NCBI RefSeq assembly: GCF_003315135.1
Contig: NZ_QNRK01000004.1
Coordinates: 182,740 to 246,739, forward strand
Direction of reading: 5' to 3'
Source of the DNA: Roseiarcus fermentans
GTDB taxonomy: Bacteria; Pseudomonadota; Alphaproteobacteria; Rhizobiales; Beijerinckiaceae
Length of the DNA: 64,000 nt
Below, piece by piece: positions 1 through 64,000 of this stretch. The notes under the pieces were generated by a model. The model had not been told where the DNA came from, searched no databases, and saw only the letters and a list, made by a program, of their open reading frames with translations. The position numbers and the translations under genes were made by a program. Every line of letters begins with the position of its first letter. The first letter of the stretch is position 1.

Positions 1-2856
1 CAATCCGACCGCCCCTCGGCGGTCGAAATCAGCCGGGCGGAGAAATCCCGGCTGATCGCCCTGACGATCGCGCGCCGCGCGCCGGACGACCCGGACGGCT
101 GGGCGCAGGTGGCAGGACAGATCGCCGCGCTCGCCCCGGACTTCGCGACCCTGCTGCGTTTTATCCGCGCCGAACCCGCCCTGGCGCCGGCCTATTTCGC
201 GGTCGCGGCCCGCGTTCGCCCGCTGATCGAGACAAGCGGGCCTTCTACGCGCCTCCTCGTCAGCGCCGCGCGGGACCTCGCGACCGGGCGGACGCCTTCG
301 ATAACGGACCTGACCGACGACGAGCGGCTGCGCGTCCGGCTTTACGAGCTTTGCCTCCTCGCCGGCGCGGCGAGCCCCTCGTCGACCGCCGCGGCGGCGG
401 AGGATCTTTCGCTGCAGACGCCGGATGGACATTCTGCGCTCGTTCTTTTGTTGCTGAGAACGGGGCGCGTCGCTCCCAACCGGCTGCCCCTCGCCGTCAT
501 CGCCGATTGGCCCGAGGACCGGCGGCGCGCGTTCTTCTGGCGCTATCTGGCCTTCCTGTTCCAGCGGCGGCTCGCGCCCCTGGCCGACCCGGCGAAGACA
601 TTCCGGCTGGTCCTCGACCCCGAGGAGAAGGCGCGCGTCGTCCGTCTCATGATGCCGGGACAGTTCGCCGCGGCCAAGCGCGGCGGGCTCGAAGTCGTGC
701 GCCCGACGATCCGGCGGACGGGTCTCCCGGCGACCCGCTGGTTCGACATCAGCCTGACGCTGCCGCGTCTGGCGTCGGTGGCGACGGTCGCCGCCTGGAC
801 CGCGCTCGTGCGCAGCACGCTCGGCGCCTGTCAGGCGAGGGAATATCTCGGCCGCGCGGGCACCCTGCGCGCCATGACCCGACGCTTCGGCGCCGACGGC
901 GTGCTCCATCTCTACCAGAAGTGGGGGGTGCGCTCGCTGTTCGAGCAGAGCCTCGACAACGGCGCGCGCAGCACCCGGCAGGTGCTCGAAAACTTCGCCG
1001 GACGCTATCCGCAGGTTCTGCCGCCGCAGGTGCTGGACAAGGTGAAAGCCTTCACTTGCGACCGCGACACGTTCGTCACGCTCGTCAACGACTATCTGCT
1101 GGGCCGCGCGCCGGGCGCGAATGCGGACATCGCCGAGATCGTGGCCGCGGCCTTCGAAGCGCCGCCGTCGGCGTTGCGCGGCGTCGTCGAGAGCGAGGCG
1201 GGCCGGCGGCTGGTGGCCGCGCTCGCCCAGTTCAAGATTCGTCACGGCGTCAATCTGATGCGCTCGATCGCGTTCGGCCGCGACGCGCCGCCGGGTCCCG
1301 CCGGCCTCGACGGCTATCTGTACGAGCTCCGCAACGCCTTCACCCTCGAACTCGCCATGCACGCCGCCCGCCACGACGGCCGGATGCCCGGCAGGAGCGC
1401 GCGGCGCAAGCTGTTCGACAGTTTCGTCATGCTCGAATTCGACAGCGAGCGCCTCCCGGCCGACCGGATCGAGGCGGCTTGCCGGCAGTTGCGCTCCGGG
1501 GCGGTGAGCCGGGTCAACGCCGCGCTCGAGGCTCAGGGCGGCGCCGAACGGCTCGACCCCGGCGACCTCGAGGCGCTCGCCAGGGACTGGCGCGACATCG
1601 AGCCGGTCGTCACCGTGCTGGCCCGGCTGAGCGACCCTGCGCGACGGGGAGGCCCGAGCCCTGAGGCGGCGCTGCTCGTCCTGCAAGCCGCCAAGGCCGC
1701 CGCGCGACGGAGTTTCATGGCGTTCAAGTTCGACCACGAGTCCGGACGGGGCCAGCTCGCCTTCCTGACCGAGGCGCAGCGCGCGGCCTGGAGGACGGCG
1801 CGCGCAAGAGTGCGGATCGGCGGCGCCGAGCAGCCGCGAAACGAGCCGCGACTCGAGGACCTGATGCGCCGTCTCGACGCCGATCTGGCGCATCTGCACG
1901 CGGGCGCGCCGGCCGGGAGCGCGAACCCGCCGCCTGCGCTTCGCGACGAAATGGCCGCGCTCGCCAGCGAGGAGATCAAGGCCAATCCGGCGATCGTGGC
2001 CGAGCGCGTCCTCGCCGCGCATGTTTCCCCGGATATGATTCCCGCTTGCGCGCGCGCCTGCCTGGCCGATGTCGCGGCCCGCCTCCAGGGCGCGGCGCCC
2101 GGCGGCTTCGAGCTGCGCAACGCGGCGCGGGTCCTGCGCGCGCTCCTGCGCATCGGCTTCATCGACGCCTGGGAAAGCGATGCGGCCCAGGGCGCGCTCG
2201 CGAGCCTGCGCGCGATCGAACGCGAAATCCCGAAGGATCTGCTCGACGGGGAGACGATCTCGAAGGGCGTCGTCGCCACCGCCTTCGACTGCTCGCCGCG
2301 CCTGATGCTGACCATCGGCGACCTCGTCAACACCGGCTGCTGCCTCAACTATCAGAGCGGCGCCCGCATCAACGTGCTGCCGGCCTATGTCGTGGACGCC
2401 AACATCCAGGCGCTCGCGAGTTGGCGCCTCAAGGAGACGCATTTCGCCAGCGTGCGCGATTACAAGGCCGTCCTGAACGCCTTCGTCGCCGGCCGGCCGG
2501 CGCCCGCCGCCTTCGACGGCGACCGCCTGGTGTTCCGCTTCACCCTGCCCGACCGCGAGATCGAGACCTCGACGCTGGGCTTCGCCCACCTGCGCCAGAT
2601 CGTCCGACTGGGGCGCGTGCGCCAGGGCGCGACGGAGCGCCCCGGCCTCCTGGCCGAGCGCGAATATGCGCAGGCCCACCCGTTGCAGCCGCTGATGCGC
2701 GCCAACCACGCCGACATCCTGAGCGCGCTGTCGGAGGAACTGGGCGCGGTCGACGGCAGGCCGATGGAGTTCCCGCAATCCCGCAACCCCGACGGCGTCT
2801 ATTGCGACGCCCTCGGCGGCGTGCAGCCCGGCGCCTACGCCGTCCACCATCTGTGA
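1..2856 (+). CDS. Large protein of unknown family, 5' end outside window; partner of AAA/M41 protein
   Basis: The frame is open from base 1, so the gene almost certainly begins upstream; a GTG at 109 is only the first internal start-like codon. At least 950 residues are encoded, alanine/arginine rich and mostly helical in appearance, with no signal peptide, membrane segment or P-loop that I can see. The most conserved-looking part is near the C-terminus (about nt 2280-2420): an FDCSPRLMLTIGD stretch, then TGCCLNYQSG, then AYVVDANIQAL. The paired cysteines followed by a Tyr-Gln-Ser-Gly turn look like a functional site, but I do not recognise the family. The gene ends 6 nt before the start of the triple-AAA/M41 gene, so the two are surely co-transcribed and probably act together, for example as substrate, adaptor or effector of the protease. 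Function unknown. Confidence 0.8.
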   Translation, partial: QSDRPSAVEISRAEKSRLIALTIARRAPDDPDGWAQVAGQIAALAPDFATLLRFIRAEPALAPAYFAVAARVRPLIETSGPSTRLLVSAARDLATGRTPSITDLTDDERLRVRLYELCLLAGAASPSSTAAAAEDLSLQTPDGHSALVLLLLRTGRVAPNRLPLAVIADWPEDRRRAFFWRYLAFLFQRRLAPLADPAKTFRLVLDPEEKARVVRLMMPGQFAAAKRGGLEVVRPTIRRTGLPATRWFDISLTLPRLASVATVAAWTALVRSTLGACQAREYLGRAGTLRAMTRRFGADGVLHLYQKWGVRSLFEQSLDNGARSTRQVLENFAGRYPQVLPPQVLDKVKAFTCDRDTFVTLVNDYLLGRAPGANADIAEIVAAAFEAPPSALRGVVESEAGRRLVAALAQFKIRHGVNLMRSIAFGRDAPPGPAGLDGYLYELRNAFTLELAMHAARHDGRMPGRSARRKLFDSFVMLEFDSERLPADRIEAACRQLRSGAVSRVNAALEAQGGAERLDPGDLEALARDWRDIEPVVTVLARLSDPARRGGPSPEAALLVLQAAKAAARRSFMAFKFDHESGRGQLAFLTEAQRAAWRTARARVRIGGAEQPRNEPRLEDLMRRLDADLAHLHAGAPAGSANPPPALRDEMAALASEEIKANPAIVAERVLAAHVSPDMIPACARACLADVAARLQGAAPGGFELRNAARVLRALLRIGFIDAWESDAAQGALASLRAIEREIPKDLLDGETISKGVVATAFDCSPRLMLTIGDLVNTGCCLNYQSGARINVLPAYVVDANIQALASWRLKETHFASVRDYKAVLNAFVAGRPAPAAFDGDRLVFRFTLPDREIETSTLGFAHLRQIVRLGRVRQGATERPGLLAEREYAQAHPLQPLMRANHADILSALSEELGAVDGRPMEFPQSRNPDGVYCDALGGVQPGAYAVHHL

Positions 2857-2862
2857 GGCCCG

Positions 2863-5800
2863 ATGAAGCAGATCGTCTCCCCGTCGGCGTCCGGACCGGA
2901 GCGGACGCTCAGCGCCTCGCTCGCTTTCCTCGGGCTCGAGCCGAGACCGCGGCTGCGCGAGGAGGTCGAACCCGACGCGACGCTCGCGGGCCTGCTGTCG
3001 CGGGACGCCGGCCCCGCGGACGCCCCTGCCCGTCTGTTTCGCTCGGTGGTCAGCGCCTGGCTGTCCGACGACGAGCGCGCGCTCGCGGCGAAAGGCCGGG
3101 CGCAGGCGATCGTCGGCCGCGACCGGGAAGCCGACGCGATTCTCGACACGCTGGTGCGCATCAAGGCGCGGGCGCCGGTGCTGATCGCGCCGCCCGGCTC
3201 CAAGTCGACGATCGCGCGGCGCGCGGTGCAGCGCGCCATCGCCGGCGAGTATCCGCAGTCGAGACCCTACCGGCGCATGCTGGAGCGCGCCCATTGGGTC
3301 GCGATCACGCCGAGCCGGCTGTTGGCGCTCGCCAGCGCCAACAATCCCGCCGGCCGCAAGCAGGCGGTCGAGCGCTTCTTCGACGCCGCGCTCGCGCTGG
3401 AAGCGCGAGAGAAGATCCGTATCGTCGTGTTCATCGACGATTTTCACACCCTGGACGGCGATCAGGTCGAGGCGCTGACGCCCTACATCGACGCCGACAC
3501 GCGCGCCGTCAGCATCGTGGGCGCGTGCAGCGCGGATAAATTCAGCCTCGCTTTCAAGGACAACGCCAGTTTCGTGCGGCGGATCCGGCAGATCCCGGTG
3601 GTCGAGTTTTCCGACGACGAGTCGCTGCGCATCCTCGAGCAATCCTGGCTGGCGCGCGTCGAGGCCCATTACGGCGTCCGCTTCTCCGAGCGCGCGCGAA
3701 AACCCCTCGTCCGGCTCGGGACCACCCTCTACCCCGAGGGCGGCAAGATCGACGCCGGGCTCAAGATGGCGATCGACCTGGCGATCCACAGCCTCCGGCG
3801 CGCCGGCGCGAGCGAGGGCCCGATCGCGGTGGAGGAGGACGACGCTTACGCCTTCTTCAAGGCGCGCACCGGCTATCCGGTCAATCCGTTCAATCCGGAG
3901 GAGCTCGCAGCCTATGTGCGGGCGCTCGACGCCGCGCTCGCCGCCGAGATCGTCGGGCAAGAGCGCATGCGCCGCGATCTCCTGCATCTGTTTCAGGACG
4001 TGATCGTCGGCGCGAAGAAGGACATGGGGGTGATCGCGCTGCTCGGGCCGACGGGCGCCGGCAAGTCCCAGATCGCCAAGCTGCTGGCGCAGCACGGCTT
4101 CCAGAACCCGCGGGCGCTGCTGCGCATCGACATGACCGAGTACCGCTCGCACGATTCGAGCCTGAACAAGCTGTTCGGGGCGGTCGGCGGCCTCGTCACC
4201 TCGACCGAGCGGCAGGGCATATTGTGCGACTGGTTCGACGATCCGAGCCAGGGCAAGTACGGCGGCGTCGTGCTGATCGACGAGGCCGAGCGCGGCGATC
4301 CGGGCGTCTGGGAGCGCCTGATGGAGTTCTTCGACACGGGCGCCTTCGTCGGCGGCGACGGCCGCCGGCGGCAGGCGCGCCGCCACGTCGTGATCCTGAC
4401 CAGCAACCGTGGCGACACGATCCTGTTTCCCGATTCGATCGCCCACTGGAGCGACGCGCATCTCGCGACTTACGTCGACGAGATCGAGGAGACGACGCTC
4501 AAGCGCCTGTTCCAGATGAAGCTCACCGGCCGCGACGCGTTCCAGATTCCGACGCCCGTCCTCAACCGCATCGACCGCTACACGGTGGCCGGCCCCCTGC
4601 GCAGCGGCCAGGCGGCGGAGATCGTGCAGCGCTTGGCGCAACGGCATGTCGACGCGATCGCGCGCGATCTCGAGGTCGTCATCGCGCTCGATCCGGGCAT
4701 CGCCGGGCGCCTCGCCGACCACCACTTCTCCATGGTCGACGGCGCGCGGCCGCTCGAGCGCGGCGTCGCCCGGTTCTTCAACGCGGTCAAGGAGCGGTTG
4801 CAGGCGGGCGCGATCCGCGCCCTGCGCGGCCGCACGATCGAGCTGATCCTCGACGCCGACAACGCGGCCGACGGCCGCGTGCGGGCGCTCTGCGACGGAG
4901 CGGCCGCCTTCGCCGTCGACCTGCCGCGGGCGCGGGTCGCGGACCCCCTGCTCGACCCTGAGTTTTCTCGTCAAATCAAACGCCTACGTGACATTCTTCC
5001 CAGCGAGGTCAAGGGCCAGGACGACGCCGTCGAGCGCACGATCGAGGCGTTGACGAGCTGGCTCTCGCTGCCCGTCGCTTCGCGCCGGCCACTCGGCCTG
5101 TTCTGGGTCGGGCCGACCGGCGTCGGCAAGACGGAGCTGGCGCGCGCGGTCTCGCTCGCTCTGTTCGAAGCCCGCGAGCGCGCCGAGATCATCCCGTTCG
5201 GCGAAGTGTCCAACGAGCACCGGCTGAACCAGGTGATCGGTTCGCCGCCGGGCACGATCGGCTCCGACGAAGTGCGCGCGTTCGAGCGCGCGCTGCGCAA
5301 CATGCCGGACGGCGGCGTGCTGGTGTTCGACGAGATCTCCAACATGGGGGACACGCCCGCCACGCGCGACGCCCTGTTCAAGCGCCTCTATCACCCGTTC
5401 GAGGAGGGCCGCTGGACGTCGTCGGCGACCAGCGAGACCTACGATTTGAGCCGCTACGTTATCGTGCTCACCGGCAACGACGGCGAGGATTTCTTCAAGG
5501 GCACCGATTCCGACCCGATCCGCGAGCAGATCTGGCGCAAGCTCAAGGCGCCCGACAAGGTGCGCCGGATGCTCGGCGAGCGCGGCGTGCCGCAGGCCTT
5601 CCTCGGGCGCATGGCCGACGTCATCCTGTTCCGGCCGCTCACCCACGCCGTCGCCGGCGACGTAGCGGCGAAGCTCGTGGCGCGCATTCTCGACCGCTAC
5701 GCCGCGCTCGGCGTGGAGACTCGCGTCGAGGACGCCTTCACCCGCACCTTCGGCGACCTGTTCTACACCGCCGACAAGGGCGCGCGCAGCCTGCGCGACA

Positions 5801-6696
5801 TGGCGACCCACCGCTTCAACCACGTGATCGCGACCGCGCTCGCCGAGGTCGGCTGCGCGCCGGAGGTTTTGCGCGCCCACGCGGTGCGCCTGAAGCTCGC
5901 GGCGCGTCTGCCGGACCGGCCGTTCGTCGCGCCGGACGATCCGAAGCCGAAGGTCGAGTTCGTCGTCGAGATTCTTGCGCGCAGCGACGGCGCGCCGCGG
6001 ATCGTCGTGACGAAGGACTACACGCAATTCGCCGCGCTGCCCAAGCGACTGGCCGAGACGCAGGCGCGCGCCACCGCCTATCACGAAGCCGGCCACGCGG
6101 TCGTCAACGATCCCGCCCTCACCGGCCAGAAGCTCGCCTGGCTCACCATTCTCGGCGACGTCGGCAATCTCGGCTTCGCCCTCTACGACGAGGACGACGA
6201 CCGCCCGGTTCTGGTGGTCGACCGCAGCCGCGCCGTGCTGCGGCTCGCGCGGCTGATGGCGGGACAGACGGCGATGACGATGGCGGGCTTCGCCCCCGAC
6301 GCCGGCTGGGCCGCCGACCTGCGCGCCGCGCGCCAGCTCGCCCGCCGCATGATCCTCGAATGGGGCCTCGATCCGGAATTCCTCGGCGTCGCCCCGGCGC
6401 ACGACACCGGCCGCAACGACGACCCGCACCTCTTGAGCGAACGCCAGATCGACCGCCTCTCCGACACGATCGCAGGCCTGCTGGCGGAAGCGCTGACGGA
6501 GGCGGAAGGCCAGCTCGGCCGCGACTGGGACCTCGTCGAGGCGCTGGTGGCGCAGCTGATGGCGAACGGGTCCGTCTCCGGCGAGACGTTCGATCGCCTG
6601 CGCGCCCAGCATCCCCCCCGCGAGATCGCCGGCCATGCGAAGATCGCCGGCGTCGACGTCTGCGCCCGTCTCCTCGTGCGCGCGAAGGGAAACTAG
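2863..6696 (+). CDS. Triple AAA+ ATPase fused to an M41 (FtsH-type) zinc peptidase domain
   Basis: 1277 residues. Domains in order: an N-terminal Clp-type AAA module (GRDREAD near 85; degenerate P-loop APPGSKST near 110; Walker-B-like VFIDDFHTL near 189); a second AAA+ module (GQERM near 365, Walker A GPTGAGKS at 395-402, Walker B VVLIDEAE near 469); a third ClpB-D2-like module (KGQDDAVE near 717, Walker A GPTGVGKT near 750, Walker B VLVFDEIS near 819); then an M41 peptidase domain with HEAGH at 1074-1078. A candidate third zinc ligand, D1152 in AADLRAARQLARRM, sits about 75 residues on, as in FtsH. Unlike FtsH there is no transmembrane segment and the ATPases are of Clp type, so this looks like a soluble ATP-driven protease or remodeler. 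The first module has probably lost ATPase activity. It lies 6 nt after the upstream gene and abuts the carotenoid oxygenase gene. The fusion call is strong; its substrate is unknown. Confidence 0.9.
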   Translation: MKQIVSPSASGPERTLSASLAFLGLEPRPRLREEVEPDATLAGLLSRDAGPADAPARLFRSVVSAWLSDDERALAAKGRAQAIVGRDREADAILDTLVRIKARAPVLIAPPGSKSTIARRAVQRAIAGEYPQSRPYRRMLERAHWVAITPSRLLALASANNPAGRKQAVERFFDAALALEAREKIRIVVFIDDFHTLDGDQVEALTPYIDADTRAVSIVGACSADKFSLAFKDNASFVRRIRQIPVVEFSDDESLRILEQSWLARVEAHYGVRFSERARKPLVRLGTTLYPEGGKIDAGLKMAIDLAIHSLRRAGASEGPIAVEEDDAYAFFKARTGYPVNPFNPEELAAYVRALDAALAAEIVGQERMRRDLLHLFQDVIVGAKKDMGVIALLGPTGAGKSQIAKLLAQHGFQNPRALLRIDMTEYRSHDSSLNKLFGAVGGLVTSTERQGILCDWFDDPSQGKYGGVVLIDEAERGDPGVWERLMEFFDTGAFVGGDGRRRQARRHVVILTSNRGDTILFPDSIAHWSDAHLATYVDEIEETTLKRLFQMKLTGRDAFQIPTPVLNRIDRYTVAGPLRSGQAAEIVQRLAQRHVDAIARDLEVVIALDPGIAGRLADHHFSMVDGARPLERGVARFFNAVKERLQAGAIRALRGRTIELILDADNAADGRVRALCDGAAAFAVDLPRARVADPLLDPEFSRQIKRLRDILPSEVKGQDDAVERTIEALTSWLSLPVASRRPLGLFWVGPTGVGKTELARAVSLALFEARERAEIIPFGEVSNEHRLNQVIGSPPGTIGSDEVRAFERALRNMPDGGVLVFDEISNMGDTPATRDALFKRLYHPFEEGRWTSSATSETYDLSRYVIVLTGNDGEDFFKGTDSDPIREQIWRKLKAPDKVRRMLGERGVPQAFLGRMADVILFRPLTHAVAGDVAAKLVARILDRYAALGVETRVEDAFTRTFGDLFYTADKGARSLRDMATHRFNHVIATALAEVGCAPEVLRAHAVRLKLAARLPDRPFVAPDDPKPKVEFVVEILARSDGAPRIVVTKDYTQFAALPKRLAETQARATAYHEAGHAVVNDPALTGQKLAWLTILGDVGNLGFALYDEDDDRPVLVVDRSRAVLRLARLMAGQTAMTMAGFAPDAGWAADLRAARQLARRMILEWGLDPEFLGVAPAHDTGRNDDPHLLSERQIDRLSDTIAGLLAEALTEAEGQLGRDWDLVEALVAQLMANGSVSGETFDRLRAQHPPREIAGHAKIAGVDVCARLLVRAKGN

Positions 6697-8163
6697 ATGG
6701 CCGCCGCCTCCGCCCTCCGGCTCGCCCCCGGTTTCGCCGCGCTCGCGTCACACGGACCCTGGACCGCGAAGTCCAGACCCGGACGCCTGAGCTACCGCGC
6801 CTTCCGCACCGTGACGCGCGAGGGCCCGTGGACGCCCCGCGCCGTCGAGGGAGAGATCCCGCGCGACCTTTGCGGCACGCTCTATCGCAATGGCCCGGGG
6901 CAGAAGGAGACCTTCGATGTGCCGCTCGGCCACCTCTTCGACGGCGACGCCTATCTGACGGCCCTGCGCTTCGCCGAGGGCCGGCTGTCCGGCCTGTCGC
7001 GCTTCGTCATGACGCCGGAGCGCAAGCACGAGCTGGCGTCCGGGCGCATGCGTTACCACGAATTCGGCACGCGCTGCCCCGGCCGCGCCCTCGGCTTCAA
7101 GAACCCGCCCAACATCAACGTCTTCCCGATGGCGGACGGACATTTCGCGCTGTCGGAAGGCGCGCCGCCGGTGCTGATCGATCCCGACACGCTGGAGTGC
7201 CTGGGGGCGCGCGACTTCGCCGGCAGCTGGCCCGCCCGCACCACCTTCACCGCGCATCCCAAGCGCGATCCCGCGACCGGCGACGTGTTCGCCTACGGCA
7301 TGACGATGACGCTGTTTCCCGAGCTCGTGCTCGGCCGGCTCGCCGCCGGCGAAAGCGCCTTCGCCATCTTCGCGCGGGCGCCGCTCGGCGGCGTTTATCC
7401 GGTGCACGACTTCATGATCACGCAGTCCTATGTCGTCGTGGCGCTTCCTCCGGTCTACATCAGCATGTGGGGGCTGCTGCGTGGACGGTGCCTCGCCGAG
7501 AGCATCGTCGCCGAGCCGCATAAGCCGCTTCGCATCCTCGTGGCGCGCAAGGACGGAACCAAGCCCCCGGTCACGATCGAAAGCCATCCGGCCAACATGA
7601 TCTTCCACCATTGCAACGCCGTCGAAAGCGAAGACGGGCGCACAATCCGGCTGATCTCGATCGAGACCGAGGCCGTCGCGGGGTTTCGCGCGCTCGAGGG
7701 CTGGGGCCGCGCGACGACGCTCGCGCATCCGAAGTCGCAGATGACCGAATTCGTCATCGACGTCGAGGCGAAGACGGTCGCGCGCACGGCGCTGACCGAG
7801 GGCGCGCCGATCGAGTTCCCGGCCATCGACCAGCGCGGGCTCGGCCGGCGCATGGACGCGATCTACGCGCTGCGCACCTTCGACGCGCCCGACGATCCGC
7901 TCGCCTTCGACACGATCACGCGCTGGGACGGCGCGGGGTTTCGCGAGTCTCGCGCGCGGCGCGGCCAGGTGTTCGGCGAGCCGGTGGTGGTCCCCGACGC
8001 CGCCGGCGGCGCCTGGATCGCCCATCTCGGCTACGAAGCCGACCGCGACGAGACCTTTCTCGACATCCGCGATCCCGACGACCTGCGCCTCGTCGCCCGC
8101 GCCTGGTTCGGCTTTCGCATGCCGCTCGGCTTCCACGGGCACTACGTTCCGGACGTGGGGTGA
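6697..8163 (+). CDS. Carotenoid oxygenase (RPE65 / carotenoid cleavage dioxygenase family)
   Basis: 488 residues, the usual family length. Members are seven-bladed propellers with a non-haem Fe(II) held by four histidines that cleave double bonds of carotenoids, apocarotenoids or stilbenes. Visible family features: GTLYRNGPG and HLFDGDAYLTAL near the N-terminus and four well-spaced His positions (H187 in TAHPKRD, H237 in VHDFM, H304/H305 in FHHCNA, and H480/H482 in GFHGHYVPD at the C-terminus). The start codon follows the stop of the AAA/M41 gene with no gap (TAG then ATG), so it is translated from the same mRNA. No carotenoid biosynthesis gene is near, so the substrate cannot be inferred. 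It could be a lignostilbene-type enzyme instead. Confidence 0.9.
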   Translation: MAAASALRLAPGFAALASHGPWTAKSRPGRLSYRAFRTVTREGPWTPRAVEGEIPRDLCGTLYRNGPGQKETFDVPLGHLFDGDAYLTALRFAEGRLSGLSRFVMTPERKHELASGRMRYHEFGTRCPGRALGFKNPPNINVFPMADGHFALSEGAPPVLIDPDTLECLGARDFAGSWPARTTFTAHPKRDPATGDVFAYGMTMTLFPELVLGRLAAGESAFAIFARAPLGGVYPVHDFMITQSYVVVALPPVYISMWGLLRGRCLAESIVAEPHKPLRILVARKDGTKPPVTIESHPANMIFHHCNAVESEDGRTIRLISIETEAVAGFRALEGWGRATTLAHPKSQMTEFVIDVEAKTVARTALTEGAPIEFPAIDQRGLGRRMDAIYALRTFDAPDDPLAFDTITRWDGAGFRESRARRGQVFGEPVVVPDAAGGAWIAHLGYEADRDETFLDIRDPDDLRLVARAWFGFRMPLGFHGHYVPDVG

Positions 8164-8517
8164 CGGGCGAGCGCAGTCCTTCCCCGGCTTTGCTTCGGCT
8201 TTGCTGGGGAAGGTGGCGCGCGGCGCCGGATGGGGTGTGGAAAGCAGGACGCCTTCGTTGAAGGATCGCCGCGGCGGCGGTGCGTCGGGACTTGCGGCGG
8301 CGCCGTCCTCGCGGCGTATCGGCGAGGTCCGCGTACGCCGACAAGCGTCGACGACGCGGCCCACACCCCATCCGGCGCTTCGCGCCACCTTCCCCGGCGG
8401 AGCCGGGGAAGGGATCCGCGAGGACGCCGATGGACGAAGCCCCTTCTCCGCTTTACCTCTGAGGAACGCCGCCGGCGCCCCCACGGGCGAGTCCGCGCCG
8501 TGCGAGAGGGACGCCGC
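8164..8517. other. Intergenic stretch carrying an inverted-repeat element
   Basis: This 354-bp gap holds no convincing gene. It contains the inverted-repeat pair described at 8177-8413 and, after it, about 100 bp that may hold the promoter and leader of the alpha-hydroxyacid oxidase. A frame open across the gap and continuous with that gene is produced by the repeat and shows no conserved sequence. Confidence 0.6.
8177..8413. repeat. Inverted-repeat intergenic element with internal hairpins
   Basis: The arm at 8177-8240 and the arm at 8361-8413 are reverse complements over most of their length (shared core GGGGAAGGTGGCGCG followed by GCGCCGGATGGGGTGTGG, read on the plus strand of the first arm). 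Each arm ends in its own small hairpin: CTTCCCCGGC-GGA-GCCGGGGAAG in the second arm and a longer-looped version in the first. A spacer of 120 bp separates them. This looks like a composite of two oppositely oriented copies of a dispersed palindromic repeat, possibly a MITE-like or REP-like unit. No transposase is present. Confidence 0.75.
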
Positions 8518-9672
8518 ATGCCCCTGCAATTGCCCGCCACCGCCGACGATTATCGGCGACTGGCGCGGGCCCGCCTGCCCCGCTTTCTGTTCGATTACAT
8601 CGACGGCGGCGCCACCGACGAACAGACCGTGCGGGCGAACGTCGCCGACTGGGCGACGATCGCGCTGCGCCAGCGCGTGCTCGTCGACGTCGACGGAATC
8701 GACACGAGCGCGACCCTGCTCGGACAGGCGTGCAGCATGCCGCTCGCGCTCGCGCCCGTCGGGCTCGCGGGGCTGATGGCGCGGCGGGGCGAAGCGCAGG
8801 CGGCGCGGGCGGCGCGCGCCGCGGGCGTGCCGTTCACCCTGTCGACCGTCGGGATCTGCCCGCTGGCCGAAGTGACCGAGGCCGCCGGGCCGGTCTGGTT
8901 CCAACTCTACATGTTGCGCGATCGCGGCGTGGTTCGAGCCCTGCTGCAGCGGGCCTGGGAGTCGGGCTGCCGCACCCTCGTCTTCACCGTGGACCTGCCG
9001 GTCTCGGGCATGCGCCACCGCGACACCCGCAACGGCCTCGAGTCGGCGAGCGCCCGCGCGCGCCTGATCCGAGCCGGCCAGCTCCTGTCGCGCCCCGCGT
9101 GGCTCCTCGACGTCGCCGTCCGCGGCCAGCCGCACGCCTTCGGCAACCTGACCGATCAGGTTCCTGGGGCCGCCGATTTCACCGCCTTCAAGGCCTGGGT
9201 CGACACGCAATTCGACCCGAGCGTCACCTGGGCCGAAATCGACTGGCTGCGCGCTCAGTGGCAGGGCGCGATCGCGCTCAAGGGCGTCCTCGACGCCGAA
9301 GACGCGACAGCGGCCGTGCGCGCCGGCGTTCAGGGAATCGTCGTGTCGAACCACGGCGGTCGCCAGCTCGACGGCGTGGCGTCGACCGTAGCCAAGCTGC
9401 CGGCGATCGTTCAGGCGGTCGGCGGCGGCGCCGAGGTGCTGGTGGACGGCGGCATCCGCAGCGGCGTCGACGTGTTCCGGGCGCTGGCGCTCGGCGCCCG
9501 CGGCGCCCTGATCGGCCGGCCATGGGCCTTTGCGCTGGCCGCGGCCGGCGAGCGCGGGGTGAGCGACCTCCTGAGCCGCTGGCGGCGCGAGCTCCTGTTG
9601 GCTATGACGCTCACGGGCGCGAGGTCGCCGGCCGAGATCGACGGCGCCCGCCTCGATCGCCCGAAGTCCTGA
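8518..9672 (+). CDS. lldD: FMN-dependent alpha-hydroxyacid dehydrogenase/oxidase (L-lactate dehydrogenase type)
   Basis: 384 residues from the ATG at 8518, preceded by GAGAGGGA; the protein then begins with the family's typical LPATADDYRRLARARLPRFLFDYIDGGA. Members oxidise L-lactate, glycolate or mandelate with FMN. Motifs: DYIDGGATDE at the N-terminus, WFQLYMLRDR, the FMN/substrate signature SNHGGRQLDG in the last third (the active-site His is the one in SNHGG), and DGGIRSGVDVFRALALGA for phosphate binding. The next gene, a ThDP enzyme, starts 12 nt downstream and an MFS transporter follows, suggesting a small hydroxyacid or 2-oxoacid pathway. The symbol is by family; the substrate could be lactate, mandelate or another 2-hydroxyacid. 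Confidence 0.88.
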   Translation: MPLQLPATADDYRRLARARLPRFLFDYIDGGATDEQTVRANVADWATIALRQRVLVDVDGIDTSATLLGQACSMPLALAPVGLAGLMARRGEAQAARAARAAGVPFTLSTVGICPLAEVTEAAGPVWFQLYMLRDRGVVRALLQRAWESGCRTLVFTVDLPVSGMRHRDTRNGLESASARARLIRAGQLLSRPAWLLDVAVRGQPHAFGNLTDQVPGAADFTAFKAWVDTQFDPSVTWAEIDWLRAQWQGAIALKGVLDAEDATAAVRAGVQGIVVSNHGGRQLDGVASTVAKLPAIVQAVGGGAEVLVDGGIRSGVDVFRALALGARGALIGRPWAFALAAAGERGVSDLLSRWRRELLLAMTLTGARSPAEIDGARLDRPKS

Positions 9673-9684
9673 AAGCCCCTTCCG

Positions 9685-11337
9685 ATGAACGGCGCGCACG
9701 CACTCATGACGACCCTGGCCGACGCCGGGGTCGAGGTCTGCTTCACCAATCCGGGCACCTCGGAGATGCACTTCGTCGCAGCCCTCGACGCCGAACCGCG
9801 GATGCGGGCGGTGCTGACCCTGTTCGAGGGTGTGGCCTCCGGCGCCGCCGACGGCTATGCGCGGATGGCCGGCAAGCCCGCCGCGACGCTGCTGCACCTC
9901 GGTTGCGGCCTCGGCAACGCGCTCGCCAACCTGCACAACGCCCGCAAGGCCAGGAGCCCGGTGCTCAATATCGTCGGCGACCACGCTGCGTATCACGTCA
10001 AGTACGACGCCCAGTTGCAGTCCGATATCGAGACCGTGGCGCGCAACGTCTCGACCTTCGTGCGCACGTCGGCCTCCACCGCGACCCTCTGCCAGGACGC
10101 GGCGCAGGCGCTGACGGCGGCGATCGGCCCGCCCGGCGAAGTCGCGACCCTGATCCTGCCGGCCGACGTGTCGTGGAGCGAGGGCGGCGAGCCTGCGGCC
10201 CCGCCGCCGGCCCTCGCGGCGCCCGAGGCCGGCGACGCCGCGATCGACGCCGTCGCCCGGGTCCTCGCGGGCGAGGGCCGGACGGCGATGCTGCTCGGCG
10301 GGCGCGCGCTGCGCGGGGCCGCGCTGACCGCCGCGGCGCGGATCGCCGCGCGCTGCGGCGCGAGACTGCTGGCCGAGGTGTTTCCGGCCCGGATGGAGCG
10401 CGGCGCGGGCCTGCCGGCGATCGAGCGACTCGCCTATTTGGCCGAGCTGGCGGGGGTGCAACTGAACGGGCTGACCGATCTCGTTCTCGTCGACGCGAAG
10501 GCGCCGGTGTCGTTCTTCGCCTATCCGGGCAAGCGGAGCGAACTCCTGCCCGAAGGCTGCCGGGTCCATACGCTGGCCGGCTTCGATCAGGACGTCGCGG
10601 CGAGCCTCGAAAGGCTGGTCGAGCGCCTGGGCGCGCGCGACGCGAAGCCCGAGCCGCAGGCCCCGGCGCGCCCGGCGCGGCCGCGCGGGAAACTGACCGC
10701 CGAGAAGGCGTGCAAGGCGATCGGCGCTCTCCTGCCCGCGAATGCGATCGTCGTCGACGAAGCGCAGACCGCCGGCGCGACCCTGCCGGCCTTCACCCGC
10801 GGCGCGCCGCGCCACGACCTCTTGACCCTGACCGGCGGGGCGATCGGCATGGGGCTGCCGGTGGCGGTCGGCGCGGCGATCGCCTGCCCCGACCGGCCGG
10901 TGATCGCGCTCTGCGGCGACGGGTCGGCGATGTACACGATCCAGGCCCTGTGGACGATGGCGCGCGAGCGGCTCGACGTCACCAGCGTCGTCTTCAACAA
11001 CAGCGCCTACGCCATTCTCGGCGTCGAGTTGCAGCGGGTCGGCGCCGAAGGCGCCGGCGCCAGGGCCCGCGCGCAACTCGATCTCGGCCGCCCGAACCTC
11101 GATTTCGTGCGGATCGGCGAGGGCATGGGCGTGCCCTCGACCCGCGCGACGACCGCGCGGGAATTCACCGCGGCGTTCGAGCGCGCCCTCGCCACGCCCG
11201 GCCCGCACCTGATCGAGGCCGTCGTGCCCAACACCCTGTCCGGCCTGCGGCTGCGGCTGTTGCGCCGGGTGCTGAACGCGTTGCCGAGCTTGCCGCAGTC
11301 GATGGCCGCGGCCGTCAAACGCAGGATCGCGCCCTGA
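9685..11337 (+). CDS. ThDP-dependent enzyme, acetolactate synthase large-subunit-like / benzoylformate decarboxylase-like
   Basis: 550 residues with the three-domain layout of ThDP decarboxylases: N-terminal Pyr domain with the catalytic glutamate in LFEGVASGAADGYAR; a variable central domain; and a C-terminal PP domain with the ThDP-Mg signature GDGSAMYTIQALWTMARE ending in FNNSAYAIL. It resembles the acetolactate-synthase-like proteins that lack a regulatory subunit, and benzoylformate decarboxylase, more than IlvB of valine synthesis. It sits 12 nt after the 2-hydroxyacid dehydrogenase, so a likely job is to decarboxylate or condense the 2-oxoacid made by that enzyme (pyruvate or an arylglyoxylate). 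No ilvN-like small subunit is adjacent. Confidence 0.85.
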   Translation: MNGAHALMTTLADAGVEVCFTNPGTSEMHFVAALDAEPRMRAVLTLFEGVASGAADGYARMAGKPAATLLHLGCGLGNALANLHNARKARSPVLNIVGDHAAYHVKYDAQLQSDIETVARNVSTFVRTSASTATLCQDAAQALTAAIGPPGEVATLILPADVSWSEGGEPAAPPPALAAPEAGDAAIDAVARVLAGEGRTAMLLGGRALRGAALTAAARIAARCGARLLAEVFPARMERGAGLPAIERLAYLAELAGVQLNGLTDLVLVDAKAPVSFFAYPGKRSELLPEGCRVHTLAGFDQDVAASLERLVERLGARDAKPEPQAPARPARPRGKLTAEKACKAIGALLPANAIVVDEAQTAGATLPAFTRGAPRHDLLTLTGGAIGMGLPVAVGAAIACPDRPVIALCGDGSAMYTIQALWTMARERLDVTSVVFNNSAYAILGVELQRVGAEGAGARARAQLDLGRPNLDFVRIGEGMGVPSTRATTAREFTAAFERALATPGPHLIEAVVPNTLSGLRLRLLRRVLNALPSLPQSMAAAVKRRIAP

Positions 11338-11443
11338 GACGCGCCGCCAAGCCGTCGCGCCAGCGCCATCATAACGCCGGCCGGCGCGCAGACGTCACGA
11401 TCCATCGTCCGCATGCGCGCGGGCCTCGAAGACAGGACAGCCC

Positions 11444-12634
11444 GTGCTCGACGACACGACGCAGGACGCCGGCCAGACCCTCGCCGGGGGCGATTCGCTC
11501 GTCCCCGCCCGGGTCGGCGTGACCGCCATCTTCTTCGCCAACGGCCTCGCGATCGGCGCCTGGGCGGTGGCCATTCCTCAGGTCAAGACCCTGTTTGCGC
11601 TGTCGGACGGCGGACTGTCGCTGATCCTGCTCGCCGCGGGCGTCGGCGCGATCGCGGCGATGCCGGTTGCGGGCCTCTTGCCGGCGCGGATCGGCGGCAC
11701 CGGCCGGACGCTGCGCTTCTCCGGCCCGTTCTCGGCCGTCATGCTCGCGGCCCTGCCGGCGATGAGCGCCCTGCCCGCCCCGGTCGTGGCGCTCGCCGTC
11801 TGCGCCTTTCTGTTCGGCGTTGCGAACATCCTCGTCGACGTGCCGATGAACGCCCACGCCAGCGTGATCGAGCGCGGATGGGGACGCGCGATCATGTCGT
11901 CCTTCCATGCCGCCTGGAGCGCCGGCGGCCTGATCGGCGGGGCGATCGGCGGCCTCCTGATTTCGGCGGGCGCGACGCCGCTCGGCCAGCTCGGCGTCGA
12001 AGGGGCGCTGTGCTTTGCGATCGCCTGGGGCGGCAGCCTCAGGATCGGCGTCGGCGACCGGCACGCCCATGGGACGACCTTCGCGCTGCCGCACGGAAGG
12101 CTGATCACGCTGGCGATCATCGCGCTGCTTGCGGTGTTTGCGGAAATGTCGGTCACCGACTGGAGCGCGCTCTATCTCCGCAGCGAACTCGGCGCGAGCG
12201 CCGGCGCGGCCGCCGCCGGCTACTCCGCCTACGCGTTCATGATGTTCCTCGGCCGGGCGCTCGGCGATTCATTCGTGCGCCGGCTCGGCGGCGCGACCGT
12301 GATCGTCGCCGGCGCGCTGGCGATCCTCGTCGGCGCCGGGCTCGCGGTCGGCCTCGCCACGCCGATCGCGGCGATCGTCGGCTTCTGCCTGATCGGCCTC
12401 GGCGTCGCCAACATGGTCCCGGCGGTGTTCAGCGCCAGCGCCAGCGCCGCCCCTTCGCCGTCGATCGGCGTCGCGACGGCGGCCTCGATGGCCTACACCG
12501 CCGGCCTGATCAGCCCGCCGCTGTTCGGCGCCGTCGCGTCGGCCGCGAGCCTGCGCGCCGCCTTCACGCTGGTGATCGCCGCCGCGCTGGCGATCGCCGT
12601 GCTGGCGACGCGCGGGCGCAGGGGCGCGCGATGA
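11444..12634 (+). CDS. MFS transporter
   Basis: 396 residues from a GTG preceded by AGGACAG, with about twelve hydrophobic segments, the first at VGVTAIFFANGLAIGAWAVAIP. Short arginine/glycine cytoplasmic loops and the overall look fit the fucose-permease/YbjJ-like branch of the major facilitator superfamily. It follows the ThDP enzyme after about 100 bp on the same strand, so it may carry the substrate or product of the two preceding enzymes. The substrate cannot be read from sequence. The downstream gene is on the other strand and convergent. Confidence 0.85.
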   Translation: MLDDTTQDAGQTLAGGDSLVPARVGVTAIFFANGLAIGAWAVAIPQVKTLFALSDGGLSLILLAAGVGAIAAMPVAGLLPARIGGTGRTLRFSGPFSAVMLAALPAMSALPAPVVALAVCAFLFGVANILVDVPMNAHASVIERGWGRAIMSSFHAAWSAGGLIGGAIGGLLISAGATPLGQLGVEGALCFAIAWGGSLRIGVGDRHAHGTTFALPHGRLITLAIIALLAVFAEMSVTDWSALYLRSELGASAGAAAAGYSAYAFMMFLGRALGDSFVRRLGGATVIVAGALAILVGAGLAVGLATPIAAIVGFCLIGLGVANMVPAVFSASASAAPSPSIGVATAASMAYTAGLISPPLFGAVASAASLRAAFTLVIAAALAIAVLATRGRRGAR

Positions 12635-12694
12635 GGCGCCTGGCGACCGAGCCGAGCGCCTCTTCCCGCGACCGGCGCCGTTACGCGTCGTGCG

Positions 12695-15600
12695 TTACGT
12701 GAACTTGATCATGGTTCCGTGCGCCCCGTCGGCGGCGAGCGCGAAATTGGACGTCGCGTAACTACCCTGCAAGGAGAGCTGGGCAAGCCCCCCGTTACTC
12801 GCCACAAACAGCGTTCCGCCGTGCCCAAAGCCCGCCGGGCTGAAGAGGACGCCCACCGCGCTGCTGTAGGAGAGGTTGCCGAGATCGATCTCGTCGCCGC
12901 CGCCGAAGCCGGCGATCGTCGCGTGGAAGGCAGCCAGATCGTCGAGCCCGAGAACGCCGCCCGACCCGGAGAAGCCGACCGTCTGGCCGGACCCGACGGC
13001 GCCGGAGACCGTCGCCGTTCCGCCCGCCACGGTCAGTCCGCCCGCCACGACGCCGCCGGACGACACCACGAGCGTCCCGCCGCTGACGACCGTCGCCCCG
13101 CTGATCACGCCGCCCGAACGGACGAACGCCGAGAAGCCGCCGCTGACGGTCGTGGCGCGGTTGGTCTGGCCGGAACTGACCGTCAACATCGTGTCGTACG
13201 CGGCGACGGAGGCGGTGGCGCTGGTCGAATGACCGGCGGGGTCGGCGGCCACAATCTGGAACTGGGTGGCGACGGCGTGCTCGAAGGCGGCCTGGCCGAC
13301 GGTCGGGGTGAACACCAGGTCGTCGAGCGCGCTGGAGACCTGCTGCGCGGAGCCGCTGACGGTGTAGACGCCCTGCGCCGCATTGTATTGACCGCCGCCC
13401 AGGTTCGACAGCTTGCCGGCGCCTGGCGAGGACAGGCGCACCGTGACCGACAGCGTCGTCGCCCCCGCTTCGCCGATCGAGACGTTCTGGAAGGGCTTGA
13501 TCGTTCCCCTGTCGCTGACCCTCTGCGAGAGCGCGGCCCCGCTGATCACCGGCGCCACGGTCAGATCCGTCCCGCCATGGCCATCGTCGCTCGCGCGCAG
13601 GCCGAGCGCCGACAGGTTCAGCGTGTAGGATTTGCCGCCGCTCAGCTCGATGGTTTCCGTGCCGTTCGGATTGGCGAGGATCGATGTCAGCGCGTCATAG
13701 GGCAGGCTCACGAGATCGATTGTATCCAGCGAGGTGAAATTCTCGATCAGATTGCGCGGCATCGCCCGACCGTCGATCTGCAGCGTCGGATCGGTGCCGA
13801 CCGGAAACTCGATCGCCGCCGTCCCGAGGGCGCCGCCGTTGGTCATCTCGACGGCGCCGCTGACGATCTTGACCGTTCCGGAGAATTGCGACGCATCGCC
13901 GGAACCCACGATATAGGTTCCGCCGCCTTCGACGATGACTTCGCCGCCGCCGCCGATCGTGCCGGTCAGGACGCCGCCGAGCGGGTTTTCGAGGACAAGT
14001 TCGCCGCCCGTCTCGAGATCAATGGCGCCTTCGAGCTGACCGCCCGAGTCGACGACGCCGCCGCCGCTCTCGATCGTCAGGCCGCTCGCCACGCCGCCGA
14101 GGCTGACAACCATGTCGCCGCCGCTGGCGACGATCGTCGCGTTTGCGAGACCTCCAGCGCTGACGACTTGCAAGCCGCCGGCCGAAAGCGTGTCGCCCGT
14201 GGCGACGCCGCCGTTCTGGATCGTCGCGACGCCGGCGCCGGCGACGACATTGCCGCTTGCCCTGCCGCCGGAGAGGATTGTCTCCGCACCACCCGTGCTG
14301 ATGAGCAATCCGCTCGCCAGACCGCCGCCGCTGACGATTTCCGCGCCGCCGTTGAAGACCGAGGCGGCGAAATCGACGCCGCCGGAGGATACGATATCGC
14401 TACCGCCGTAGACCAGAGCGCTCGTGGCGGTCCCGCCCGACTCGATCAGTTGATAGCCGCCGGAGGCGACCGAAGTGAATTGCGCCTGCTCGCCGGAGAG
14501 CACGTCCATCTCGCCCTGATCGTGCAGGTAAACGTCGGACGCTGTGCCGCCTTGGGCGACGATCAGGCCGACGCTTGTGACTTCGAGCTTCTCGATTGAG
14601 GCGCTATAGGCTGCAACCGCGCCGGAAATCGACACCACGCCGCCGATGAAGTCCGGCACCAGGCTCGTCAGGCTGACGTTACTGACGTTGGCGGCGTTGA
14701 TTCCGGTATAGGCCCCGCCAAGCATCGTCATCACGCCGCCGGCGACCTCTCCATTGGTGATCTGAATCGCGCCCTTTATGATTGCCGAGCCGGCTTTGAG
14801 GATCTTCACGCCGGAGGCGATATTCCTGGAAATATTGTTGCCTTGGAGGTACAGCTCGGCGCCGGCTTTAACGCCAATGCCATATGCCGTCGGGTCAGTG
14901 GCGATCAACTTGGCGCCCTGGCCATTCAAATTCACGTTCTGGATGTTCGTCTCATTCGTCGTCAGTGTCGATTGATCGTCGACCTGAATATCGCTTGCAG
15001 AGCCGCCGTTCAGGCTGGCCTGGGAATCGCCCTGCAACTCGACGTTCTCCAGGATGTCATCCGTGGGCGCGTTTAGATCGGTATTTACCAAAGTCGCATT
15101 CGAAAGCGTGGCGCTCGGCTCCATTTCGACAGTCTGATTTTCAAGGATCTGGCCGTTGACGTCGCCCGTGACGACTTGTGAAGCAAAGTTCTGCGCTTCA
15201 TCTGCGGCAGCCTGATTGCCAATGCCGGGATTACCGGCCAGTTGGTCCTTGACGAGGTTCGACTCGGCTTCGGCGCCCCCGGCTTTCGAGGCGTCGTTCA
15301 CAGCCTGTTTGGCAGCCGCGCTTTCGGAGTCTTCGAGCGCCGTGGTGACCTCTTTTTCGGTGGTCTTGGCGACGTCCTTCGTCACGGTGCCGGCCAGTTT
15401 CGCTTCCGCCGCGACGTCCGCGCCGCCGGTCGCCACGATGACGGCGACCTGCACGACCAAAAGGAGGCCCGACAACACTTCCTTGGTGATTTGACCGGCA
15501 GTGGGCGTTTGGAACTGCGTATCGAGGACGGTGGCGCCGTCGACCTCGCCAAACGAACCGCCGGACGAGATGTACGAATTGCTGGCGTAGCCGCCGGAGG

Positions 15601-18600
15601 CCACCTGCAACGCGCCGTTGCTGGCGACCGTGTTCGCCATCGCGGAGCCTCCGGACTGAACGGCCAAAATGCCATCGGCCTTCACGGTTGTGCCGGTTGC
15701 GTTGCCGCCGCTGAAGACTTCGAGTCCACCAAACAGAGTGCCGCTACTGGTCGCGAAACCGGAAACCGTGGCGCCCAGGGCCCAGCCTCCGGCCGAGATG
15801 AACTCGTAGCCGGCGCCGTCGATCTTGGCGCCGTCGGTCCTGCCGCCGCCGGTGGTGACCTCCATGCCGAGGACGCTGACGACCGTATTGCTCGCAACGC
15901 CGCCCGATACGTCCTGAATGCCGTCCCGGTTCACCGTGGTGGAGCTCGCGACGCCGCCGGACGCCACAAACAAATAGCCGCCGCTGTCGACCGTCGCCTT
16001 GGAAACCTTGGCCCCGCTCGAAACGCCCAGCGCGCCGCCGGAGAGCGTAATGTTCTTGGCGGTCGCCGAACCGCCCAGCGACGCGACCGCGCCGGCGGAA
16101 AGAATCGTATCGTTGAAAGCGCCGCCGCTGCCGACGATCCTGCCGCCGGAGAGGACCGTCGCCGACTCGACGGCGCCGCCGCCAATCTCCAGGTTGGCGC
16201 CGCTCGAGACGATGGTGTTCGAAGCGGCGCCGCCCTCGACCAGCTGCGTCCCGCCGCCGCTCAACACGGTCCCGCTCGCGGTTCCCAACGAGACCACCTG
16301 GGAGCCGCCGAAGGAAACGATCGCGTTGGACGTCTGGCCGCCTGAAACCAGCTCCTCGCCGCCCGCTGCGAGCACGGCGCCGAGCGCGACACCCCCGAGA
16401 CCGACGATCTCCGTCCCGCCGTTGATGGCGGACGTGGCGCTCGCCAGGCCGCCGGCCTGGATCGTCGCCGTGCCGCCGTCCAGAATTTTGGTATGGGTGG
16501 CGAGACCGGAATCGGCCATCACGCCGCCGGCCGAAAGGACGGTCGAGTCGGCCACGCCATTGAGCGCGACCGACACGGTTCCCCCGGAACTGACCACCGT
16601 GCCCGAAGCGCTGCCGTTCCCCATGACGAGCTCTTCGCCGCCTTGAAGAACGGTCGTGCCGGTTACAAAACCGCCTTGATCCTGCTGGAGGCCGCCGGCC
16701 GAAACCGTCGTGCCGGCGGCGACGCCGCCGGACATCACCTCGATCACCCCGCCCGCCTCCACCACCGCGTTCAGCACGCCGTAGCCGGCGCTAACGACAT
16801 AGGTCGAACCGGACACGACGAGGTGGTCCAGGATGATATGGCCGCCCGCGCGCAGCGTGGCGCTCACGATCGTGGCGCCCGGCGCCTCGACCAGTTCGCC
16901 TCCGCTCGAGATCACGGTCCCGGACGCCGCGCCGCCGGCCGAGACGTACTGCACGCCGCCTAGCAGCACGGTGTCCCCGTTGGCGACCCCGCCGCCGAGG
17001 ATGGTTTCCCGGCCGCCGACCGACGTTCCCGAAGCCGTGCCGGCGACCGTCAGAGCGCCGCCGAATTCGACGGTCGCCCCCGAGTCGAAGCCGGCCGCCG
17101 AAACGATCGCGACGCCGCCGGAGGCGATCGTGTCGGCGAGCGCCCTGCCGCCGGCCTTCACCGCCTCGACGCCGCCGCTTTCCACCGTTGCGCCGGTGAG
17201 AATGCCGCCGCTGCCGACGAGCACGGCGCCGGAGTTGGCGACAATCGTTCCCGCCGCGCTGCCGCCCGAGGCGATGGCTTGCAGGCCGCCGAAGCTGGCA
17301 TGGGTGTTCGGATTGATTCCGCCGGTGATATAAGCGTCCGTCGCGGCGCCGCCGCCGGAAATCACCTGTGTTCCGAGGATATTGGCGTTGCTGTCCGCTC
17401 CGCCGGCCAGAACGGTCTCGCTGCCGCCGGAGCCGACGGAAACCGTGTAGCCCGAGCCTCCGGCCCCGATGATCAGTTGGCCGCCGTGATAGATCACGGC
17501 CCCATTGGCGCTTCCCAACTGATAGACGCTCTCCACGGCTCCGCTGAAGATCTGCGCGCCGCTATCCACGCCGCCTTGCGCATCGGCGTTGTCGCCCGGC
17601 GCGGTCGCGGAAAACACATCGTCGACGCCGCCCGACGACACTTGCGTGTTGATCGCGACGCCGCCCTGCAGCACCTCCTGAGCGCCGCCGGCGGCGATTT
17701 CGTTCCCGCGGCCGATGCCCCCGCTCTCGAGGACGATCTCGCCGCCATTGGCCACGAACGACGCGTCGACGCGACGCCCGGGGCCGACCACCAGGACATC
17801 GCCATCGATCAGGCCGGTTCCGAGCGCGGCCATATTGCCGCCGAAGGAAACCGTCAGACCGGCGGCTTCGATCGTTCCGCCGGGCTCGAGCGTCGGGTCG
17901 AAATTGAAGCCGCCGGGCGCGGCGGAGACATAGCCGCTCGATTCGATCGCGGTGTTCCATGTCGCCGCGCTCGTGGCCAGATCGAGCACGCCGCCCGCCT
18001 CGACCACCGTGTTGAACAATCGATAGCCAGCCAGCGCGCTGAAGGTCGAGCCCGAGGGAATCAAAAGGCCGCTGATGTCGATCTCGCCGCCGCTGACCAA
18101 GGTGTTGCCGGCGACTTCGGCCAGGACCGTGGCGATATCGGTTCCCGAAACATCGTAGACGAGGTCGCCGCCGCTGCTCACCGTGACGCCGCCGGCGCTG
18201 CCGCCCTGCTGAACAGAGACCACGCCGTGCGACAGCACGGCGCCGCCGCTGAACGTCGCGCCGGCCTGCACCACCGCGGAGCCGCCGCTGCTGACGATCG
18301 TACCGTGAGCCGAACCGCCCAGCATGATCGACTGGACGCCGCCGGAGGACAGGATCGCGCCGCTGGCGGCGCCCCCGGCCTCTATGGTCTCGACGCCGCC
18401 GGACCCGACGACGGTCGCCGATGCGAGGCCGCCAGCCGCGATGAATTCATGAGCGCCGGAGAAGACCGAGGTGTTGAACGTGGCGCCTCCGTCGACAACG
18501 ACATTGCCGCTGTCGTCGAGATTCGAGACCGGCGAACCGGCGGTTACGGAGACCGTGACCGCGGCGTCGACGAAGATGCTGCCGTGGAAGCCGGTCTGAC

Positions 18601-20695
18601 CGCCAACCTGGGTCGACAGCGCCAGGCCGTCCGTGATCACCGACCCGGCCCCACTGAGCTCGAGGAGGCCCTGGCCAATGATCGCGCCTGCTGAGATGGT
18701 GGTCGTACCGGCTATATCCAGTTCAACGGCGCCGTAATCGAGCAGGCCACCGTTGTTTAGCGACGCCGAACCGCCCGAATAGGCGAGCGCGATGCTGGCC
18801 TTGGCGCCGGACGACACGAGCAAGGCCCCGCCGGAATCGATCCGGGTGGCGGAAGCGACGGCGCCGGGCAGGAGAACGGCGCTGCCCGAGGACTGGATCT
18901 CGGTATCGAGCGCAAATGCGCCGGAGGAGATCAGCAGACGCCCGCCGGACGACACCGTCGTGTCGACCGCAGCGGCGCCCTGGGAATTGGCCAGCAGTTG
19001 CCCGCCCGCCCCGACCTGCGCCGAGATCGCGGACACGTTCGTGCTGAGGTTGAGCGTCAGCAGAGCGGCGCCCGGACCGCCGACTGCGTAGTTGACGAGC
19101 TCTTCCGCCCCCCCTTTCGAGATGGTCACGCCGGTGACCGTCGCGCCGGCGGAAACGACGAGCACGCCGCCATTGGAGACGGTGACGTTGGCGGCGACGC
19201 CGCCGGCCTGGACGTTCGCAACGCCGCCGCCCTCGACGACCACCGCGGCGGCCGAACCGCCCGCCTGCACGATGACTTGCCCGGCGCCGCTGACGGAGTC
19301 GCCGGCGACCGACGTCGCGCTCGCGACGCCGCCCTTCTGCACCCATTCGACGCCGCCCCCCAACACGTTGGTCGCCATCGCCGAGCCGAGGCTTCCGACG
19401 AATTGCTGGCCTCCGGAACTGACCCACGTGGAGACAGTCTGTCCGCCGCGATAGACATATTCCGAGCCGCCCGGCTGCGTCCCCGCGCCTGCGTCGGCGC
19501 GCAGGGTGGTGAAGCTCGCGACGCCGCCATCCACGACCGTATCCTGGCCGGTTCCGGAGACCCAGTCGTGAATCGCCGTGCCGCCGGCGGAGACGATCTG
19601 TTCGCCGCCGTCAAGAATATTGGCGGCGCTCGTGCTGCCTGTATTGGAAACGAGCTGGAGGCCGCCGGCGAAGACGCTCGCGTTATACGAGTAGCCGCCG
19701 GACGAAACGCTTTCCACGCCGCCCTGGGTGATGCTGGTGAAGCTGGTCTGCCCCGAAAGCCGAACGACCAGGTCCCCGCCCTGCGCGACTCCGAGCCCCC
19801 ATCCGTAATGGCCGCTCGCACCGATGAACGCCGTGGTGTTCGACAGCGTCCACTCGCGCTCGACGATCGAGACGCCGACGCCGTTGGAGGCCGGACCATA
19901 ACCGATGCCGGTCTCTGGAGACGTGCCCGAGTCCAGGTAGACGGTCCCGCCGTTGGCGACGAAGATGGCGTTCGTATTTGCGCCGGATACGATCTCCAGG
20001 ACAGCGCCGGAGGACACCGTTATCGTGTTCGCTGCGCCATAGGAGGCGATGTACATGGAGCCGCGGCTCAGGATTGTCGTCGATGTCGCCGACCCGAAAT
20101 CCTGAAAAACGCCAGAACCGGAAACCGTCGTGCTGGTCACGAAGGCGCCGGCATCGACCTGAAGCAAACCGCCGCCGCTCACCAGGGTTTCGTTTTGCGA
20201 GCCTTGGTATTGCACGACTTCCGTGCCGCCGTTCTCGACCGTCACGCCGTAGGCTGAGCCGCCGGCGATGACGAGGCTGCCGTAATCGGCTGCGTATGGG
20301 AAACCGTCTGAATTGTATTCAGAACCGCCGACGTCGATCTCTTCGTACCCGCCGGCTTCGATAACGGTGGCGTGAACCGTCCCTCCGCCTGTGGCGCTCA
20401 GCTGCCCGCCGGAGAAGACGGTATTGTATCCTCCCGAGCCCAGGCTATAAAAAATCGCAACGCCGCTGCTGGAAATGTAATTCGACGAGGCCACCGCATT
20501 GCTGTTTTCATAGCCGGAGCCGCCGCTGACCCTCAATATGCCGCCGAATGAGAACGTATCACCATAGGCGATTCCGCCTGACTCCACGTACAGAGTCGTG
20601 ATGTTGGTTGTCTTCGAGCTATGCGGAAATATAACGCCCGATACCTCGCTGTTCTGATTAACGTACTCGGTTGCGCCGTTCGTCGAGATGCCCAT
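12695..20695 (-). CDS. Giant strand-loop-strand (AIDA-type) repeat protein, probable type I-secreted adhesin
   Basis: 2666 residues from ATG with GGGGGA 7-8 nt upstream. Residues about 1-1720 and 2070-2280 are dozens of roughly 20-residue repeats of the form VxSGGxxxVxxGGxAxxTxV, the autotransporter-passenger repeat seen in AIDA-like adhesins. There is no N-terminal signal peptide and no C-terminal beta-barrel. Instead there is a domain near 2390-2500 (PVISGAALSQ to VAAYDT) of a kind common in alphaproteobacterial T1SS substrates, a few more repeats, and a C-terminal block ending LQGSYATSNFALAADGAHGTMIKFT-like, which I take as a type I secretion tail. Residues about 1722-2070 are a non-repetitive insert with a hydrophobic stretch (LSGLLLVVQVAVIVAT) and a charged helix. 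Base composition is less GC-extreme than that of the neighbours. Probably a cell-surface or matrix protein. Confidence 0.85.
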   Translation of the reverse strand: MGISTNGATEYVNQNSEVSGVIFPHSSKTTNITTLYVESGGIAYGDTFSFGGILRVSGGSGYENSNAVASSNYISSSGVAIFYSLGSGGYNTVFSGGQLSATGGGTVHATVIEAGGYEEIDVGGSEYNSDGFPYAADYGSLVIAGGSAYGVTVENGGTEVVQYQGSQNETLVSGGGLLQVDAGAFVTSTTVSGSGVFQDFGSATSTTILSRGSMYIASYGAANTITVSSGAVLEIVSGANTNAIFVANGGTVYLDSGTSPETGIGYGPASNGVGVSIVEREWTLSNTTAFIGASGHYGWGLGVAQGGDLVVRLSGQTSFTSITQGGVESVSSGGYSYNASVFAGGLQLVSNTGSTSAANILDGGEQIVSAGGTAIHDWVSGTGQDTVVDGGVASFTTLRADAGAGTQPGGSEYVYRGGQTVSTWVSSGGQQFVGSLGSAMATNVLGGGVEWVQKGGVASATSVAGDSVSGAGQVIVQAGGSAAAVVVEGGGVANVQAGGVAANVTVSNGGVLVVSAGATVTGVTISKGGAEELVNYAVGGPGAALLTLNLSTNVSAISAQVGAGGQLLANSQGAAAVDTTVSSGGRLLISSGAFALDTEIQSSGSAVLLPGAVASATRIDSGGALLVSSGAKASIALAYSGGSASLNNGGLLDYGAVELDIAGTTTISAGAIIGQGLLELSGAGSVITDGLALSTQVGGQTGFHGSIFVDAAVTVSVTAGSPVSNLDDSGNVVVDGGATFNTSVFSGAHEFIAAGGLASATVVGSGGVETIEAGGAASGAILSSGGVQSIMLGGSAHGTIVSSGGSAVVQAGATFSGGAVLSHGVVSVQQGGSAGGVTVSSGGDLVYDVSGTDIATVLAEVAGNTLVSGGEIDISGLLIPSGSTFSALAGYRLFNTVVEAGGVLDLATSAATWNTAIESSGYVSAAPGGFNFDPTLEPGGTIEAAGLTVSFGGNMAALGTGLIDGDVLVVGPGRRVDASFVANGGEIVLESGGIGRGNEIAAGGAQEVLQGGVAINTQVSSGGVDDVFSATAPGDNADAQGGVDSGAQIFSGAVESVYQLGSANGAVIYHGGQLIIGAGGSGYTVSVGSGGSETVLAGGADSNANILGTQVISGGGAATDAYITGGINPNTHASFGGLQAIASGGSAAGTIVANSGAVLVGSGGILTGATVESGGVEAVKAGGRALADTIASGGVAIVSAAGFDSGATVEFGGALTVAGTASGTSVGGRETILGGGVANGDTVLLGGVQYVSAGGAASGTVISSGGELVEAPGATIVSATLRAGGHIILDHLVVSGSTYVVSAGYGVLNAVVEAGGVIEVMSGGVAAGTTVSAGGLQQDQGGFVTGTTVLQGGEELVMGNGSASGTVVSSGGTVSVALNGVADSTVLSAGGVMADSGLATHTKILDGGTATIQAGGLASATSAINGGTEIVGLGGVALGAVLAAGGEELVSGGQTSNAIVSFGGSQVVSLGTASGTVLSGGGTQLVEGGAASNTIVSSGANLEIGGGAVESATVLSGGRIVGSGGAFNDTILSAGAVASLGGSATAKNITLSGGALGVSSGAKVSKATVDSGGYLFVASGGVASSTTVNRDGIQDVSGGVASNTVVSVLGMEVTTGGGRTDGAKIDGAGYEFISAGGWALGATVSGFATSSGTLFGGLEVFSGGNATGTTVKADGILAVQSGGSAMANTVASNGALQVASGGYASNSYISSGGSFGEVDGATVLDTQFQTPTAGQITKEVLSGLLLVVQVAVIVATGGADVAAEAKLAGTVTKDVAKTTEKEVTTALEDSESAAAKQAVNDASKAGGAEAESNLVKDQLAGNPGIGNQAAADEAQNFASQVVTGDVNGQILENQTVEMEPSATLSNATLVNTDLNAPTDDILENVELQGDSQASLNGGSASDIQVDDQSTLTTNETNIQNVNLNGQGAKLIATDPTAYGIGVKAGAELYLQGNNISRNIASGVKILKAGSAIIKGAIQITNGEVAGGVMTMLGGAYTGINAANVSNVSLTSLVPDFIGGVVSISGAVAAYSASIEKLEVTSVGLIVAQGGTASDVYLHDQGEMDVLSGEQAQFTSVASGGYQLIESGGTATSALVYGGSDIVSSGGVDFAASVFNGGAEIVSGGGLASGLLISTGGAETILSGGRASGNVVAGAGVATIQNGGVATGDTLSAGGLQVVSAGGLANATIVASGGDMVVSLGGVASGLTIESGGGVVDSGGQLEGAIDLETGGELVLENPLGGVLTGTIGGGGEVIVEGGGTYIVGSGDASQFSGTVKIVSGAVEMTNGGALGTAAIEFPVGTDPTLQIDGRAMPRNLIENFTSLDTIDLVSLPYDALTSILANPNGTETIELSGGKSYTLNLSALGLRASDDGHGGTDLTVAPVISGAALSQRVSDRGTIKPFQNVSIGEAGATTLSVTVRLSSPGAGKLSNLGGGQYNAAQGVYTVSGSAQQVSSALDDLVFTPTVGQAAFEHAVATQFQIVAADPAGHSTSATASVAAYDTMLTVSSGQTNRATTVSGGFSAFVRSGGVISGATVVSGGTLVVSSGGVVAGGLTVAGGTATVSGAVGSGQTVGFSGSGGVLGLDDLAAFHATIAGFGGGDEIDLGNLSYSSAVGVLFSPAGFGHGGTLFVASNGGLAQLSLQGSYATSNFALAADGAHGTMIKFT

Positions 20696-21119
20696 CTTCA
20701 GTCCCCCATCACGTTCGTTCGAGTCTCGGCCGGCAGGCTTTATTAACTACTTTGCCTAGGGGTAAGACCGTGCGCCCAACTTCCGTACGTCTTTCGACGA
20801 TTACGGCGCTTTTGCTACACCGGTATGTCAACAGTGTTTGACTGTCGCGGTCTCGGAGTCGATTGCGGCGAGACGAGGCGGCCGATGCCGTTCCCGGAGT
20901 CGGTCTCGATTGCGACATCGACGGCGATGCCGGGTGAGGGAGATGACGGCGTTGTCGATGCTCACGGCCGATTCGTCGAGGCGACGGTGATGGGGAAGAC
21001 GAAGCTTTCCGGCTGACCCGACCATGAGATCGGCGTTGGCGCCGACCGAGGGAGCAGCGACCCGTCGGCCCGGCGTCTCGCCGGCTTCGGATTCCCGGCC
21101 GTGCAATCCTTGAGGAATT
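20696..21119. other. Gene-poor stretch between giant repeat gene and tRNA-Pro
   Basis: These 424 bp contain the ribosome binding site and presumably the promoter of the giant gene. A TTGACA lies on the minus strand near 20826-20831, but no good -10 follows at 17 bp, and a CCTAGG palindrome lies at about 20755-20760. The rest, near 20860-21100, has open frames on both strands but no recognisable protein; it could be decayed sequence downstream of the tRNA 3' end. Confidence 0.5.
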
Positions 21120-21196
21120 TGGTCGGGGCAGCCGGATTCGAACCGGCGACCTGAAGTACCCAAAACTTCCGCGCTACCGGGCTGCGCTATACCCCG
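21120..21196 (-). tRNA. tRNA-Pro (anticodon TGG), CCA encoded
   Basis: The reverse complement folds as a complete 77-nt tRNA. Acceptor stem CGGGGTA pairs with TGCCCCG (one T.G pair), the D arm has GCGC/GCGC, the anticodon stem-loop GAAGT-TTTGGGT-ACTTC gives anticodon TGG, and the T arm is GCCGG-TTCGAAT-CCGGC. It is followed by discriminator A and an encoded CCA at 21120-21122. The anticodon reads CCA/CCG-type proline codons. Its 3' end points toward the giant repeat gene, the side on which tRNA-targeting elements would insert. Confidence 0.96.
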
Positions 21197-21402
21197 AACG
21201 ATGGTTAAGCCATTATGTCGCTTCACGTTTTCCGGCGCGATGGCGTTCGCGGGCGGGGAGAACGTAAGGGAGACAAACGGACGCTTTTCTTGCGGTTCGG
21301 GACCGAAAATCCCGAAGCCTTGTCCCGAACTACCAAGCGCCTCGGAGTTCGGCAAGTGGGTGGCGGGCAACGAGCCGACGAAGCCGGACTTATCCCGCGC
21401 TC

Positions 21403-21681
21403 TCACACGGCCCGGAACGCGAGTGTCAGGCCAAGCGCCTTCGCCACGCCGAGCAGAGTGGAGAGGCGCGGGTCGCCGTCCTCGCTGAGCGCGCGATAAA
21501 GCGCCTCGCGACTGACGCCGGCCCCGGCCGCGACCTTCGTCATGCCACGCGCCCGGGCGATCGTCCCGAGCGCAGCGGCGATATAGCGTCCGTCGCCGCT
21601 CGCGGCGGCGTCATCCAGCAACTCCTGCTGAGCCTCGGGCGTGTCCAGAAACTCGGCGGGGTCGAAGGGAAAAACTTTCAT
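21403..21681 (-). CDS. Antitoxin of a RelE/HigB-type module, HTH 'addiction module antidote' family
   Basis: 92 residues from the ATG that overlaps the toxin's TGA (ATGA). The N-terminus MKVFPFDPAEFLDTPEAQQELLDDA is characteristic of the putative addiction-module antidote family, followed by a Cro/C1-type helix-turn-helix (TIARARGMTKVAAGAGVSREALYRALS, then GDPRLSTLLGVAKALGLTL). Such antitoxins bind the toxin with their N-terminal part and repress their own promoter with the HTH. Here the frame is intact while the toxin upstream is broken. Toxin-first gene order with coupling is the usual arrangement of this family. Confidence 0.88.
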   Translation of the reverse strand: MKVFPFDPAEFLDTPEAQQELLDDAAASGDGRYIAAALGTIARARGMTKVAAGAGVSREALYRALSEDGDPRLSTLLGVAKALGLTLAFRAV

Positions 21682-21975
21682 GCGTCGATCTCCCGGGCCA
21701 TCTCTTTCGCGATCCTGATGTCGCGATCCTGCGTGCGCTTGTCCCCGCCGCACAGAAGGACAATCACGTCCGCGCCGCGCTGGACGAAATAAACCCTGTA
21801 GCCGGGGGCCGTGGTCGACGCGCAGTTCGCTCACGCCCTCGCCGACGGGTTTTACGTCGCCAAAGAGGCCAGCCTGGACGCGAACCAGCCGCTGGGCGAT
21901 CCGGGTCCGCGCCGCACGATCCCGAAGGCTGGAAAGCCAGTCGCCAAACGTCTCTGTCTGGCGAAGGGTGAACAT
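21678..21975 (-). pseudogene. RelE/ParE-family toxin (HigB-like), frameshifted
   Basis: The frame starts MFTLRQTETFGDWLSSLRDRAARTRI and continues through GDVKPVGEGVSELRVDHGP as in HigB-like addiction killers. At that point the family expects GYRVYFVQRG, which is encoded in the next frame, and that frame then reads on to DVIVLLCGGDKRTQ and ends at a TGA overlapping the antitoxin ATG. The break is a run of five G on the plus strand (21804-21808; CCCCC in the gene), one base longer than needed. The total of 298 nt is 297 plus one. Either a real inactivating slip or a homopolymer sequencing error. Without the frame change, the frame continues through the antitoxin and produces a false fusion. Confidence 0.88.
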
Positions 21976-21981
21976 GTGTGC

Positions 21982-22010
21982 CTTATAGGTTACGCGGCGA
22001 AGATTGTCAA
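21982..22010 (-). promoter_or_regulatory. Sigma-70-type promoter and overlapping operator of the toxin-antitoxin pair
   Basis: Reading the minus strand: TTGACA (22005-22010), 17 bp, TATAAG (21982-21987), then GCACAC and the toxin ATG. The expected transcription start is at or within 1-2 nt of the ATG, so the mRNA should be leaderless. The promoter is enclosed by an imperfect inverted repeat, CTTATAGTT upstream (about 22008-22016) and AACCTATAAG downstream (21982-21991), a likely binding site for the HTH antitoxin. Confidence 0.75.
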
Positions 22011-22150
22011 CTATAAGCTACGATCAATCGAAGGACGTCGACCCCGTTTTCCGCTTTGGTCAGCCGCGTCGCGGTCCTGGTCCGCCTCGGCGCGCACGAG
22101 CCGGCGACGGAAGGACAGTAGGCCCTCGCCTCGCCGCGCCGCGCCGCCCC

Positions 22151-23290
22151 TCACTCCCTCGCCAGCGCGCGCGCGATCACCAGCCGCTGGACGTCGCTCG
22201 TGCCCTCGTAGATCTGGCACACGCGCACGTCGCGGTAGATGCGCTCGACGGGATAGTCGGCGAGGTAGCCGTAGCCGCCGTGAATCTGGATGGCGTCCGA
22301 GCACACCCTTTCGGCGGCTTCGGACGCGAACAGTTTCGCCATCGACGCTTCCTTCAGGCAGGGCTGCTTCGCGTCGCGCAGCGCCGCGGCGTGAAGGGTC
22401 AGTTGCTCGGCCGCCTCGATCTTCGTCGCCATGTCGGCGAGGCGGAACGCCACCGCCTGATGCTCGATGATCGGCTTGCCGAACTGCACCCGCTCCTTGG
22501 CGTAAGCCAGCGCCGCCCGGTAGGCGCCGCGGGCCATGCCGACCGCCTGGGCGGCGATGCCGATGCGCCCGCCCTCGAGGTTGGCGAGCGCGATTTTCAG
22601 CCCCTGCCCTTCTTCGCCGAGCCGCTGGCTCGCGGGCACGCGCATGTCCTCGAACACCAGCGCGCAGGTGTCGGAGGCATGCTGGCCGAGCTTGTCCTCG
22701 ACCTTGGCGACGACAAAGCCGGGCGTGTCGGTCGGCACGATGAAGGCGGAGAGGCCCTTCTTGCCGGCGTCCGGGTCGGTGACGGCGAACACGATCGCCA
22801 CCTTGCCGTTCTTGCCCGAGGTGATGAACTGCTTCGACCCCGAGAGGATATAGGACGAATTGCCGTCGCGCCTTGCGCGCGTCTTGATCGCGGCGGCGTC
22901 GGAGCCGGCGGAGGGCTCGGTCAGGCAGAAGCAGCCGATCCACTCGCCGCGCGCCATGGGCTTCAGGAACCGCTCGCGCTGCTCGTCGTTGCCGAAGGTC
23001 GCGATCGGCATGCAGCCGACGCCGTTGTGGACGCTCATGATGGTCGAGACTGCGCCGCAGCCGGCGGCGATCTCCATCACGGCGAGCGCGTAGGAGACGT
23101 AGTCGGTCTCGGCGCCGTCCCATTCCGCCGGCACCGTCATGCCCATGAAGCCGAGTTCGCCCATTTCCGCCAACGCCTCGCGCGGAAAGGCGTGTGCGCG
23201 GTCCCAGGCGGCGGCGTTCGGGGCGAGCCTTTCGTCGGCGAATCGCCGCGCCATGGCGCGGATCGTCGCCTGCTCCTCGGTCGGGATCAT
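22151..23290 (-). CDS. Acyl-CoA dehydrogenase
   Basis: 379 residues from the ATG overlapping the thiolase stop (ATGA), starting [30 protein letters not shown]. An FAD flavoprotein that introduces a trans-2,3 double bond into acyl-CoA. Motifs: [19 protein letters not shown] (FAD/substrate), [18 protein letters not shown], the [13 protein letters not shown] helix, [20 protein letters not shown], and the base glutamate in [15 protein letters not shown] near the C-terminus. It looks like the short/branched-chain class (isobutyryl- or butyryl-CoA). It forms an operon with the upstream thiolase and probably the acyl-CoA synthetase. Confidence 0.93.
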
Positions 23291-24474
23291 GCCGCCTCCA
23301 CTGCGATCGCGGTCGCCTCGCCGCCGCCGATGCACAAGGACGCGACGCCCTTTTTCTGTCCGGACTGCTTCAGCGCGCCGAGCAGGGTGACGATGATCCG
23401 CGCGCCCGAGGCGCCGATCGGATGGCCGAGCGCGCAGGCGCCGCCGTGGACGTTGACCTTGTCGTGCGGCAGCGACAATTCGCGCATCGCGATCATCGCG
23501 ACCACGGCGAACGCCTCGTTGATCTCCCACAGGTCGACGTCGGCCGCCTGCCAGCCGACCTTGCCGAGCAGCGTCCTGATCGCGCCGACCGGCGCCGAGG
23601 GAAATCGCGCCGGCAGGCCGGCGAAGGTGGCGTGGCCGAGAATGGTCGCGAGCGGGGTCAAGCCCCGCTTCTCCGCTTCCGAGCGCCGCATCATGACCAG
23701 CGCCGCGGCGCCGTCCGAGATCGACGAGGAATTGGCCGCCGTCACCGTGCCGCCCTCGCGGAAGGCGGGCTTCAGCGTCGGGATTTTTTGCGGCTGCGCC
23801 TTCAGCGGCTGCTCGTCGACGGCGATGGTCGCGTCGCCCTTGCGGCCCCTGACCGTCACCGGCGCGATTTCGGCGCCGAAGCTCCCGTCCGTGGCAGCCT
23901 TCAGCGCCCGGCTCAGCGAAGCCACCGCGTAGGCGTCCTGCTCCTCACGCGAAAACTGGTATTCCTGCGCCGCGTCTTCGGCAAAGGTTCCCATCAGCCG
24001 GCCGCGGTCGTAGGCGTCCTCGAGCCCGTCGAGGAACATCGAGTCGATCACCCGGTCGTGGCCGAGGCGGTAGCCGGCGCGGGCCTTGGGCAGGAGGTAG
24101 GGGGCGTTGCTCATGCTCTCCATGCCGCCGGCGAGCATGACGGTGTTGGTCCCGGCCAGCAGAGAGTCGTGGGCGAACATCGCCGCCTTCATGCCCGAGC
24201 CGCACATCTTGTTGACCGTGGTGCAGCCGGCGGCGTCGGGGAGGCCGGCGCCGCGCGAGGCCTGGCGGGCGGGCGCCTGGCCCTGCCCGGCCGGCAGCAC
24301 GCAGCCCATCACCACTTCCTCGATGTCGCTCTTGGCGACGCCGGCGCGCCCGACCGCGGCGTCGATGGCGACCGCGCCGAGTTGGGGCGCGGCGAGCGAC
24401 GCGAAATCGCCCATGAGGCCGCCCATCGGCGTGCGCGCCGCGCCGACGATGACGACGGGATCGGATGAAGTCAT
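23287..24474 (-). CDS. Acetyl-CoA C-acetyltransferase (thiolase)
   Basis: 395 residues. Thiolases condense or cleave 3-ketoacyl-CoA; the nucleophilic cysteine is C91 in [12 protein letters not shown], and the C-terminal [11 protein letters not shown] (His) and [15 protein letters not shown] (Cys) complete the catalytic set. Full family length. It overlaps the acyl-CoA dehydrogenase start by 4 nt and follows the acyl-CoA synthetase after about 120 bp carrying a dispersed palindrome. The context says degradation (activation, dehydrogenation, thiolysis) rather than polyhydroxybutyrate synthesis, although hydratase and hydroxyacyl-CoA dehydrogenase are absent here. Confidence 0.93.
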
Positions 24475-24499
24475 GAGGTCAAGCTCCTGTTCTTACACG

Positions 24500-24580
24500 T
24501 CATTGTGAGGAGCGAAGCGACGTAGCAATCCACGGGTCGAGCCCGCGTTCTGGATTGCTTCGCTTCGCTCGCAAGGACGG
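24500..24580. repeat. Dispersed palindromic intergenic repeat
   Basis: An inverted repeat in which GAGGAGCGAAGCGACGTAGCAATCCA pairs imperfectly with TGGATTGC-TTCGCTTCGCTC, around a GC-rich loop that itself holds GGGTCGAGCCC. This 'CATTGTGAGGAGCGAAGCGA ... GGATTGCTTCGC' sequence is of a type I recognise as scattered between genes in many Hyphomicrobiales. It lies between the synthetase and thiolase genes and would form a strong hairpin in their transcript. Confidence 0.75.
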
Positions 24581-24594
24581 TTGCGGGTCGTCTT

Positions 24595-26259
24595 TCAATG
24601 CGCTTTCCCGCCCTCGTGCGCGGCCTTCTCGGCGTTGCGCAGCAGGAAGCGCTGGATCTTGCCGCTCGGCGTCTTCGGCAATTCGGCGACGAACGCGATC
24701 TCGCGCGGATAGGCGTGCGCCGACAGCCGGTGGCGGACGTGCAGGCGCAATTCCTCAGCGAGTTCCTCGCTCGCTTCAAAACCCTTCTTCAACACCACAT
24801 AGGCCTTGACGATTTCGGTGCGCTCGGCGTCGGGCTTGCCGATCACCGCCGTCTCCAGGATCGCCTTGTGCTCGATCAGCGCGCTCTCGACGTCGAACGG
24901 GCCGATCCGGTAGCCGGAAGAGGTGATCACATCGTCGTTGCGGCCGACGAAGCTGATGGCGCCATTGTCCTCCAGTTCCACAGTGTCGCCGGTGCGGTAA
25001 TAGCCGCCGGCGATCGCCGGGGTCTCGGTCAGGTGATAGCCGCTGAACCACAGCGCCGGCGACTTCGCGATGTCGATCGCCAGCGTGCCCGGCTCGTGCG
25101 GCCCGAGTTCACGGCCGTCGTCGCTCAGCACCGCGACCCGGTAGCCCGGCATGGCGAGCCCGGCCGAGCCCGGGCGCACCGGATGGTCGAGGCCGTGGTG
25201 GTTGTTGACGCACATGCCGAGCTCGGTCTGGCCGTAATGGTCGTGGATCGGCGCCGCGAGGTGCTCGGCGAACCAGCGGATCACTTCCGGATTGAGCGGC
25301 TCGCCGGCGGAGCTGACCACGCGCAATTGTCCCTTGACGCCATGAGCGGGCTCCGGCCCCGCCGCGATCAGCAGGCGGAAGGCGGTCGGCGCGCCGGCGA
25401 GATTGGTGATCCCGTGGCTCTTGATGATTCGATAGGTGCTCTCGGCGGTGAAGCCGCCGTCGTAAAAGGTGGTGGCGTGGCCGATCAGCAGCGGCCCGAT
25501 CACGGCGTAGTAGAGCCCGTACGCCCAGCCAGGATCAGCGATATTCCAGAAGGTGTCGTCCGCGCGCAGGTCGATCGCGGCCGTCATGTAGGTGCGGAAC
25601 GAGATCAGCGCCTTGAGCGGAACCGGCACGCCCTTGGGCAAGCCGGTCGTCCCCGACGTCGACATGAGCAGCATCAGGTCGTCGCCCTTGCGCATCGCCG
25701 GCTCGAATTGATCAGAGGCGGCGGCCATCGCCTTCGCGAAATCCAGGTCGCCCGGCGCAACCGGCGCCGCGCCGGACAGCGGCGTCGTCACCATGGCTTT
25801 CGGCGCGTCGAGAATCTCGTCGAGCTTCGGGCGGTTGGCCGGGTCGGTCACCACCAGCTTCGCCTTCGAGGTTTTCAGGCGATGCTCGATCGCCTTGGGG
25901 CCGAAGGCGGTGAACAGCGGCTGGTAGACAGCGCCGGCGCGCCAGGTCCCGAGCGCGACCGTCATCAGGTCGGGAACGCGCGGCAGCATGCAGGCCACGA
26001 CGTCGCCGGGGCCGACCCCCTGCGCCGTCAGCACGTTGGCGAAGCGGGCGGAGCGCGCCTTCAGGTCGCCGAAGGTCAGGGTTTCCCTGTGGCCGTGCTG
26101 GTCTTCCCACTCGAGCGCGACGCGGTCGGCCGGCCAGCGGTCGCAGCACTCGACGCAGGCGTTGATCCCGCCGGCGAGCGACCCGCTGAGCTTGGCTTCC
26201 TCGTCCCCCAACCGGAAGCCGGCATGCGCCTGAGCATAGGGCGCGATCGTCTCGGCCAT
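24595..26259 (-). CDS. Acyl-CoA synthetase (AMP-dependent synthetase/ligase)
   Basis: 554 residues if translation starts at the ATG at 26259, which has AGGAGG 8 nt upstream; another ATG 6 nt earlier is too close to that site. It activates a carboxylic acid to its CoA thioester through an acyl-adenylate. Motifs: the P-loop MLLMSTSGTTGLPKGVP, YGQTELGMCVNNHHG, the YRTGDTVELEDNGAISFVGR hinge and the C-terminal lysine motif PKTPSGKIQRFLLR. Resembles medium-chain or benzoate/acetoacetate-type ligases. First gene of the unit with thiolase and acyl-CoA dehydrogenase; the divergent AraC-type gene is the likely regulator. Confidence 0.93.
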   Translation of the reverse strand: MAETIAPYAQAHAGFRLGDEEAKLSGSLAGGINACVECCDRWPADRVALEWEDQHGHRETLTFGDLKARSARFANVLTAQGVGPGDVVACMLPRVPDLMTVALGTWRAGAVYQPLFTAFGPKAIEHRLKTSKAKLVVTDPANRPKLDEILDAPKAMVTTPLSGAAPVAPGDLDFAKAMAAASDQFEPAMRKGDDLMLLMSTSGTTGLPKGVPVPLKALISFRTYMTAAIDLRADDTFWNIADPGWAYGLYYAVIGPLLIGHATTFYDGGFTAESTYRIIKSHGITNLAGAPTAFRLLIAAGPEPAHGVKGQLRVVSSAGEPLNPEVIRWFAEHLAAPIHDHYGQTELGMCVNNHHGLDHPVRPGSAGLAMPGYRVAVLSDDGRELGPHEPGTLAIDIAKSPALWFSGYHLTETPAIAGGYYRTGDTVELEDNGAISFVGRNDDVITSSGYRIGPFDVESALIEHKAILETAVIGKPDAERTEIVKAYVVLKKGFEASEELAEELRLHVRHRLSAHAYPREIAFVAELPKTPSGKIQRFLLRNAEKAAHEGGKAH

Positions 26260-26450
26260 CGACATTTCCTCCTTCGTCAAAGCTCGGGACTCTCGTTGGC
26301 GGGGAGTCGCGCGGGCTCGAAAGTCCTCGTGCAATTCCCTACCCGAACCCGACATGGCATTCTATGACGGAAGCGGCTCGACGAGGAGGACGATTTTGCC
26401 ACCTTTTTGGAGCGCGACGCCGCCGACGCCGCCCCCGCCCCCGCCCGCCT

Positions 26451-26538
26451 GTAGGGCGGCGTCGCCGACGCCGCCTCGGCGCATCTGCAGGGCGGCGTCG
26501 CTGACGCCGCCTCGGCGCGCTCAGCGAGCGCGCCCTAC
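26451..26538. repeat. Two 36-bp tandem repeats followed by a GC hairpin
   Basis: Units at 26451-26486 and 26487-26522 share about 30 of 36 positions, with core GGGCGGCGTCG(C/T)(C/T)GACGCCGCC, itself self-complementary. They run into GCGCTCAGCGAGCGCGCCCTAC (26517-26538), a hairpin sequence that recurs at 47243-47264. The block ends 12 bp before the AraC-type gene and lies in the divergent promoter region. It is a cluster of dispersed repeats rather than an obvious operator. Confidence 0.6.
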
Positions 26539-26550
26539 AAGGGCGCGCTG

Positions 26551-27555
26551 ATGGAACGGCGGCTGATCGCGGTCTCGTTTGTCGAGGAGGCGCTCGACTC
26601 GGTGCGGCGCCGCGGCCTGCCGACGGCGCCGCTGCTCGCCGCCGCCGGCCTGCCCGAGGCCGTGGTCGAGCCGGTGTCGCCGCAGAGCTACGGCGCGATG
26701 TGGCTCGCCATCGCCAAAGCGCTGGACGACGAATATTTCGGCCTCGGCGGCCGGCCGCTGCGCCCGGGGAGCTTCACCCTGCTCTGTCATTGCGTCCTCA
26801 ACGCGCGCACCCTCGGCCAGGCCCTGCGGCGCGCCCTGCGCTTCCTGCGGGTGGCGCTCGACGACCCCTATGGCGAGCTGACGGTCGCCGACGGGATCGC
26901 CTCGGTGACGCTGGTCGACGCCGGCGGCCCGCGGTCGGCCTTCGCCTATCGCACTTTCTGGATCATCCTGGTCGGGGTCCTGTGCTGGCTGGTCGGGCGA
27001 CGGATTCCGCTGCGGCTGGTCGACTTCCGCGGGCGGGAGCCGGACCATTGCGCCGACTACCGGAAGCTTTTCGGCGCGCCGGTGCGGTTCGGCCGCAAGG
27101 CCAGCCGGCTGTCCTTCGACGCGCGCTATCTCGCGCTGCCGACCAAGCGCGACGAGGCGTCGCTGCGCCAGTTCCTGCGCGGCGCGCCGGCCAACATTCT
27201 GGTGCGCTACGCCTACGACGAGGGTCTTGCCGCCGCGGTCCGCCGCCGGCTGCGCGCGCTCCCCGCCAGCGACTGGCCGGACCTGCCCGATCTCGCGCGC
27301 GCCCTCGCCATGCCGGCCTCGACGCTGCGCCACCGCCTGAGTCAGGAAGGCCAGAGCTGGCGCGCCATCCGCGAGACGCTTCGGCAGGAGCGCGCCCTGC
27401 AGCGGCTCGCCGAAGGCCGCCTCGGCGTCGCCGACATCGCCGCCGAACTCGGCTTCGCCGAACCGAGCGCCTTCCATCGCGCCTTCCGCAAGTGGACCGG
27501 GGCGACGCCGGGGACGTTCCGGCGCAAGGACGCGCGGGCGGACCTGCTGCGCTGA
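26551..27555 (+). CDS. AraC-family transcriptional regulator (arabinose-binding-like N-domain)
   Basis: 334 residues. The N-terminal about 210 residues (SFVEEALDSVRRRGLPTAPLLAAAGLPEAVVE, then YFGLGGRPLRPGSF) match the AraC-binding-like effector domain of OruR/ArgR-type regulators. The C-terminal 100 carry a double helix-turn-helix: ALAMPASTLRHRLSQEGQSW and IAAELGFAEPSAFHRAFRKWTGATPGTFR. Transcribed divergently from the acyl-CoA synthetase/thiolase/acyl-CoA dehydrogenase unit with about 290 bp between starts, so it probably activates that unit in response to a fatty or branched acid. Confidence 0.9.
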   Translation: MERRLIAVSFVEEALDSVRRRGLPTAPLLAAAGLPEAVVEPVSPQSYGAMWLAIAKALDDEYFGLGGRPLRPGSFTLLCHCVLNARTLGQALRRALRFLRVALDDPYGELTVADGIASVTLVDAGGPRSAFAYRTFWIILVGVLCWLVGRRIPLRLVDFRGREPDHCADYRKLFGAPVRFGRKASRLSFDARYLALPTKRDEASLRQFLRGAPANILVRYAYDEGLAAAVRRRLRALPASDWPDLPDLARALAMPASTLRHRLSQEGQSWRAIRETLRQERALQRLAEGRLGVADIAAELGFAEPSAFHRAFRKWTGATPGTFRRKDARADLLR

Positions 27556-27592
27556 CCCGGGTCAGCGGCCCGGCCCGACGCCTGCGCCCGCC

Positions 27593-28333
27593 TCAGTCCA
27601 GCGCGCGCGGCGTGACGCGCCGCGAACGCCAGCCGGCGGCTCCGAGACCGGCGAAGCCGAGACCCAGCATCGCCCAGGTCGAGACCTCGGGAACCGCCGA
27701 GCCGGCCGCGTTGGCGAATTCGAACGAACTCGAGCGCGTGGAGAACGCGACGCTCGCGAACGGCTGCGGCGTCTGGAACGCGATCACGTTGCCGGGGCTG
27801 CTGTCGTTCAGGACCGGCGTGACGCTGTTGAAAGCGTTGTAGATATCGAGGTCCCCGACCTGCCCGATCACGGCCCCGGAGGCGTCGAAGAACGTGACCA
27901 CGTTGTCGTTCGCCCCCTCCAGCGAACCGACGCCCCAGTAAGGAGCCGCGTTCGGGGAGCCCCAGACGATTTTCAGCGTCGACCCGGAGGTGTTGTAGAC
28001 GGCGGTGGTGTCCGAGGTGTCGATGTTGATCCACTGGTGCGTCGTATCGCTCGCGCCGTATGGGTCCCAGCCCCAGCTCAGGCCGGAGGGAACGGACGTC
28101 CAGTTCGATTGTCCGGTCAACACGAACACCGCGCCGTTTGCGCTGACGGAATCGGGCGCCGATTGCGGCGCGACCGGCGCCGTCGCCGGATCGACGGCGC
28201 CGTAGTCGCTCACCGAGATCCCGTCGATGGTGGCGGTGTAGACCGCCGCCGAAGCGGCGCCGGCGCAGAAGGCGGCAGCCGCAGCGAACACGCCAGCCGC
28301 GCCGAGTGAGTTGAGGATCGAACGATTGAACAT
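27593..28333 (-). CDS. PEP-CTERM-type exported protein
   Basis: 246 residues from the ATG at 28333. A classical signal peptide (MFNRSILNSLGAAGVFAAAAAFCAGAASA, cleavage before AVYTATIDG) is followed by a Ser/Thr/Asn-rich beta-looking body with few cysteines or lysines. The C-terminus has the tripartite sorting signal: VPEVSTWAM motif, hydrophobic LGLGFAGLGAAG, and arginine cluster WRSRR. Such proteins are processed by exosortase and go to the cell surface or matrix. No exosortase gene is in this window. The preceding body has no family I can name; upstream in-frame codons would lengthen it without adding conserved sequence. Confidence 0.85.
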   Translation of the reverse strand: MFNRSILNSLGAAGVFAAAAAFCAGAASAAVYTATIDGISVSDYGAVDPATAPVAPQSAPDSVSANGAVFVLTGQSNWTSVPSGLSWGWDPYGASDTTHQWINIDTSDTTAVYNTSGSTLKIVWGSPNAAPYWGVGSLEGANDNVVTFFDASGAVIGQVGDLDIYNAFNSVTPVLNDSSPGNVIAFQTPQPFASVAFSTRSSSFEFANAAGSAVPEVSTWAMLGLGFAGLGAAGWRSRRVTPRALD

Positions 28334-28645
28334 TTTCACCAGGCCGTTGCAAGGCGCTCTGAGCGCGCTTTGCAGGGCCACTGCAAGCTCGGCGCCATGC
28401 GCTCCGGCGTGGGTCGGACGAGAAGACCGAGGGTTTGACCGCGTCGGGTCGTCGATGTGAGGCCCCGTACCCAAAATGCAAGACACCTGTTATCGAATTG
28501 GAAAACACAGTTTTGCAAAACGCGAAGGCGCGGATCTGGATCGAGGCCGACGGTCCCGCCGCGATCGTCCGCCCGTCGGTGGAGACGGTCCCGGCGGCGC
28601 AAAAGTGATATTCGGCGAGACGAGCGGACCGCGGAGGACAGCGCC
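28334..28645. other. Divergent intergenic region with a perfect 12-bp palindrome
   Basis: 312 bp between the divergently transcribed PEP-CTERM and PAP2 genes. It must hold both promoters. The visible structure is GTTTTGCAAAAC at 28510-28521 in an AT-richer patch (about 28480-28525). No gene and no convincing -35/-10 pair could be assigned. Confidence 0.6.
28510..28521. promoter_or_regulatory. Perfect palindrome, possible operator
   Basis: GTTTTGCAAAAC is perfectly self-complementary and lies in the divergent region between the PEP-CTERM and PAP2 genes, flanked by AAAATGCAAG on one side. The size and symmetry fit a dimeric repressor site, but which regulator would use it is unknown. Confidence 0.35.
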
Positions 28646-30040
28646 ATGAACAAACTGGGTTACGGGATCGGCCTTCTCGCCGTGATGATGGGCTCGGCCG
28701 GGGCCGACGCGCAGACCGCGTCCAGTCTCGCCGTCCTGAAGGGCCTCGCGCCCGTCTCCGCCCTTTCCGCCAGCGTGGCCGGCAAGGCGGCGCTGGCGGC
28801 CAACTTCGCCGTCACCGGCGGGATCCAGACGGGGGCGATCCGCCAGGCCACCCTGCTGCCCTTTCCGGAGCAACGCCAGCAGGCGCTGCGCGACGCGTTC
28901 ATCACCGACGGCAATCTCGCGCAACTGGCGGACGGGCTGGGGTCGACGCTGGGAGCGGCCTATCAGGCGCGCGCGCATTACCTCGACCGGGAGCGCTTCA
29001 CCAATGTCTCCGCGACCGTCGCCGGCGTGATCGCCTACGCCAACTCGACCACGGCGCCGGATTCGAACGCCGGCAAATACTTCTTCGCCAACGCCACCAC
29101 CGACGGCAAGACGCCGGTCTCCGACGAGGCCGCGGGGCTGTTCAAGGCTGTCGGCGGCGCGCCCGATCCGTTCGGCCGCGCCTACGGCCGGCCGGCCGGC
29201 GCGCCCGGCGGCGACGCGTTCGGGGACCCGCGCCCGTTCCAGACCGAGCCCGTGACCTCGCCGATCGTCGGGCCGGACTATTTCAACGTTCCGGCCAGCA
29301 ACGACGTCTACAACCGCGGCCCGATCATGAACCTGATCGACAGCCCATCCTTCCCGAGCGGGCACACGACCTACGGCTACATGGGCTCGATCGTGCTCGC
29401 GGTGCTGGTCCCCGAACGCTATCGGGAGATGATGGCGCGGGGCGCGGAATACGGCAACGACCGCATCCTGATGGGGGCGCACTACGCCATGGACGTGATC
29501 GGCGGAAGGACGCTCGCGACCTGGGATCTCGCCCACCTGCTCGCCAACGATCCCGCCTACCTGAACCGGACGCTGAAGGACGCCGCGAAATTCTCCGCCA
29601 TGGCGCAGCCGCAGGTCCCCGAGGCGATCGCCGACTTCCGCGCGGCGATGGCGGCCGCCCGGGCCGATCTGACCAAGGCGCTCGAGGCCGCCTGCGGCGA
29701 CACGGTCGCGATCTGCGCGCGTCAGGACATCGGCCGCTTCAACGCGGCTGCGATGAACGAGGCCTTCGCCGCCGGGACCCAGACCTATGGGCTGCCGGTC
29801 GTCCACCCGGAGACGGCGGACACGGTCGAGGACGTCGGCGCGCTCGCGCCCGAAGCCGGAAACCTGCTGACCGCCGCTTTCCCCAAGCTGAGCCTCGACG
29901 AGGCGAACCGCATCCTGACCGAGACGGAAGGGCCCGGCGGCGGCTTTCTCGACGACGGATCGGCCTTCGGCGTCTACTCGCGGCTCAATCTCTACGCCGC
30001 CGCCGGCCGCGCGGCGGCGCTGTCGCGGACGAGGCCCTGA
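28646..30040 (+). CDS. Periplasmic PAP2-family phosphatase (vanadium haloperoxidase-like fold)
   Basis: 464 residues from ATG with GGAGGA upstream. Signal peptide MNKLGYGIGLLAVMMGSAGADA. The PAP2 signature is present in two parts: FPSGHTTYGYMG (catalytic PSGH) and a later HYAMDVIGGR (catalytic His, Asp), with an upstream NRGP segment. Class A acid phosphatases and related enzymes of this type dephosphorylate extracytoplasmic substrates. It is longer than typical PhoN enzymes because of about 120 residues N-terminal and 150 C-terminal to the core. Stands alone, convergent with the transglycosylase gene. Confidence 0.88.
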   Translation: MNKLGYGIGLLAVMMGSAGADAQTASSLAVLKGLAPVSALSASVAGKAALAANFAVTGGIQTGAIRQATLLPFPEQRQQALRDAFITDGNLAQLADGLGSTLGAAYQARAHYLDRERFTNVSATVAGVIAYANSTTAPDSNAGKYFFANATTDGKTPVSDEAAGLFKAVGGAPDPFGRAYGRPAGAPGGDAFGDPRPFQTEPVTSPIVGPDYFNVPASNDVYNRGPIMNLIDSPSFPSGHTTYGYMGSIVLAVLVPERYREMMARGAEYGNDRILMGAHYAMDVIGGRTLATWDLAHLLANDPAYLNRTLKDAAKFSAMAQPQVPEAIADFRAAMAAARADLTKALEAACGDTVAICARQDIGRFNAAAMNEAFAAGTQTYGLPVVHPETADTVEDVGALAPEAGNLLTAAFPKLSLDEANRILTETEGPGGGFLDDGSAFGVYSRLNLYAAAGRAAALSRTRP

Positions 30041-30141
30041 CGGGGCGCGGAGGGCGCGGGCCGAACCGCGGGCGGCCGACCGGTCGCGCGCCGCGCCGCG
30101 CCCTACGGACCGCGAGACCCGGCCCGCGGCCCGCTATCGCC

Positions 30142-30966
30142 CTACTGGCTCTTGGCGAGTTCGTCGGCGAACTGCGCGACCGTCTTCGCGTAGACCGGCG
30201 AGTTGTTCCACTGGAGCAGAACGGAAAAGTTCCCCTGCCCCTCGTCCCAGCCGGCGCCGCGCGACCACCCCTTCTGGCTGAGAAAATTGGCGGTCGAGGC
30301 GAGCGCGTCGGCGCCGTTGCCCATCAGGTTGCCGCCGCGGCCGCCGTTCGCCGACACGCCGTATTTGAGGTAGGCCGACGGCATGAACTGGGTCTGGCCC
30401 AGTTCGCCAGCCCACGCGCCGCGCATCTGCGCCGGCGTGAGCAGCCCGCGCTCGACGATCATCAGCGCGTCGATCAGCTCGGCCTGATAGAGCGACCCGC
30501 GCCGGCAGTCGTAGGCGAGGGTGGCGAGCGCGCTGAAGGTGGAGAAGCGGCCGAGCGAGGCGCCGTAGTCGGTCTCGAGGCCCCAGATCGCCACCAGCAC
30601 CGGCGCCGGGACGCCGTAGCGCTGCTCGATGCGCTGCAACGGCTCGGCGTAGGCGAGCATCATCGACTTGCCCTGCTTCACCCGCGAAGGCGAAATGTGG
30701 CGCGCGGCGAAGCTCGCGTCGCCGCCCTGAAGCCCGGACTGCGAACGGTCGTGCGACAGCACCGAGGGGTCGAACTTGGCGCCGGCGAACGCCTCGTCCA
30801 CCACGCCCGGGGAGACGCCGTCGTTGATCGCCACCTGCTTGAAATCGTCGAGCCAGGCCTTGAAGCCGTCGGCGCTGTCGCCGCACTGCGCGGCCTCTGC
30901 CGACGACACGGCTGGTCCCGCCACCGCGACCACGACCGCCAACGCCCTCAACGCCCTTCCCGACAT
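30142..30966 (-). CDS. Lytic murein transglycosylase (MltB-like, SLT_2 family)
   Basis: 274 residues from the ATG at 30966 (a TTG 12 nt upstream is less likely). Signal peptide [25 protein letters not shown]. The domain has the MltB-type motifs [30 protein letters not shown] (catalytic Glu in the LETDYG), [20 protein letters not shown] and an NFLSQKGW-type segment. Cleaves the MurNAc-GlcNAc bond of peptidoglycan with 1,6-anhydro product, in the periplasm. The C-terminal peptidoglycan-binding domain found in some homologues is missing. Single gene, divergent from rlmN. Confidence 0.92.
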
Positions 30967-31129
30967 AGCTCGCTCCAACGACTCGAAAACCCGAGAGGCA
31001 GACGTAACCTCAGATCCGGTCGAAGGCTATGGCCGAAATGTGACGTTTTGGCCGGACGCTCTCCCGTTCCGCGCCGCGGGACGATCGAAACGGTGGAGGG
31101 CCGGACCCGGCCGTGATAGAGACCCGCCA

Positions 31130-32332
31130 ATGACGTCTCCACCCTCCGTTCCCGAGGACCCTGCGCCCTTGAGTCTCGCCGGGGCGAGCCGCGCCGAGCT
31201 CTCCGGCGCGCTCGCCAGTCTCGGCGCCCCCGAGCGCGAGCTCAAGATGCGCGTCTCGCAGTTGTGGCACTGGATCTACCACCGCGGCGCGCGCGACTTC
31301 GCCTCGATGCGCAACATCGCGAGGCCTCTGCTCGCCGCGCTCGCCGAGGGTCACGACCTCGCGCGCCCCGAAGTCGTCGCCGAGCAGGTGTCGAGCGACG
31401 GCACCCGCAAGTGGCTCCTGCGCATGCGGCCCGCCCACGCGCACGACAAGGGCGCCGAGATCGAGTGCGTCTATATCCCGGAATCGGACCGGGGCACGCT
31501 GTGCGTGTCGAGCCAGGTCGGCTGCACGCTCAATTGCACCTTCTGCCACACCGGCACCATGCCGCTGGTGCGCAACCTGACCGCCGCGGAGATCGTCGGG
31601 CAGGTGCTGGCGGCGCGCGACCGGCTCGGCGACTTTCCCGGCGGAACGCCGCCCGACGACGGCGGCCTCGTCCCCTCGGGCGAAGGCGTCCGCGCCGTCT
31701 CCAACATCGTGTTCATGGGGATGGGCGAGCCGCTGTACAATTACGAGGCGGTGCGCGACGCGATCGCGATCCTCACCGACGGCGACGGCCTGTCGCTGTC
31801 GCGGCGGCGCATCACCGTCTCCACCTCGGGGGTGGTCCCGGAGATGGAGCGGCTCGGCGCCGAATGCGGGACGATGCTGGCGGTGTCGCTGCACGCCACC
31901 AACAATGCGTTGCGCGACCGGCTGGTCCCGCTCAACCGCAAGTATCCGATCGAACGCCTGCTCGAGGCCTGCCGAACCTATCCCGGCGCCTCCAACGCGC
32001 GGCGCATCACCTTCGAATACGTGATGCTGAAGGGCGTCAACGACACGCCGGCCGAGGCGCGCGCGCTGGTGCGTCTGCTCAAGGGGATTCCGGCCAAGAT
32101 CAATCTCATTCCGTTCAACCCGTGGCCGGGCAGTCCCTACGAATGCTCGGACTGGGAGACGATCGAGCGGTTCTCCGAGATCGTGTTCAACGCCGGCTAC
32201 GCGAGCCCGGTGCGGACGCCGCGCGGCCGCGACATTCTCGCCGCCTGCGGGCAGCTCAAGAGCGACAGCGAGAAATTGCGCGCGCGGGCGCGCCTGATGC
32301 TCGAGGAGAGTCTGGTCGTTGGACAGGAGTGA
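31130..32332 (+). CDS. rlmN: 23S rRNA/tRNA (adenine-C2)-methyltransferase RlmN
   Basis: 400 residues from the ATG at 31130; the frame stays open upstream but the added sequence is not family-like. Radical-SAM enzyme that methylates C2 of A2503 in 23S rRNA and A37 in some tRNAs. The [4Fe-4S] cluster motif is C132-x3-C136-x2-C139 ([12 protein letters not shown]). Other family signatures are [48 protein letters not shown] and [13 protein letters not shown]. The C-terminal [17 protein letters not shown] contains the acceptor cysteine. It overlaps hflK by 14 nt, so the three genes rlmN-hflK-hflC are coupled. Confidence 0.97.
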
Positions 32333-33395
32333 CGCCGGCGCGAGCGCCCCGCCCGCAGGCGACGGCGAGGCCGCCGGCGGGACGGACGTCTGGGGCGCGG
32401 TGAGAGCCGGCCTCGGCGGCGTCTTCCGCATGCCCAGACTCGGCCGGCGCGGCGTCCTCGCGGGCCTCGGCGTTCTGTGCCTCGCCTGGGCTTCGACCGC
32501 GCTCTACCGCGTCCAGCCGGACGAAAAGGGCGTCGTGCTGCGGTTCGGGCGGTGGGTCGCGACGACGGAGCCGGGCCTGCACGCCCACCTGCCCTGGCCG
32601 ATCGAGACGGTGCTCCTTCCCAAGGTGACCCAGGTCAACCAGATCCAGATCGGCGTCGGGCCGTCGACGGGCGCCACGGGTCAGCAGCCCGGCCGCGGCG
32701 GCCAGATGCTGACTGGCGACGAGAACATCGTCGAGGCCGATTCCACCGTCTTCTGGAAGATCCGCGAGCCCGGCGAGTTCCTGTTCCGGGTCGACAATCC
32801 CGAGCTCGCGGTTCGCACCGCGGCCGAGGGCGCGCTGCGCGACATCATCAGCCGCACGCCGATTCAGGACGCAATGTCGACCAAGCGCCAGCAGATCGCC
32901 GACCAGACCCGCGCGCTGCTGCAGACGCTGCTCGACGGCGAGCACGCAGGGGTGGAGATCACCCAGGTGCAGTTGCAGCGGGTCGAGCCGCCGCTCGCGG
33001 TGATCGACGCCTTCAACGACGTCCAGCGGGCGCGGGCCGACCAGGAGCGGGCGCGCAACGAGGCCGAGGCCTACGCCAACGACATCCTGCCGCGCGCCCG
33101 GGGCGAGGCGGAGCACATCCGCCAGGACGCCGAAGCCTACCGCTCCCAGGTCGTCAACCTCGCGCACGGCGAGGCCGACGCCTTCCTGCCGATGCTGCAG
33201 AGTTATCGGGAGGCGAGGGACGTCACGGCGCGGCGCCTCTATCAGGACAGCGTCGACGAAGTCCTGAGGAGGGCCTCGAAAGTCGTCGTCGACACCTCCG
33301 GCAAGGGCGTCTCGAGCGTCATGCCGTATCTTCCGGTCACCGAGTTCAAGCCGCCGCCGGCCCCGCCCGCGGCGGCGCAGGGAGCGGCCAAGTGA
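32319..33395 (+). CDS. hflK: HflK, membrane modulator of FtsH protease
   Basis: 358 residues from a TTG at 32319 with GAGGAG 10 nt upstream inside rlmN; a GTG at 32400 is an alternative. A short cytoplasmic N-terminus is followed by one membrane helix ([18 protein letters not shown]) and the band-7/SPFH domain ([33 protein letters not shown]). The long charged helix ([19 protein letters not shown]) is typical of HflK. HflK and HflC assemble into a periplasmic-facing cage around FtsH and restrain it. The C-terminus is the usual proline-rich tail. The hflC GTG overlaps its stop. Confidence 0.94.
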
Positions 33396-34282
33396 GGAGC
33401 GCCCGGCTCGCAGCGCTGGCCGCGATCGCCATCGCGATCGACCTCGTGGCGTCGTCCGTGTACATGGTCGGCGAGGGCGAGCAGGCGCTCGTCGTCCGCC
33501 TCGGCGCGCCGGTCGCCGTGATCGAGACGCCGGGCCTCCAGTTCAAGGTCCCGTTCATCGACACGGTCAACGTCACCTCGACGCGCTCGCTGCTGCTCGA
33601 GCCGCAGGTCGAGCAGGCGATCATGGGCGATCAGAAGCGGCTCGAGGTGCAGCCCTACGCCCGCTACCGGATCGTCGATCCGCTGCGCTTCTATCAGGCG
33701 CTGCGCACGCCCGAGGCGGCCAATGTCCAGCTCGCGCTGATGGTCAGTTCGGCCGCGCGGCGCGCCCTCGGCCAGGCGCCGCTGACCGCCCTGCTCACCG
33801 ACGAGCGCGGCCGGATTCTCGACGCCATCAAGACGGAGGTCGCCGAAAAGGCCGCCCCGCTCGGCGTTTCGGTCGACGAGGTGCGGTTCCGCCGCGCCGA
33901 CCTGCCGTTCGAGACCAGCCAGGCGATCTACGACCGCATGAAATCCGAGCGCCAGCGCGAGGCGAAGGAACTGCGCGCGCAAGGCTACGAATGGGCGCAG
34001 GCGATCCAGGCGAAGGCCGACCACGACCGCACCGTCGTCCTGTCGCGGGCCCAGCGCGCCGCCGCGGTCGCGCGCGGCGAGGGCGACGCGGAGGCGAACA
34101 AGGCGCTGTCGGACGCATTTTCGCAGGACCCGGGCTTCTACGCTCTGGTCCGCTCGCTTCAGACCTACAAGGGCGCGCTCGCCGGTTCCGCGCCGACGCT
34201 GATCGTGAGCCCCGACGCGGATTTCATGCGGCTGCTGAAGTCCGGCCCGGCGGCCGCGGACGTCGAAGGGGCGAAACCGTGA
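33392..34282 (+). CDS. hflC: HflC, membrane modulator of FtsH protease
   Basis: 296 residues from the GTG that overlaps the hflK TGA (GTGA), with GGGAG upstream. N-terminal membrane anchor (LAALAAIAIAIDLVASSVYMV) then the SPFH domain (VGEGEQALVVRLGAPVAVIE, DKR-type segment GDQKRLEVQPYARYRIVDPLRFYQ) and the coiled-coil with the conserved SERQREAKELRAQGYEWAQAIQAKADHDRTVVLS. Ends FYALVRSLQTYKGAL with the SPDADFMRLL tail typical of HflC. A DegP gene often follows in related genomes; here a TerC-family gene comes next after 171 bp. Confidence 0.94.
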   Translation: MRSARLAALAAIAIAIDLVASSVYMVGEGEQALVVRLGAPVAVIETPGLQFKVPFIDTVNVTSTRSLLLEPQVEQAIMGDQKRLEVQPYARYRIVDPLRFYQALRTPEAANVQLALMVSSAARRALGQAPLTALLTDERGRILDAIKTEVAEKAAPLGVSVDEVRFRRADLPFETSQAIYDRMKSERQREAKELRAQGYEWAQAIQAKADHDRTVVLSRAQRAAAVARGEGDAEANKALSDAFSQDPGFYALVRSLQTYKGALAGSAPTLIVSPDADFMRLLKSGPAAADVEGAKP

Positions 34283-34453
34283 CGCCCGGCCGGACCCGCG
34301 GCCCGCGCGAAGCCGGGCTCTGACTCCCGTGGCCCGCGGCTCGCTTCACCAACTCGGCGCGACCTGGGAGGGGCGGCGTCCCGCCATCCCGGGCGCAAGG
34401 GACGGGCGCCCTCCCGGGCGGTCCGCGCAACTCTCGCCGGCGGCGACAGCGCC

Positions 34454-35380
34454 ATGATCGACGCGACGTCCTCGCTCGTCCTGCTCGTGCAGATCTTCTT
34501 CGTCGACCTGCTGCTCGGCGCGGACAACGCGATCGTGATCGCGCTCGCCTGCGGCCGCCTGCGCCCCGAGGACACCCGCCGCGCCGTCGTCCTCGGCGCC
34601 GCTGGCGCGATCGGGCTGCGGCTGGCGATGATCCTGTTCGCCAACGCGCTGCTCGGCGTGCCGCTGGTGAAGCTCGCCGGCGCCTGGATGCTGATCGTCA
34701 TCGCCCTCAACGTGCGCGCGCAGAGCGATCCCGACCAAGGCGCCCCGGCGCGCGGCGGCGGCTCGGATTTCCTGTCGGCCGCCGCGATCATCATGCTCGC
34801 CGACGCCGCGATGAGCCTCGACAACGTGGTGGCGCTGGCGGCGATCGCGGGCGGCAACCTCTGGCTGCTGGCGCTCGGCGTCCTCATCAGCATCCCGATC
34901 CTCGTCTGGGGCGCCTTGATCCTGACCGGCCTCCTCCGCCTCGCGCCGGAAATCTTCACCATCGGCGCGGCGTTCCTCGGCTGGATCGCCGGCGGCATGG
35001 CGGCGACCGATCCGCTGCTCTCCGGCTGGATCGACGCCAACGCGCCGGCGCTCGGCGCGTTCGCGCCGGCGCTCGGCGCGCTCTTCGTGCTGGCGGCGGG
35101 AGCGGGCGTGCGAACCGAGCGGACGGCGCGGACGGCGCCGGCGCCCGTGTCGGCGCCCTCCCCTCCCCGCCCCGTTCCGGCGCCCATGGCCGCCGCTGCG
35201 CCCGCCCAGGCGCCGGCGACCGCGGCGTCGGCCGAGGCCTCGCCCGGCTTCGCAGCGGAGGAGCCGGCGGCCGGCGGCGGCTGGAACGAGGAGCGACTCG
35301 TCGTCGCAGGCTTCGTGCTGCTGGCGCTCGCAGCGGGCCTGATCATCTTCGTCGCCTCCTTGTTCGACAGCCTGACGTGA
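34454..35380 (+). CDS. TerC-family integral membrane protein
   Basis: 308 residues with six to seven hydrophobic segments. The TerC signature is clear in SSLVLLVQIFFVDLLLGADNAIVIALACGRL (LxGADNAIV) and its internal repeat IIMLADAAMSLDNVVALAAIAGG (SLDNVVA): acidic residues inside membrane helices, thought to handle metal ions such as manganese. A long alanine/proline-rich linker (about residues 215-275) separates the last helix (VLLALAAGLIIFVASLF), which is unusual for the family. YjbE-like branch. Its TGA overlaps a GTG that is in frame with the downstream SorC-type gene. Confidence 0.85.
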   Translation: MIDATSSLVLLVQIFFVDLLLGADNAIVIALACGRLRPEDTRRAVVLGAAGAIGLRLAMILFANALLGVPLVKLAGAWMLIVIALNVRAQSDPDQGAPARGGGSDFLSAAAIIMLADAAMSLDNVVALAAIAGGNLWLLALGVLISIPILVWGALILTGLLRLAPEIFTIGAAFLGWIAGGMAATDPLLSGWIDANAPALGAFAPALGALFVLAAGAGVRTERTARTAPAPVSAPSPPRPVPAPMAAAAPAQAPATAASAEASPGFAAEEPAAGGGWNEERLVVAGFVLLALAAGLIIFVASLFDSLT

Positions 35381-35411
35381 CCCCCCGCGCCTCGCGCTTG
35401 CGAGCGAAAGA

Positions 35412-35432
35412 CCTTGACTCTTCGGCTCAAGG
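35412..35432. promoter_or_regulatory. Inverted repeat just before the SorC-type regulator
   Basis: CCTTGA and TCAAGG are perfect 6-bp arms around CTCTTCGGC, 19 bp before the ATG at 35452. On RNA this could fold with a C(UUCG)G loop; on DNA it could be an autoregulatory operator. It falls inside the coding frame only if the upstream GTG at 35377 were used. Confidence 0.4.
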
Positions 35433-35451
35433 CGGCGACCGAACAGGCATC

Positions 35452-36426
35452 ATGAAAGCAGACCATCATCCCTTCGAGTCGCGTGGGCCGAGGCGGAGCG
35501 AGCGGCTGAGGCAGCGCGCCGCCTGGATGTATTTCGTCGAGGAGATGACCCAGAGCGCGATCGCCGACGCGCTCGGAGTCGGGCGCGTCACGGTGGTGCG
35601 CATGCTGGCGGAGGCCAAGGCGCTCGGCGAAGTGCGGATCGCGCTGGCGCGCGGCCACGCCGAACTCGGCGGGCTCGAGGCGGCGCTGTGCACGACCTTC
35701 GGCCTCGAGGAGGCGCTGGTCGCCCCGCTCTCGTCGTGCGACGCTGACGCGACCGCGCCGATCGGCGCGGTGCTCGGCGAATTCGTGTCGTCGATGCTGC
35801 GCAACGACATGAAGATCGGCCTGGGCTGGGGGCGCACGCTGAACCGCTCGCTCGAGCACCTGCGTGAGCGCTCGCTGCGCGGCCTCAACGTCGTGTCGCT
35901 GGTCGGCGGGGTGACGCACTTCGCCCACGACAATCCCGCCGAGTTCCCCTCCGCCTTCGCCCGGGCGTTCAACGCCGACTGCTACCTCATTCCTTCGCCG
36001 GCGATCGTCGACAGTCCGGCGACCAAGACCGCCCTGATCGAACGCTGCGGTCTGCGCGGCGTCTACGATTTCGCCAACGCGCTCGACGCGATCGTGGTCA
36101 GCGTCGGCTCGCTCGGGCCGGAGGCGACGATCGCCCGGTTCGAGCTGATCGGCGAAGCCGACCGCAAGGCGATGAGCGAGCTCGGCGGAGTCGGCGAGCT
36201 CTTGTGCAACGTCTACGATCTGGAAGGCCGGATCGTCGACCACCCGCTCAGCCACCAGGTGATGTCGGTGCCGATGGAGGCGGTGCGCGCGGCGCCGATC
36301 CGGGTGCTGGCCGCCGGCGGCTCGCACAAGCTCGCCGCCATCGAAGGCGCGATCAAGCTCGTGCGCCCGACCGCGCTGGTGACCGACGAAGTGACCGCGC
36401 GCCGCCTGACCAAGATCCCGGTGTGA
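35452..36426 (+). CDS. SorC/DeoR-type sugar-binding transcriptional regulator
   Basis: 324 residues from the ATG at 35452; a GTG at 35377 overlapping the TerC stop would add 25 residues that do not look like the family. N-terminal helix-turn-helix (RAAWMYFVEEMTQSAIADALGVGRVTVVRMLAEAKALGEVRI), then the phosphosugar-binding SorC domain (VGLGWGRTL-like KIGLGWGRTLNRSLEHL, LVGGVTHF, YLIPSPAIVDS, VVSVGSLGPEATIARF, GELLCNVYDLEGRIVDHPL, VLAAGGSHKLAAIEGAIK). Such proteins control sugar or polyol operons. No sugar genes are adjacent, so the target is not evident. Confidence 0.9.
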   Translation: MKADHHPFESRGPRRSERLRQRAAWMYFVEEMTQSAIADALGVGRVTVVRMLAEAKALGEVRIALARGHAELGGLEAALCTTFGLEEALVAPLSSCDADATAPIGAVLGEFVSSMLRNDMKIGLGWGRTLNRSLEHLRERSLRGLNVVSLVGGVTHFAHDNPAEFPSAFARAFNADCYLIPSPAIVDSPATKTALIERCGLRGVYDFANALDAIVVSVGSLGPEATIARFELIGEADRKAMSELGGVGELLCNVYDLEGRIVDHPLSHQVMSVPMEAVRAAPIRVLAAGGSHKLAAIEGAIKLVRPTALVTDEVTARRLTKIPV

Positions 36427-36682
36427 GGGGCGGCGGCGCCGGGAGGACCGGAAAGACGCCGCCACGTCCGGATGGCGCGGGAACGCCGCTGCACACCGGG
36501 CGTCTGAAAGCGATGCTGGCGGCGTCCCGGATCGGCGCGATCGTCGTGCCGCCCGTGCCGGCTTTCCATTCGAAGCCCGCCTCGCTCAGGGACATGGGCG
36601 GCTCCGCTCCACCATCGCCGGCGCCTGTCGCCAATCTCACTCGCAATTTTCGAGAGACGTCTGTCGATGACGATTCCGACGG

Positions 36683-37324
36683 TTACCCCATCATCACCTT
36701 GTCTATTCCGCCCGCAATGAACTTGAGCATCAGCGGATAGGCGTCATTCGGGTCGGCGCTGTCGTATTTGCCTTCGGAGATCGCCTCGACGCGACGAGTC
36801 GATGCGAAAATGCTCAGCATGACAGAGATGCAAAACACGATGGCGCGAATGGATTTCTCCGAGTCCGTCTGCCCATACATGTCTCTCAGCGTATCTGCGA
36901 ACATCCGCGCAGTTTGGTCGTAATGCTTTGTCAGCGTGGTGGAATATTTTGTCGAATGCGCAGTCTGGGCAATGATCTCGCCATAGTTCCGCCAGTGCTC
37001 GTCACCCGATCCGATCAGCAAGAGGAAAGGTTTGGTGAAGGCCTCGGCGAACTTGGTGAGATCCCGGCTGTCTTCGAGTATAAACTTGCGCAAATGCTCG
37101 CGGCGCGCCGAGTTGAGGGAGTCGCTTCGTCTCGTGATCACCTCCTCGATGAGCTGCTCCTTCGACGGAAAGTGATAGGTCACCAAGCTGAGCGCGACAT
37201 TCGCTCGCTTGGCGACCGCCCGGACCGGAACGCCGTCGAAGCCAAACTGGGCGAACAGTTCCTCAGCCGCGTCGAGGATGGCGATCCGCGCTCCGCCAGG
37301 ATTTTTCACCGATACTTTCGCCAT
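36683..37324 (-). CDS. TetR-family transcriptional regulator
   Basis: 213 residues from the ATG at 37324; an ATG 30 nt upstream (MREDASTGRV...) is also possible and has a better AAGGA-like site. N-terminal HTH: ARIAILDAAEELFAQFGFDGVPVRAVAKRANVALSLVTYHFPSKEQLIEEVITRR, the textbook TetR recognition region. The C-terminal ligand-binding part is all helical. It is the last gene of the minus-strand arm, downstream of the alpha/beta hydrolase, and is the obvious candidate to bind the two GAAC-GTACGTAC palindromes in the divergent promoter region of this catabolic cluster. GC content here is visibly lower than in neighbouring core genes. Confidence 0.9.
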   Translation of the reverse strand: MAKVSVKNPGGARIAILDAAEELFAQFGFDGVPVRAVAKRANVALSLVTYHFPSKEQLIEEVITRRSDSLNSARREHLRKFILEDSRDLTKFAEAFTKPFLLLIGSGDEHWRNYGEIIAQTAHSTKYSTTLTKHYDQTARMFADTLRDMYGQTDSEKSIRAIVFCISVMLSIFASTRRVEAISEGKYDSADPNDAYPLMLKFIAGGIDKVMMG

Positions 37325-37523
37325 AACCCGACCTGTTGATGCGTCCTCTCGCATATCCTTCATCCGCGAGCGGGAACGCAAGCGGGTCGGGTCGCAAGGC
37401 GCCGAGACCCAGTCGAACCTGTATGCGGCTGCGCGCTCGAGAGCCGCAGGAGGAGGCAGGCGGCCTGGACGGAAGACAAGGATCGTCTGCCAGGCCGCCA
37501 TCAACAGGGGATGCCTGTCGACT

Positions 37524-38756
37524 TTATCCTTCGCCGCCAATGCGCGGCCACCAGGAGGGCAAAGCGGTGCCGACGTCCATGGAGCCGTCTCGGCGAATAT
37601 ACGCGCGGAAATCGCGGTCCTTCGCGAGTTTGCCATCCAGCGCCTGCTTCAACCACGAGCGTCCCGCCCCGATCGCCTCCGCCATGACGCCGCCAAGCGG
37701 ATGAAATTCGCCCTCCCAATGGAGAAGATCCTTAGGCGCTTTGATACGCTCAAAAACCTTCAGGGCGTCGCTCACGCCCGAGAGTTCGTCAAACTCTCCA
37801 AAGCCCATGAGCACAGGGCATGTGATATCGCCAACGACATCGACGAGCGCCATCTTTGGCACGAACTCCCGGTCAAAACGGTCCTCGTCGTCATAACCGG
37901 CCATATACATGAAATTTCGTTTGAAGTTCGGCTGGGCGCGTTTAAATAGTGTTGATACGTCGCCATAGAAGCCCACAGTCGTGCCCGCCGCTTTGAGGCG
38001 CCGCTCGTGGGCGGCGGTGCGCAAGCCCCAATAGGCCCCCATGCTCACGCCCCAGAGCACAATACGGTCGGGGTCGATTTCCCGCCGCTCAATGAGGGTA
38101 TCGATGACCGCGCTCACCGCTCGTTCGTAGTTGTCCACTGTGACCTTCAGGCCATTGGTCAGTGTCTCACCCTGTCCCGGCCCCTCGATCGCCACCGCAT
38201 GGAAGCCTTGTGCGACGAAGTGGCGCTGCGCAACGTGAATCCACTCCTCCTTCACCATGTCCATTCCGGGAAGCAGAAGAACGAGAGGAGCAGGTTCGGC
38301 GCCCGCGGCCAGGTGCAGATGGGTTATGACCTTTCGGCCTTCAAACGGCGCCTCGACGCGCTCAATGGGCGTGGGGTTGATCTGAGAGAGCGCGTCGACG
38401 CAACGGCGTGCTCTCGCCGCAAAGCCCGCACGTCGTGGATCGTCCCCAAAATAGCTGTACTGCGCGCGGGCGAACGCCATGGATGCCCGCATGAAGAGAT
38501 TGGCGCTCGCATCATCATAGCCATGGCTGCGGTAAGACGTCGCCTTGCGCTCGAGCGCTTCGCCCAGTTCGCCCCAACCCTTGGGGATCATCGCGGCGCT
38601 GTGAACGTTCTTGAAAGCTTCGATCACATCGCTTCGCGCGTAGCCATGCTCCTGAAAAAAGCCGGCTATTTGCGGATGCAGGACATCGATCCCTCCCAGG
38701 GCGAGAAGATTGTCGAGCACCCATCCCTGGGCGACTCCCCGACTTGTCGTGATCAC
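37524..38756 (-). CDS. Alpha/beta hydrolase (dihydroxypseudooxynicotine-hydrolase / FrsA-like)
   Basis: 410 residues from a GTG with GGGAGG 7-8 nt upstream. A helical N-terminal domain of about 140 residues precedes the hydrolase core, as in 2,6-dihydroxypseudooxynicotine hydrolase-type C-C hydrolases. Catalytic triad candidates: Ser in LWGVSMGAYWG, Asp in MGFGEFDELSG, His in WEGEFHPLGG; the oxyanion loop is LVLLLPGMDMVKEEW. Convergent with nothing; divergent from the SMP-30/SDR/FAH/MDR operon and sharing its operators, so it should act in the same pathway, cleaving a C-C or ester bond. Confidence 0.88.
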   Translation of the reverse strand: MITTSRGVAQGWVLDNLLALGGIDVLHPQIAGFFQEHGYARSDVIEAFKNVHSAAMIPKGWGELGEALERKATSYRSHGYDDASANLFMRASMAFARAQYSYFGDDPRRAGFAARARRCVDALSQINPTPIERVEAPFEGRKVITHLHLAAGAEPAPLVLLLPGMDMVKEEWIHVAQRHFVAQGFHAVAIEGPGQGETLTNGLKVTVDNYERAVSAVIDTLIERREIDPDRIVLWGVSMGAYWGLRTAAHERRLKAAGTTVGFYGDVSTLFKRAQPNFKRNFMYMAGYDDEDRFDREFVPKMALVDVVGDITCPVLMGFGEFDELSGVSDALKVFERIKAPKDLLHWEGEFHPLGGVMAEAIGAGRSWLKQALDGKLAKDRDFRAYIRRDGSMDVGTALPSWWPRIGGEG

Positions 38757-38780
38757 AATAAGCCTCCCATCTTGTCATTA

Positions 38781-38797
38781 GAATCGTACGTACGTTC
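38781..38797 (-). promoter_or_regulatory. Operator copy 1 (GAACGTACGTACGATTC)
   Basis: Imperfect palindrome 26 bp upstream of the alpha/beta hydrolase start. It shares GAACGTACGTAC and the TTC end with copy 2 at 38928-38944. The position is where a repressor would block transcription of the minus-strand arm. The TetR-type regulator encoded in the same cluster is the likely binder. Confidence 0.7.
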
Positions 38798-38913
38798 CTA
38801 ACTATGGCCTGGATGGGGATCTGTCAATCCCGATCGAAACGTTGCGATCGAACGGTTGGGCACCGCTTGCCGCAATGAAACGGCCCACGCCGGAATCGAG
38901 ACGATAAGGCCTC

Positions 38914-38942
38914 TTTACAAAAAATCTGAACGTACGTACAGT
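38914..38942 (+). promoter_or_regulatory. Putative promoter of the SMP-30/SDR/FAH/MDR operon
   Basis: TTTACA at 38914-38919, 17-bp spacer, TACAGT at 38937-38942, facing the plus-strand operon. Operator copy 2 covers the spacer end and the whole -10, so a bound repressor would occlude RNA polymerase. The leader to the ATG at 39122 would be about 170 nt. Confidence 0.45.
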
Positions 38943-38944
38943 TC
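38928..38944 (+). promoter_or_regulatory. Operator copy 2 (GAACGTACGTACAGTTC)
   Basis: 17-bp palindrome with GAAC/GTTC arms around GTACGTACA. Centre-to-centre distance to copy 1 is 147 bp, close to an integral number of helical turns, so both could be held on one face of the DNA. Confidence 0.7.
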
Positions 38945-39121
38945 AATTGAAGTGTGCAAATGGTGGTCGAGCGAGGGCGAGTGGCGGCGAGCGATGTGGG
39001 GGCGACCGCCGAACGGGCGCCGAAGATGATCCTGAGCGCCGACGTCCCCTCACGGCGAACAAGGTCGACAAGACGCGTCTGCGCAAAGCCTGCGCGCGAC
39101 GAATTTGGAGAGGAACTGTCC

Positions 39122-40159
39122 ATGCGGCCTAACCCCATCGACGATTTCGAGGTCGATCTCGCAAGTCTGAAATCGATCGGCCGCGATCTGCACCGTCCCG
39201 AATGCATCCTCGCCGAAGCCGACGGCACGCTCTGGTCGGCCGACGCGCGCGGCGGCGTGGTGAGGATCGCAGCCGACGGCACGCAGACCCTGATTGCTCA
39301 GGGCGACGCCGTCCCGACGAGCGCGACCGAACAGTTCAAGCGGATCGTCAAGGAAACCCTGCCCAATGGCATGGCCTTCGCCCGCAACGGCGACATCCTG
39401 ATCGCGAATTTCGGCACCGATCGGCTCGAGGTCATGAAACGGACCGGCGAGAGCGAAGTCCTGTACGACAACGTCGACGGCAAACCGCTCGGGCGGGTGA
39501 ACTTCGTACTCCGTGATCGCCGGGATCGGCTGTGGTTGACCGTGTCGACACGCATTCCCGATCTGATCAAGTCGATGACCCCGTCAGTACGCGACGGCTA
39601 CATCGCGATGGCCGACGGGAAGGGCCTGCGGATCGTCGCGGACGGGCTCCATTTCACGAACGAGATCCGGTTCGACGCAAAGGAGGAGTGGCTCTACGCC
39701 GTCGAGACCTGCGGGATGAGGGTGACGCGCTTCCGAGTTGCGGCCGATGGCGCGCTGACCGAGCGCGAGACCTATGGTCCCGACAACCATGGCGCGATGA
39801 TCGACGGCATCGCGTTCGACAGCTTTGGCAACCTCTGGGGCACACATATCTTCACCGATCGCATCTTCGCGATCACGCCGAAGGGAGATCTGCGGATCCT
39901 TCTCGACGACGATCGCGGCTCCGAAGCAGGGCGGCAACTTCTCCGGGCTTACGCGGAGGAGCGCCTGACACCGGAGCTGATGCTCGCCTGCGGCGGGACG
40001 GCGGCGCCCTGGATGGCGAGCGTGACCTTCGGCGGCCCGGACCTGCGCAACGTCTACATCGGAAGCCTGCGCGGAACGACCATCCCGTTCTTTCGCTCGC
40101 CCATCTCGGGAGCGGCTCCGGTTCATTGGAAAACTGAAAGATCAGGAGGTTTTCGATGA
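39122..40159 (+). CDS. SMP-30/gluconolactonase/LRE-family lactonase
   Basis: 345 residues from the ATG at 39122, preceded by GGAGAGGAAC. Six-bladed propeller family of calcium/zinc-dependent lactonases and esterases. Family segments: RPECILAEADGTLWSADARGGVVRI, LPNGMAFARNGDILIANFGTDRLEVM, GKPLGRVNFVLRDRRDRLWLTVST, DGLHFTNEIRFDAKEEWLYAVETCGMRVTRF, GAMIDGIAFDSFGNLWGTHI. The metal ligands are expected in the Glu of PECI, the Asn of FTNE and the Asp of MIDGIAFD. First gene of the plus-strand operon; its stop overlaps the SDR start. Confidence 0.9.
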   Translation: MRPNPIDDFEVDLASLKSIGRDLHRPECILAEADGTLWSADARGGVVRIAADGTQTLIAQGDAVPTSATEQFKRIVKETLPNGMAFARNGDILIANFGTDRLEVMKRTGESEVLYDNVDGKPLGRVNFVLRDRRDRLWLTVSTRIPDLIKSMTPSVRDGYIAMADGKGLRIVADGLHFTNEIRFDAKEEWLYAVETCGMRVTRFRVAADGALTERETYGPDNHGAMIDGIAFDSFGNLWGTHIFTDRIFAITPKGDLRILLDDDRGSEAGRQLLRAYAEERLTPELMLACGGTAAPWMASVTFGGPDLRNVYIGSLRGTTIPFFRSPISGAAPVHWKTERSGGFR

Positions 40160-40938
40160 CCAGCGATCTGGGACTGGCCGGCAAACGCATCATCGTGACC
40201 GGCGCAGCCAGCGGCATTGGACTCGAGACCGCCCGCCTCCTGGCGAGCGAGGGCGCTGTCATGGTCCTCATGGATCGCGACCAGCGGGCGCTCGACGCCG
40301 TTGCGGACGAGCTTCGGGCCGTGGCCCATTTCTGCGGCGACGTCACCTGCGAAGCCGATTGCGAACATATGGGCACGGTTGCGCGAACCGCGATCGGCGG
40401 CCTCGACGGGCTGGTGCATTGCGCGGGCGTCAGCGATCGCGTCGCGAGGGCCTTCGACATCGACATCGACGAGTGGCAGCGGATCGTCGATGTGACCCTC
40501 CGCGGCGCCTTCCTCGCCTGCCGCGCCGCCGCGCGGGTCATGCTCGAACAAAAGAGCGGATCCATCGTGGCCTTGTCATCGATACGCGGACTGATCGGAA
40601 GCCCGCGCCGGCACGCCTACGGGCCGGCCAAGGCGGCCGTGTCGATGATGACGAAGAATCTCGCGTGCGAATGGTCGCTGAGCGGCGTTCGGATCAACGC
40701 CATCGCGCCCGGCTTCATCCGTACGCCGATGACCGATCGCCTCGTCGAGGACGGCAAGATCGACGAAAAGATCCTCGCCGATCGCACGCCGATGGGCCGG
40801 ATGGGACTTCCCATCGAGGTCGCCAGGGCGAGCGCTTTCCTCCTGTCGGATTGGTCCAGCTACATCACCGGGGTGACGCTGCCAGTCGACGGCGGCTGGG
40901 TCGCCTATGGCGGCGCCGGACCGGTCGCGACTCACTGA
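40156..40938 (+). CDS. SDR-family NAD(P)-dependent oxidoreductase
   Basis: 260 residues; ATG overlaps the lactonase TGA (ATGA) with AGGAGG upstream. Classical SDR: TGAASGIGLETA nucleotide motif, HCAGVSD (NAG-like), catalytic Ser in VALSSIRGL, Tyr/Lys in YGPAKAA, and INAIAPGFIRTPMT. The acidic residue in MDRDQRA after the second strand points to NAD rather than NADP. It ends with the PVDGGWVAYGGAGP consensus tail. Likely oxidises a secondary alcohol (cyclic alcohol or sugar acid) to a ketone in the pathway of this cluster. Confidence 0.93.
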   Translation: MTSDLGLAGKRIIVTGAASGIGLETARLLASEGAVMVLMDRDQRALDAVADELRAVAHFCGDVTCEADCEHMGTVARTAIGGLDGLVHCAGVSDRVARAFDIDIDEWQRIVDVTLRGAFLACRAAARVMLEQKSGSIVALSSIRGLIGSPRRHAYGPAKAAVSMMTKNLACEWSLSGVRINAIAPGFIRTPMTDRLVEDGKIDEKILADRTPMGRMGLPIEVARASAFLLSDWSSYITGVTLPVDGGWVAYGGAGPVATH

Positions 40939-40981
40939 TCGGCCGACCTCAACAGATTCATCGATTTTCGGGAGACAAGTC

Positions 40982-42034
40982 GTGAAACTGGCGACCTTTC
41001 AGCGGAACGGGGAGGCTAGGCCCGGCGTCGTCACCGCCGATGGTTCGGCGCTGGTCGACATCATCGCTGGGGCGGCGGCGCGCCATGGCGCCACGCCGCC
41101 GCCCCTCATGAGCGTCCAGGCGATCGTCGAGGCGGGCGATGCGGCGCTCGCCGACATTCGCGATATCGTTTCGTGGGCCGGCGCCGCGCATCGGGTCGAA
41201 CTGGCGGGGACGAAGCTGCTCGCTCCGATCCCGCGGCCCGTCCAGGTCCGCGACTTCCTCGCTTTCGAGAAGCACATGGTCCAGGCCTATGACGGAATCC
41301 GCCGGTTGCGCGCCAACCTGTCAAAAGATCCCGTAGCCTATATGGACATGATGGAGAGAAAGGGTATCCTGCGCGTGCCCGACGCTTGGTATGAAAACCC
41401 GCTCTACTATCGGGTCAATCCTGCCAACGTCTGCGGGACCGACGTCGACGTGCGGTGGCCGGCCTACAGCAATACGATGGACTTCGAGTTCGAGTTCGCC
41501 TGCGTCATCGGCCAGGGCGGCAAGGACATACAGGTTGCGGAAGCTCGCAGCCACATCTTCGGCTACATGATCTTCAACGACCTGTCGGCGCGCGACGAGC
41601 AAGCGCGCGCCATGCCGGGGCAGATGGGGCCCGGCAAGGGCAAGGACTTCGACAATTCCAAGCCGATGGGCCCCTTTCTCGTCACGGCCGATGAGATCGG
41701 CGATCCCTACGCGCTCAAGATGACCGCGCGACTCAACGGCGAAGTTTTTGTCGAAGCTTCCTCGTCGGAGATGAACTGGCGGTTCGAGGAGCTCATCGCC
41801 TACGTCTCTCAATCCGAGACCTTGGAGCCGGGCGAGGTCTTTGGATCGGGCACGGTCGGCGGCGGATGCACGATCGAAACGGGTCATACCGTCGCCGACG
41901 GCGATGTGATCGCACTCGAAATGGAGAAGATCGGCGTGCTGCGCACACGCTTTGTCGCGACAGCGCCCGACGGCGTCCGGCGGGTTTCGGTCGTGCCGCA
42001 CAACATCCAAGGCAAACCACCGGTCAATGCGTGA
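40982..42034 (+). CDS. Fumarylacetoacetate hydrolase-family protein
   Basis: 350 residues from the GTG at 40982 with GGGAGAC upstream. The FAH fold hydrolyses or decarboxylates beta-diketo or 2-oxo acid substrates with a divalent metal. Visible: PRPVQVRDFLAFEKHM, FEFEFACVIGQGGKDI with the metal-binding E-x-E, FGYMIFNDLSARDEQ, KGKDFDNSKPMGPFLVTADEI, and EVFGSGTVGGGCTIE. About 50 residues longer than minimal FAH proteins at the N-terminus. Third gene of the operon; it would follow oxidation by the SDR. Confidence 0.92.
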   Translation: MKLATFQRNGEARPGVVTADGSALVDIIAGAAARHGATPPPLMSVQAIVEAGDAALADIRDIVSWAGAAHRVELAGTKLLAPIPRPVQVRDFLAFEKHMVQAYDGIRRLRANLSKDPVAYMDMMERKGILRVPDAWYENPLYYRVNPANVCGTDVDVRWPAYSNTMDFEFEFACVIGQGGKDIQVAEARSHIFGYMIFNDLSARDEQARAMPGQMGPGKGKDFDNSKPMGPFLVTADEIGDPYALKMTARLNGEVFVEASSSEMNWRFEELIAYVSQSETLEPGEVFGSGTVGGGCTIETGHTVADGDVIALEMEKIGVLRTRFVATAPDGVRRVSVVPHNIQGKPPVNA

Positions 42035-42071
42035 GCGAGCGCGCCCCGGAAAGTGAAGGAATTGGATTTGC

Positions 42072-43076
42072 ATGGCTGGCAATAAGCAGGTCCGCGTCGC
42101 AGGGCGTCCGCCGGGCATCCCGCAGGCCGAACATTTCGAGATCGTCGACAGCGATATGCCGGCGATCGGCGCAGGCCAGATTCTGGTCCGTAATCTCTTC
42201 CTTTCGGTCGAGCCCGCCATGCGCGGCTGGCTGGTCGACAAGAGCAACTATTCCCAGCCGATCGAGATCGGATCGGTGATGCGCGCCCTGGCCGTTGGCG
42301 AGGTGATCGAGAGTCGCGCGCCGGGTTTCGCCTCGGGCGACCGGCTGATGGGCTGGTTCGGTTGGCAGGAGTTCGCCGCCGCCGCGCCGGATACGGTGAT
42401 CCGCAAGGTCGACGACACCGACCTGTCCCCGTCGCTGGCGCTCGGCGTGCTGGGCCTCAACGGCGTCACCGCTCTGCTCGGTCTGGAGAAAGTCGGCCGC
42501 CCGGTGGCGGGCGACACGGTTGTCGTCTCCACGGCGGCCGGCTCGGTCGGCTCGGCGGTCGGTCAGATCGCGAAGCTGCTCGGCTGCCGCACGGTCGGCA
42601 TCGCCGGCGGCGCGGAGAAGGTCGCAATCTGCCGCGACGAATTCGGCTACGATGTCGCGATCGACTATCGCACGCCAGGACTGGAACAGGCGCTCGCCGC
42701 CGCCTGCCCCGGGGGCGCGAACGTCTATTTCGACAACACCGCAGGCGCGATCAGCGACGCGGTCTACCGTCAGCTGGCGGTCTACGCCCGAATCGTCGCC
42801 TGCGGCACCGCTTCGGTGGCGTCCTGGGACCCGATTCCCACGGGTCCGCGCGTCGAGCGCATCATCATGACCAGGCGTGCGACGATGGGCGGCTTCGTCG
42901 TCCTGGATCATATGGCCGAGTTCAACGCCGCCAGCGGCCGGCTCGCCCAATGGGTGCGCGAAGGCAAGCTGAGGTATCGCGAGGAGATCGTCGATGGGAT
43001 CGAGCGTTGCCCCGGCGCGATCGCCGATCTCTACAACGGTCTCAATCTCGGCAAGCGACTGATTCGGTTGGTGTGA
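42072..43076 (+). CDS. MDR-family NADP-dependent alkene/enone reductase (zinc-less)
   Basis: 334 residues, AAGGA upstream of the ATG. Medium-chain reductase without zinc ligands, of the YncB/leukotriene-B4-dehydrogenase/2-alkenal-reductase type: RPPGIPQAEHFEIVD, NLFLSVEPAMRGWL, GVLGLNGVTALLGL, the nucleotide motif VVVSTAAGSVGSAVGQIAKLLG, and YFDNTAGAISDAV. Such enzymes reduce carbon-carbon double bonds conjugated to carbonyls. Last gene of the operon, suggesting an unsaturated ketone intermediate. The following gene is convergent. Confidence 0.92.
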   Translation: MAGNKQVRVAGRPPGIPQAEHFEIVDSDMPAIGAGQILVRNLFLSVEPAMRGWLVDKSNYSQPIEIGSVMRALAVGEVIESRAPGFASGDRLMGWFGWQEFAAAAPDTVIRKVDDTDLSPSLALGVLGLNGVTALLGLEKVGRPVAGDTVVVSTAAGSVGSAVGQIAKLLGCRTVGIAGGAEKVAICRDEFGYDVAIDYRTPGLEQALAAACPGGANVYFDNTAGAISDAVYRQLAVYARIVACGTASVASWDPIPTGPRVERIIMTRRATMGGFVVLDHMAEFNAASGRLAQWVREGKLRYREEIVDGIERCPGAIADLYNGLNLGKRLIRLV

Positions 43077-43260
43077 CGCGAACGCTTTCCTCTCGCTGTC
43101 CGCAGGGCGAAATCGATGGTGTCCAACAGCGGTCGCCGCGGCGCAGGCGCGACGACCGGTTCTCTATGGGCTGCGTGCTGGCCGTCGGGCTCGCGCCACG
43201 CGTGCGAGAGCGAGTCCTTCGGCGGCAGGGCTTCCTGACCGGCGCGCGCCGCGCCCGCCC

Positions 43261-44568
43261 CTAAACCGCCTCGCGCTCGATGCGGATGACCTGCGGCCGC
43301 TCGCGCACCACGCCTTCCTCGACCGTGCGCGCGAGCGCGTCGCGGATCGAGGACTCGCTGGTGCCGTGGGTCATCAGCACCACCGGCACGACGCCCGCTT
43401 CCGCCCATTCCCGGGTCGCGCGCTTCTGCATGATCGCCTCGAGCGAAATCATCCGATCGCCGAAGCGCGTCGCGATCGCCGCCATCGCGCCCGGCCGGTC
43501 GACGACGGTCAGGCGCACGTAATAGCCGCCCTCGTGCCGCTGCAGCGGCACCCGGTCGGCTTCGGTCAGCGTGGCGACGGGACGTCCGAAGGTCGGCAGG
43601 CGGGCGCCGCGGGCGACGTCGACGAGGTCGGCGGCGACCGCCGAGGCGGTGGCGTCGCCGCCCGCCCCCGGCCCCACCAGGGTCAATTCGCCGATCGCGT
43701 CGCCGACGATCGACACCGCGTTCAGCACCCCCATCGTCTGGGCGAGCGGCGCGCCCTTCTCCACCATGGTCGGCGCCACGCGCTGCTCGACGCCGTGGGG
43801 CGTGCGCTCCGCGACGCCGAGCAGCTTGATGCGAAAGCCCAGTTCGTCGGCGGCGGCGATGTCGGCGGGCGCGATCGATTCGATTCCTTCGACCGCGACC
43901 GCTGACGAATCGATCTTCGAGCCGAAAGCGAGCGACGCCAGAATCGCGAGCTTGTGCGCGGTGTCGAACCCGCCGACGTCGAAGGTGGGGTCGGCTTCGG
44001 CGTAGCCGCGCCGCTGCGCCTCGGCGAGGCAGGCGTCGAACGGCAGGCGCTCCTGCTCCATCTTCGACAGAATGTAGTTGCAGGTGCCGTTGAGGATGCC
44101 GGACACGCGTTCAATGGCGTTGCCGGCCAGACTCTCGCGCAGCGTCTTGATCACCGGGATGCCGCCGCCGACCGCGGCCTCGTAGAACAGCGGCGCGTCG
44201 TGCGCCTCCGACAGCGCCGCGAGCTCCAGCCCGTGCTCGGCCAACATCGCCTTGTTGGCGGTGACGACCGGCAGCCCGCGCCGGAGCGCGGCCTTGACCG
44301 CCTCGAAGGCGACGCCCCCCGCGCCGCCGATCAGCTCGACGAACACGTCGATGTCGCCTGCCGACGCCAGCGCTGCCGCGTCGTCGTGGAAGCGGGCGCC
44401 GGCGACCTCCGCCATCCCGTCGCGCGACTTGCGCGCGCTGTAGGCGGCGAGGCGCATTCCGCGTCCGGCCCGGACGCTGAGCGCGTTTCCCTGCCGCAGC
44501 AACAGCCGCGCCAAACCGGTCCCGACATTGCCGAGACCGGCGACGCCCAAACGCAACGGCTCTGTCAT
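43261..44568 (-). CDS. hom: Homoserine dehydrogenase
   Basis: 435 residues from the ATG at 44568 (a GTG one codon upstream is also possible; GGAG lies 11 nt before). NADP-dependent reduction of aspartate semialdehyde to homoserine, for threonine, methionine and isoleucine synthesis. Motifs: GLGNVGTGLARLL (nucleotide), VVTANKAMLAEHG, FYEAAVGGGIPVI, ILNGTCNYILSKM, GYAEADPTFDVGGFDTAHKLAILASLAFG with the catalytic Asp/Lys, and VGPGAGGDATASAV. C-terminal ACT domain from YVRLTVVDRPGAMAAIATRFG, the usual threonine-sensing part. Single gene between convergent MDR and the DUF6481 gene. Confidence 0.97.
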   Translation of the reverse strand: MTEPLRLGVAGLGNVGTGLARLLLRQGNALSVRAGRGMRLAAYSARKSRDGMAEVAGARFHDDAAALASAGDIDVFVELIGGAGGVAFEAVKAALRRGLPVVTANKAMLAEHGLELAALSEAHDAPLFYEAAVGGGIPVIKTLRESLAGNAIERVSGILNGTCNYILSKMEQERLPFDACLAEAQRRGYAEADPTFDVGGFDTAHKLAILASLAFGSKIDSSAVAVEGIESIAPADIAAADELGFRIKLLGVAERTPHGVEQRVAPTMVEKGAPLAQTMGVLNAVSIVGDAIGELTLVGPGAGGDATASAVAADLVDVARGARLPTFGRPVATLTEADRVPLQRHEGGYYVRLTVVDRPGAMAAIATRFGDRMISLEAIMQKRATREWAEAGVVPVVLMTHGTSESSIRDALARTVEEGVVRERPQVIRIEREAV

Positions 44569-44653
44569 CACGCACGGCTCCGCTTTCCGGAAAGGATCAC
44601 CCGGCTCGTTCTGCCCGACTCAGCCGTTCCGGATCAACGAAACCCGGCGCCGA

Positions 44654-45070
44654 TCAACCCCAGCGTTCGGCCGCCGTCTTCTTCTTCTTCTTGCGCTCCT
44701 TGCGCGCCGCGTAGCGGGCGTCGCGCTCGAGCTTCTTCTCGAATTCGAGACGCTCCGTTTCTTCGCGCGAGCGAGCCTCCTCGGCCTCGCGCGCCAGCGC
44801 CTCGAGGCGAAGCTGCTCCTCGCGGGCGGCTTCCTCGCGGGCCTTGCGCGCGGCCTCGGCCGCGGCCTGCTCGATGCGCCGTTTGGCGCGCTCGGCGTCG
44901 CGGATCACGCGCGCCTCGAGAATCGCCTTGCGCCGCGCTTCGCGCTCGACCACGGCCGGGTCGGCCGGATCGTATTTGGCGGTGGTGAGAAACTTTTCAG
45001 CCAAAGCCTTGCGCGCCTTGGCGGCGGCCGCCTGGCGATCGGCGAAGCTGTTACCGTTGATGAATGACAT
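44654..45070 (-). CDS. DUF6481-type small charged coiled-coil protein
   Basis: 138 residues with AGGAAAG just before the ATG. MSFINGNSFADRQAAAAKARKALAEKF is the conserved start of this alphaproteobacterial family as I remember it. The rest is a continuous Arg/Lys/Glu/Ala-rich helix predicted to be a coiled coil, ending in a lysine run (KERKKKKKTAAERWG). No known function. Lies between hom and the divergent DUF2189 gene. Confidence 0.8.
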   Translation of the reverse strand: MSFINGNSFADRQAAAAKARKALAEKFLTTAKYDPADPAVVEREARRKAILEARVIRDAERAKRRIEQAAAEAARKAREEAAREEQLRLEALAREAEEARSREETERLEFEKKLERDARYAARKERKKKKKTAAERWG

Positions 45071-45284
45071 CGCTTTCCTGGTGCGAATGAAGGGGGGCGC
45101 GGGGCTCATGCCACAGACAGCGCGAATCGGCAACATTTTTGGCGCATCGCACCCGTGTGCGTGCACGATCCGCATCAGCCCTTTGGACTAAAGTCGAGGA
45201 AGACGTTGCCTGACCGGACATAACGTGGTCCAATCGAACAAACGTCCAAAGAGGCGGAACGAGGAACGACACAGGAGAAAACGC

Positions 45285-46091
45285 ATGGCGATCGTAACCA
45301 GCGCAGGGCCGCAGCCGGCCGTCGCCGGCACGCTCGACGAAGATCGTGGGCTCAGGATACGACAGATCTCGATCGCCGACCTGGTCGAGTGCATCGAGAA
45401 GGGCATCAAGGACTTCACCCGCTCGTCGCGCTACGGGATGTTCTTCGGCGCGTTCTACGCCGTCGGCGGGTCGTTCATGCTCTGGCTCGTGTTCGAAACC
45501 GGCTACTTCTACCTCGCCTATCCGATGGTGATGGGATTTGCGCTGCTGGCGCCGTTCGGCGCCGCTGGAACCTACGAGATTTCGCGCCGGCTCGAGGCGG
45601 GCGAACCGCTCTCCTGGTCGGTCGTGTTCGGCGCCGTCTGGAGCCGGAAGGGGGGCGACCTCGCCTGGCTCGGGCTCGTCAGCCTGTTCACCTTCATGAT
45701 CTGGATGGACATCGCGATGTTCGTCTACCTGATCTTCTACGGCGCGGGCCTGTCGTCCGTGGCGGACATCTTCACCAACGTCTTCACCACGGTGAACGGG
45801 ATGATCTTCCTCATCGTCGGCAACGGCGTCGGCGCGCTGATCGCGTTCTGCGTCTTTTCCTTCACCGTCGTGTCGCCGCCGCTGATCGTCGACCGCAACG
45901 TCGATTTCGTCACCGCGCTCGCCACCAGCGTGCGGGTGGTCAAGACCAACCCGCGCACCATGCTGGCGTGGGCGGTGGTGATCGGAATGGACCTTGCTGT
46001 TTCGTTCGTGACGTTCCATGTGGCGCTGCTGGTGCTGTTTCCGATCCTCGGCCACACGACCTGGCATCTCTATCGCAAGCTGATCGTCTAA
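45285..46091 (+). CDS. DUF2189 multi-pass membrane protein
   Basis: 268 residues, ACAGGAG upstream of the ATG. A soluble N-terminus with the family's typical LRIRQISIADLVECIEKGIKDFTRSSRYGMFFG is followed by six hydrophobic segments (AFYAVGGSFMLWLVFETGYFYL, MVMGFALLAPFGAAG, LAWLGLVSLFTFMIWMDIAMFVYLIF and others) and a PPLIVDRNVDFVTALATSVRVV motif. Family function is unknown; it is often found near cytochrome oxidase genes, and here ctaA follows 98 bp downstream on the same strand. Confidence 0.85.
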   Translation: MAIVTSAGPQPAVAGTLDEDRGLRIRQISIADLVECIEKGIKDFTRSSRYGMFFGAFYAVGGSFMLWLVFETGYFYLAYPMVMGFALLAPFGAAGTYEISRRLEAGEPLSWSVVFGAVWSRKGGDLAWLGLVSLFTFMIWMDIAMFVYLIFYGAGLSSVADIFTNVFTTVNGMIFLIVGNGVGALIAFCVFSFTVVSPPLIVDRNVDFVTALATSVRVVKTNPRTMLAWAVVIGMDLAVSFVTFHVALLVLFPILGHTTWHLYRKLIV

Positions 46092-46189
46092 CGCGGACGC
46101 GAGGCGCGCGAGCGGCGGTCCCGGCCCCGAAACGGCCCGAATCGCCCATTCGTTTTCAAGGACGCGCCCCCGCGAACCCGAAGGACCCG

Positions 46190-47239
46190 ATGGCCTCGAT
46201 CGACGCCCTGCCCGCGAGACCGGCCGCCGCCGTCGCCTCCCGCGCCGGCGTCTGCCTCTGGCTGCTCGCCGTCGCGGGCCTGGTTTTCGTCATGGTGCTG
46301 GTCGGCGGCGCGACCCGGCTGACCGAATCCGGCCTCTCGATCACCCAGTGGAAGCCGGTGACCGGCGTTCTGCCGCCGCTGTCGGCGACCGACTGGCGGG
46401 CGGCTTTCGACTCTTACCGCCAGATCCCGCAATATGCGGCGCAAAACGCCGACATGACGCTCGACGGCTTCAAGACCATCTTCTGGTGGGAATGGAGTCA
46501 CCGGCTGCTCGCCCGCATCGTCGGCCTCGTCTATATCGTCCCGGCGCTATGGTTCTGGGCGCGGGGCGCGTTCGCCGGCGCGCTCGGGCGGCGGGTGGCG
46601 CTGATGACCGGGCTGCTCGCGCTCGAGCCGATCGTCGGTTGGTGGATGGTCTCGTCCGGCCTCGCCGACCGGGTCGAGGTGGCGCAGGAGCGGTTGGCGC
46701 TGCACCTGCTGATCGCGGCCGGCGTGTTCGGGACGGCGATCTACGCCGCGGTCGGCCTGGGCGCGGCCGGGCGACCGCGCGAAGCCGCGACGCGCGGCTT
46801 TTCCGTAGCCGCGGCGGCGTTCGCGCTCGTCGTGTTCGTCCAGCTCGGGCTCGGCGCGCTGGTCGCGGGCTTGCGCGCCGGACGGATCTACGACACCTGG
46901 CCGCTGATGGGGGAACGCTTCGTCCCGGGCGAAGCGTTCGCAAGCGCGCGCGCTCCCCTCGACGACGCCGCCACCGCGCAGTTCGACCACCGGCTGGTCG
47001 CCTACGCCGTGCTCGCCTTCGCCCTCGCCCAGGCGGTCGCGGCGGGCCGCAGCGGGCTTCCCGGTCTCCGGCGGCGCACGGTCGCGCTGGCCGCGGTCGC
47101 CGCGCTGCAGGTCGCGCTCGGCGTGGCGACGCTGCTGTTGGCGGTTCCGATCCCGCTCGCCCTCGCCCATCAGGCGACGGCGCTCATCCTGTTCGGCCTC
47201 GCCTGCGCCCACTGGAGCGCCACCGATCCCCGGGCGTAG
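46190..47239 (+). CDS. ctaA: Haem A synthase (CtaA/COX15)
   Basis: 349 residues from the ATG at 46190. Integral membrane protein with eight hydrophobic segments that oxidises the C8 methyl of haem O to haem A for aa3-type oxidases. Alphaproteobacterial COX15-type motifs: VFVMVLVGGATRLTESGLSITQWKPVTG, FKTIFWWEWSHRLLARIVGLVY (haem-ligand His), GLLALEPIVGWWMVSSGL, RLALHLLIAAGVF (His), FDHRLVAYAVLA (His) and LALAHQATALILF (His). The ctaB, ctaG and cox genes are not nearby. Its stop lies inside a hairpin shared with the convergent gene. Confidence 0.95.
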   Translation: MASIDALPARPAAAVASRAGVCLWLLAVAGLVFVMVLVGGATRLTESGLSITQWKPVTGVLPPLSATDWRAAFDSYRQIPQYAAQNADMTLDGFKTIFWWEWSHRLLARIVGLVYIVPALWFWARGAFAGALGRRVALMTGLLALEPIVGWWMVSSGLADRVEVAQERLALHLLIAAGVFGTAIYAAVGLGAAGRPREAATRGFSVAAAAFALVVFVQLGLGALVAGLRAGRIYDTWPLMGERFVPGEAFASARAPLDDAATAQFDHRLVAYAVLAFALAQAVAAGRSGLPGLRRRTVALAAVAALQVALGVATLLLAVPIPLALAHQATALILFGLACAHWSATDPRA

Positions 47240-47265
47240 GACGCGCTCGCTGAGCGCGCCCTACG
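47235..47265. terminator. Hairpin at the end of ctaA, probable bidirectional terminator
   Basis: CGTAGG and CCTACG flank GCGCTC-GCT-GAGCGC, giving a nearly perfect stem of about 14 bp that begins at the ctaA stop codon (TAG at 47237-47239). The convergent 96-residue gene ends 40 bp beyond. No T-tract follows, so termination would be non-canonical. The inner sequence recurs at 26517-26538, so it is also a dispersed repeat. Confidence 0.5.
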
Positions 47266-47302
47266 CCGCGATCGACGGTCGCGACGACACGGTTCCGTCG
47301 GA

Positions 47303-47593
47303 TCAGCCCAATCGACGTTTCGGCGGCGGCGGCGGGGGATCGCGGCCGAGGCGGATGTTCCAGTATGCCCACGAGCGTGGATCGATGATCCCGGGCGGCG
47401 CGTGGTCGAGCGCCTCGCGCAGATCGTCGTCGTTCAGAAAGGCGCGCACGAGCTTCATGTCCTCGTGCGTCGCCCGCGCCAGCGCGTAGGCGACGAAGCG
47501 GACCGTATCGGACAGGGCCTCTTCCGGTTCCTCGAACCAGACGAGGCGGCGCGCGAGCGCTTCGGTAGCCGGTGTGAGCGGAATGGTCTTCAT
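47303..47593 (-). CDS. Conserved small protein, possibly the antitoxin-like partner family of AbiEii proteins
   Basis: 96 residues starting MKTIPLTPATEALARRLVWFEEPEEAL and containing THEDMKLVRAFLNDDDLREALDHAPPGIIDPRSWAYWN, then a proline run and KRRLG. I recognise this pattern from small alphaproteobacterial proteins that commonly sit before a nucleotidyltransferase AbiEii-type toxin gene. Here it follows glmU after 53 bp and no toxin gene is present, so it may be an orphan. The homology is recalled, not checked. Confidence 0.7.
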   Translation of the reverse strand: MKTIPLTPATEALARRLVWFEEPEEALSDTVRFVAYALARATHEDMKLVRAFLNDDDLREALDHAPPGIIDPRSWAYWNIRLGRDPPPPPPKRRLG

Positions 47594-47646
47594 CGCAACC
47601 GCTCGCGATCGATTGGCCTGAAGCCTCCGCCCGTCGGGGCCCCGCC

Positions 47647-48993
47647 TCACCCCTTTTTCTTCTTCTCCCGGAACGCCTTCGCCCAGCCGGCGCGCGCCTC
47701 CTGCCGGCCGCGCGCGACCACGAGCGCGTCGGGTTCGACGTCCTTGGTGATCACCGAGCCGGAACCGACATAGGCGCCGTCGCCGATCGTGACGGGGGCG
47801 ACGAGCGACGAATTCGAGCCTATGAAGGCGCCCGCGCCGACGATGGTCTTGTATTTGCTGAAGCCGTCGTAATTGCAGGTGATCGTGCCCGCGCCGATGT
47901 TGGCGCCGGCCCCGATGCGGGCGTCGCCGATGTAGGTCAGGTGATTGACCTTGGCGCCGGCCTCGATCGCCGCATTCTTGATCTCGACGAAATTGCCGAC
48001 CCGAGCCTTCGTTGCAACGTCGGCGCCCGGCCTGAGGCGCGCGTAGGGGCCGATTTGCGCGCCGCTCCCGACCCGCGCGCCCTCGAGATGCGAGAAGGCG
48101 TGGATCGTCGCGCCGTCCTCGATCGTCACGCCCGGGGCGATCACGACATGCGGCTCGATCGTGACGTCGCGGCCGACACTCGTGTCCCACGACAGGAACA
48201 CCGTCTCCGGCGCGATCAGCGTCGCGCCGGCGAGCATCGCCGCCCGGCGCAGCCGCGCCTGCATTGTGGCCTCGGCGGCGGCGAGCTGGACGCGGTCGTT
48301 GACGCCCATCACCTCGGCCTCTTCCGCTTCCAGCGCCCGCGCCGCGAGGCCGCGGGCGGCGGCGATCTCGACGAGATCGGTGAGGTAGTATTCCTGCTGC
48401 GCGTTCATCGGCGTCACCGCATCGAGCATCGCCAGCGCGTCGGACCCGCGGAAGGCCATCGGGCCGGCGTTGCACAGGCGCGCGCCGCGCTCGGCTTCGG
48501 TCGCGTCCTTGTGCTCGCGGATCGCCGCCAGGCGCCCGTCGCGCTCGATCAGGCGGCCGTAGCCGGCCGGGTCGGCCGGGGCGAACCCGAGCGCGACGAG
48601 GTCGGCCCCATCGGCGAGCGCCGAGCGCAACGCCGCGAGCGTCCCGGACCGAATCAGCGGAATGTCGGCGTAGGTGACGACGATGTCGTCGAACCCGCGC
48701 GCGATCGCCTCGCGCGCCGCGAGCACGGCGTGCGCGGTGCCGCGCCGCTCGCGCTGGACGAACACCTCGACGCCGGGGGCGGCCTTTCGCGCCGCCTCGG
48801 CCACGTCCTCGCGGTCCGGTCCGACCACGACCGCGATCGTCGCCGCGCCGGCCTCTTGCGCCGCCGCGAGCGCATGCGCGATCATCGGCCGCCCGGCGAC
48901 GGCGTGCAAAACCTTGGGACGACTCGAGCGCATCCGGACGCCCTCGCCGGCGGCGAGAACGATGACGAGGCAGCGGCGGGCGTCTGAACTCAT
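47647..48993 (-). CDS. glmU: Bifunctional UDP-GlcNAc pyrophosphorylase / glucosamine-1-phosphate N-acetyltransferase
   Basis: 448 residues. The N-terminal uridyltransferase has [34 protein letters not shown] and [10 protein letters not shown]. The C-terminal left-handed beta-helix has hexapeptide repeats and acetyltransferase signatures [49 protein letters not shown] and [25 protein letters not shown]. Makes UDP-GlcNAc for peptidoglycan and lipopolysaccharide in the cytoplasm. The C-terminus ends in a lysine run (FREKKKKG). glmS, often next to it, is not in the window. Confidence 0.97.
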
Positions 48994-49252
48994 GACGGGA
49001 CTCCGGGTCGGTCGCCTGTTTTAGCGCCGGCCCGGGCGTCAAGCAAAATTCCAACGTCGCGATGAGACAAAATGCATCTCGCGGCGCAGCAAAATAGCAT
49101 ATACAAGTATCGGGCTGGCGGATGCGCGCGGCTGCGGGGACGGGCGAGCCTTCGCGGAGCGCTCGGTTTTCATCGTGTCTCGAAACGGAACGCCTATCGG
49201 TCCTCTTGCCAGCAGCGGGTTGGACGGGCGGCAAAACGAACAGAATCACAGC

Positions 49253-50779
49253 ATGGCGCCGCAACGTCGCGAAATCCTGGGATGGGCGCTGGGCGGAGCC
49301 CTGGCCGCGGCCGGCTCGCGGGCCGGGCTCGGCGAAGCCTGGGCGGAGCCGCTCGCCAAGCCCGTCCCGTTCGCCGCCGACACGGTCCTGAAGGCGGCGA
49401 CCGCGCTCGCCGCCTCCGCCTACCGGATGCCCGACGCGCCGCTGCCGTCGCAGTTCTCCGGCCTGACTTTCGAGCAATATGCGACGATTGGCCGCAAGCC
49501 CGGCACGGCGATCTGGGCCAGCGACAAGGTCGGCTTCTCGCTCGAGCCGCTGCACCGCGGATTCGTCTACACCACGCCGATCGTGATCAACATCGTCGAA
49601 AACGGGATGGCGCAGCGGCTGATCTACGACCCCGCGGACTACGACTTCGGCAAGCTGCAGCCGCCGACCGGCTCCGGCGACCTCGGCTTCTCGGGCCTCA
49701 GAATCCTCGCCGCCTCCGACGAGGGTTTTCAGGACGTGGCGCTGTTCCAGGGCGCGAGTTTCTATCGCTCGCGCGCCCGCGGACAGAACTTCGGCGTCAC
49801 CGCGCGCGGGCTCGCGGTGCGCACCGGCGACGACCCGGGCGAGGAGTTTCCCCTGTTCCGCGAGTTCTGGGTCGAGAAGCCTTCGCCCGCCTCCAATACG
49901 CTGACCATTCACGCGCTGCTCGACTCGCAGAGCGTCACCGGCGCCTACCGCTTCACCATCCGCTCGCTCGAAACCACGATCATCGACACCGAAATGACGC
50001 TGATCGGGCGGGCTGCGACCGACAAGCTCGGTGTCGGCGCGATGGCCGCGGGCTATCTGTTCAGCGGCCTCGACCACCGCCGCCCGAGCGACTGGCGCGA
50101 GGCGGTCTACGAGATCGCCGGCCTGCAGATGCAGGCGGGAAACGGCGAGTGGCTGTGGCGCCCGGTCGTGAACCGCGAGACGCTCCAGATCTCCGCCTTC
50201 TCCGACACCAACCCGCGCGGCTTTGGGCTGATGCAGCGGTCGCGGACCTTCGACGATTTCTTCGACGACGTCGGCCGCTGGGAACTGCGGCCGTCCTTGT
50301 GGATTGAACCGATCGGCGACTGGAGCGAGGGAGACATGCGCCTGCTCGAAATCCCGGTCACGACCGAGAACAACGCGAATATCCTGGCGCAGTGGCGGCC
50401 GAAGGCGGGCGTGACGGCGGGCGGGACGCTGTCGCTCGCCTATCGCCAGTTCTGGTGCTGGACGCCGCCGACGAAGCCGCCGCTCGCGCTGTGCACGCAC
50501 AGCCGCGCCGGCAAGATCGGCGGCAAGCCGCGCTTCACCGTGGAAATGGCCGGGGACGTTTTCGCCGATCCGCAGCGCGCCGCGGCGGCGGTCGCGGACC
50601 TGCACGCCAGCAATGGCAAGATCAGCTTCGTCCAGTGCTTCCCCTTCAAGGACCGGCGGTCGGTGCGCGTCATGTTCGACCTCGATCCCGGCTCGGAATC
50701 CTTTTCTGAACTGAGGTTGACCCTCAATCTGGACAACCAGGCGGTGAGCGAAACATGGCTCTATCGATGGACAGCGTGA
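49253..50779 (+). CDS. opgG: Periplasmic glucan biosynthesis protein OpgG/OpgD (MdoG family)
   Basis: 508 residues if started at the ATG at 49253, which places a twin-arginine signal right at the N-terminus (PQRREILGWALGGALAAAGSRAGLGEAWA); no clear Shine-Dalgarno precedes it, and a GTG at 49175 is a longer alternative. The body has MdoG motifs FSGLTFEQYATIGRKPGTAIW, GFVYTTPIVINIVENG, GFSGLRI, FREFWVEKP and an IEPIGDWSEGDMRLLEIPT-like segment, and ends with a beta-sandwich. Acts in the periplasm to shape osmoregulated glucans. A Tat signal is the feature of OpgD rather than OpgG. Overlaps opgH by 25 nt. Confidence 0.92.
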   Translation: MAPQRREILGWALGGALAAAGSRAGLGEAWAEPLAKPVPFAADTVLKAATALAASAYRMPDAPLPSQFSGLTFEQYATIGRKPGTAIWASDKVGFSLEPLHRGFVYTTPIVINIVENGMAQRLIYDPADYDFGKLQPPTGSGDLGFSGLRILAASDEGFQDVALFQGASFYRSRARGQNFGVTARGLAVRTGDDPGEEFPLFREFWVEKPSPASNTLTIHALLDSQSVTGAYRFTIRSLETTIIDTEMTLIGRAATDKLGVGAMAAGYLFSGLDHRRPSDWREAVYEIAGLQMQAGNGEWLWRPVVNRETLQISAFSDTNPRGFGLMQRSRTFDDFFDDVGRWELRPSLWIEPIGDWSEGDMRLLEIPVTTENNANILAQWRPKAGVTAGGTLSLAYRQFWCWTPPTKPPLALCTHSRAGKIGGKPRFTVEMAGDVFADPQRAAAAVADLHASNGKISFVQCFPFKDRRSVRVMFDLDPGSESFSELRLTLNLDNQAVSETWLYRWTA

Positions 50780-52956
50780 CGCTGCGTCCGGCCAGACCCG
50801 TCCCGGCGGAGACGGCGCCGCAGCCCGGCGCCTCGCTCGGCGGATCGATGCCCGGCTACGCGCCGCTCGCCATGCCGGCGCAGTCGTTTCGCAAGTTCTC
50901 GAAGAGCGAGCGGCGGGCCTGGATCAACCCGCCCGCGACGCCCGTCGCAGCCCGGCTCGCAGTCTACGGCGGGGCGGCCGCGATCACCGCCTACGGCGCC
51001 TACCAGATGTACAAGGTCGTCGGCGTCAGCACGACGACCTTGCTCGAATGGGTGATGGTGGTCCTGTTCGTGCTGACGTTTTCCTGGATCGCGCTGTCGT
51101 TCACGGCGAGCCTGGTCGGATTCGTCTGGCTGATCCTGAACCGCCACAAGCGCGAGCCCCTGCCCTCTGCGCTGACCGAGCGCACGGCGGTGGTCATGCC
51201 GATCTACAACGAGGCGCCCGCCCGCGTCTTCGGCGCCATGCAGGCGATCATCGAGGACGTGGAGAGCACCGGGCTCGGCGAGGCGTTCGACTATTTCTTC
51301 CTGTCCGACACGACCGACGGCGACGTCTGGGTCGCCGAGGAGCGCGCCTTCCTGGCGATGCGCGAGCGGATGCCGGGAGAGCGGATCTACTACCGGCGGC
51401 GGCGCAAGAACACGAGCCGCAAGGCCGGCAACATCGCCGATTTCGTGACCCGCTGGGGCGGCCGCTACGCCCACATGCTGGTCCTCGACGCGGACAGCGT
51501 CATGTCCGGCGACGCGGTTGTGCGGCTGGCCGCAGCGATGGAGGCCGATCCGGACAGCGGGATCATCCAGAGCCTGCCGATGATCGTCAACCGCAACACG
51601 CTGTTCGCTCGCCTGCAGCAGTTCGCCGCCCGAATCACCGGCCCGGTGTTCGCCGCCGGGCTCACGGCCTGGATGGGCCGCGACGGCAACTACTGGGGCC
51701 ACAACGCCATCATCCGGACGCGCGCCTTCGCCGATCACTGCGGCATGCCGGACCTGCCTGGTCGGCCGCCGTTCGGCGGCCACATCCTCAGCCACGATTT
51801 CGTCGAGGCGGCGCTGATCCGGCGCGCCGGCTATTCCGTTTACATGCTGCCGACGCTCGGCGGCTCCTACGAGGAGAGCCCGCCCTCGCTGATCGACCTC
51901 GCCGCGCGCGACCGCCGATGGTGCCAGGGCAACCTCCAGCATTCGCGCGTCATCGGCGCCCGCGGCTTCGTCTGGCCGACCCGCCAGCACTTCGCCACCG
52001 GCATCATGGGCTATCTCGCCTCGCCCCTCTGGATGGCGCAGTTGATCGTCGGCATCGTGCTGGTGTTACAGTCGCACTACATCCGTCCGGAATATTTCAC
52101 CACCGACTTCTCGCTGTTTCCCGCCTGGCCGCGGTTCGACTACGAACGCGCGCTGCAGCTGTTCGCGCTGACGATCGGAATCCTGCTCGCGCCGAAATTC
52201 CTCGGCCTGATTTTCGCGCTGATCGACGGCCCGACCCGGCGCGGATCGGGGGGCGCCCTGGCGCTGATCGCCTCGACGTTCGTCGAGATCCTGGTCTCGG
52301 CGGCGATGGCCCCGATCATGATGCTGATCCAGTCGGGTTCGGTGGTGCAGATCCTGTCCGGCCGCGACACCGGGTGGAATCCGCAGCGGCGCGACGACGG
52401 CTCGATTCCGTTTTCCAGCATCGCCCGCCGCCATCGCTCGCACGCCCTGCTCGGCATCGTCACCCTGTTCGCGGCGGCGCTGATCTCCCCGTCCCTGGTG
52501 CTGTGGATGTCTCCCACCATCGCCGGCCTCGTCCTGGCGATCCCGCTGTCCTGGGCGAGCGGCCAGTTGTGGATCGGCCTCGGCCTCAAGCGCGTCAGCC
52601 TCCTGCGCACGCCCGAGGAGACCACGCCGCCCGCGGTCGTGCGGCGCGCGAACGCGCTCGCCGAGGAGCTCGCCCACGTCGGCCGCGATCACGACGACGC
52701 GCTCCTGTCCATTCACGCCGATCAGGCGTTCCGGGCGGTGCACGAAGCCTTCCTGCCGGAGAAGCCGCGGCACCGGCTCGGCGACGTCGACGTCGACCTC
52801 GCCATCGCCTCGCTCAAGCTCAACGACGCCGAGACGGTCGAGGACGCCTGCGCCTGGCTGAAGCCGAAGGAGCGGGTCGCCGTCCTCGCCGACCGCGGCC
52901 TGATCGCCCTGCTCGCCCGGCTGCCGTCGGAGCGGGAGCGGCGCGGGGCGGCCTGA
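50755..52956 (+). CDS. opgH: Glucans biosynthesis glucosyltransferase OpgH (MdoH)
   Basis: 733 residues. Inner-membrane GT2 glucosyltransferase that polymerises UDP-glucose into the linear beta-1,2 glucan backbone. Two N-terminal helices (VYGGAAAITAYGAYQMY, VMVVLFVLTFSWIALSF), then the catalytic loop with ERTAVVMPIYNEAPARVFG, LVLDADSVMSGDAVV (DxD), HDFVEAALIRRAGY and DLAARDRRWCQGNLQH (the QxxRW-like acceptor region), then about six C-terminal helices and a cytoplasmic tail. Starts inside opgG, so translation is coupled. Next gene is 157 bp downstream. Confidence 0.96.
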   Translation: MALSMDSVTLRPARPVPAETAPQPGASLGGSMPGYAPLAMPAQSFRKFSKSERRAWINPPATPVAARLAVYGGAAAITAYGAYQMYKVVGVSTTTLLEWVMVVLFVLTFSWIALSFTASLVGFVWLILNRHKREPLPSALTERTAVVMPIYNEAPARVFGAMQAIIEDVESTGLGEAFDYFFLSDTTDGDVWVAEERAFLAMRERMPGERIYYRRRRKNTSRKAGNIADFVTRWGGRYAHMLVLDADSVMSGDAVVRLAAAMEADPDSGIIQSLPMIVNRNTLFARLQQFAARITGPVFAAGLTAWMGRDGNYWGHNAIIRTRAFADHCGMPDLPGRPPFGGHILSHDFVEAALIRRAGYSVYMLPTLGGSYEESPPSLIDLAARDRRWCQGNLQHSRVIGARGFVWPTRQHFATGIMGYLASPLWMAQLIVGIVLVLQSHYIRPEYFTTDFSLFPAWPRFDYERALQLFALTIGILLAPKFLGLIFALIDGPTRRGSGGALALIASTFVEILVSAAMAPIMMLIQSGSVVQILSGRDTGWNPQRRDDGSIPFSSIARRHRSHALLGIVTLFAAALISPSLVLWMSPTIAGLVLAIPLSWASGQLWIGLGLKRVSLLRTPEETTPPAVVRRANALAEELAHVGRDHDDALLSIHADQAFRAVHEAFLPEKPRHRLGDVDVDLAIASLKLNDAETVEDACAWLKPKERVAVLADRGLIALLARLPSERERRGAA

Positions 52957-53113
52957 GTGCGCTCGTCCGCGCAAAAGCGGATTGAAGAGCGGATTTTCGA
53001 GCGCGGCGGAAGCGATCGCCTCATTGCGTCGGCGAGCCGCCGCCGCGCGCCGGTTGTGTTGGCGCGCCGGGTCTGTCAAGAAGAACGGCACGTAGAGTGA
53101 GCAACGTAATCTC

Positions 53114-56100
53114 TTGACGGAGGCGCCGCAACGGTCCGGAGAGCTCGGCGAGTTCGTCGCGGCGGCGCCGAACGCGATGGCGATGTTCGACCGCGCGATG
53201 CGCTACATTGCCGTCAGCCGAGGCTGGGTCGTTGAGTTCGGCCTCGACCAAGCGCTGCTTGGGCGCAGCCACTACGACGTCTTTCCGCAGATCGGCGAAG
53301 CCCGCAGGGCGGTCCATCGTCGCTGTCTCGCGGGCGCGACCGAGCGTTCCGCGGCCGAAAGGTTCGAACGCGCCGACGGCCGCATTCAGTGGGTCGAGTG
53401 GGAAGCGCGCCCTTGGATGGACGGCGACGGCGCGATCGGCGGGATCGTCATCTCCGCCCACGACGTCACGGCGCTCGTCGCGGCGAGGCGAGAGGCTGAG
53501 GGCCTCGCGGCGAAACTCGCGGCCGCGCTCGAGAGCGCCGAGGACGGCGCGCGCCGCGCCGAGGCCGCGGAGCGGCGGCTGAAGAACGCCATCGACGCCA
53601 TTCCGTGGGGTTTCGATCTCTACGACGCCGACGACCGCCTGATCGTTTCCAACGCCGCCGCCGAGGCCATGTATCCCCACACCGTCGCGGCGAGACGCCC
53701 CGGCGTCTCATTCGAGGACCTGCTGCGCATCGGGGTGGAACTGCGGATTCATGGGCCGAGCCCGCCGGAAAACGAGCGCTGGCTCGCCGAGCGCATGGAG
53801 CGGCGCCGCAACCCGTCGGGGCCGATCGACCAGCTGACCGCGCAGGGGCGCTGGCTGCGCATCGAGGAACGACGCATGTCGGACGGCGGGACAGTGGTCA
53901 TCCGCACCGACGTCACCGATCTCAAGACGCGCGAGCGCGAACACGCCCAGAAGAGCGCGCTGCTGGAAGCCGTTCTGGAAAACATCGGCGAGGGGATCGC
54001 CGCCTACCGCCCCGATCGGACCCTGCTCGCCGTCAACGCCGTCGCGATGGCGCTGCTGCGCCTGCCGGGCGATCTGTGCGCGCCGGGCGCGACCTTCGAC
54101 GAGGTCAACCGGTTTCGCGCCCGCCGCGGCGACAACGGCGACATCGACGACGTCGAGGAATTCGTCGCCCAACGGGCGGCCTGGTTTCAGGCGCCGCAGC
54201 CGTTCAGCCGGACGCGCCGACTTCCGGACGGCCGCACCATCGACACCCGCTTCACCCCCATGCCCGGCGGCGGCGGCGTCTTCCTGTTTCGCGACATGAC
54301 CGAATGGGCCGAGCGGGAAGCCAGGCTCGCCGAGAAAACGGCGCTGCTCGAGGCGACGCTGCACACAATGGGCGAGGGAATTCTCGTCTACGACGCCGAC
54401 CTGAAGCTGCTGGTGGCCAACGAGATCGCCGCGCGCCTGCTCGACGCGCCGGCCGCCCTGTTCCAACCGGGCGCCGACTACGACGCGCTGAACCGCTTTC
54501 GCGCTGCGCGCGGCGACTTCGGCGACGAAGACCTCGACGAGGCTCTTCGCAGCCGCGTCGCCCTGTTCCGCCAGCGACTGCCGTGGAGCCGCCGGCAGCG
54601 CGACCGCGACGGTCGCGTCCTCGAAATCCGCTTCCATCCCACCCCCGAGGGCGGGGGGGTGTTCGTCCTGCTCGACGTCACCGCGGCCGCCACGCGCGAG
54701 GCGGCGCTGGCCGAAAAGACCGCGCTACTCGAGGCGACGCTGCGCAATATGGGCGAAGGCCTCGCCGCTTTCGACGCGGACCGCAGGTTGGTGGTCGTCA
54801 ACGACTTCGCGCTCGCGATGGTCGATCTCCCGCCGGAGCTGGTCCGGCCCGGCGTCCTGTACGACGACATGCTGCGCGCGCTCGCCGCGACCGACGACAC
54901 GGGCGGCGACGTCGAGTCGTTCGTCGCGCCCCGCGTCGCGCAGTTTTGCGCAGGCCAGCCGTTCCTGATCGCCCGGCGCCTCGCCGACGGCCGCGTCATC
55001 GAGACCCGGTTCACGCCCACGCCGGGCGGCGGCGGCGTCTTCATCTACCGCGACGTCAGCGAGCGGGTCGCCCGCGAGGCCGAGCTCGCCGAGAAGAGCG
55101 CCCTCCTCGAGGACACGTTCCAGAACATCGGCGAAGGCGTCCTCGTCTACGACGCCGGCGGCCGGCTGCTCGCCCGCAACGACCTCGCCGCACGCCTGCT
55201 CGCGGCCCCGGGCGCGTTGTTCGAGACCGGCGCCGCCCTCGCCGACCTGATCGGCTTCCGCGCCGTGCGCGGCGACTACGGAGAGGTCGACGTCGACAGG
55301 GCCGTTCGCACGCGCATGGCGGAGTTCGCGGCGCAACGGCCGTTCCGGGACGCGCGGCGCCGTCCCGACGGCCGCCTGATCGAGGCGCGGGTCAACCCGA
55401 CGCCCGGCGGCGGGGGCGTCTTCGTCCTGTCGGACATCACCGAGGCGGCCGAGCGCGAGGCGAAGCTGGAAGCGGCGCTCGCCGAAGCGGAGCGGGCGAG
55501 CCGCGCCAAGTCCGAGTTCCTGGGCAACGTCAGCCACGAGTTGCGCACGCCGATGAACGCCATCATCGGCCTGTCGAGCCTGCTGCGTGAAGGCGATCTG
55601 AAGCCCGAGGAGCGGCGGCAGGCGCAGACGATCGAGGCGGCGGGAGAAAGCCTGCTCGTCATCATCAACGACGTGCTGGAGTTCGCGAGCCTCGACGCCG
55701 GCGAAGATCCAGCCCCCGACGCGATGCGGTTCGACCTCCGCGCCCTGGTCGAGCAGACGATCAGCGCGGCGCGCGCGGCGCGCGGCGGCTCGACCCTCGC
55801 CTTCCGGGCGGACATCGCCCCCGGTCTCCCGGCGGCCTTCGAGGGCGACGGCGGCCGGATCGCCAAGGTTCTCCGCAACCTCGTCGACAACGCCGTCAAG
55901 CACACCGCCGAGGGGACGGTCACCGTCCGGGCGCAGTCGAAGCCGGCGGAACGCGACGAAAGGCGCCTGCTGCGGATCGAGGTCGAGGACACCGGACGCG
56001 GCTTTCCACCCTCGGAGGCGGCGCGCCTGTTTCTTCCGTTCGAGCGCGGCGCCTCGCCCGATCGCACGCGCGCCGCCGGGCTCGGCCTCGGGCTCGCCAT

Positions 56101-56620
56101 CTGCCGCAAGCATGTCGAGGCGATGGGCGGGACGATCGCCGCCGACAGCACGCCTGGCGTCGGCAGCCGGTTCTGGTTCGAGGTTCCGGTCGACCTCGCC
56201 AGCCCCGCGCAAGTCTGCGCAAGCGCCGCGCCCGGAGGCGTCGACCAACGCCGCCGGCTCAGGGTCCTGGTCGCGGAGGACGTCGAAGCCAACCGCGCCG
56301 TCATCGGCGCGATGCTGCAAAAACTCGGGCATGAAGCCGATTTCGTCGAAGACGGCGAGCAGGCCATCGAGGCGGCGAGAGCAAACGACTACGACGCCAT
56401 TCTGATGGACATCCAGATGCCGAACCTGGACGGCCTTGAGGCGACGCGCGTCTTGCGCGCGATCGGCGGCCGGCTGAAGGGCGTCCCGATCATCGCGGTC
56501 TCGGCCCATTCGACCGCGGCCGAAACGGATGCGGCGCTGCGCGCCGGCGTATCCGCCTTCCTGTCCAAGCCGGTCCGGCGGTCGGCGCTGGACGAGGCGC
56601 TGAACTCGCTGTGCGCTTGA
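53114..56620 (+). CDS. Hybrid sensor histidine kinase with six or so PAS modules and a receiver domain
   Basis: 1168 residues from a TTG at 53114 (weak upstream site; the first in-frame start after a stop at 53093). Two diverged N-terminal PAS domains precede four tandem near-copies of a roughly 126-residue PAS unit beginning near residues 279, 408, 535 and 660. Each runs EKxALLExTLxxMGEGxxxYD ... RFRAxRGDxGDxD ... TPxPGGGGVFxxxDxT. Then HisKA (SHELRTPMNAIIG, H808), HATPase (NLVDNAVKHT, VEDTGRGFP, GLGLGLAICRKHVEAMGG) and a receiver domain with phospho-acceptor D1099 (LMDIQMPNLDG). No membrane segments, so cytoplasmic sensing. The output is not encoded next door; a phosphorelay is likely. Confidence 0.93.
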   Translation: MTEAPQRSGELGEFVAAAPNAMAMFDRAMRYIAVSRGWVVEFGLDQALLGRSHYDVFPQIGEARRAVHRRCLAGATERSAAERFERADGRIQWVEWEARPWMDGDGAIGGIVISAHDVTALVAARREAEGLAAKLAAALESAEDGARRAEAAERRLKNAIDAIPWGFDLYDADDRLIVSNAAAEAMYPHTVAARRPGVSFEDLLRIGVELRIHGPSPPENERWLAERMERRRNPSGPIDQLTAQGRWLRIEERRMSDGGTVVIRTDVTDLKTREREHAQKSALLEAVLENIGEGIAAYRPDRTLLAVNAVAMALLRLPGDLCAPGATFDEVNRFRARRGDNGDIDDVEEFVAQRAAWFQAPQPFSRTRRLPDGRTIDTRFTPMPGGGGVFLFRDMTEWAEREARLAEKTALLEATLHTMGEGILVYDADLKLLVANEIAARLLDAPAALFQPGADYDALNRFRAARGDFGDEDLDEALRSRVALFRQRLPWSRRQRDRDGRVLEIRFHPTPEGGGVFVLLDVTAAATREAALAEKTALLEATLRNMGEGLAAFDADRRLVVVNDFALAMVDLPPELVRPGVLYDDMLRALAATDDTGGDVESFVAPRVAQFCAGQPFLIARRLADGRVIETRFTPTPGGGGVFIYRDVSERVAREAELAEKSALLEDTFQNIGEGVLVYDAGGRLLARNDLAARLLAAPGALFETGAALADLIGFRAVRGDYGEVDVDRAVRTRMAEFAAQRPFRDARRRPDGRLIEARVNPTPGGGGVFVLSDITEAAEREAKLEAALAEAERASRAKSEFLGNVSHELRTPMNAIIGLSSLLREGDLKPEERRQAQTIEAAGESLLVIINDVLEFASLDAGEDPAPDAMRFDLRALVEQTISAARAARGGSTLAFRADIAPGLPAAFEGDGGRIAKVLRNLVDNAVKHTAEGTVTVRAQSKPAERDERRLLRIEVEDTGRGFPPSEAARLFLPFERGASPDRTRAAGLGLGLAICRKHVEAMGGTIAADSTPGVGSRFWFEVPVDLASPAQVCASAAPGGVDQRRRLRVLVAEDVEANRAVIGAMLQKLGHEADFVEDGEQAIEAARANDYDAILMDIQMPNLDGLEATRVLRAIGGRLKGVPIIAVSAHSTAAETDAALRAGVSAFLSKPVRRSALDEALNSLCA

Positions 56621-56680
56621 GCGGGACGGTCGGCGGGGTCGGCTTTCCCCTCGCCGGGTTCGGCCGGCGTCGCGCTGCGG

Positions 56681-56872
56681 CTACGCCGGGCTGTCCATCT
56701 CGACGATCGCCGCCTCGCGCACTGCGATCGCCTGCTCGATGTCGCCGTTCATCAGCGCCGCGATCATCCGCGCCGTTTCAGCCTCGGCGCAAGACGCGAT
56801 CCGGCGGCGGTGGTCGTCGCCGTCGACCACGACCCACGGTCCGTCCTTGACCTGAACAATCGAAAACCGCAT
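56681..56872 (-). CDS. Small hypothetical protein
   Basis: 63 residues from the ATG at 56872, which has GAGGGAG 5 nt upstream. Sequence MRFSIVQVKDGPWVVVDGDDHRRRIASCAEAETARMIAALMNGD... reads like a compact beta-beta-alpha protein. No family recognised. An ATG further upstream in the same frame would add 29 unconvincing residues. It is convergent with the hybrid kinase gene and downstream of the DUF4436/rhomboid pair. Confidence 0.6.
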   Translation of the reverse strand: MRFSIVQVKDGPWVVVDGDDHRRRIASCAEAETARMIAALMNGDIEQAIAVREAAIVEMDSPA

Positions 56873-57013
56873 CGGCTCCCTCGCGCCCCTGCCCTTGCCC
56901 ACCTCGTCGATGTCGCGCCCGAAGACGCCGGAGCGCGTCCTCGCCGCAACCGGCGCCATGCCGCGCGCGCCAGTCTGACATGTCAGCGCCCGCGATAGAA
57001 GAGGACTTTTGCA

Positions 57014-57871
57014 TCAGGGCGGCGGCCCGGACCTGACCCAGCGGAACACCAGCAGCGCCAGCGCCAGGATGACCGCGAGCTCCGTCCACAGGAACACCCA
57101 CAGGTCGGCCTCGACGCCGAGCGGCGGCGAACCGGGCAGCGCGTTGCGGAACGCCGGCAGCGCGAAGGTGATGGCGGCGAGCGACCCGATCAGGGTCACC
57201 TCGGGCCGGCGCACTTCGCCGAAGGTCAGGAAACCGATCGCGAGCGCGCAAGCGGCGAGCACGAGCATGGCCCCGTAGGCGCTGAGCGCGAACAGCACGA
57301 AGGCGCCGCTGCGCGCGGCTGCGATCGTCACGTCGAGGTCGCCCCCGCCGCGTTCCGGCTCTTCCGTCGCGTGCAGGTCGAACCCGAGCAGGCCCTCCCA
57401 GACCGTGACCCGCGCCGGAAGCCGCGCCGCGGTCTTTGCGTCGACCAGCGCGACGCCGAGCCTCGCCCGGTACGAATCGAGCGGATAGGCGCTGACGCTG
57501 CCGTCGTCGAGGCCGATCTCGAAGGTCGAGACCGCGAGGCGGGCGCCGGCTGCGAGCTTGACGTCGGTCGCGATCCGGTCGTGGGCGACGACGAGGTTCA
57601 GGTCCCGTTCGGCCGAAGCGGCGGCGCCTTCGCCCTCGGCGAGCCTGGGCGACAGGTACACCGCGACCTGCATCACCCGGTTGAGCGCGTCGACGCTGAG
57701 CGGCCGGATCAGGATCTCCCCGATCGGCGCGGCCGCGCCGAAGCTCTGCTCGCGCGGCGTTTCCGCGACCCGGAACTGGCGCAGCGCCAGGACGTAGACC
57801 GCTGTCAGCGCCATCAGGATGGCCGCGATCGCGACGAGTCGCCGGTTCCACGCCCGGCCGGTCTCCGGCAT
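57014..57871 (-). CDS. DUF4436-type membrane protein
   Basis: 285 residues from the ATG at 57871. An N-terminal membrane helix (LVAIAAILMALTAVYVLAL), an extracytoplasmic beta-rich domain of about 150 residues (GEILIRPLSVDALNRVMQVAVYLSP, DGSVSAYPLDSYRARL), then three C-terminal helices (FVLFALSAYGAMLVLAACALAIGFL, VTLIGSLAAITFALPAFRNALPG, LWVFLWTELAVILALALLVFRWV). The YPLDxYRA motif and topology match DUF4436, whose function is unknown. Starts 5 nt after the rhomboid gene ends, so the two form an operon and may interact in the membrane. Confidence 0.82.
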   Translation of the reverse strand: MPETGRAWNRRLVAIAAILMALTAVYVLALRQFRVAETPREQSFGAAAPIGEILIRPLSVDALNRVMQVAVYLSPRLAEGEGAAASAERDLNLVVAHDRIATDVKLAAGARLAVSTFEIGLDDGSVSAYPLDSYRARLGVALVDAKTAARLPARVTVWEGLLGFDLHATEEPERGGGDLDVTIAAARSGAFVLFALSAYGAMLVLAACALAIGFLTFGEVRRPEVTLIGSLAAITFALPAFRNALPGSPPLGVEADLWVFLWTELAVILALALLVFRWVRSGPPP

Positions 57872-57876
57872 GGGTC

Positions 57877-58695
57877 TCAGGCCCCCGCGCGCGCCGCCGG
57901 CCGGTCGAACAGCGGAAAGATCAGGAGCCCGGCGACGAAGCCGCCGACATGGGCGATCCAGGCGACCGGCATGTCGGACAGGCCGAGCGTCCGGGCGAAG
58001 GCGCCGAACAGCAGGTTGGTCCCGAACCAGATGACGAGAAAGACGCGCGGACGGGATTCGACGACCATCGAACGGAGGGAGCCCGCGGGAATCGTGGCGA
58101 TGTCGAGACGACTGTCGGCGGCGGGGCCGAGCGGCGCCCCGGGTTGAAACATGAATCGGGTCGCCGCGCCCATCAGTCCCGAATCGGCGCCGGAGGCGCC
58201 GATCAGCGGCATGAAATCCATCGGCGCGAGCGCCCAGTGCGCGAGCGCCGCGGCGATCGCCGTCACGCCCATGAAGACGAGGAAACCCGACGCGCCGAAC
58301 CGGCGGGCGACCGGCGGTCCGAACGCGACCAGCCAGATCGTGTTGAGCAGGACATGCGACCACGCCCCGTGCAGGAAGGCGTAGGTGACGAGCGTCCAGG
58401 GCTTCGCCCCGCCGCCGAGCGCGTGCAGGTCGCGCATCGCGCGGGCCTGATCGAGCGCATTCGGGTCGGAACTGGCGCGAACGAGGAGGTCGATCGCCCG
58501 CCCCGGCCAGACCGACACGGTCAGGCGGCCCGGAACGAAGGCGTATTGCCGGATCAGCATGTCCTGAACGAGCGGGCTCGCAAAGGTGAACAGGGTGTAC
58601 AGCGCGATCAGCAGGACGGCGAGCCCGACCACGACCGGCGGGGCGTTGAAGATCGGCTCGCGGGGCGGCGCGGCGTTGGGGGGCGTCCTGTCCAT
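57877..58695 (-). CDS. Rhomboid-family intramembrane serine protease
   Basis: 272 residues from the ATG at 58695. Rhomboid core: the HxxxN element in FLHGAWSHVLLNTIWLVAFG, the catalytic serine in PLIGASGADSGLMGA (GASG), and the catalytic histidine in WIAHVGGFVAGLLIF, within six or seven hydrophobic segments. A loop of about 40 residues (MFQPGAPLGPAADSRLD...) sits between the serine helix and the next helix, longer than in GlpG. Cuts transmembrane proteins. Cotranscribed with the DUF4436 gene, which could be substrate or partner. Confidence 0.93.
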   Translation of the reverse strand: MDRTPPNAAPPREPIFNAPPVVVGLAVLLIALYTLFTFASPLVQDMLIRQYAFVPGRLTVSVWPGRAIDLLVRASSDPNALDQARAMRDLHALGGGAKPWTLVTYAFLHGAWSHVLLNTIWLVAFGPPVARRFGASGFLVFMGVTAIAAALAHWALAPMDFMPLIGASGADSGLMGAATRFMFQPGAPLGPAADSRLDIATIPAGSLRSMVVESRPRVFLVIWFGTNLLFGAFARTLGLSDMPVAWIAHVGGFVAGLLIFPLFDRPAARAGA

Positions 58696-58958
58696 GGCGG
58701 TCGAGCCTCGCGTTCGATGGAAAGCGGGCTTGCCGGAGTTCCCGTCGGACCGCAACGGCGCCGACGTTACGACCAAGCGCGCCGCCTGCAAAATGCGTTA
58801 TTGTTAATTCGAGGCGGCGGGCGCGGATCGCTCCCACGCCCTTGTGCGTGACGTTGCGGCATGGTCCCTGCAGGCCTTGCGCGTGAGGTCGGTCGCGCTT
58901 CCTTCCCGGCGTTGTCGGAAGCGACGCGCGCACCAACCCCCGGGCAAGGGAGAGGACG

Positions 58959-59486
58959 ATGCGACAGGCCGTCTCGCGCGCGCTTTACGCCTATTGGCGC
59001 GGGCTCGGAGCGACGGGCGGACGGCCCGAGCGCGACGCGCTGGACCTCGGCGCGCTGCGCGGATTCCTGTCCGAAACCTTCGTGCTCGACTTCGACCCCG
59101 CGGGCGGATTCCCGTTTCGAATCTGCGGCGCGACCATCGCCGCCGTGTTTCTGAACGACCTGCGCGGCGCGCCGTTCCTGACTCTCTGGCGGGAGGCGGA
59201 TCGCGACCGGGTGGCCTCGATCGTCCGGGCCGCGGCCGACGACGGATCGGCGCGCCTGCTGCTTGCCGAAGGTAGCCCGGCTGGACTTGCGCCGGTCCGG
59301 ATCGAGGTCATGCTGCTTCCGCTCAGCCATCGCGGCGCCACCCACGCCCGCATGCTGGGATCGCTCGCTGCCCGCCCCGGCTCAGACTGGCTCGGGCTGA
59401 TCGGCTCGGGGCCCATGACCCTGACGGCGTCCGACCTGCTCGCGCCCCAGCAGCGCGGGGTCGCCGACCCGGCCAGCGCGCGCTAG
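58959..59486 (+). CDS. PAS-domain protein (PAS_5 type)
   Basis: 175 residues starting [45 protein letters not shown], the typical opening of the alphaproteobacterial PAS_5 family. The rest of the PAS fold follows (FRICGATIAAVFLNDLRGAPFLTLW, then RIEVMLLPLSHRGATHARMLGSLA). There is no output domain, so it is probably an accessory sensor or polar/regulatory adaptor. Its stop TAG is part of the CTAG into which the IS element inserted. Divergent from the rhomboid gene. Confidence 0.85.
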   Translation: MRQAVSRALYAYWRGLGATGGRPERDALDLGALRGFLSETFVLDFDPAGGFPFRICGATIAAVFLNDLRGAPFLTLWREADRDRVASIVRAAADDGSARLLLAEGSPAGLAPVRIEVMLLPLSHRGATHARMLGSLAARPGSDWLGLIGSGPMTLTASDLLAPQQRGVADPASAR

Positions 59487-60360
59487 GTCACAAACTCATA
59501 AAGGCTATTCCGATTTTTGGCGCGGCGTGATTCAAGCTCCCCGAGGGGGAGCGAACATGTCGCCGCGCCGGTACGAGCTTTCTGATTTCGAGTGGTCGAT
59601 CATCGAGCCGTTGTTGCCGAACAAGCCGCGCGGCGTGCCGCGCTCCGACGATCGCATGGTGCTCAACGGCATTTACTGGCGGCTTCGGACCGGTTCGCCC
59701 TGGGCGGAAATTCCGGAGCGCTACGGACCTTCGACGACCTGCTACAACCGCTTTGTGCGCTGGGCCAAGATCGGCGTCTGGGACCGGATATTCGAAGCGG
59801 TTTCAAGAGCTTATGATGGCGACTTGCAAATGATCGACAGTTCCTCGATCCGCGTCCACCAGCATGGTGCGAACGGCAAAAAGGGGGGTCTGAACAAACG
59901 TCGTCCGCCACTGGGGACGTCGCTGGAAGCCGCTGCATGGGGCGCTCGCGAGGCGGACTGACCACGAAGATCCACGCCCTGGTCGACGCCAACGGCCTGC
60001 CCATTCTGCTGAAACTGACGGCCGGACAAGCTCATGACGGGCGAAGCGCCGCCGACATGCTCGACGGTCTCGGCGAAGGTCAAATCCTCCTGGCCGACCG
60101 CGGTTACGACAGCGACGCTCTGAGAAAGCGCCTCGAAAGACAAGGCGCGTGGGGCAACATCAAACCAATGCCCGGCCGCGTCAACGTCCCGTTCTTCAGC
60201 CGCTACCTGTATCGCTATCGAAACCTCGTCGAATGCTTCTTCAACAAACTCAAACATTTCCGAGCCGTGGCGACGCGCTACGAAAAGCACGACGCCAACT
60301 ACCTCGCCCTCGTCAAACTCGCAGCCATCCGAATCTGGTTCCGGTTTATGAGTCGGTGAC
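59487..60360. mobile_element. IS5-family (IS427/IS1031-like) insertion sequence
   Basis: 874 bp with terminal inverted repeats: left GTCACAAACTCATAAAGGC, right (reverse complement) GTCACCGACTCATAAACCG, alike in about 13 of the first 15 bases. It is flanked by CTAG at 59483-59486 and at 60361-60364, which fits the CTAG-type target duplication of the IS427 group. It encodes one transposase in two overlapping frames. Complete and probably recent, judging by intact ends. Confidence 0.92.
59557..60359 (+). CDS. IS5-family transposase in two frames (probable -1 programmed frameshift)
   Basis: First frame 59557-59961: MSPRRYELSDFEWSIIEPLLPNKPRG, LNGIYWRLRTGSPWAEIPERYGP, and the first catalytic Asp in MIDSSSIRVHQHG. 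Second frame to 60359: GRSRGGLTTKIHALVDANGLPILLKLTAGQAHDG, LLADRGYDSDALR (second Asp), RYLYRYRNLVECFFNKLKHFRAVATRYEK (catalytic Glu in the Y-x-R-NLVE part). The frames meet at AAAAAGGGGGG (59878-59888); slipping back one base there gives a continuous product. This is the normal expression strategy of the IS427 group, so the gene is likely functional rather than broken. A DDE enzyme. Confidence 0.88.
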
Positions 60361-60900
60361 CTAGAGCGCGCCGTCGATCCGCTTCAGTCCGGAGGCGAAA
60401 CGGCGCCAGTTGTCGACGTAATGAGCGGCGGCGCCCTTGAGGGCGTCCGCCGTCGCGGCGTCGAGGGTCTTCATCGCCTTCGCCGGCGATCCGACGATCA
60501 GCGAATGGTCGGGAAACTCCTTGCCTTCGGTGACCAGGGCGCGCGCGCCGACGAGACAGCCGCGGCCGATCTTCGCGCCGTTGAGGATCACCGCGCCCAT
60601 GCCGACGAGCGAGCCGTCGCCGATCGTGCAGCCGTGCAGGATCGCGCCGTGGCCGATGACGCAGTCCGCGCCGATGGTCAGGGGAAAGCCGGTGTCGGTG
60701 TGCAGGACGGCGAGGTCCTGCACGTTGGAGCGCGCGCCGATCACCAGCGGATCGTTGTCGCCGCGCAGCACCGCGCCGAACCAGACGCTCGCGTCCTCGT
60801 GCAGCCGGACGGCGCCGATGACGGTCGCGTCCGGAGCGATCCAGAAGCGGCCCTCCGGCGGCAGATGCGGCGCCGTTCCGTGCAGCGAATAGATGGGCAT
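60361..60900 (-). CDS. Gamma-class carbonic anhydrase-like protein
   Basis: 179 residues, left-handed beta-helix with hexapeptide repeats: [88 protein letters not shown]. The zinc-ligand histidines are those in [13 protein letters not shown] and ILHGC. YrdA/PaaY-type proteins have weak or no anhydrase activity in some species. It ends [14 protein letters not shown]. The stop TAG overlaps the right-hand CTAG of the IS. Next gene upstream (DUF3126-type) is on the same strand. Confidence 0.92.
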
Positions 60901-60944
60901 CGCGAGTCCTCCTCCTTGTCGGTGACGTGGATGAGCGGCAGCGC

Positions 60945-61349
60945 TCAGTCGTCGTCGTCGCCGTCGAGGTCGATGTCCAGGATCGCCATCTGCAGGGTGA
61001 AGCTCGCGCCCTTCGGGTCGTCGGCGGAAATGACTCCGAGGAAGTCGCCGCCGTTGTTGAGCTCGACCGAATCGGTCTTCTTGGCGCGGGCGGCGATCGT
61101 CAGCCGGTCGTTCTCGAACAGCTTTCGGAGATAGTCCTGCAGCGCGGCGCGGCCGACCGGCACCTTCATCGCGAACGCGAACGACCGGTCGCCGTCCTCG
61201 TCGTCGAGCGTGATCGCGCCGATCTTGCGCTCGCCGAGCGCAACGTCGGCGGCCTCCTTCGCGCGCGAGTTCGGGGTGACGTTCAACGCCGCCGCGCCGA
61301 AGGCCTTGCGCAGGAATTCGCGCAGCTTGACGATCTCGGCTTTGTCCAT
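60945..61349 (-). CDS. DUF3126-type protein with tandemly duplicated domain
   Basis: 134 residues, about twice the usual family size. The first half ([64 protein letters not shown]) and the second half ([65 protein letters not shown]) follow the same pattern: LRKxFxxxxLxxxxRxKxxxxxxLxxxxIGxIxxDDxxGxxSFxxxM. The second half carries the family's typical ending MAILDIDLD. Function unknown. Same strand as the carbonic anhydrase gene, 45 bp before it. Confidence 0.75.
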
Positions 61350-61482
61350 GAGCCCGGCCCTCGCTTGTCTTTCAGGCCGCTGCCTTTGCCAGATGCGCGC
61401 CCCGCCCGCAAGCCAACGCTCGACCCCGTCCCCAGGCGCGCTCCGCCCGCGGCGCGATCGGGAATCCGGTCTTTCAGGCGTT

Positions 61483-62277
61483 TCAGGCCGCGGGATGCGA
61501 CTTGCGGTCGAAGAACAGCGCCTGGCTGATCACCGCCTGGACCGCGTCGCGCGTGAAGGGTTTGGAGATCAGGAACGCGGGTTCCGGCGCCCGGCCGGTC
61601 AGAAACAGTTCCGGATAGCCGGTGATGAAGATCACCGGCGAGTCCTGCGATCCGAGAATGTCGTTGACGGCGTCGAGGCCGGAGCTGCCGTCGGCGAGCT
61701 GAATGTCGGACAGAATCAATCCGGACCGGCGCTGAAGCGCGGCGCGCACGGCTTCGTCGTGGGTCCGGGCGATGGTGGTGACCTCGTGCCCGAGTTGCTC
61801 AACGAGGCTCGTCAGGTCGGCGGCGATCAGAGGCTCGTCCTCGATGATCAGGACGGACGTCCTGAGCTGCGCCGAGATCTGCTGTCCGGCGCGGTCGACC
61901 AGCGCCTGAGCTTCGCCCTCCGGAACGTCCAGGATCTGCGCGACCTCGCCGAGACGGAACCCCTCGACGGCGTGCAGCAGAAAAGCGAGCCTCGGCTCGG
62001 GGGCGATGGCGGCGATGTTCCTCGCCTCGGGCCGCTCGCCCTCCGCGCTCGCGACGTCGGCGTCCCGGTTCCCCGCATCGCCCCGCCATTGCTGCAGGAA
62101 AGCCCGGTAAAGAGCGACTTTCGGATCCAGCCCGGGGACGAGACGACCGGGGTCCGCGACGACGGACTGCAGCGTCGCGATCACCGCGGCGTCGCCGGCT
62201 GACTGCGTCCCGGAAAGGGCGCGGGCGAAACGCCGCAAGTACGGAAGAAAGGGCGATACGGCGGTGGCGATCGGCAT
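61483..62277 (-). CDS. phyR: PhyR, anti-anti-sigma response regulator of the general stress response
   Basis: 264 residues from the ATG at 62277 with GGGAG upstream. The N-terminal half is sigma-factor-like (FLPYLRRFARALSGTQSAGDAAVIATLQSVVADP, then LLHAVEGFRLGEVAQILDVPEGEAQALVDRAGQQI). The C-terminal half is a receiver domain with acidic pocket VLIIEDEPLIAADL, phospho-Asp in LILSDIQLADGSSG and Lys in FLISKPFT. When phosphorylated, PhyR sequesters NepR and frees sigma-EcfG. The nepR-ecfG pair normally nearby is absent from this window. A sigma-EcfG-like promoter precedes it, as expected for positive autoregulation. Confidence 0.95.
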   Translation of the reverse strand: MPIATAVSPFLPYLRRFARALSGTQSAGDAAVIATLQSVVADPGRLVPGLDPKVALYRAFLQQWRGDAGNRDADVASAEGERPEARNIAAIAPEPRLAFLLHAVEGFRLGEVAQILDVPEGEAQALVDRAGQQISAQLRTSVLIIEDEPLIAADLTSLVEQLGHEVTTIARTHDEAVRAALQRRSGLILSDIQLADGSSGLDAVNDILGSQDSPVIFITGYPELFLTGRAPEPAFLISKPFTRDAVQAVISQALFFDRKSHPAA

Positions 62278-62324
62278 CAACAAGGCTCCCGGAATTTCGT
62301 ACGGCCTCCCGCCGAACGCAATAT

Positions 62325-62350
62325 AACGCGGAACGACGCCACTTTGTTCA
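62325..62350 (-). promoter_or_regulatory. Sigma-EcfG-like promoter of phyR
   Basis: On the minus strand: TGAAC (62346-62350), 17 bp, CGTT (62325-62328). The known consensus is GGAAC-N16/17-CGTT, so only the first G differs. The expected start is about 40 nt before the phyR ATG. Confidence 0.6.
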
Positions 62351-62437
62351 AAAGAAATTCGTCCGCCCTTGCTCCCGCTCGACGAATGCGCGAGGTCTTC
62401 TCGTGACCGCGGACGCGCGGCGGAGGAGGCGATCATC

Positions 62438-62758
62438 ATGGCGCAGGATTGGGCCGTCGACGTTCTGAAGTACAATCCCAACGCCGACCGAAAGGCGATC
62501 GGGGGGATCGTCCATCACTGCGGCATTGCGCTCCGGAGCCGGGACGCGTCGCTCGTCGCCTTCACCGACCCGGACGAACTGAAGCGGGTGCGCGACAGCT
62601 TCCTGAAAAAGAAGCTCGGCCTGACGGTTCCCGATTCCGAGCTCGACATGGCCGTCGCTTCGGTCGGCGAGCGGATGCGGGCCGACCATACCAAGAACCG
62701 GGTGACGGTCTATTATCTGCTGGCCGAGCATTTCGGGAAGCTGGCCGAGTTCGTTTGA
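62438..62758 (+). CDS. DUF2853-family protein
   Basis: 106 residues with GGAGGAGG upstream of the ATG. MAQDWAVDVLKYNPNADRKAIGGIVHHCGIALRSRDASLVAFTDPDELKRVRDSFLKKKLGL is the typical DUF2853 start, with an all-helical pattern to the end (VTVYYLLAEHFGKLAEFV). A structure of a family member is known to be helical but no function is established. Divergent from phyR with a 160-bp shared region, so stress-linked expression is possible. Confidence 0.88.
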   Translation: MAQDWAVDVLKYNPNADRKAIGGIVHHCGIALRSRDASLVAFTDPDELKRVRDSFLKKKLGLTVPDSELDMAVASVGERMRADHTKNRVTVYYLLAEHFGKLAEFV

Positions 62759-62803
62759 GCCGAAGCGCCGACCCCCCGCCGGTGAAGCGGATTAGCGCTC
62801 CCC

Positions 62804-63634
62804 TCAGACTTCGACGCCCTTCTCGGCGAGGATCTGGTTCATGTCGCGCGCCGGCTCGGCGCAGCCCGCTTCGCCGACGATGCGGGCCGGCACCCCGGCG
62901 ACCGTCTTGTTGTTCGGCACCGGCTGCAGCACCACCGACCCGGCGGCGACGCGGGCGCAATGGCCGATTTCGATGTTGCCGAGGATCTTTGCGCCGGCGC
63001 CGATCAGCACCCCGTAACGGATCTTCGGGTGGCGGTCGCCGCTCTCCTTGCCGGTGCCGCCGAGCGTGACCCCCTGAAGAATCGACACGTTGTCCTCGAT
63101 CACCGTCGTTTCGCCGACCACGAGGCCGGTCGCATGGTCGAGGAACACCCCCTTGCCGATGCGCGCGCCCGGATTGATGTCCACCCCGAAGGCGCCCGAC
63201 GCGAGGCTCTGAATGCTGAGGGCGAAGTCGCGCCGCCCCTGTCTCAGCAGCCAGTTTGACAGGCGGTAGGCCTGGAGCGCCTGAAAACCCTTGAAATAGA
63301 GCAGCGGCTCCATCATGCGCAGGCAAGCCGGGTCGCGGTCGGCGACCGCCATGATGTCGGCGCGGAACGCCTCGCCGATCGACGGATCGCGCGCGACCGC
63401 CTCGTGGAACGTGTGGCGGATCAGCGCCGCCGTGACGTCGGCGTTGTCGAGGCGCGCGGCGACCCGATAGCCGACCGCGCCCTCGAGCGTCTGGTGGTTC
63501 AGGATCGTCGTCATCAGGAAGGTCGCGAGCTCCGGCTCCCGCCGCAGCGCCTCCTCCGCCTCCTGACGGATGCGGGCGAACAGTGGATCGTTTCCTGCCA
63601 GTCCGACAATGCGGGCCGTCAAACCTTGCGCCAT
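62804..63634 (-). CDS. cysE: Serine O-acetyltransferase
   Basis: 276 residues from the ATG at 63634. Catalyses acetyl transfer from acetyl-CoA to L-serine, the first step of cysteine synthesis. A helical N-terminal domain (REPELATFLMTTILNHQTLEGAVGYRVAARL, DPACLRMMEPLLYFKGFQALQAYRLSNWLL) is followed by the left-handed beta-helix with DINPGARIGKGVFLDHATGLVVGETTVIEDNVSILQGVTLGGTGKESGDRHPKI (catalytic Asp/His in FLDHATG and DRHPKI). The C-terminal tail ends AEKGVEV without the terminal Ile seen in enteric CysE, so cysteine-synthase binding may differ. A TATAAG lies 42 bp upstream of the start. Confidence 0.96.
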   Translation of the reverse strand: MAQGLTARIVGLAGNDPLFARIRQEAEEALRREPELATFLMTTILNHQTLEGAVGYRVAARLDNADVTAALIRHTFHEAVARDPSIGEAFRADIMAVADRDPACLRMMEPLLYFKGFQALQAYRLSNWLLRQGRRDFALSIQSLASGAFGVDINPGARIGKGVFLDHATGLVVGETTVIEDNVSILQGVTLGGTGKESGDRHPKIRYGVLIGAGAKILGNIEIGHCARVAAGSVVLQPVPNNKTVAGVPARIVGEAGCAEPARDMNQILAEKGVEV

Positions 63635-63849
63635 GGCGAACTCCCGGCCGGCGAACTCGAGCTCGCCCCCTCGCCTTATAGCATGACCGCGCGCGCCGCG
63701 CGAAACGCCATGCACGCCGTTCTCCGGCTTGCCGGGGAGGAGCGCGCTGACCGCCGCCGCAAAGGCTTCGCGACGGCGTTCTGCTGTCGAAGCCCGATCC
63801 GGCGCTGGGGCGCCCCCGCGGCCGGTCCCGGCCGGCGCGGGGGGCTCGG

Positions 63850-64000
63850 TCAGCGTTCTCTTGCGGCTTCGGAGGCGATTTTGGCCAGCGGGGAGAGGAG
63901 GTAGTCGATGACCCTGCGGGAGTTGGTCTTGATTTCGACGGTGACGGTCATGCCGGGGGTGAGGAGGATGCGGGCGCCGTCGATGGTCATGGCGTTCTGG
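63850..64000 (-). CDS. HlyD-family type I secretion adaptor, C-terminal end only
   Basis: The minus strand reads in from the window edge without a stop for 49 codons and ends in TGA at 63850-63852. The encoded tail is QNAMTIDGARILLTPGMTV, followed by TVEIKTNSRRVIDYLLSPL and AKIASEAARER. LTPGMTVTVEIKTxSRRVIDYLLSPL is the near-invariant C-terminus of HlyD/PrtE-type periplasmic adaptors, which bridge the inner-membrane ABC transporter to TolC. The remaining gene, and probably the ABC transporter, lie beyond base 64000. This secretion system is a candidate exporter for a substrate such as the giant repeat protein. Confidence 0.9.
   Translation of the reverse strand, partial: QNAMTIDGARILLTPGMTVTVEIKTNSRRVIDYLLSPLAKIASEAARER

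Follow-up and report, generated by a model that had tools for sequence, protein, structure and literature searches.

The motors and peptidases of AAA+ proteases are thought to pair as ClpX, ClpA or ClpC with ClpP, HslU with HslV, an FtsH-type AAA module with an M41 peptidase, and Lon, in which AAA+ motor and protease share one soluble chain. FtsH enzymes are anchored in the membrane by N-terminal helices, and torsins are Clp-like AAA+ proteins that reside not in the cytosol but in the ER lumen. In the window (the whole 64,000-nucleotide stretch of Roseiarcus fermentans DNA analysed here), profile and motif matches confirm a gene whose predicted product carries, on a single chain, three Clp-type AAA modules and a zinc protease of the FtsH type. 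The features of this locus are as follows.

109..2856, plus strand: partner gene X, 915 aa in the window, homologous to signal-bearing neighbours in L084 and L092 (A3)
2863..6696, plus strand: AAA-1/AAA-2/AAA-3/M41 protein gene, ATG start, 1277 aa
3073..3822, plus strand: AAA-1, residues ~71-320, ClpA/ClpB D1-like (AAA_16 at 83-206; ClpA model from residue 73; motifs)
3895..4902, plus strand: AAA-2, residues ~345-680, Clp D2-type with D2-small (AAA_2 at 387-551, ClpB_D2-small at 583-635)
4045-4068, plus strand: AAA-2 Walker A, GPTGAGKS, residues 395-402
4267-4290, plus strand: AAA-2 Walker B, VLIDEAE
4960..5862, plus strand: AAA-3, residues ~700-1000, ClpB D2-type
5110-5133, plus strand: AAA-3 Walker A, GPTGVGKT, residues 750-757
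5317-5340, plus strand: AAA-3 Walker B, VFDEIS
6052..6597, plus strand: peptidase M41 domain, residues 1064-1245 (Pfam, M41 profile)
6082-6096, plus strand: HEAGH, residues 1074-1078
6316-6318, plus strand: Asp1152, the distal Asp
6661..6663, plus strand: Cys1267, near the C-terminus, invariant in 27/27 rows of family alignment A2
6697..8163, plus strand: carotenoid-oxygenase-like (RPE65) gene (Pfam RPE65, 1.6e-82), starting at the base after the AAA-M41 stop codon

Pfam and the motifs bear out the architecture given in a preliminary description of this DNA, i.e., one degenerate and two intact AAA sets followed by a C-terminal M41 domain. A profile check for AAA, AAA_2, ClpB_D2 and M41 matched AAA_16, AAA_2 (100.6 bits, over two stretches), ClpB_D2-small and Peptidase_M41; Clp_N is not among the 16 Pfam families found at E <= 0.001. 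The single soluble chain proposed there, with Clp-type motors and an M41 domain of its own, is supported as well, and the hydropathy of the 1277-aa protein agrees with the stated lack of a membrane helix (best 19-residue mean past residue 80, 1.17; top N-terminal 12-mer, 1.28). The literature searched gave no description of such a single-chain AAA-Clp/M41 architecture, in keeping with the earlier remark that it was not known as characterised. Since separate ClpA-, ClpB- and FtsH-like matches are present elsewhere in the host genome, this protein is an extra machine.

The three AAA modules are unequally preserved. AAA-1 has a degenerate Walker A (APPGSKST, residues 109-116) and a Walker B that reads FIDDF, and its P-loop is unrecognisable in 8 of the 27 aligned members. 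In AAA-2, K401, E474, N515, R569 and R629 are invariant across all 27 rows, and the Walker B Asp is replaced by Asn in 17 of them. The best stretch for the NCBIfam ClpB model is 704-994, with a score (227.9 bits) below the equivalog cutoff of 1232.1. AAA-3 is well predicted in a structure model of residues 690-1277, for which the Foldseek and VIA matches listed are Clp D2; the Pfam Torsin family matches 26 of 27 members. The pore loop of Clp D2, GYVG with Tyr as the aromatic, corresponds to GGLVTS in AAA-2 and PGTIGS in AAA-3, i.e., Leu and Thr, respectively, stand in place of Tyr, so that the protein may thread substrates processively only weakly or not at all. The AAA-3 Tyr is kept in L016, the closest relative. 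With both aromatics missing and the AAA-1 P-loop lost, the disaggregase half of the "self-contained disaggregase-protease" proposed initially was dropped; its other half, a self-contained protease, is kept as likely.

The protease assignment draws on several concordant comparisons. Pfam Peptidase_M41 is matched at residues 1064-1245 with 54.7 bits (cutoff 29.9) and in 27/27 aligned members; the best stretch for NCBIfam FtsH_fam is 1063-1241, under the whole-protein cutoff, and phmmer against PDB sequences aligns residues 984-1247 with FtsH at ~5e-15. When a profile built from 24 members is compared with FtsH structures (match at 5e-30), HEXXH and the distal Asp fall in register, which places HEAGH and Asp1152 as in M41. 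This Asp, previously a candidate ligand about 75 residues downstream, lies 78 residues on, and both HEXXH and the Asp are invariant in all rows of A2. The M41 part of the structure model is poor (block pLDDT roughly 30-56), so the assignment rests on sequence and not on the model.

Rhodoblastus acidophilus (locus L006) carries the same gene at 79% identity. Between the two, dN is 0.139 and dS 0.671 (dN/dS ~0.21 over the whole gene), with the lowest dN in AAA-3 and M41, which supports purifying selection. The preliminary description had suggested a survey of genomes for this domain order, and the order is indeed seen in many. Of 339 genomes sampled from the phylum to which a Bdellovibrionaceae relative belongs, 37 contain family matches, and the family is much commoner in this phylum. 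M41 is directly seen in 32 of these 37 genomes; in two others the locus ends at the contig end (L038 in G682, L123 in G495), in two there is no M41 (L041 in G623, L120 in G685), and the match in G717 is a fragment outside the M41 count. A2 takes in 25 of the 30 loci L013-L042, omitting L019 (split), L024 (long and open), L038 (cut), L041 (without M41) and L042 (short); L009 and L010 were dropped as ordinary FtsH and Lon. The window and Rhodoblastus proteins branch with L016, a single signal-bearing member, with support 100/100.

Gene X adjoins the AAA-M41 gene in four genomes, lying downstream of it in L084 and upstream in the other three (the window, L006, L092), and the genome of L016 (G443) also carries it beside the AAA-M41 gene; on this gene order, X appears to be a conserved partner. 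In the window its likely start is an ATG preceded by GGAGGAG at position -44, giving ~966 aa in a frame open from -95. Its homologues in L084 (two copies) and L092 are large signal-bearing proteins that begin with a hydrophobic segment, whereas X of the window and of L006 does not, so that locus by locus the state of X matches that of its AAA-M41 neighbour. X was found in only 5 of 40 carriers, four of which supplied the X profile, so its partnership is not general; the large neighbour of other members is a different one, with an FGE-sulfatase domain in 3 of 4 related ones. X gave no Pfam match below 0.005, none in PHROGs, NCBIfam or PADLOC, and only a chance-level row against the PDB (E 0.28); a structure model built from two sequences was unusable (mean pLDDT 42). 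The gene order is the same in Rhodoblastus, with the RPE65-like gene at 11841-13328 of L006. An upstream likeness to alpha/beta hydrolases was noted on visual reading and in a BLAST cluster of antisense frames, not by profile.

Most relatives have one N-terminal hydrophobic stretch. By a fixed rule, a Sec-signal-like N-terminus is assigned to 22 of 28 assessable members from the phylum of the Bdellovibrionaceae relative vs 0 of 16 Clp controls and 367 of 6000 shuffles. The window protein has none, and that of Rhodoblastus is borderline, passing two of the looser signal tests. The rule is failed by L019 (split), L024, L025, L028, L031 and L040. In L025, L028 and L031 a hydrophobic stretch is visible by eye despite this failure. 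A hydrophobic 12-mer of at least 2.0 was rejected as a discriminator, being found in 25 of 28 members but shared by 3 of 16 Clp controls. The C-terminal Cys motif, invariant in the family, was considered as a general export tag and rejected for G561: in 400 kb of that carrier genome, two of the 41 soluble ORFs classed as signal-like (the family member and one other) have it at the C-terminus, as do 2 of 217 ORFs without a signal. The motif was found in 9 of 21 adjacent ORFs with hydrophobic N-termini vs 11 of 65 further off, although the pattern is loose and several matches look like chance. An ATP-grasp protein adjoins two family members in L100.

Taken together, we consider the gene product likely to be a zinc protease driven by ATP, formed of one chain, that works with X, is cytosolic here and derives from an exported system. 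AAA-2 and AAA-3 would form the ATPase motor, probably as stacked hexameric rings, AAA-1 may serve assembly or substrate capture, and a C-terminal M41 ring would cut in cis what the motor delivers. X might act as adaptor, substrate receptor or main substrate. The pair is probably cytosolic in this organism, and we infer that it descends from the family with export signals in Bdellovibrionota-type genomes, provided that transfer ran in that direction and that the relatives are truly exported.

The protein could instead be a remodelling ATPase or chaperone in which M41 is vestigial or regulatory and seldom cuts. The degeneration of the pore loops and AAA-1 in the window lineage and the two M41-less matches (L041, L120) would fit, and plant FtsHi proteins are reportedly M41 pseudoproteases (PMC8197885); but HEXXH and the distal Asp do not vary in any of the 27 rows, and M41 dN/dS between the window and Rhodoblastus (0.103/0.589) matches the low level seen in the motors. 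We regard this reading as unlikely. Even less probable is an anti-phage or other conflict system. The PADLOC candidate PDC-M37B matches residues 704-876 at 3.4e-35 and DolB matches 353-515 at 4e-19, but both fall on Clp-type AAA modules common to ordinary ClpB, and a defence system was set aside, as PADLOC gives no specific match beyond these shared modules. X lacks PADLOC and PHROG matches. A virus or plasmid origin was rejected too: a one-sequence scan for viral relatives found none, and a profile scan yielded one locus on a candidate viral contig, matched over residues 391-516 only at 29% and not a family member. Among plasmids, 2087 records have matches, none spanning 80% of the query, and the matches listed are Clp-type spans. 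That a Clp gene and an FtsH fragment were joined merely by accident or in assembly has practically no probability and was ruled out, because the same single ORF is found in Rhodoblastus and in two MAGs of another lineage, and the architecture recurs in the 25 further genome loci of A2.

A closer contest concerns the relatives, whose signal-like N-termini might be uncleaved anchors that hold a cytoplasmic enzyme in a one-helix, FtsH-like manner, with nothing exported. The anchoring of FtsH by N-terminal helices speaks for this, as does the crudeness of the signal rule, under which 61 of the 132 neighbouring ORFs with at least 250 aa score positive as well. Furthermore, in an excerpt of PMC11366764 the periplasm is held to lack ATP. 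On the other side, the flank ahead of the stretch is more positive than the flank behind it in 25 of 30 proteins (window and L006 included), which predicts an enzyme on the outside, and A-x-A-like sites are found behind it in 22 of 28. We regard anchoring as a serious possibility, short of an even one. The protease reading can be extended, tentatively and with confidence below one half, to a cytosolic offshoot of an exported, Bdellovibrionota-type AAA+ metalloprotease family, whose motors and M41 domain would act outside the cytoplasmic membrane, e.g., on proteins of prey or host at a site that contains ATP, alongside further exported neighbours that use nucleotides, among them the ATP-grasp protein in L100.

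The joining of Clp motors to M41 in a single chain is a pairing outside the motor/peptidase list given above. As many relatives look exported to a place where ATP is believed to be missing, the protein may be an unusual machine that destroys proteins at the expense of ATP. Should the export of the relatives be real, an unfolding protease driven by ATP would be active where ATP is held absent, questioning a textbook rule and suggesting that such bacteria deal with foreign or envelope proteins by a route so far unrecognised.

Compared with known systems, the window protein shares HEXXH and the distal Asp with FtsH but differs in its two or three Clp D2-type modules, in place of the single FtsH-type AAA that precedes M41 there, and in having no N-terminal membrane anchor. 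With ClpB/HSP100 it has in common D1 and D2 modules with D2-small, the D1-like P-loop being degenerate, but it scores far under the ClpB equivalog cutoff and lacks the aromatic threading pore loop in AAA-2 and AAA-3. For ClpB/Hsp104 and ClpA/ClpC, ClpP is separate, whereas here the protease lies in cis and there is an additional D2-type module. Lon likewise is one chain but combines other motors with a Ser-Lys protease instead of Clp D2-type modules with zinc M41, and Torsin is Clp-like, as here, but has no protease domain and works in a eukaryotic compartment with ATP.

The region around the AAA-M41 gene is organized as follows.

109–2856, + strand: gene X, separated by a six-base gap from the ATG of the AAA-M41 gene
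2863–6696, + strand: AAA-M41 gene, a 1277-codon ORF
6697–8163, + strand: RPE65-type carotenoid oxygenase gene, starting at the base right after the AAA-M41 stop

The AAA-M41 gene product combines Clp-type AAA modules (AAA-1, AAA-2 and AAA-3) with a C-terminal M41 peptidase in a single chain. Pfam identifies AAA_16 (residues 83–206), AAA_2 as two stretches, ClpB_D2-small and Peptidase_M41 (1064–1245, 54.7 bits; cutoff, 29.9), and in NCBIfam the AAA part is matched by the ClpB and ClpA models and residues 1063–1241 by FtsH_fam, all with scores below the whole-protein cutoffs. The Walker A motif of AAA-1 is degenerate; AAA-2 and AAA-3 are intact, with the sensor-1 Asn, Arg-finger and sensor-2 Arg all present. 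Alignment with FtsH places its zinc ligands in register with HEAGH (1074–1078) and Asp1152, and hydropathy analysis found no membrane helix. The soluble Clp/M41 chimera of the preliminary description, including its M41 domain, the position of HEAGH and D1152 and the absence of a membrane helix, is thus recovered in every part.

Among the 27 aligned family members, the HEXXH residues, Asp1152, a C-terminal Cys (C1267), K401, E474, N515, R569 and R629 of AAA-2, and K756, D823, E824, N872, R916 and R975 of AAA-3 are invariant. The AAA-2 Walker B Asp is replaced by Asn in 17 members, and the AAA-1 P-loop is unrecognisable in eight. Between the window protein and its relative in Rhodoblastus acidophilus (L006), with dN of 0.139 and dS of 0.671, constraint is strongest in AAA-3 and M41, and the first 70 residues are near neutral by dN/dS. 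In motor and protease alike the residues are intact and under selection, and the gene is real and conserved.

Exact peptide patterns found five loci in 84,980 species genomes, three of them AAA-M41 relatives, one in R. acidophilus (79% identity over the alignment) and two in MAGs of Bdellovibrionaceae (36%) and Oligoflexia (32%). An ordinary FtsH and an ordinary Lon account for the rest. The gene is rare in alphaproteobacteria (1/100 relatives, 1/289 genomes of the class, 1/397 of the Rhodoblastus order, with the query genome or Rhodoblastus as the sole positive each time). With the family profile, 278 of 299 genomes of the window's own phylum exceed a loose 1e-60 cut, the best match beyond the own genome reaching 5.7e-86 and the matches listed covering only Clp-type parts of the profile. 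A survey for the domain order, as suggested in the preliminary description, shows that the architecture recurs: 37/339 genomes from the phylum to which the Bdellovibrionaceae relative belongs have matches at 1e-70 and M41 is directly seen in 32 of these; of the remainder, two are cut by the contig end, two show no M41 and one was left out. M41 was not found in the matches L120 (genome G685) and L041 (G623), although AAA modules are present. A further class scan gave mostly Clp-type matches below about 1e-84, plus more divergent members (L111–L116 and L100:720-4544) that match the family M41 profile at 1.1e-24 or better; most of those whose start lies inside the locus have, by eye, a signal-like start.

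A fixed signal rule, requiring a positive residue, an uncharged hydrophobic 10-mer and an A-x-A-like site, was positive for 22 of the 28 non-alphaproteobacterial members with the N-terminus inside the locus, against 0/16 Clp-type controls and 367/6000 shuffled N-termini; a plainer hydropathy cut separated these groups less well (25/28 against 3/16). The rule is also positive for 61/132 neighbouring ORFs at least 250 aa long; either it fails to tell signal peptides from membrane starts, or exported proteins are abundant in these regions. The charge difference is consistent with an outside location in 25/30 proteins, and a further hydrophobic segment on a par with the first did not turn up. Taken together, these features make export of the non-alphaproteobacterial relatives likely but unproven; the periplasm is described as being without ATP (PMC11366764).

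The window protein is signal-negative, and L006 is borderline (positive in two of the signal tests). In an unrooted tree of the 27 members, in which all but this pair come from the other phylum, the two are sisters and L016 (genome G443) is next to them, each branch with 100/100 support. The simplest reading would be that the gene was transferred into alphaproteobacteria and lost the signal.

Gene X, for which no Pfam or NCBIfam family was found, runs on beyond the upstream edge of the window and reaches an ATG at position −44 with a good ribosome-binding site. By phmmer it is homologous to two large proteins adjoining family members in L084 (1.2e-52 and 1.3e-48) and one in L092 (6e-34), the conserved part being the last 200 residues. 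The L084 and L092 copies have a hydrophobic start that is absent from the window and L006 copies. In 80 chosen genomes, X was found in 5/40 carriers of the family and 0/40 non-carriers, four of the five having also supplied the profile; in the only new one (G420), X lies on another contig than the AAA-M41 gene. The putative link between X and AAA-M41 is suggested by the two genes lying side by side, in one of two arrangements, in four genomes and by the shared signal state, rather than by this count.

Large neighbours of other family members include four related proteins, three of them with an FGE-sulfatase domain.

L083:11959-15126, L085:11923-15228 and L091:3052-6195, directly downstream of family members: hydrophobic N-terminus and C-terminal FGE-sulfatase-type domain
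L100:4601-7795, − strand: circularly permuted ATP-grasp protein with hydrophobic N-terminus
L100:720-4544 (+, the divergent one) and L100:7889-11860 (+): family members flanking the ATP-grasp protein on the opposite strand

The ATP-grasp protein is a second nucleotide-using protein of exported appearance. Family members carry a C-x-x-L-[LF] motif at their C-termini, its Cys being the invariant one of the protease tail, and in several large neighbours similar motifs (e.g., CADLL) follow the hydrophobic start; neighbours with the motif at either terminus occur in L083, L084, L085, L091, L092 and L100. As a general tag the motif was rejected for carrier genome G561, where it is not general.

The window's gene order (alpha/beta-hydrolase-like, X, AAA-M41, RPE65-type oxygenase) is also found in Rhodoblastus. 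Within the window's genus, the oxygenase occurs in one of 11 genomes, namely its own, and there may be a functional link with carotenoid cleavage. The window also encodes a repetitive adhesin-like protein of 2666 aa (12695–20695, − strand; AIDA stalk repeats, Pfam, 9.4e-61).

We propose that the AAA-M41 protein would form a hexamer whose AAA-2 and AAA-3 modules move substrate to the M41 ring; X would serve as adaptor, receptor or substrate. The aromatic pore-loop residue is absent from both intact modules in the window protein and L006, and L016, their closest relative, has the Tyr in AAA-3 only. This loss suggests an action less processive or more specialised than that of a disaggregase, and argues against the disaggregase role initially suggested. 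The architecture, originally noted as not known to be characterised, is not described in the literature searched, which is no proof of absence given that most subscription papers and preprints fell outside its scope. By kind, the AAA-M41 protein appears to be an AAA+ protease, as a variant new to it; behind the family there is possibly a new kind, an exported AAA+ protease.
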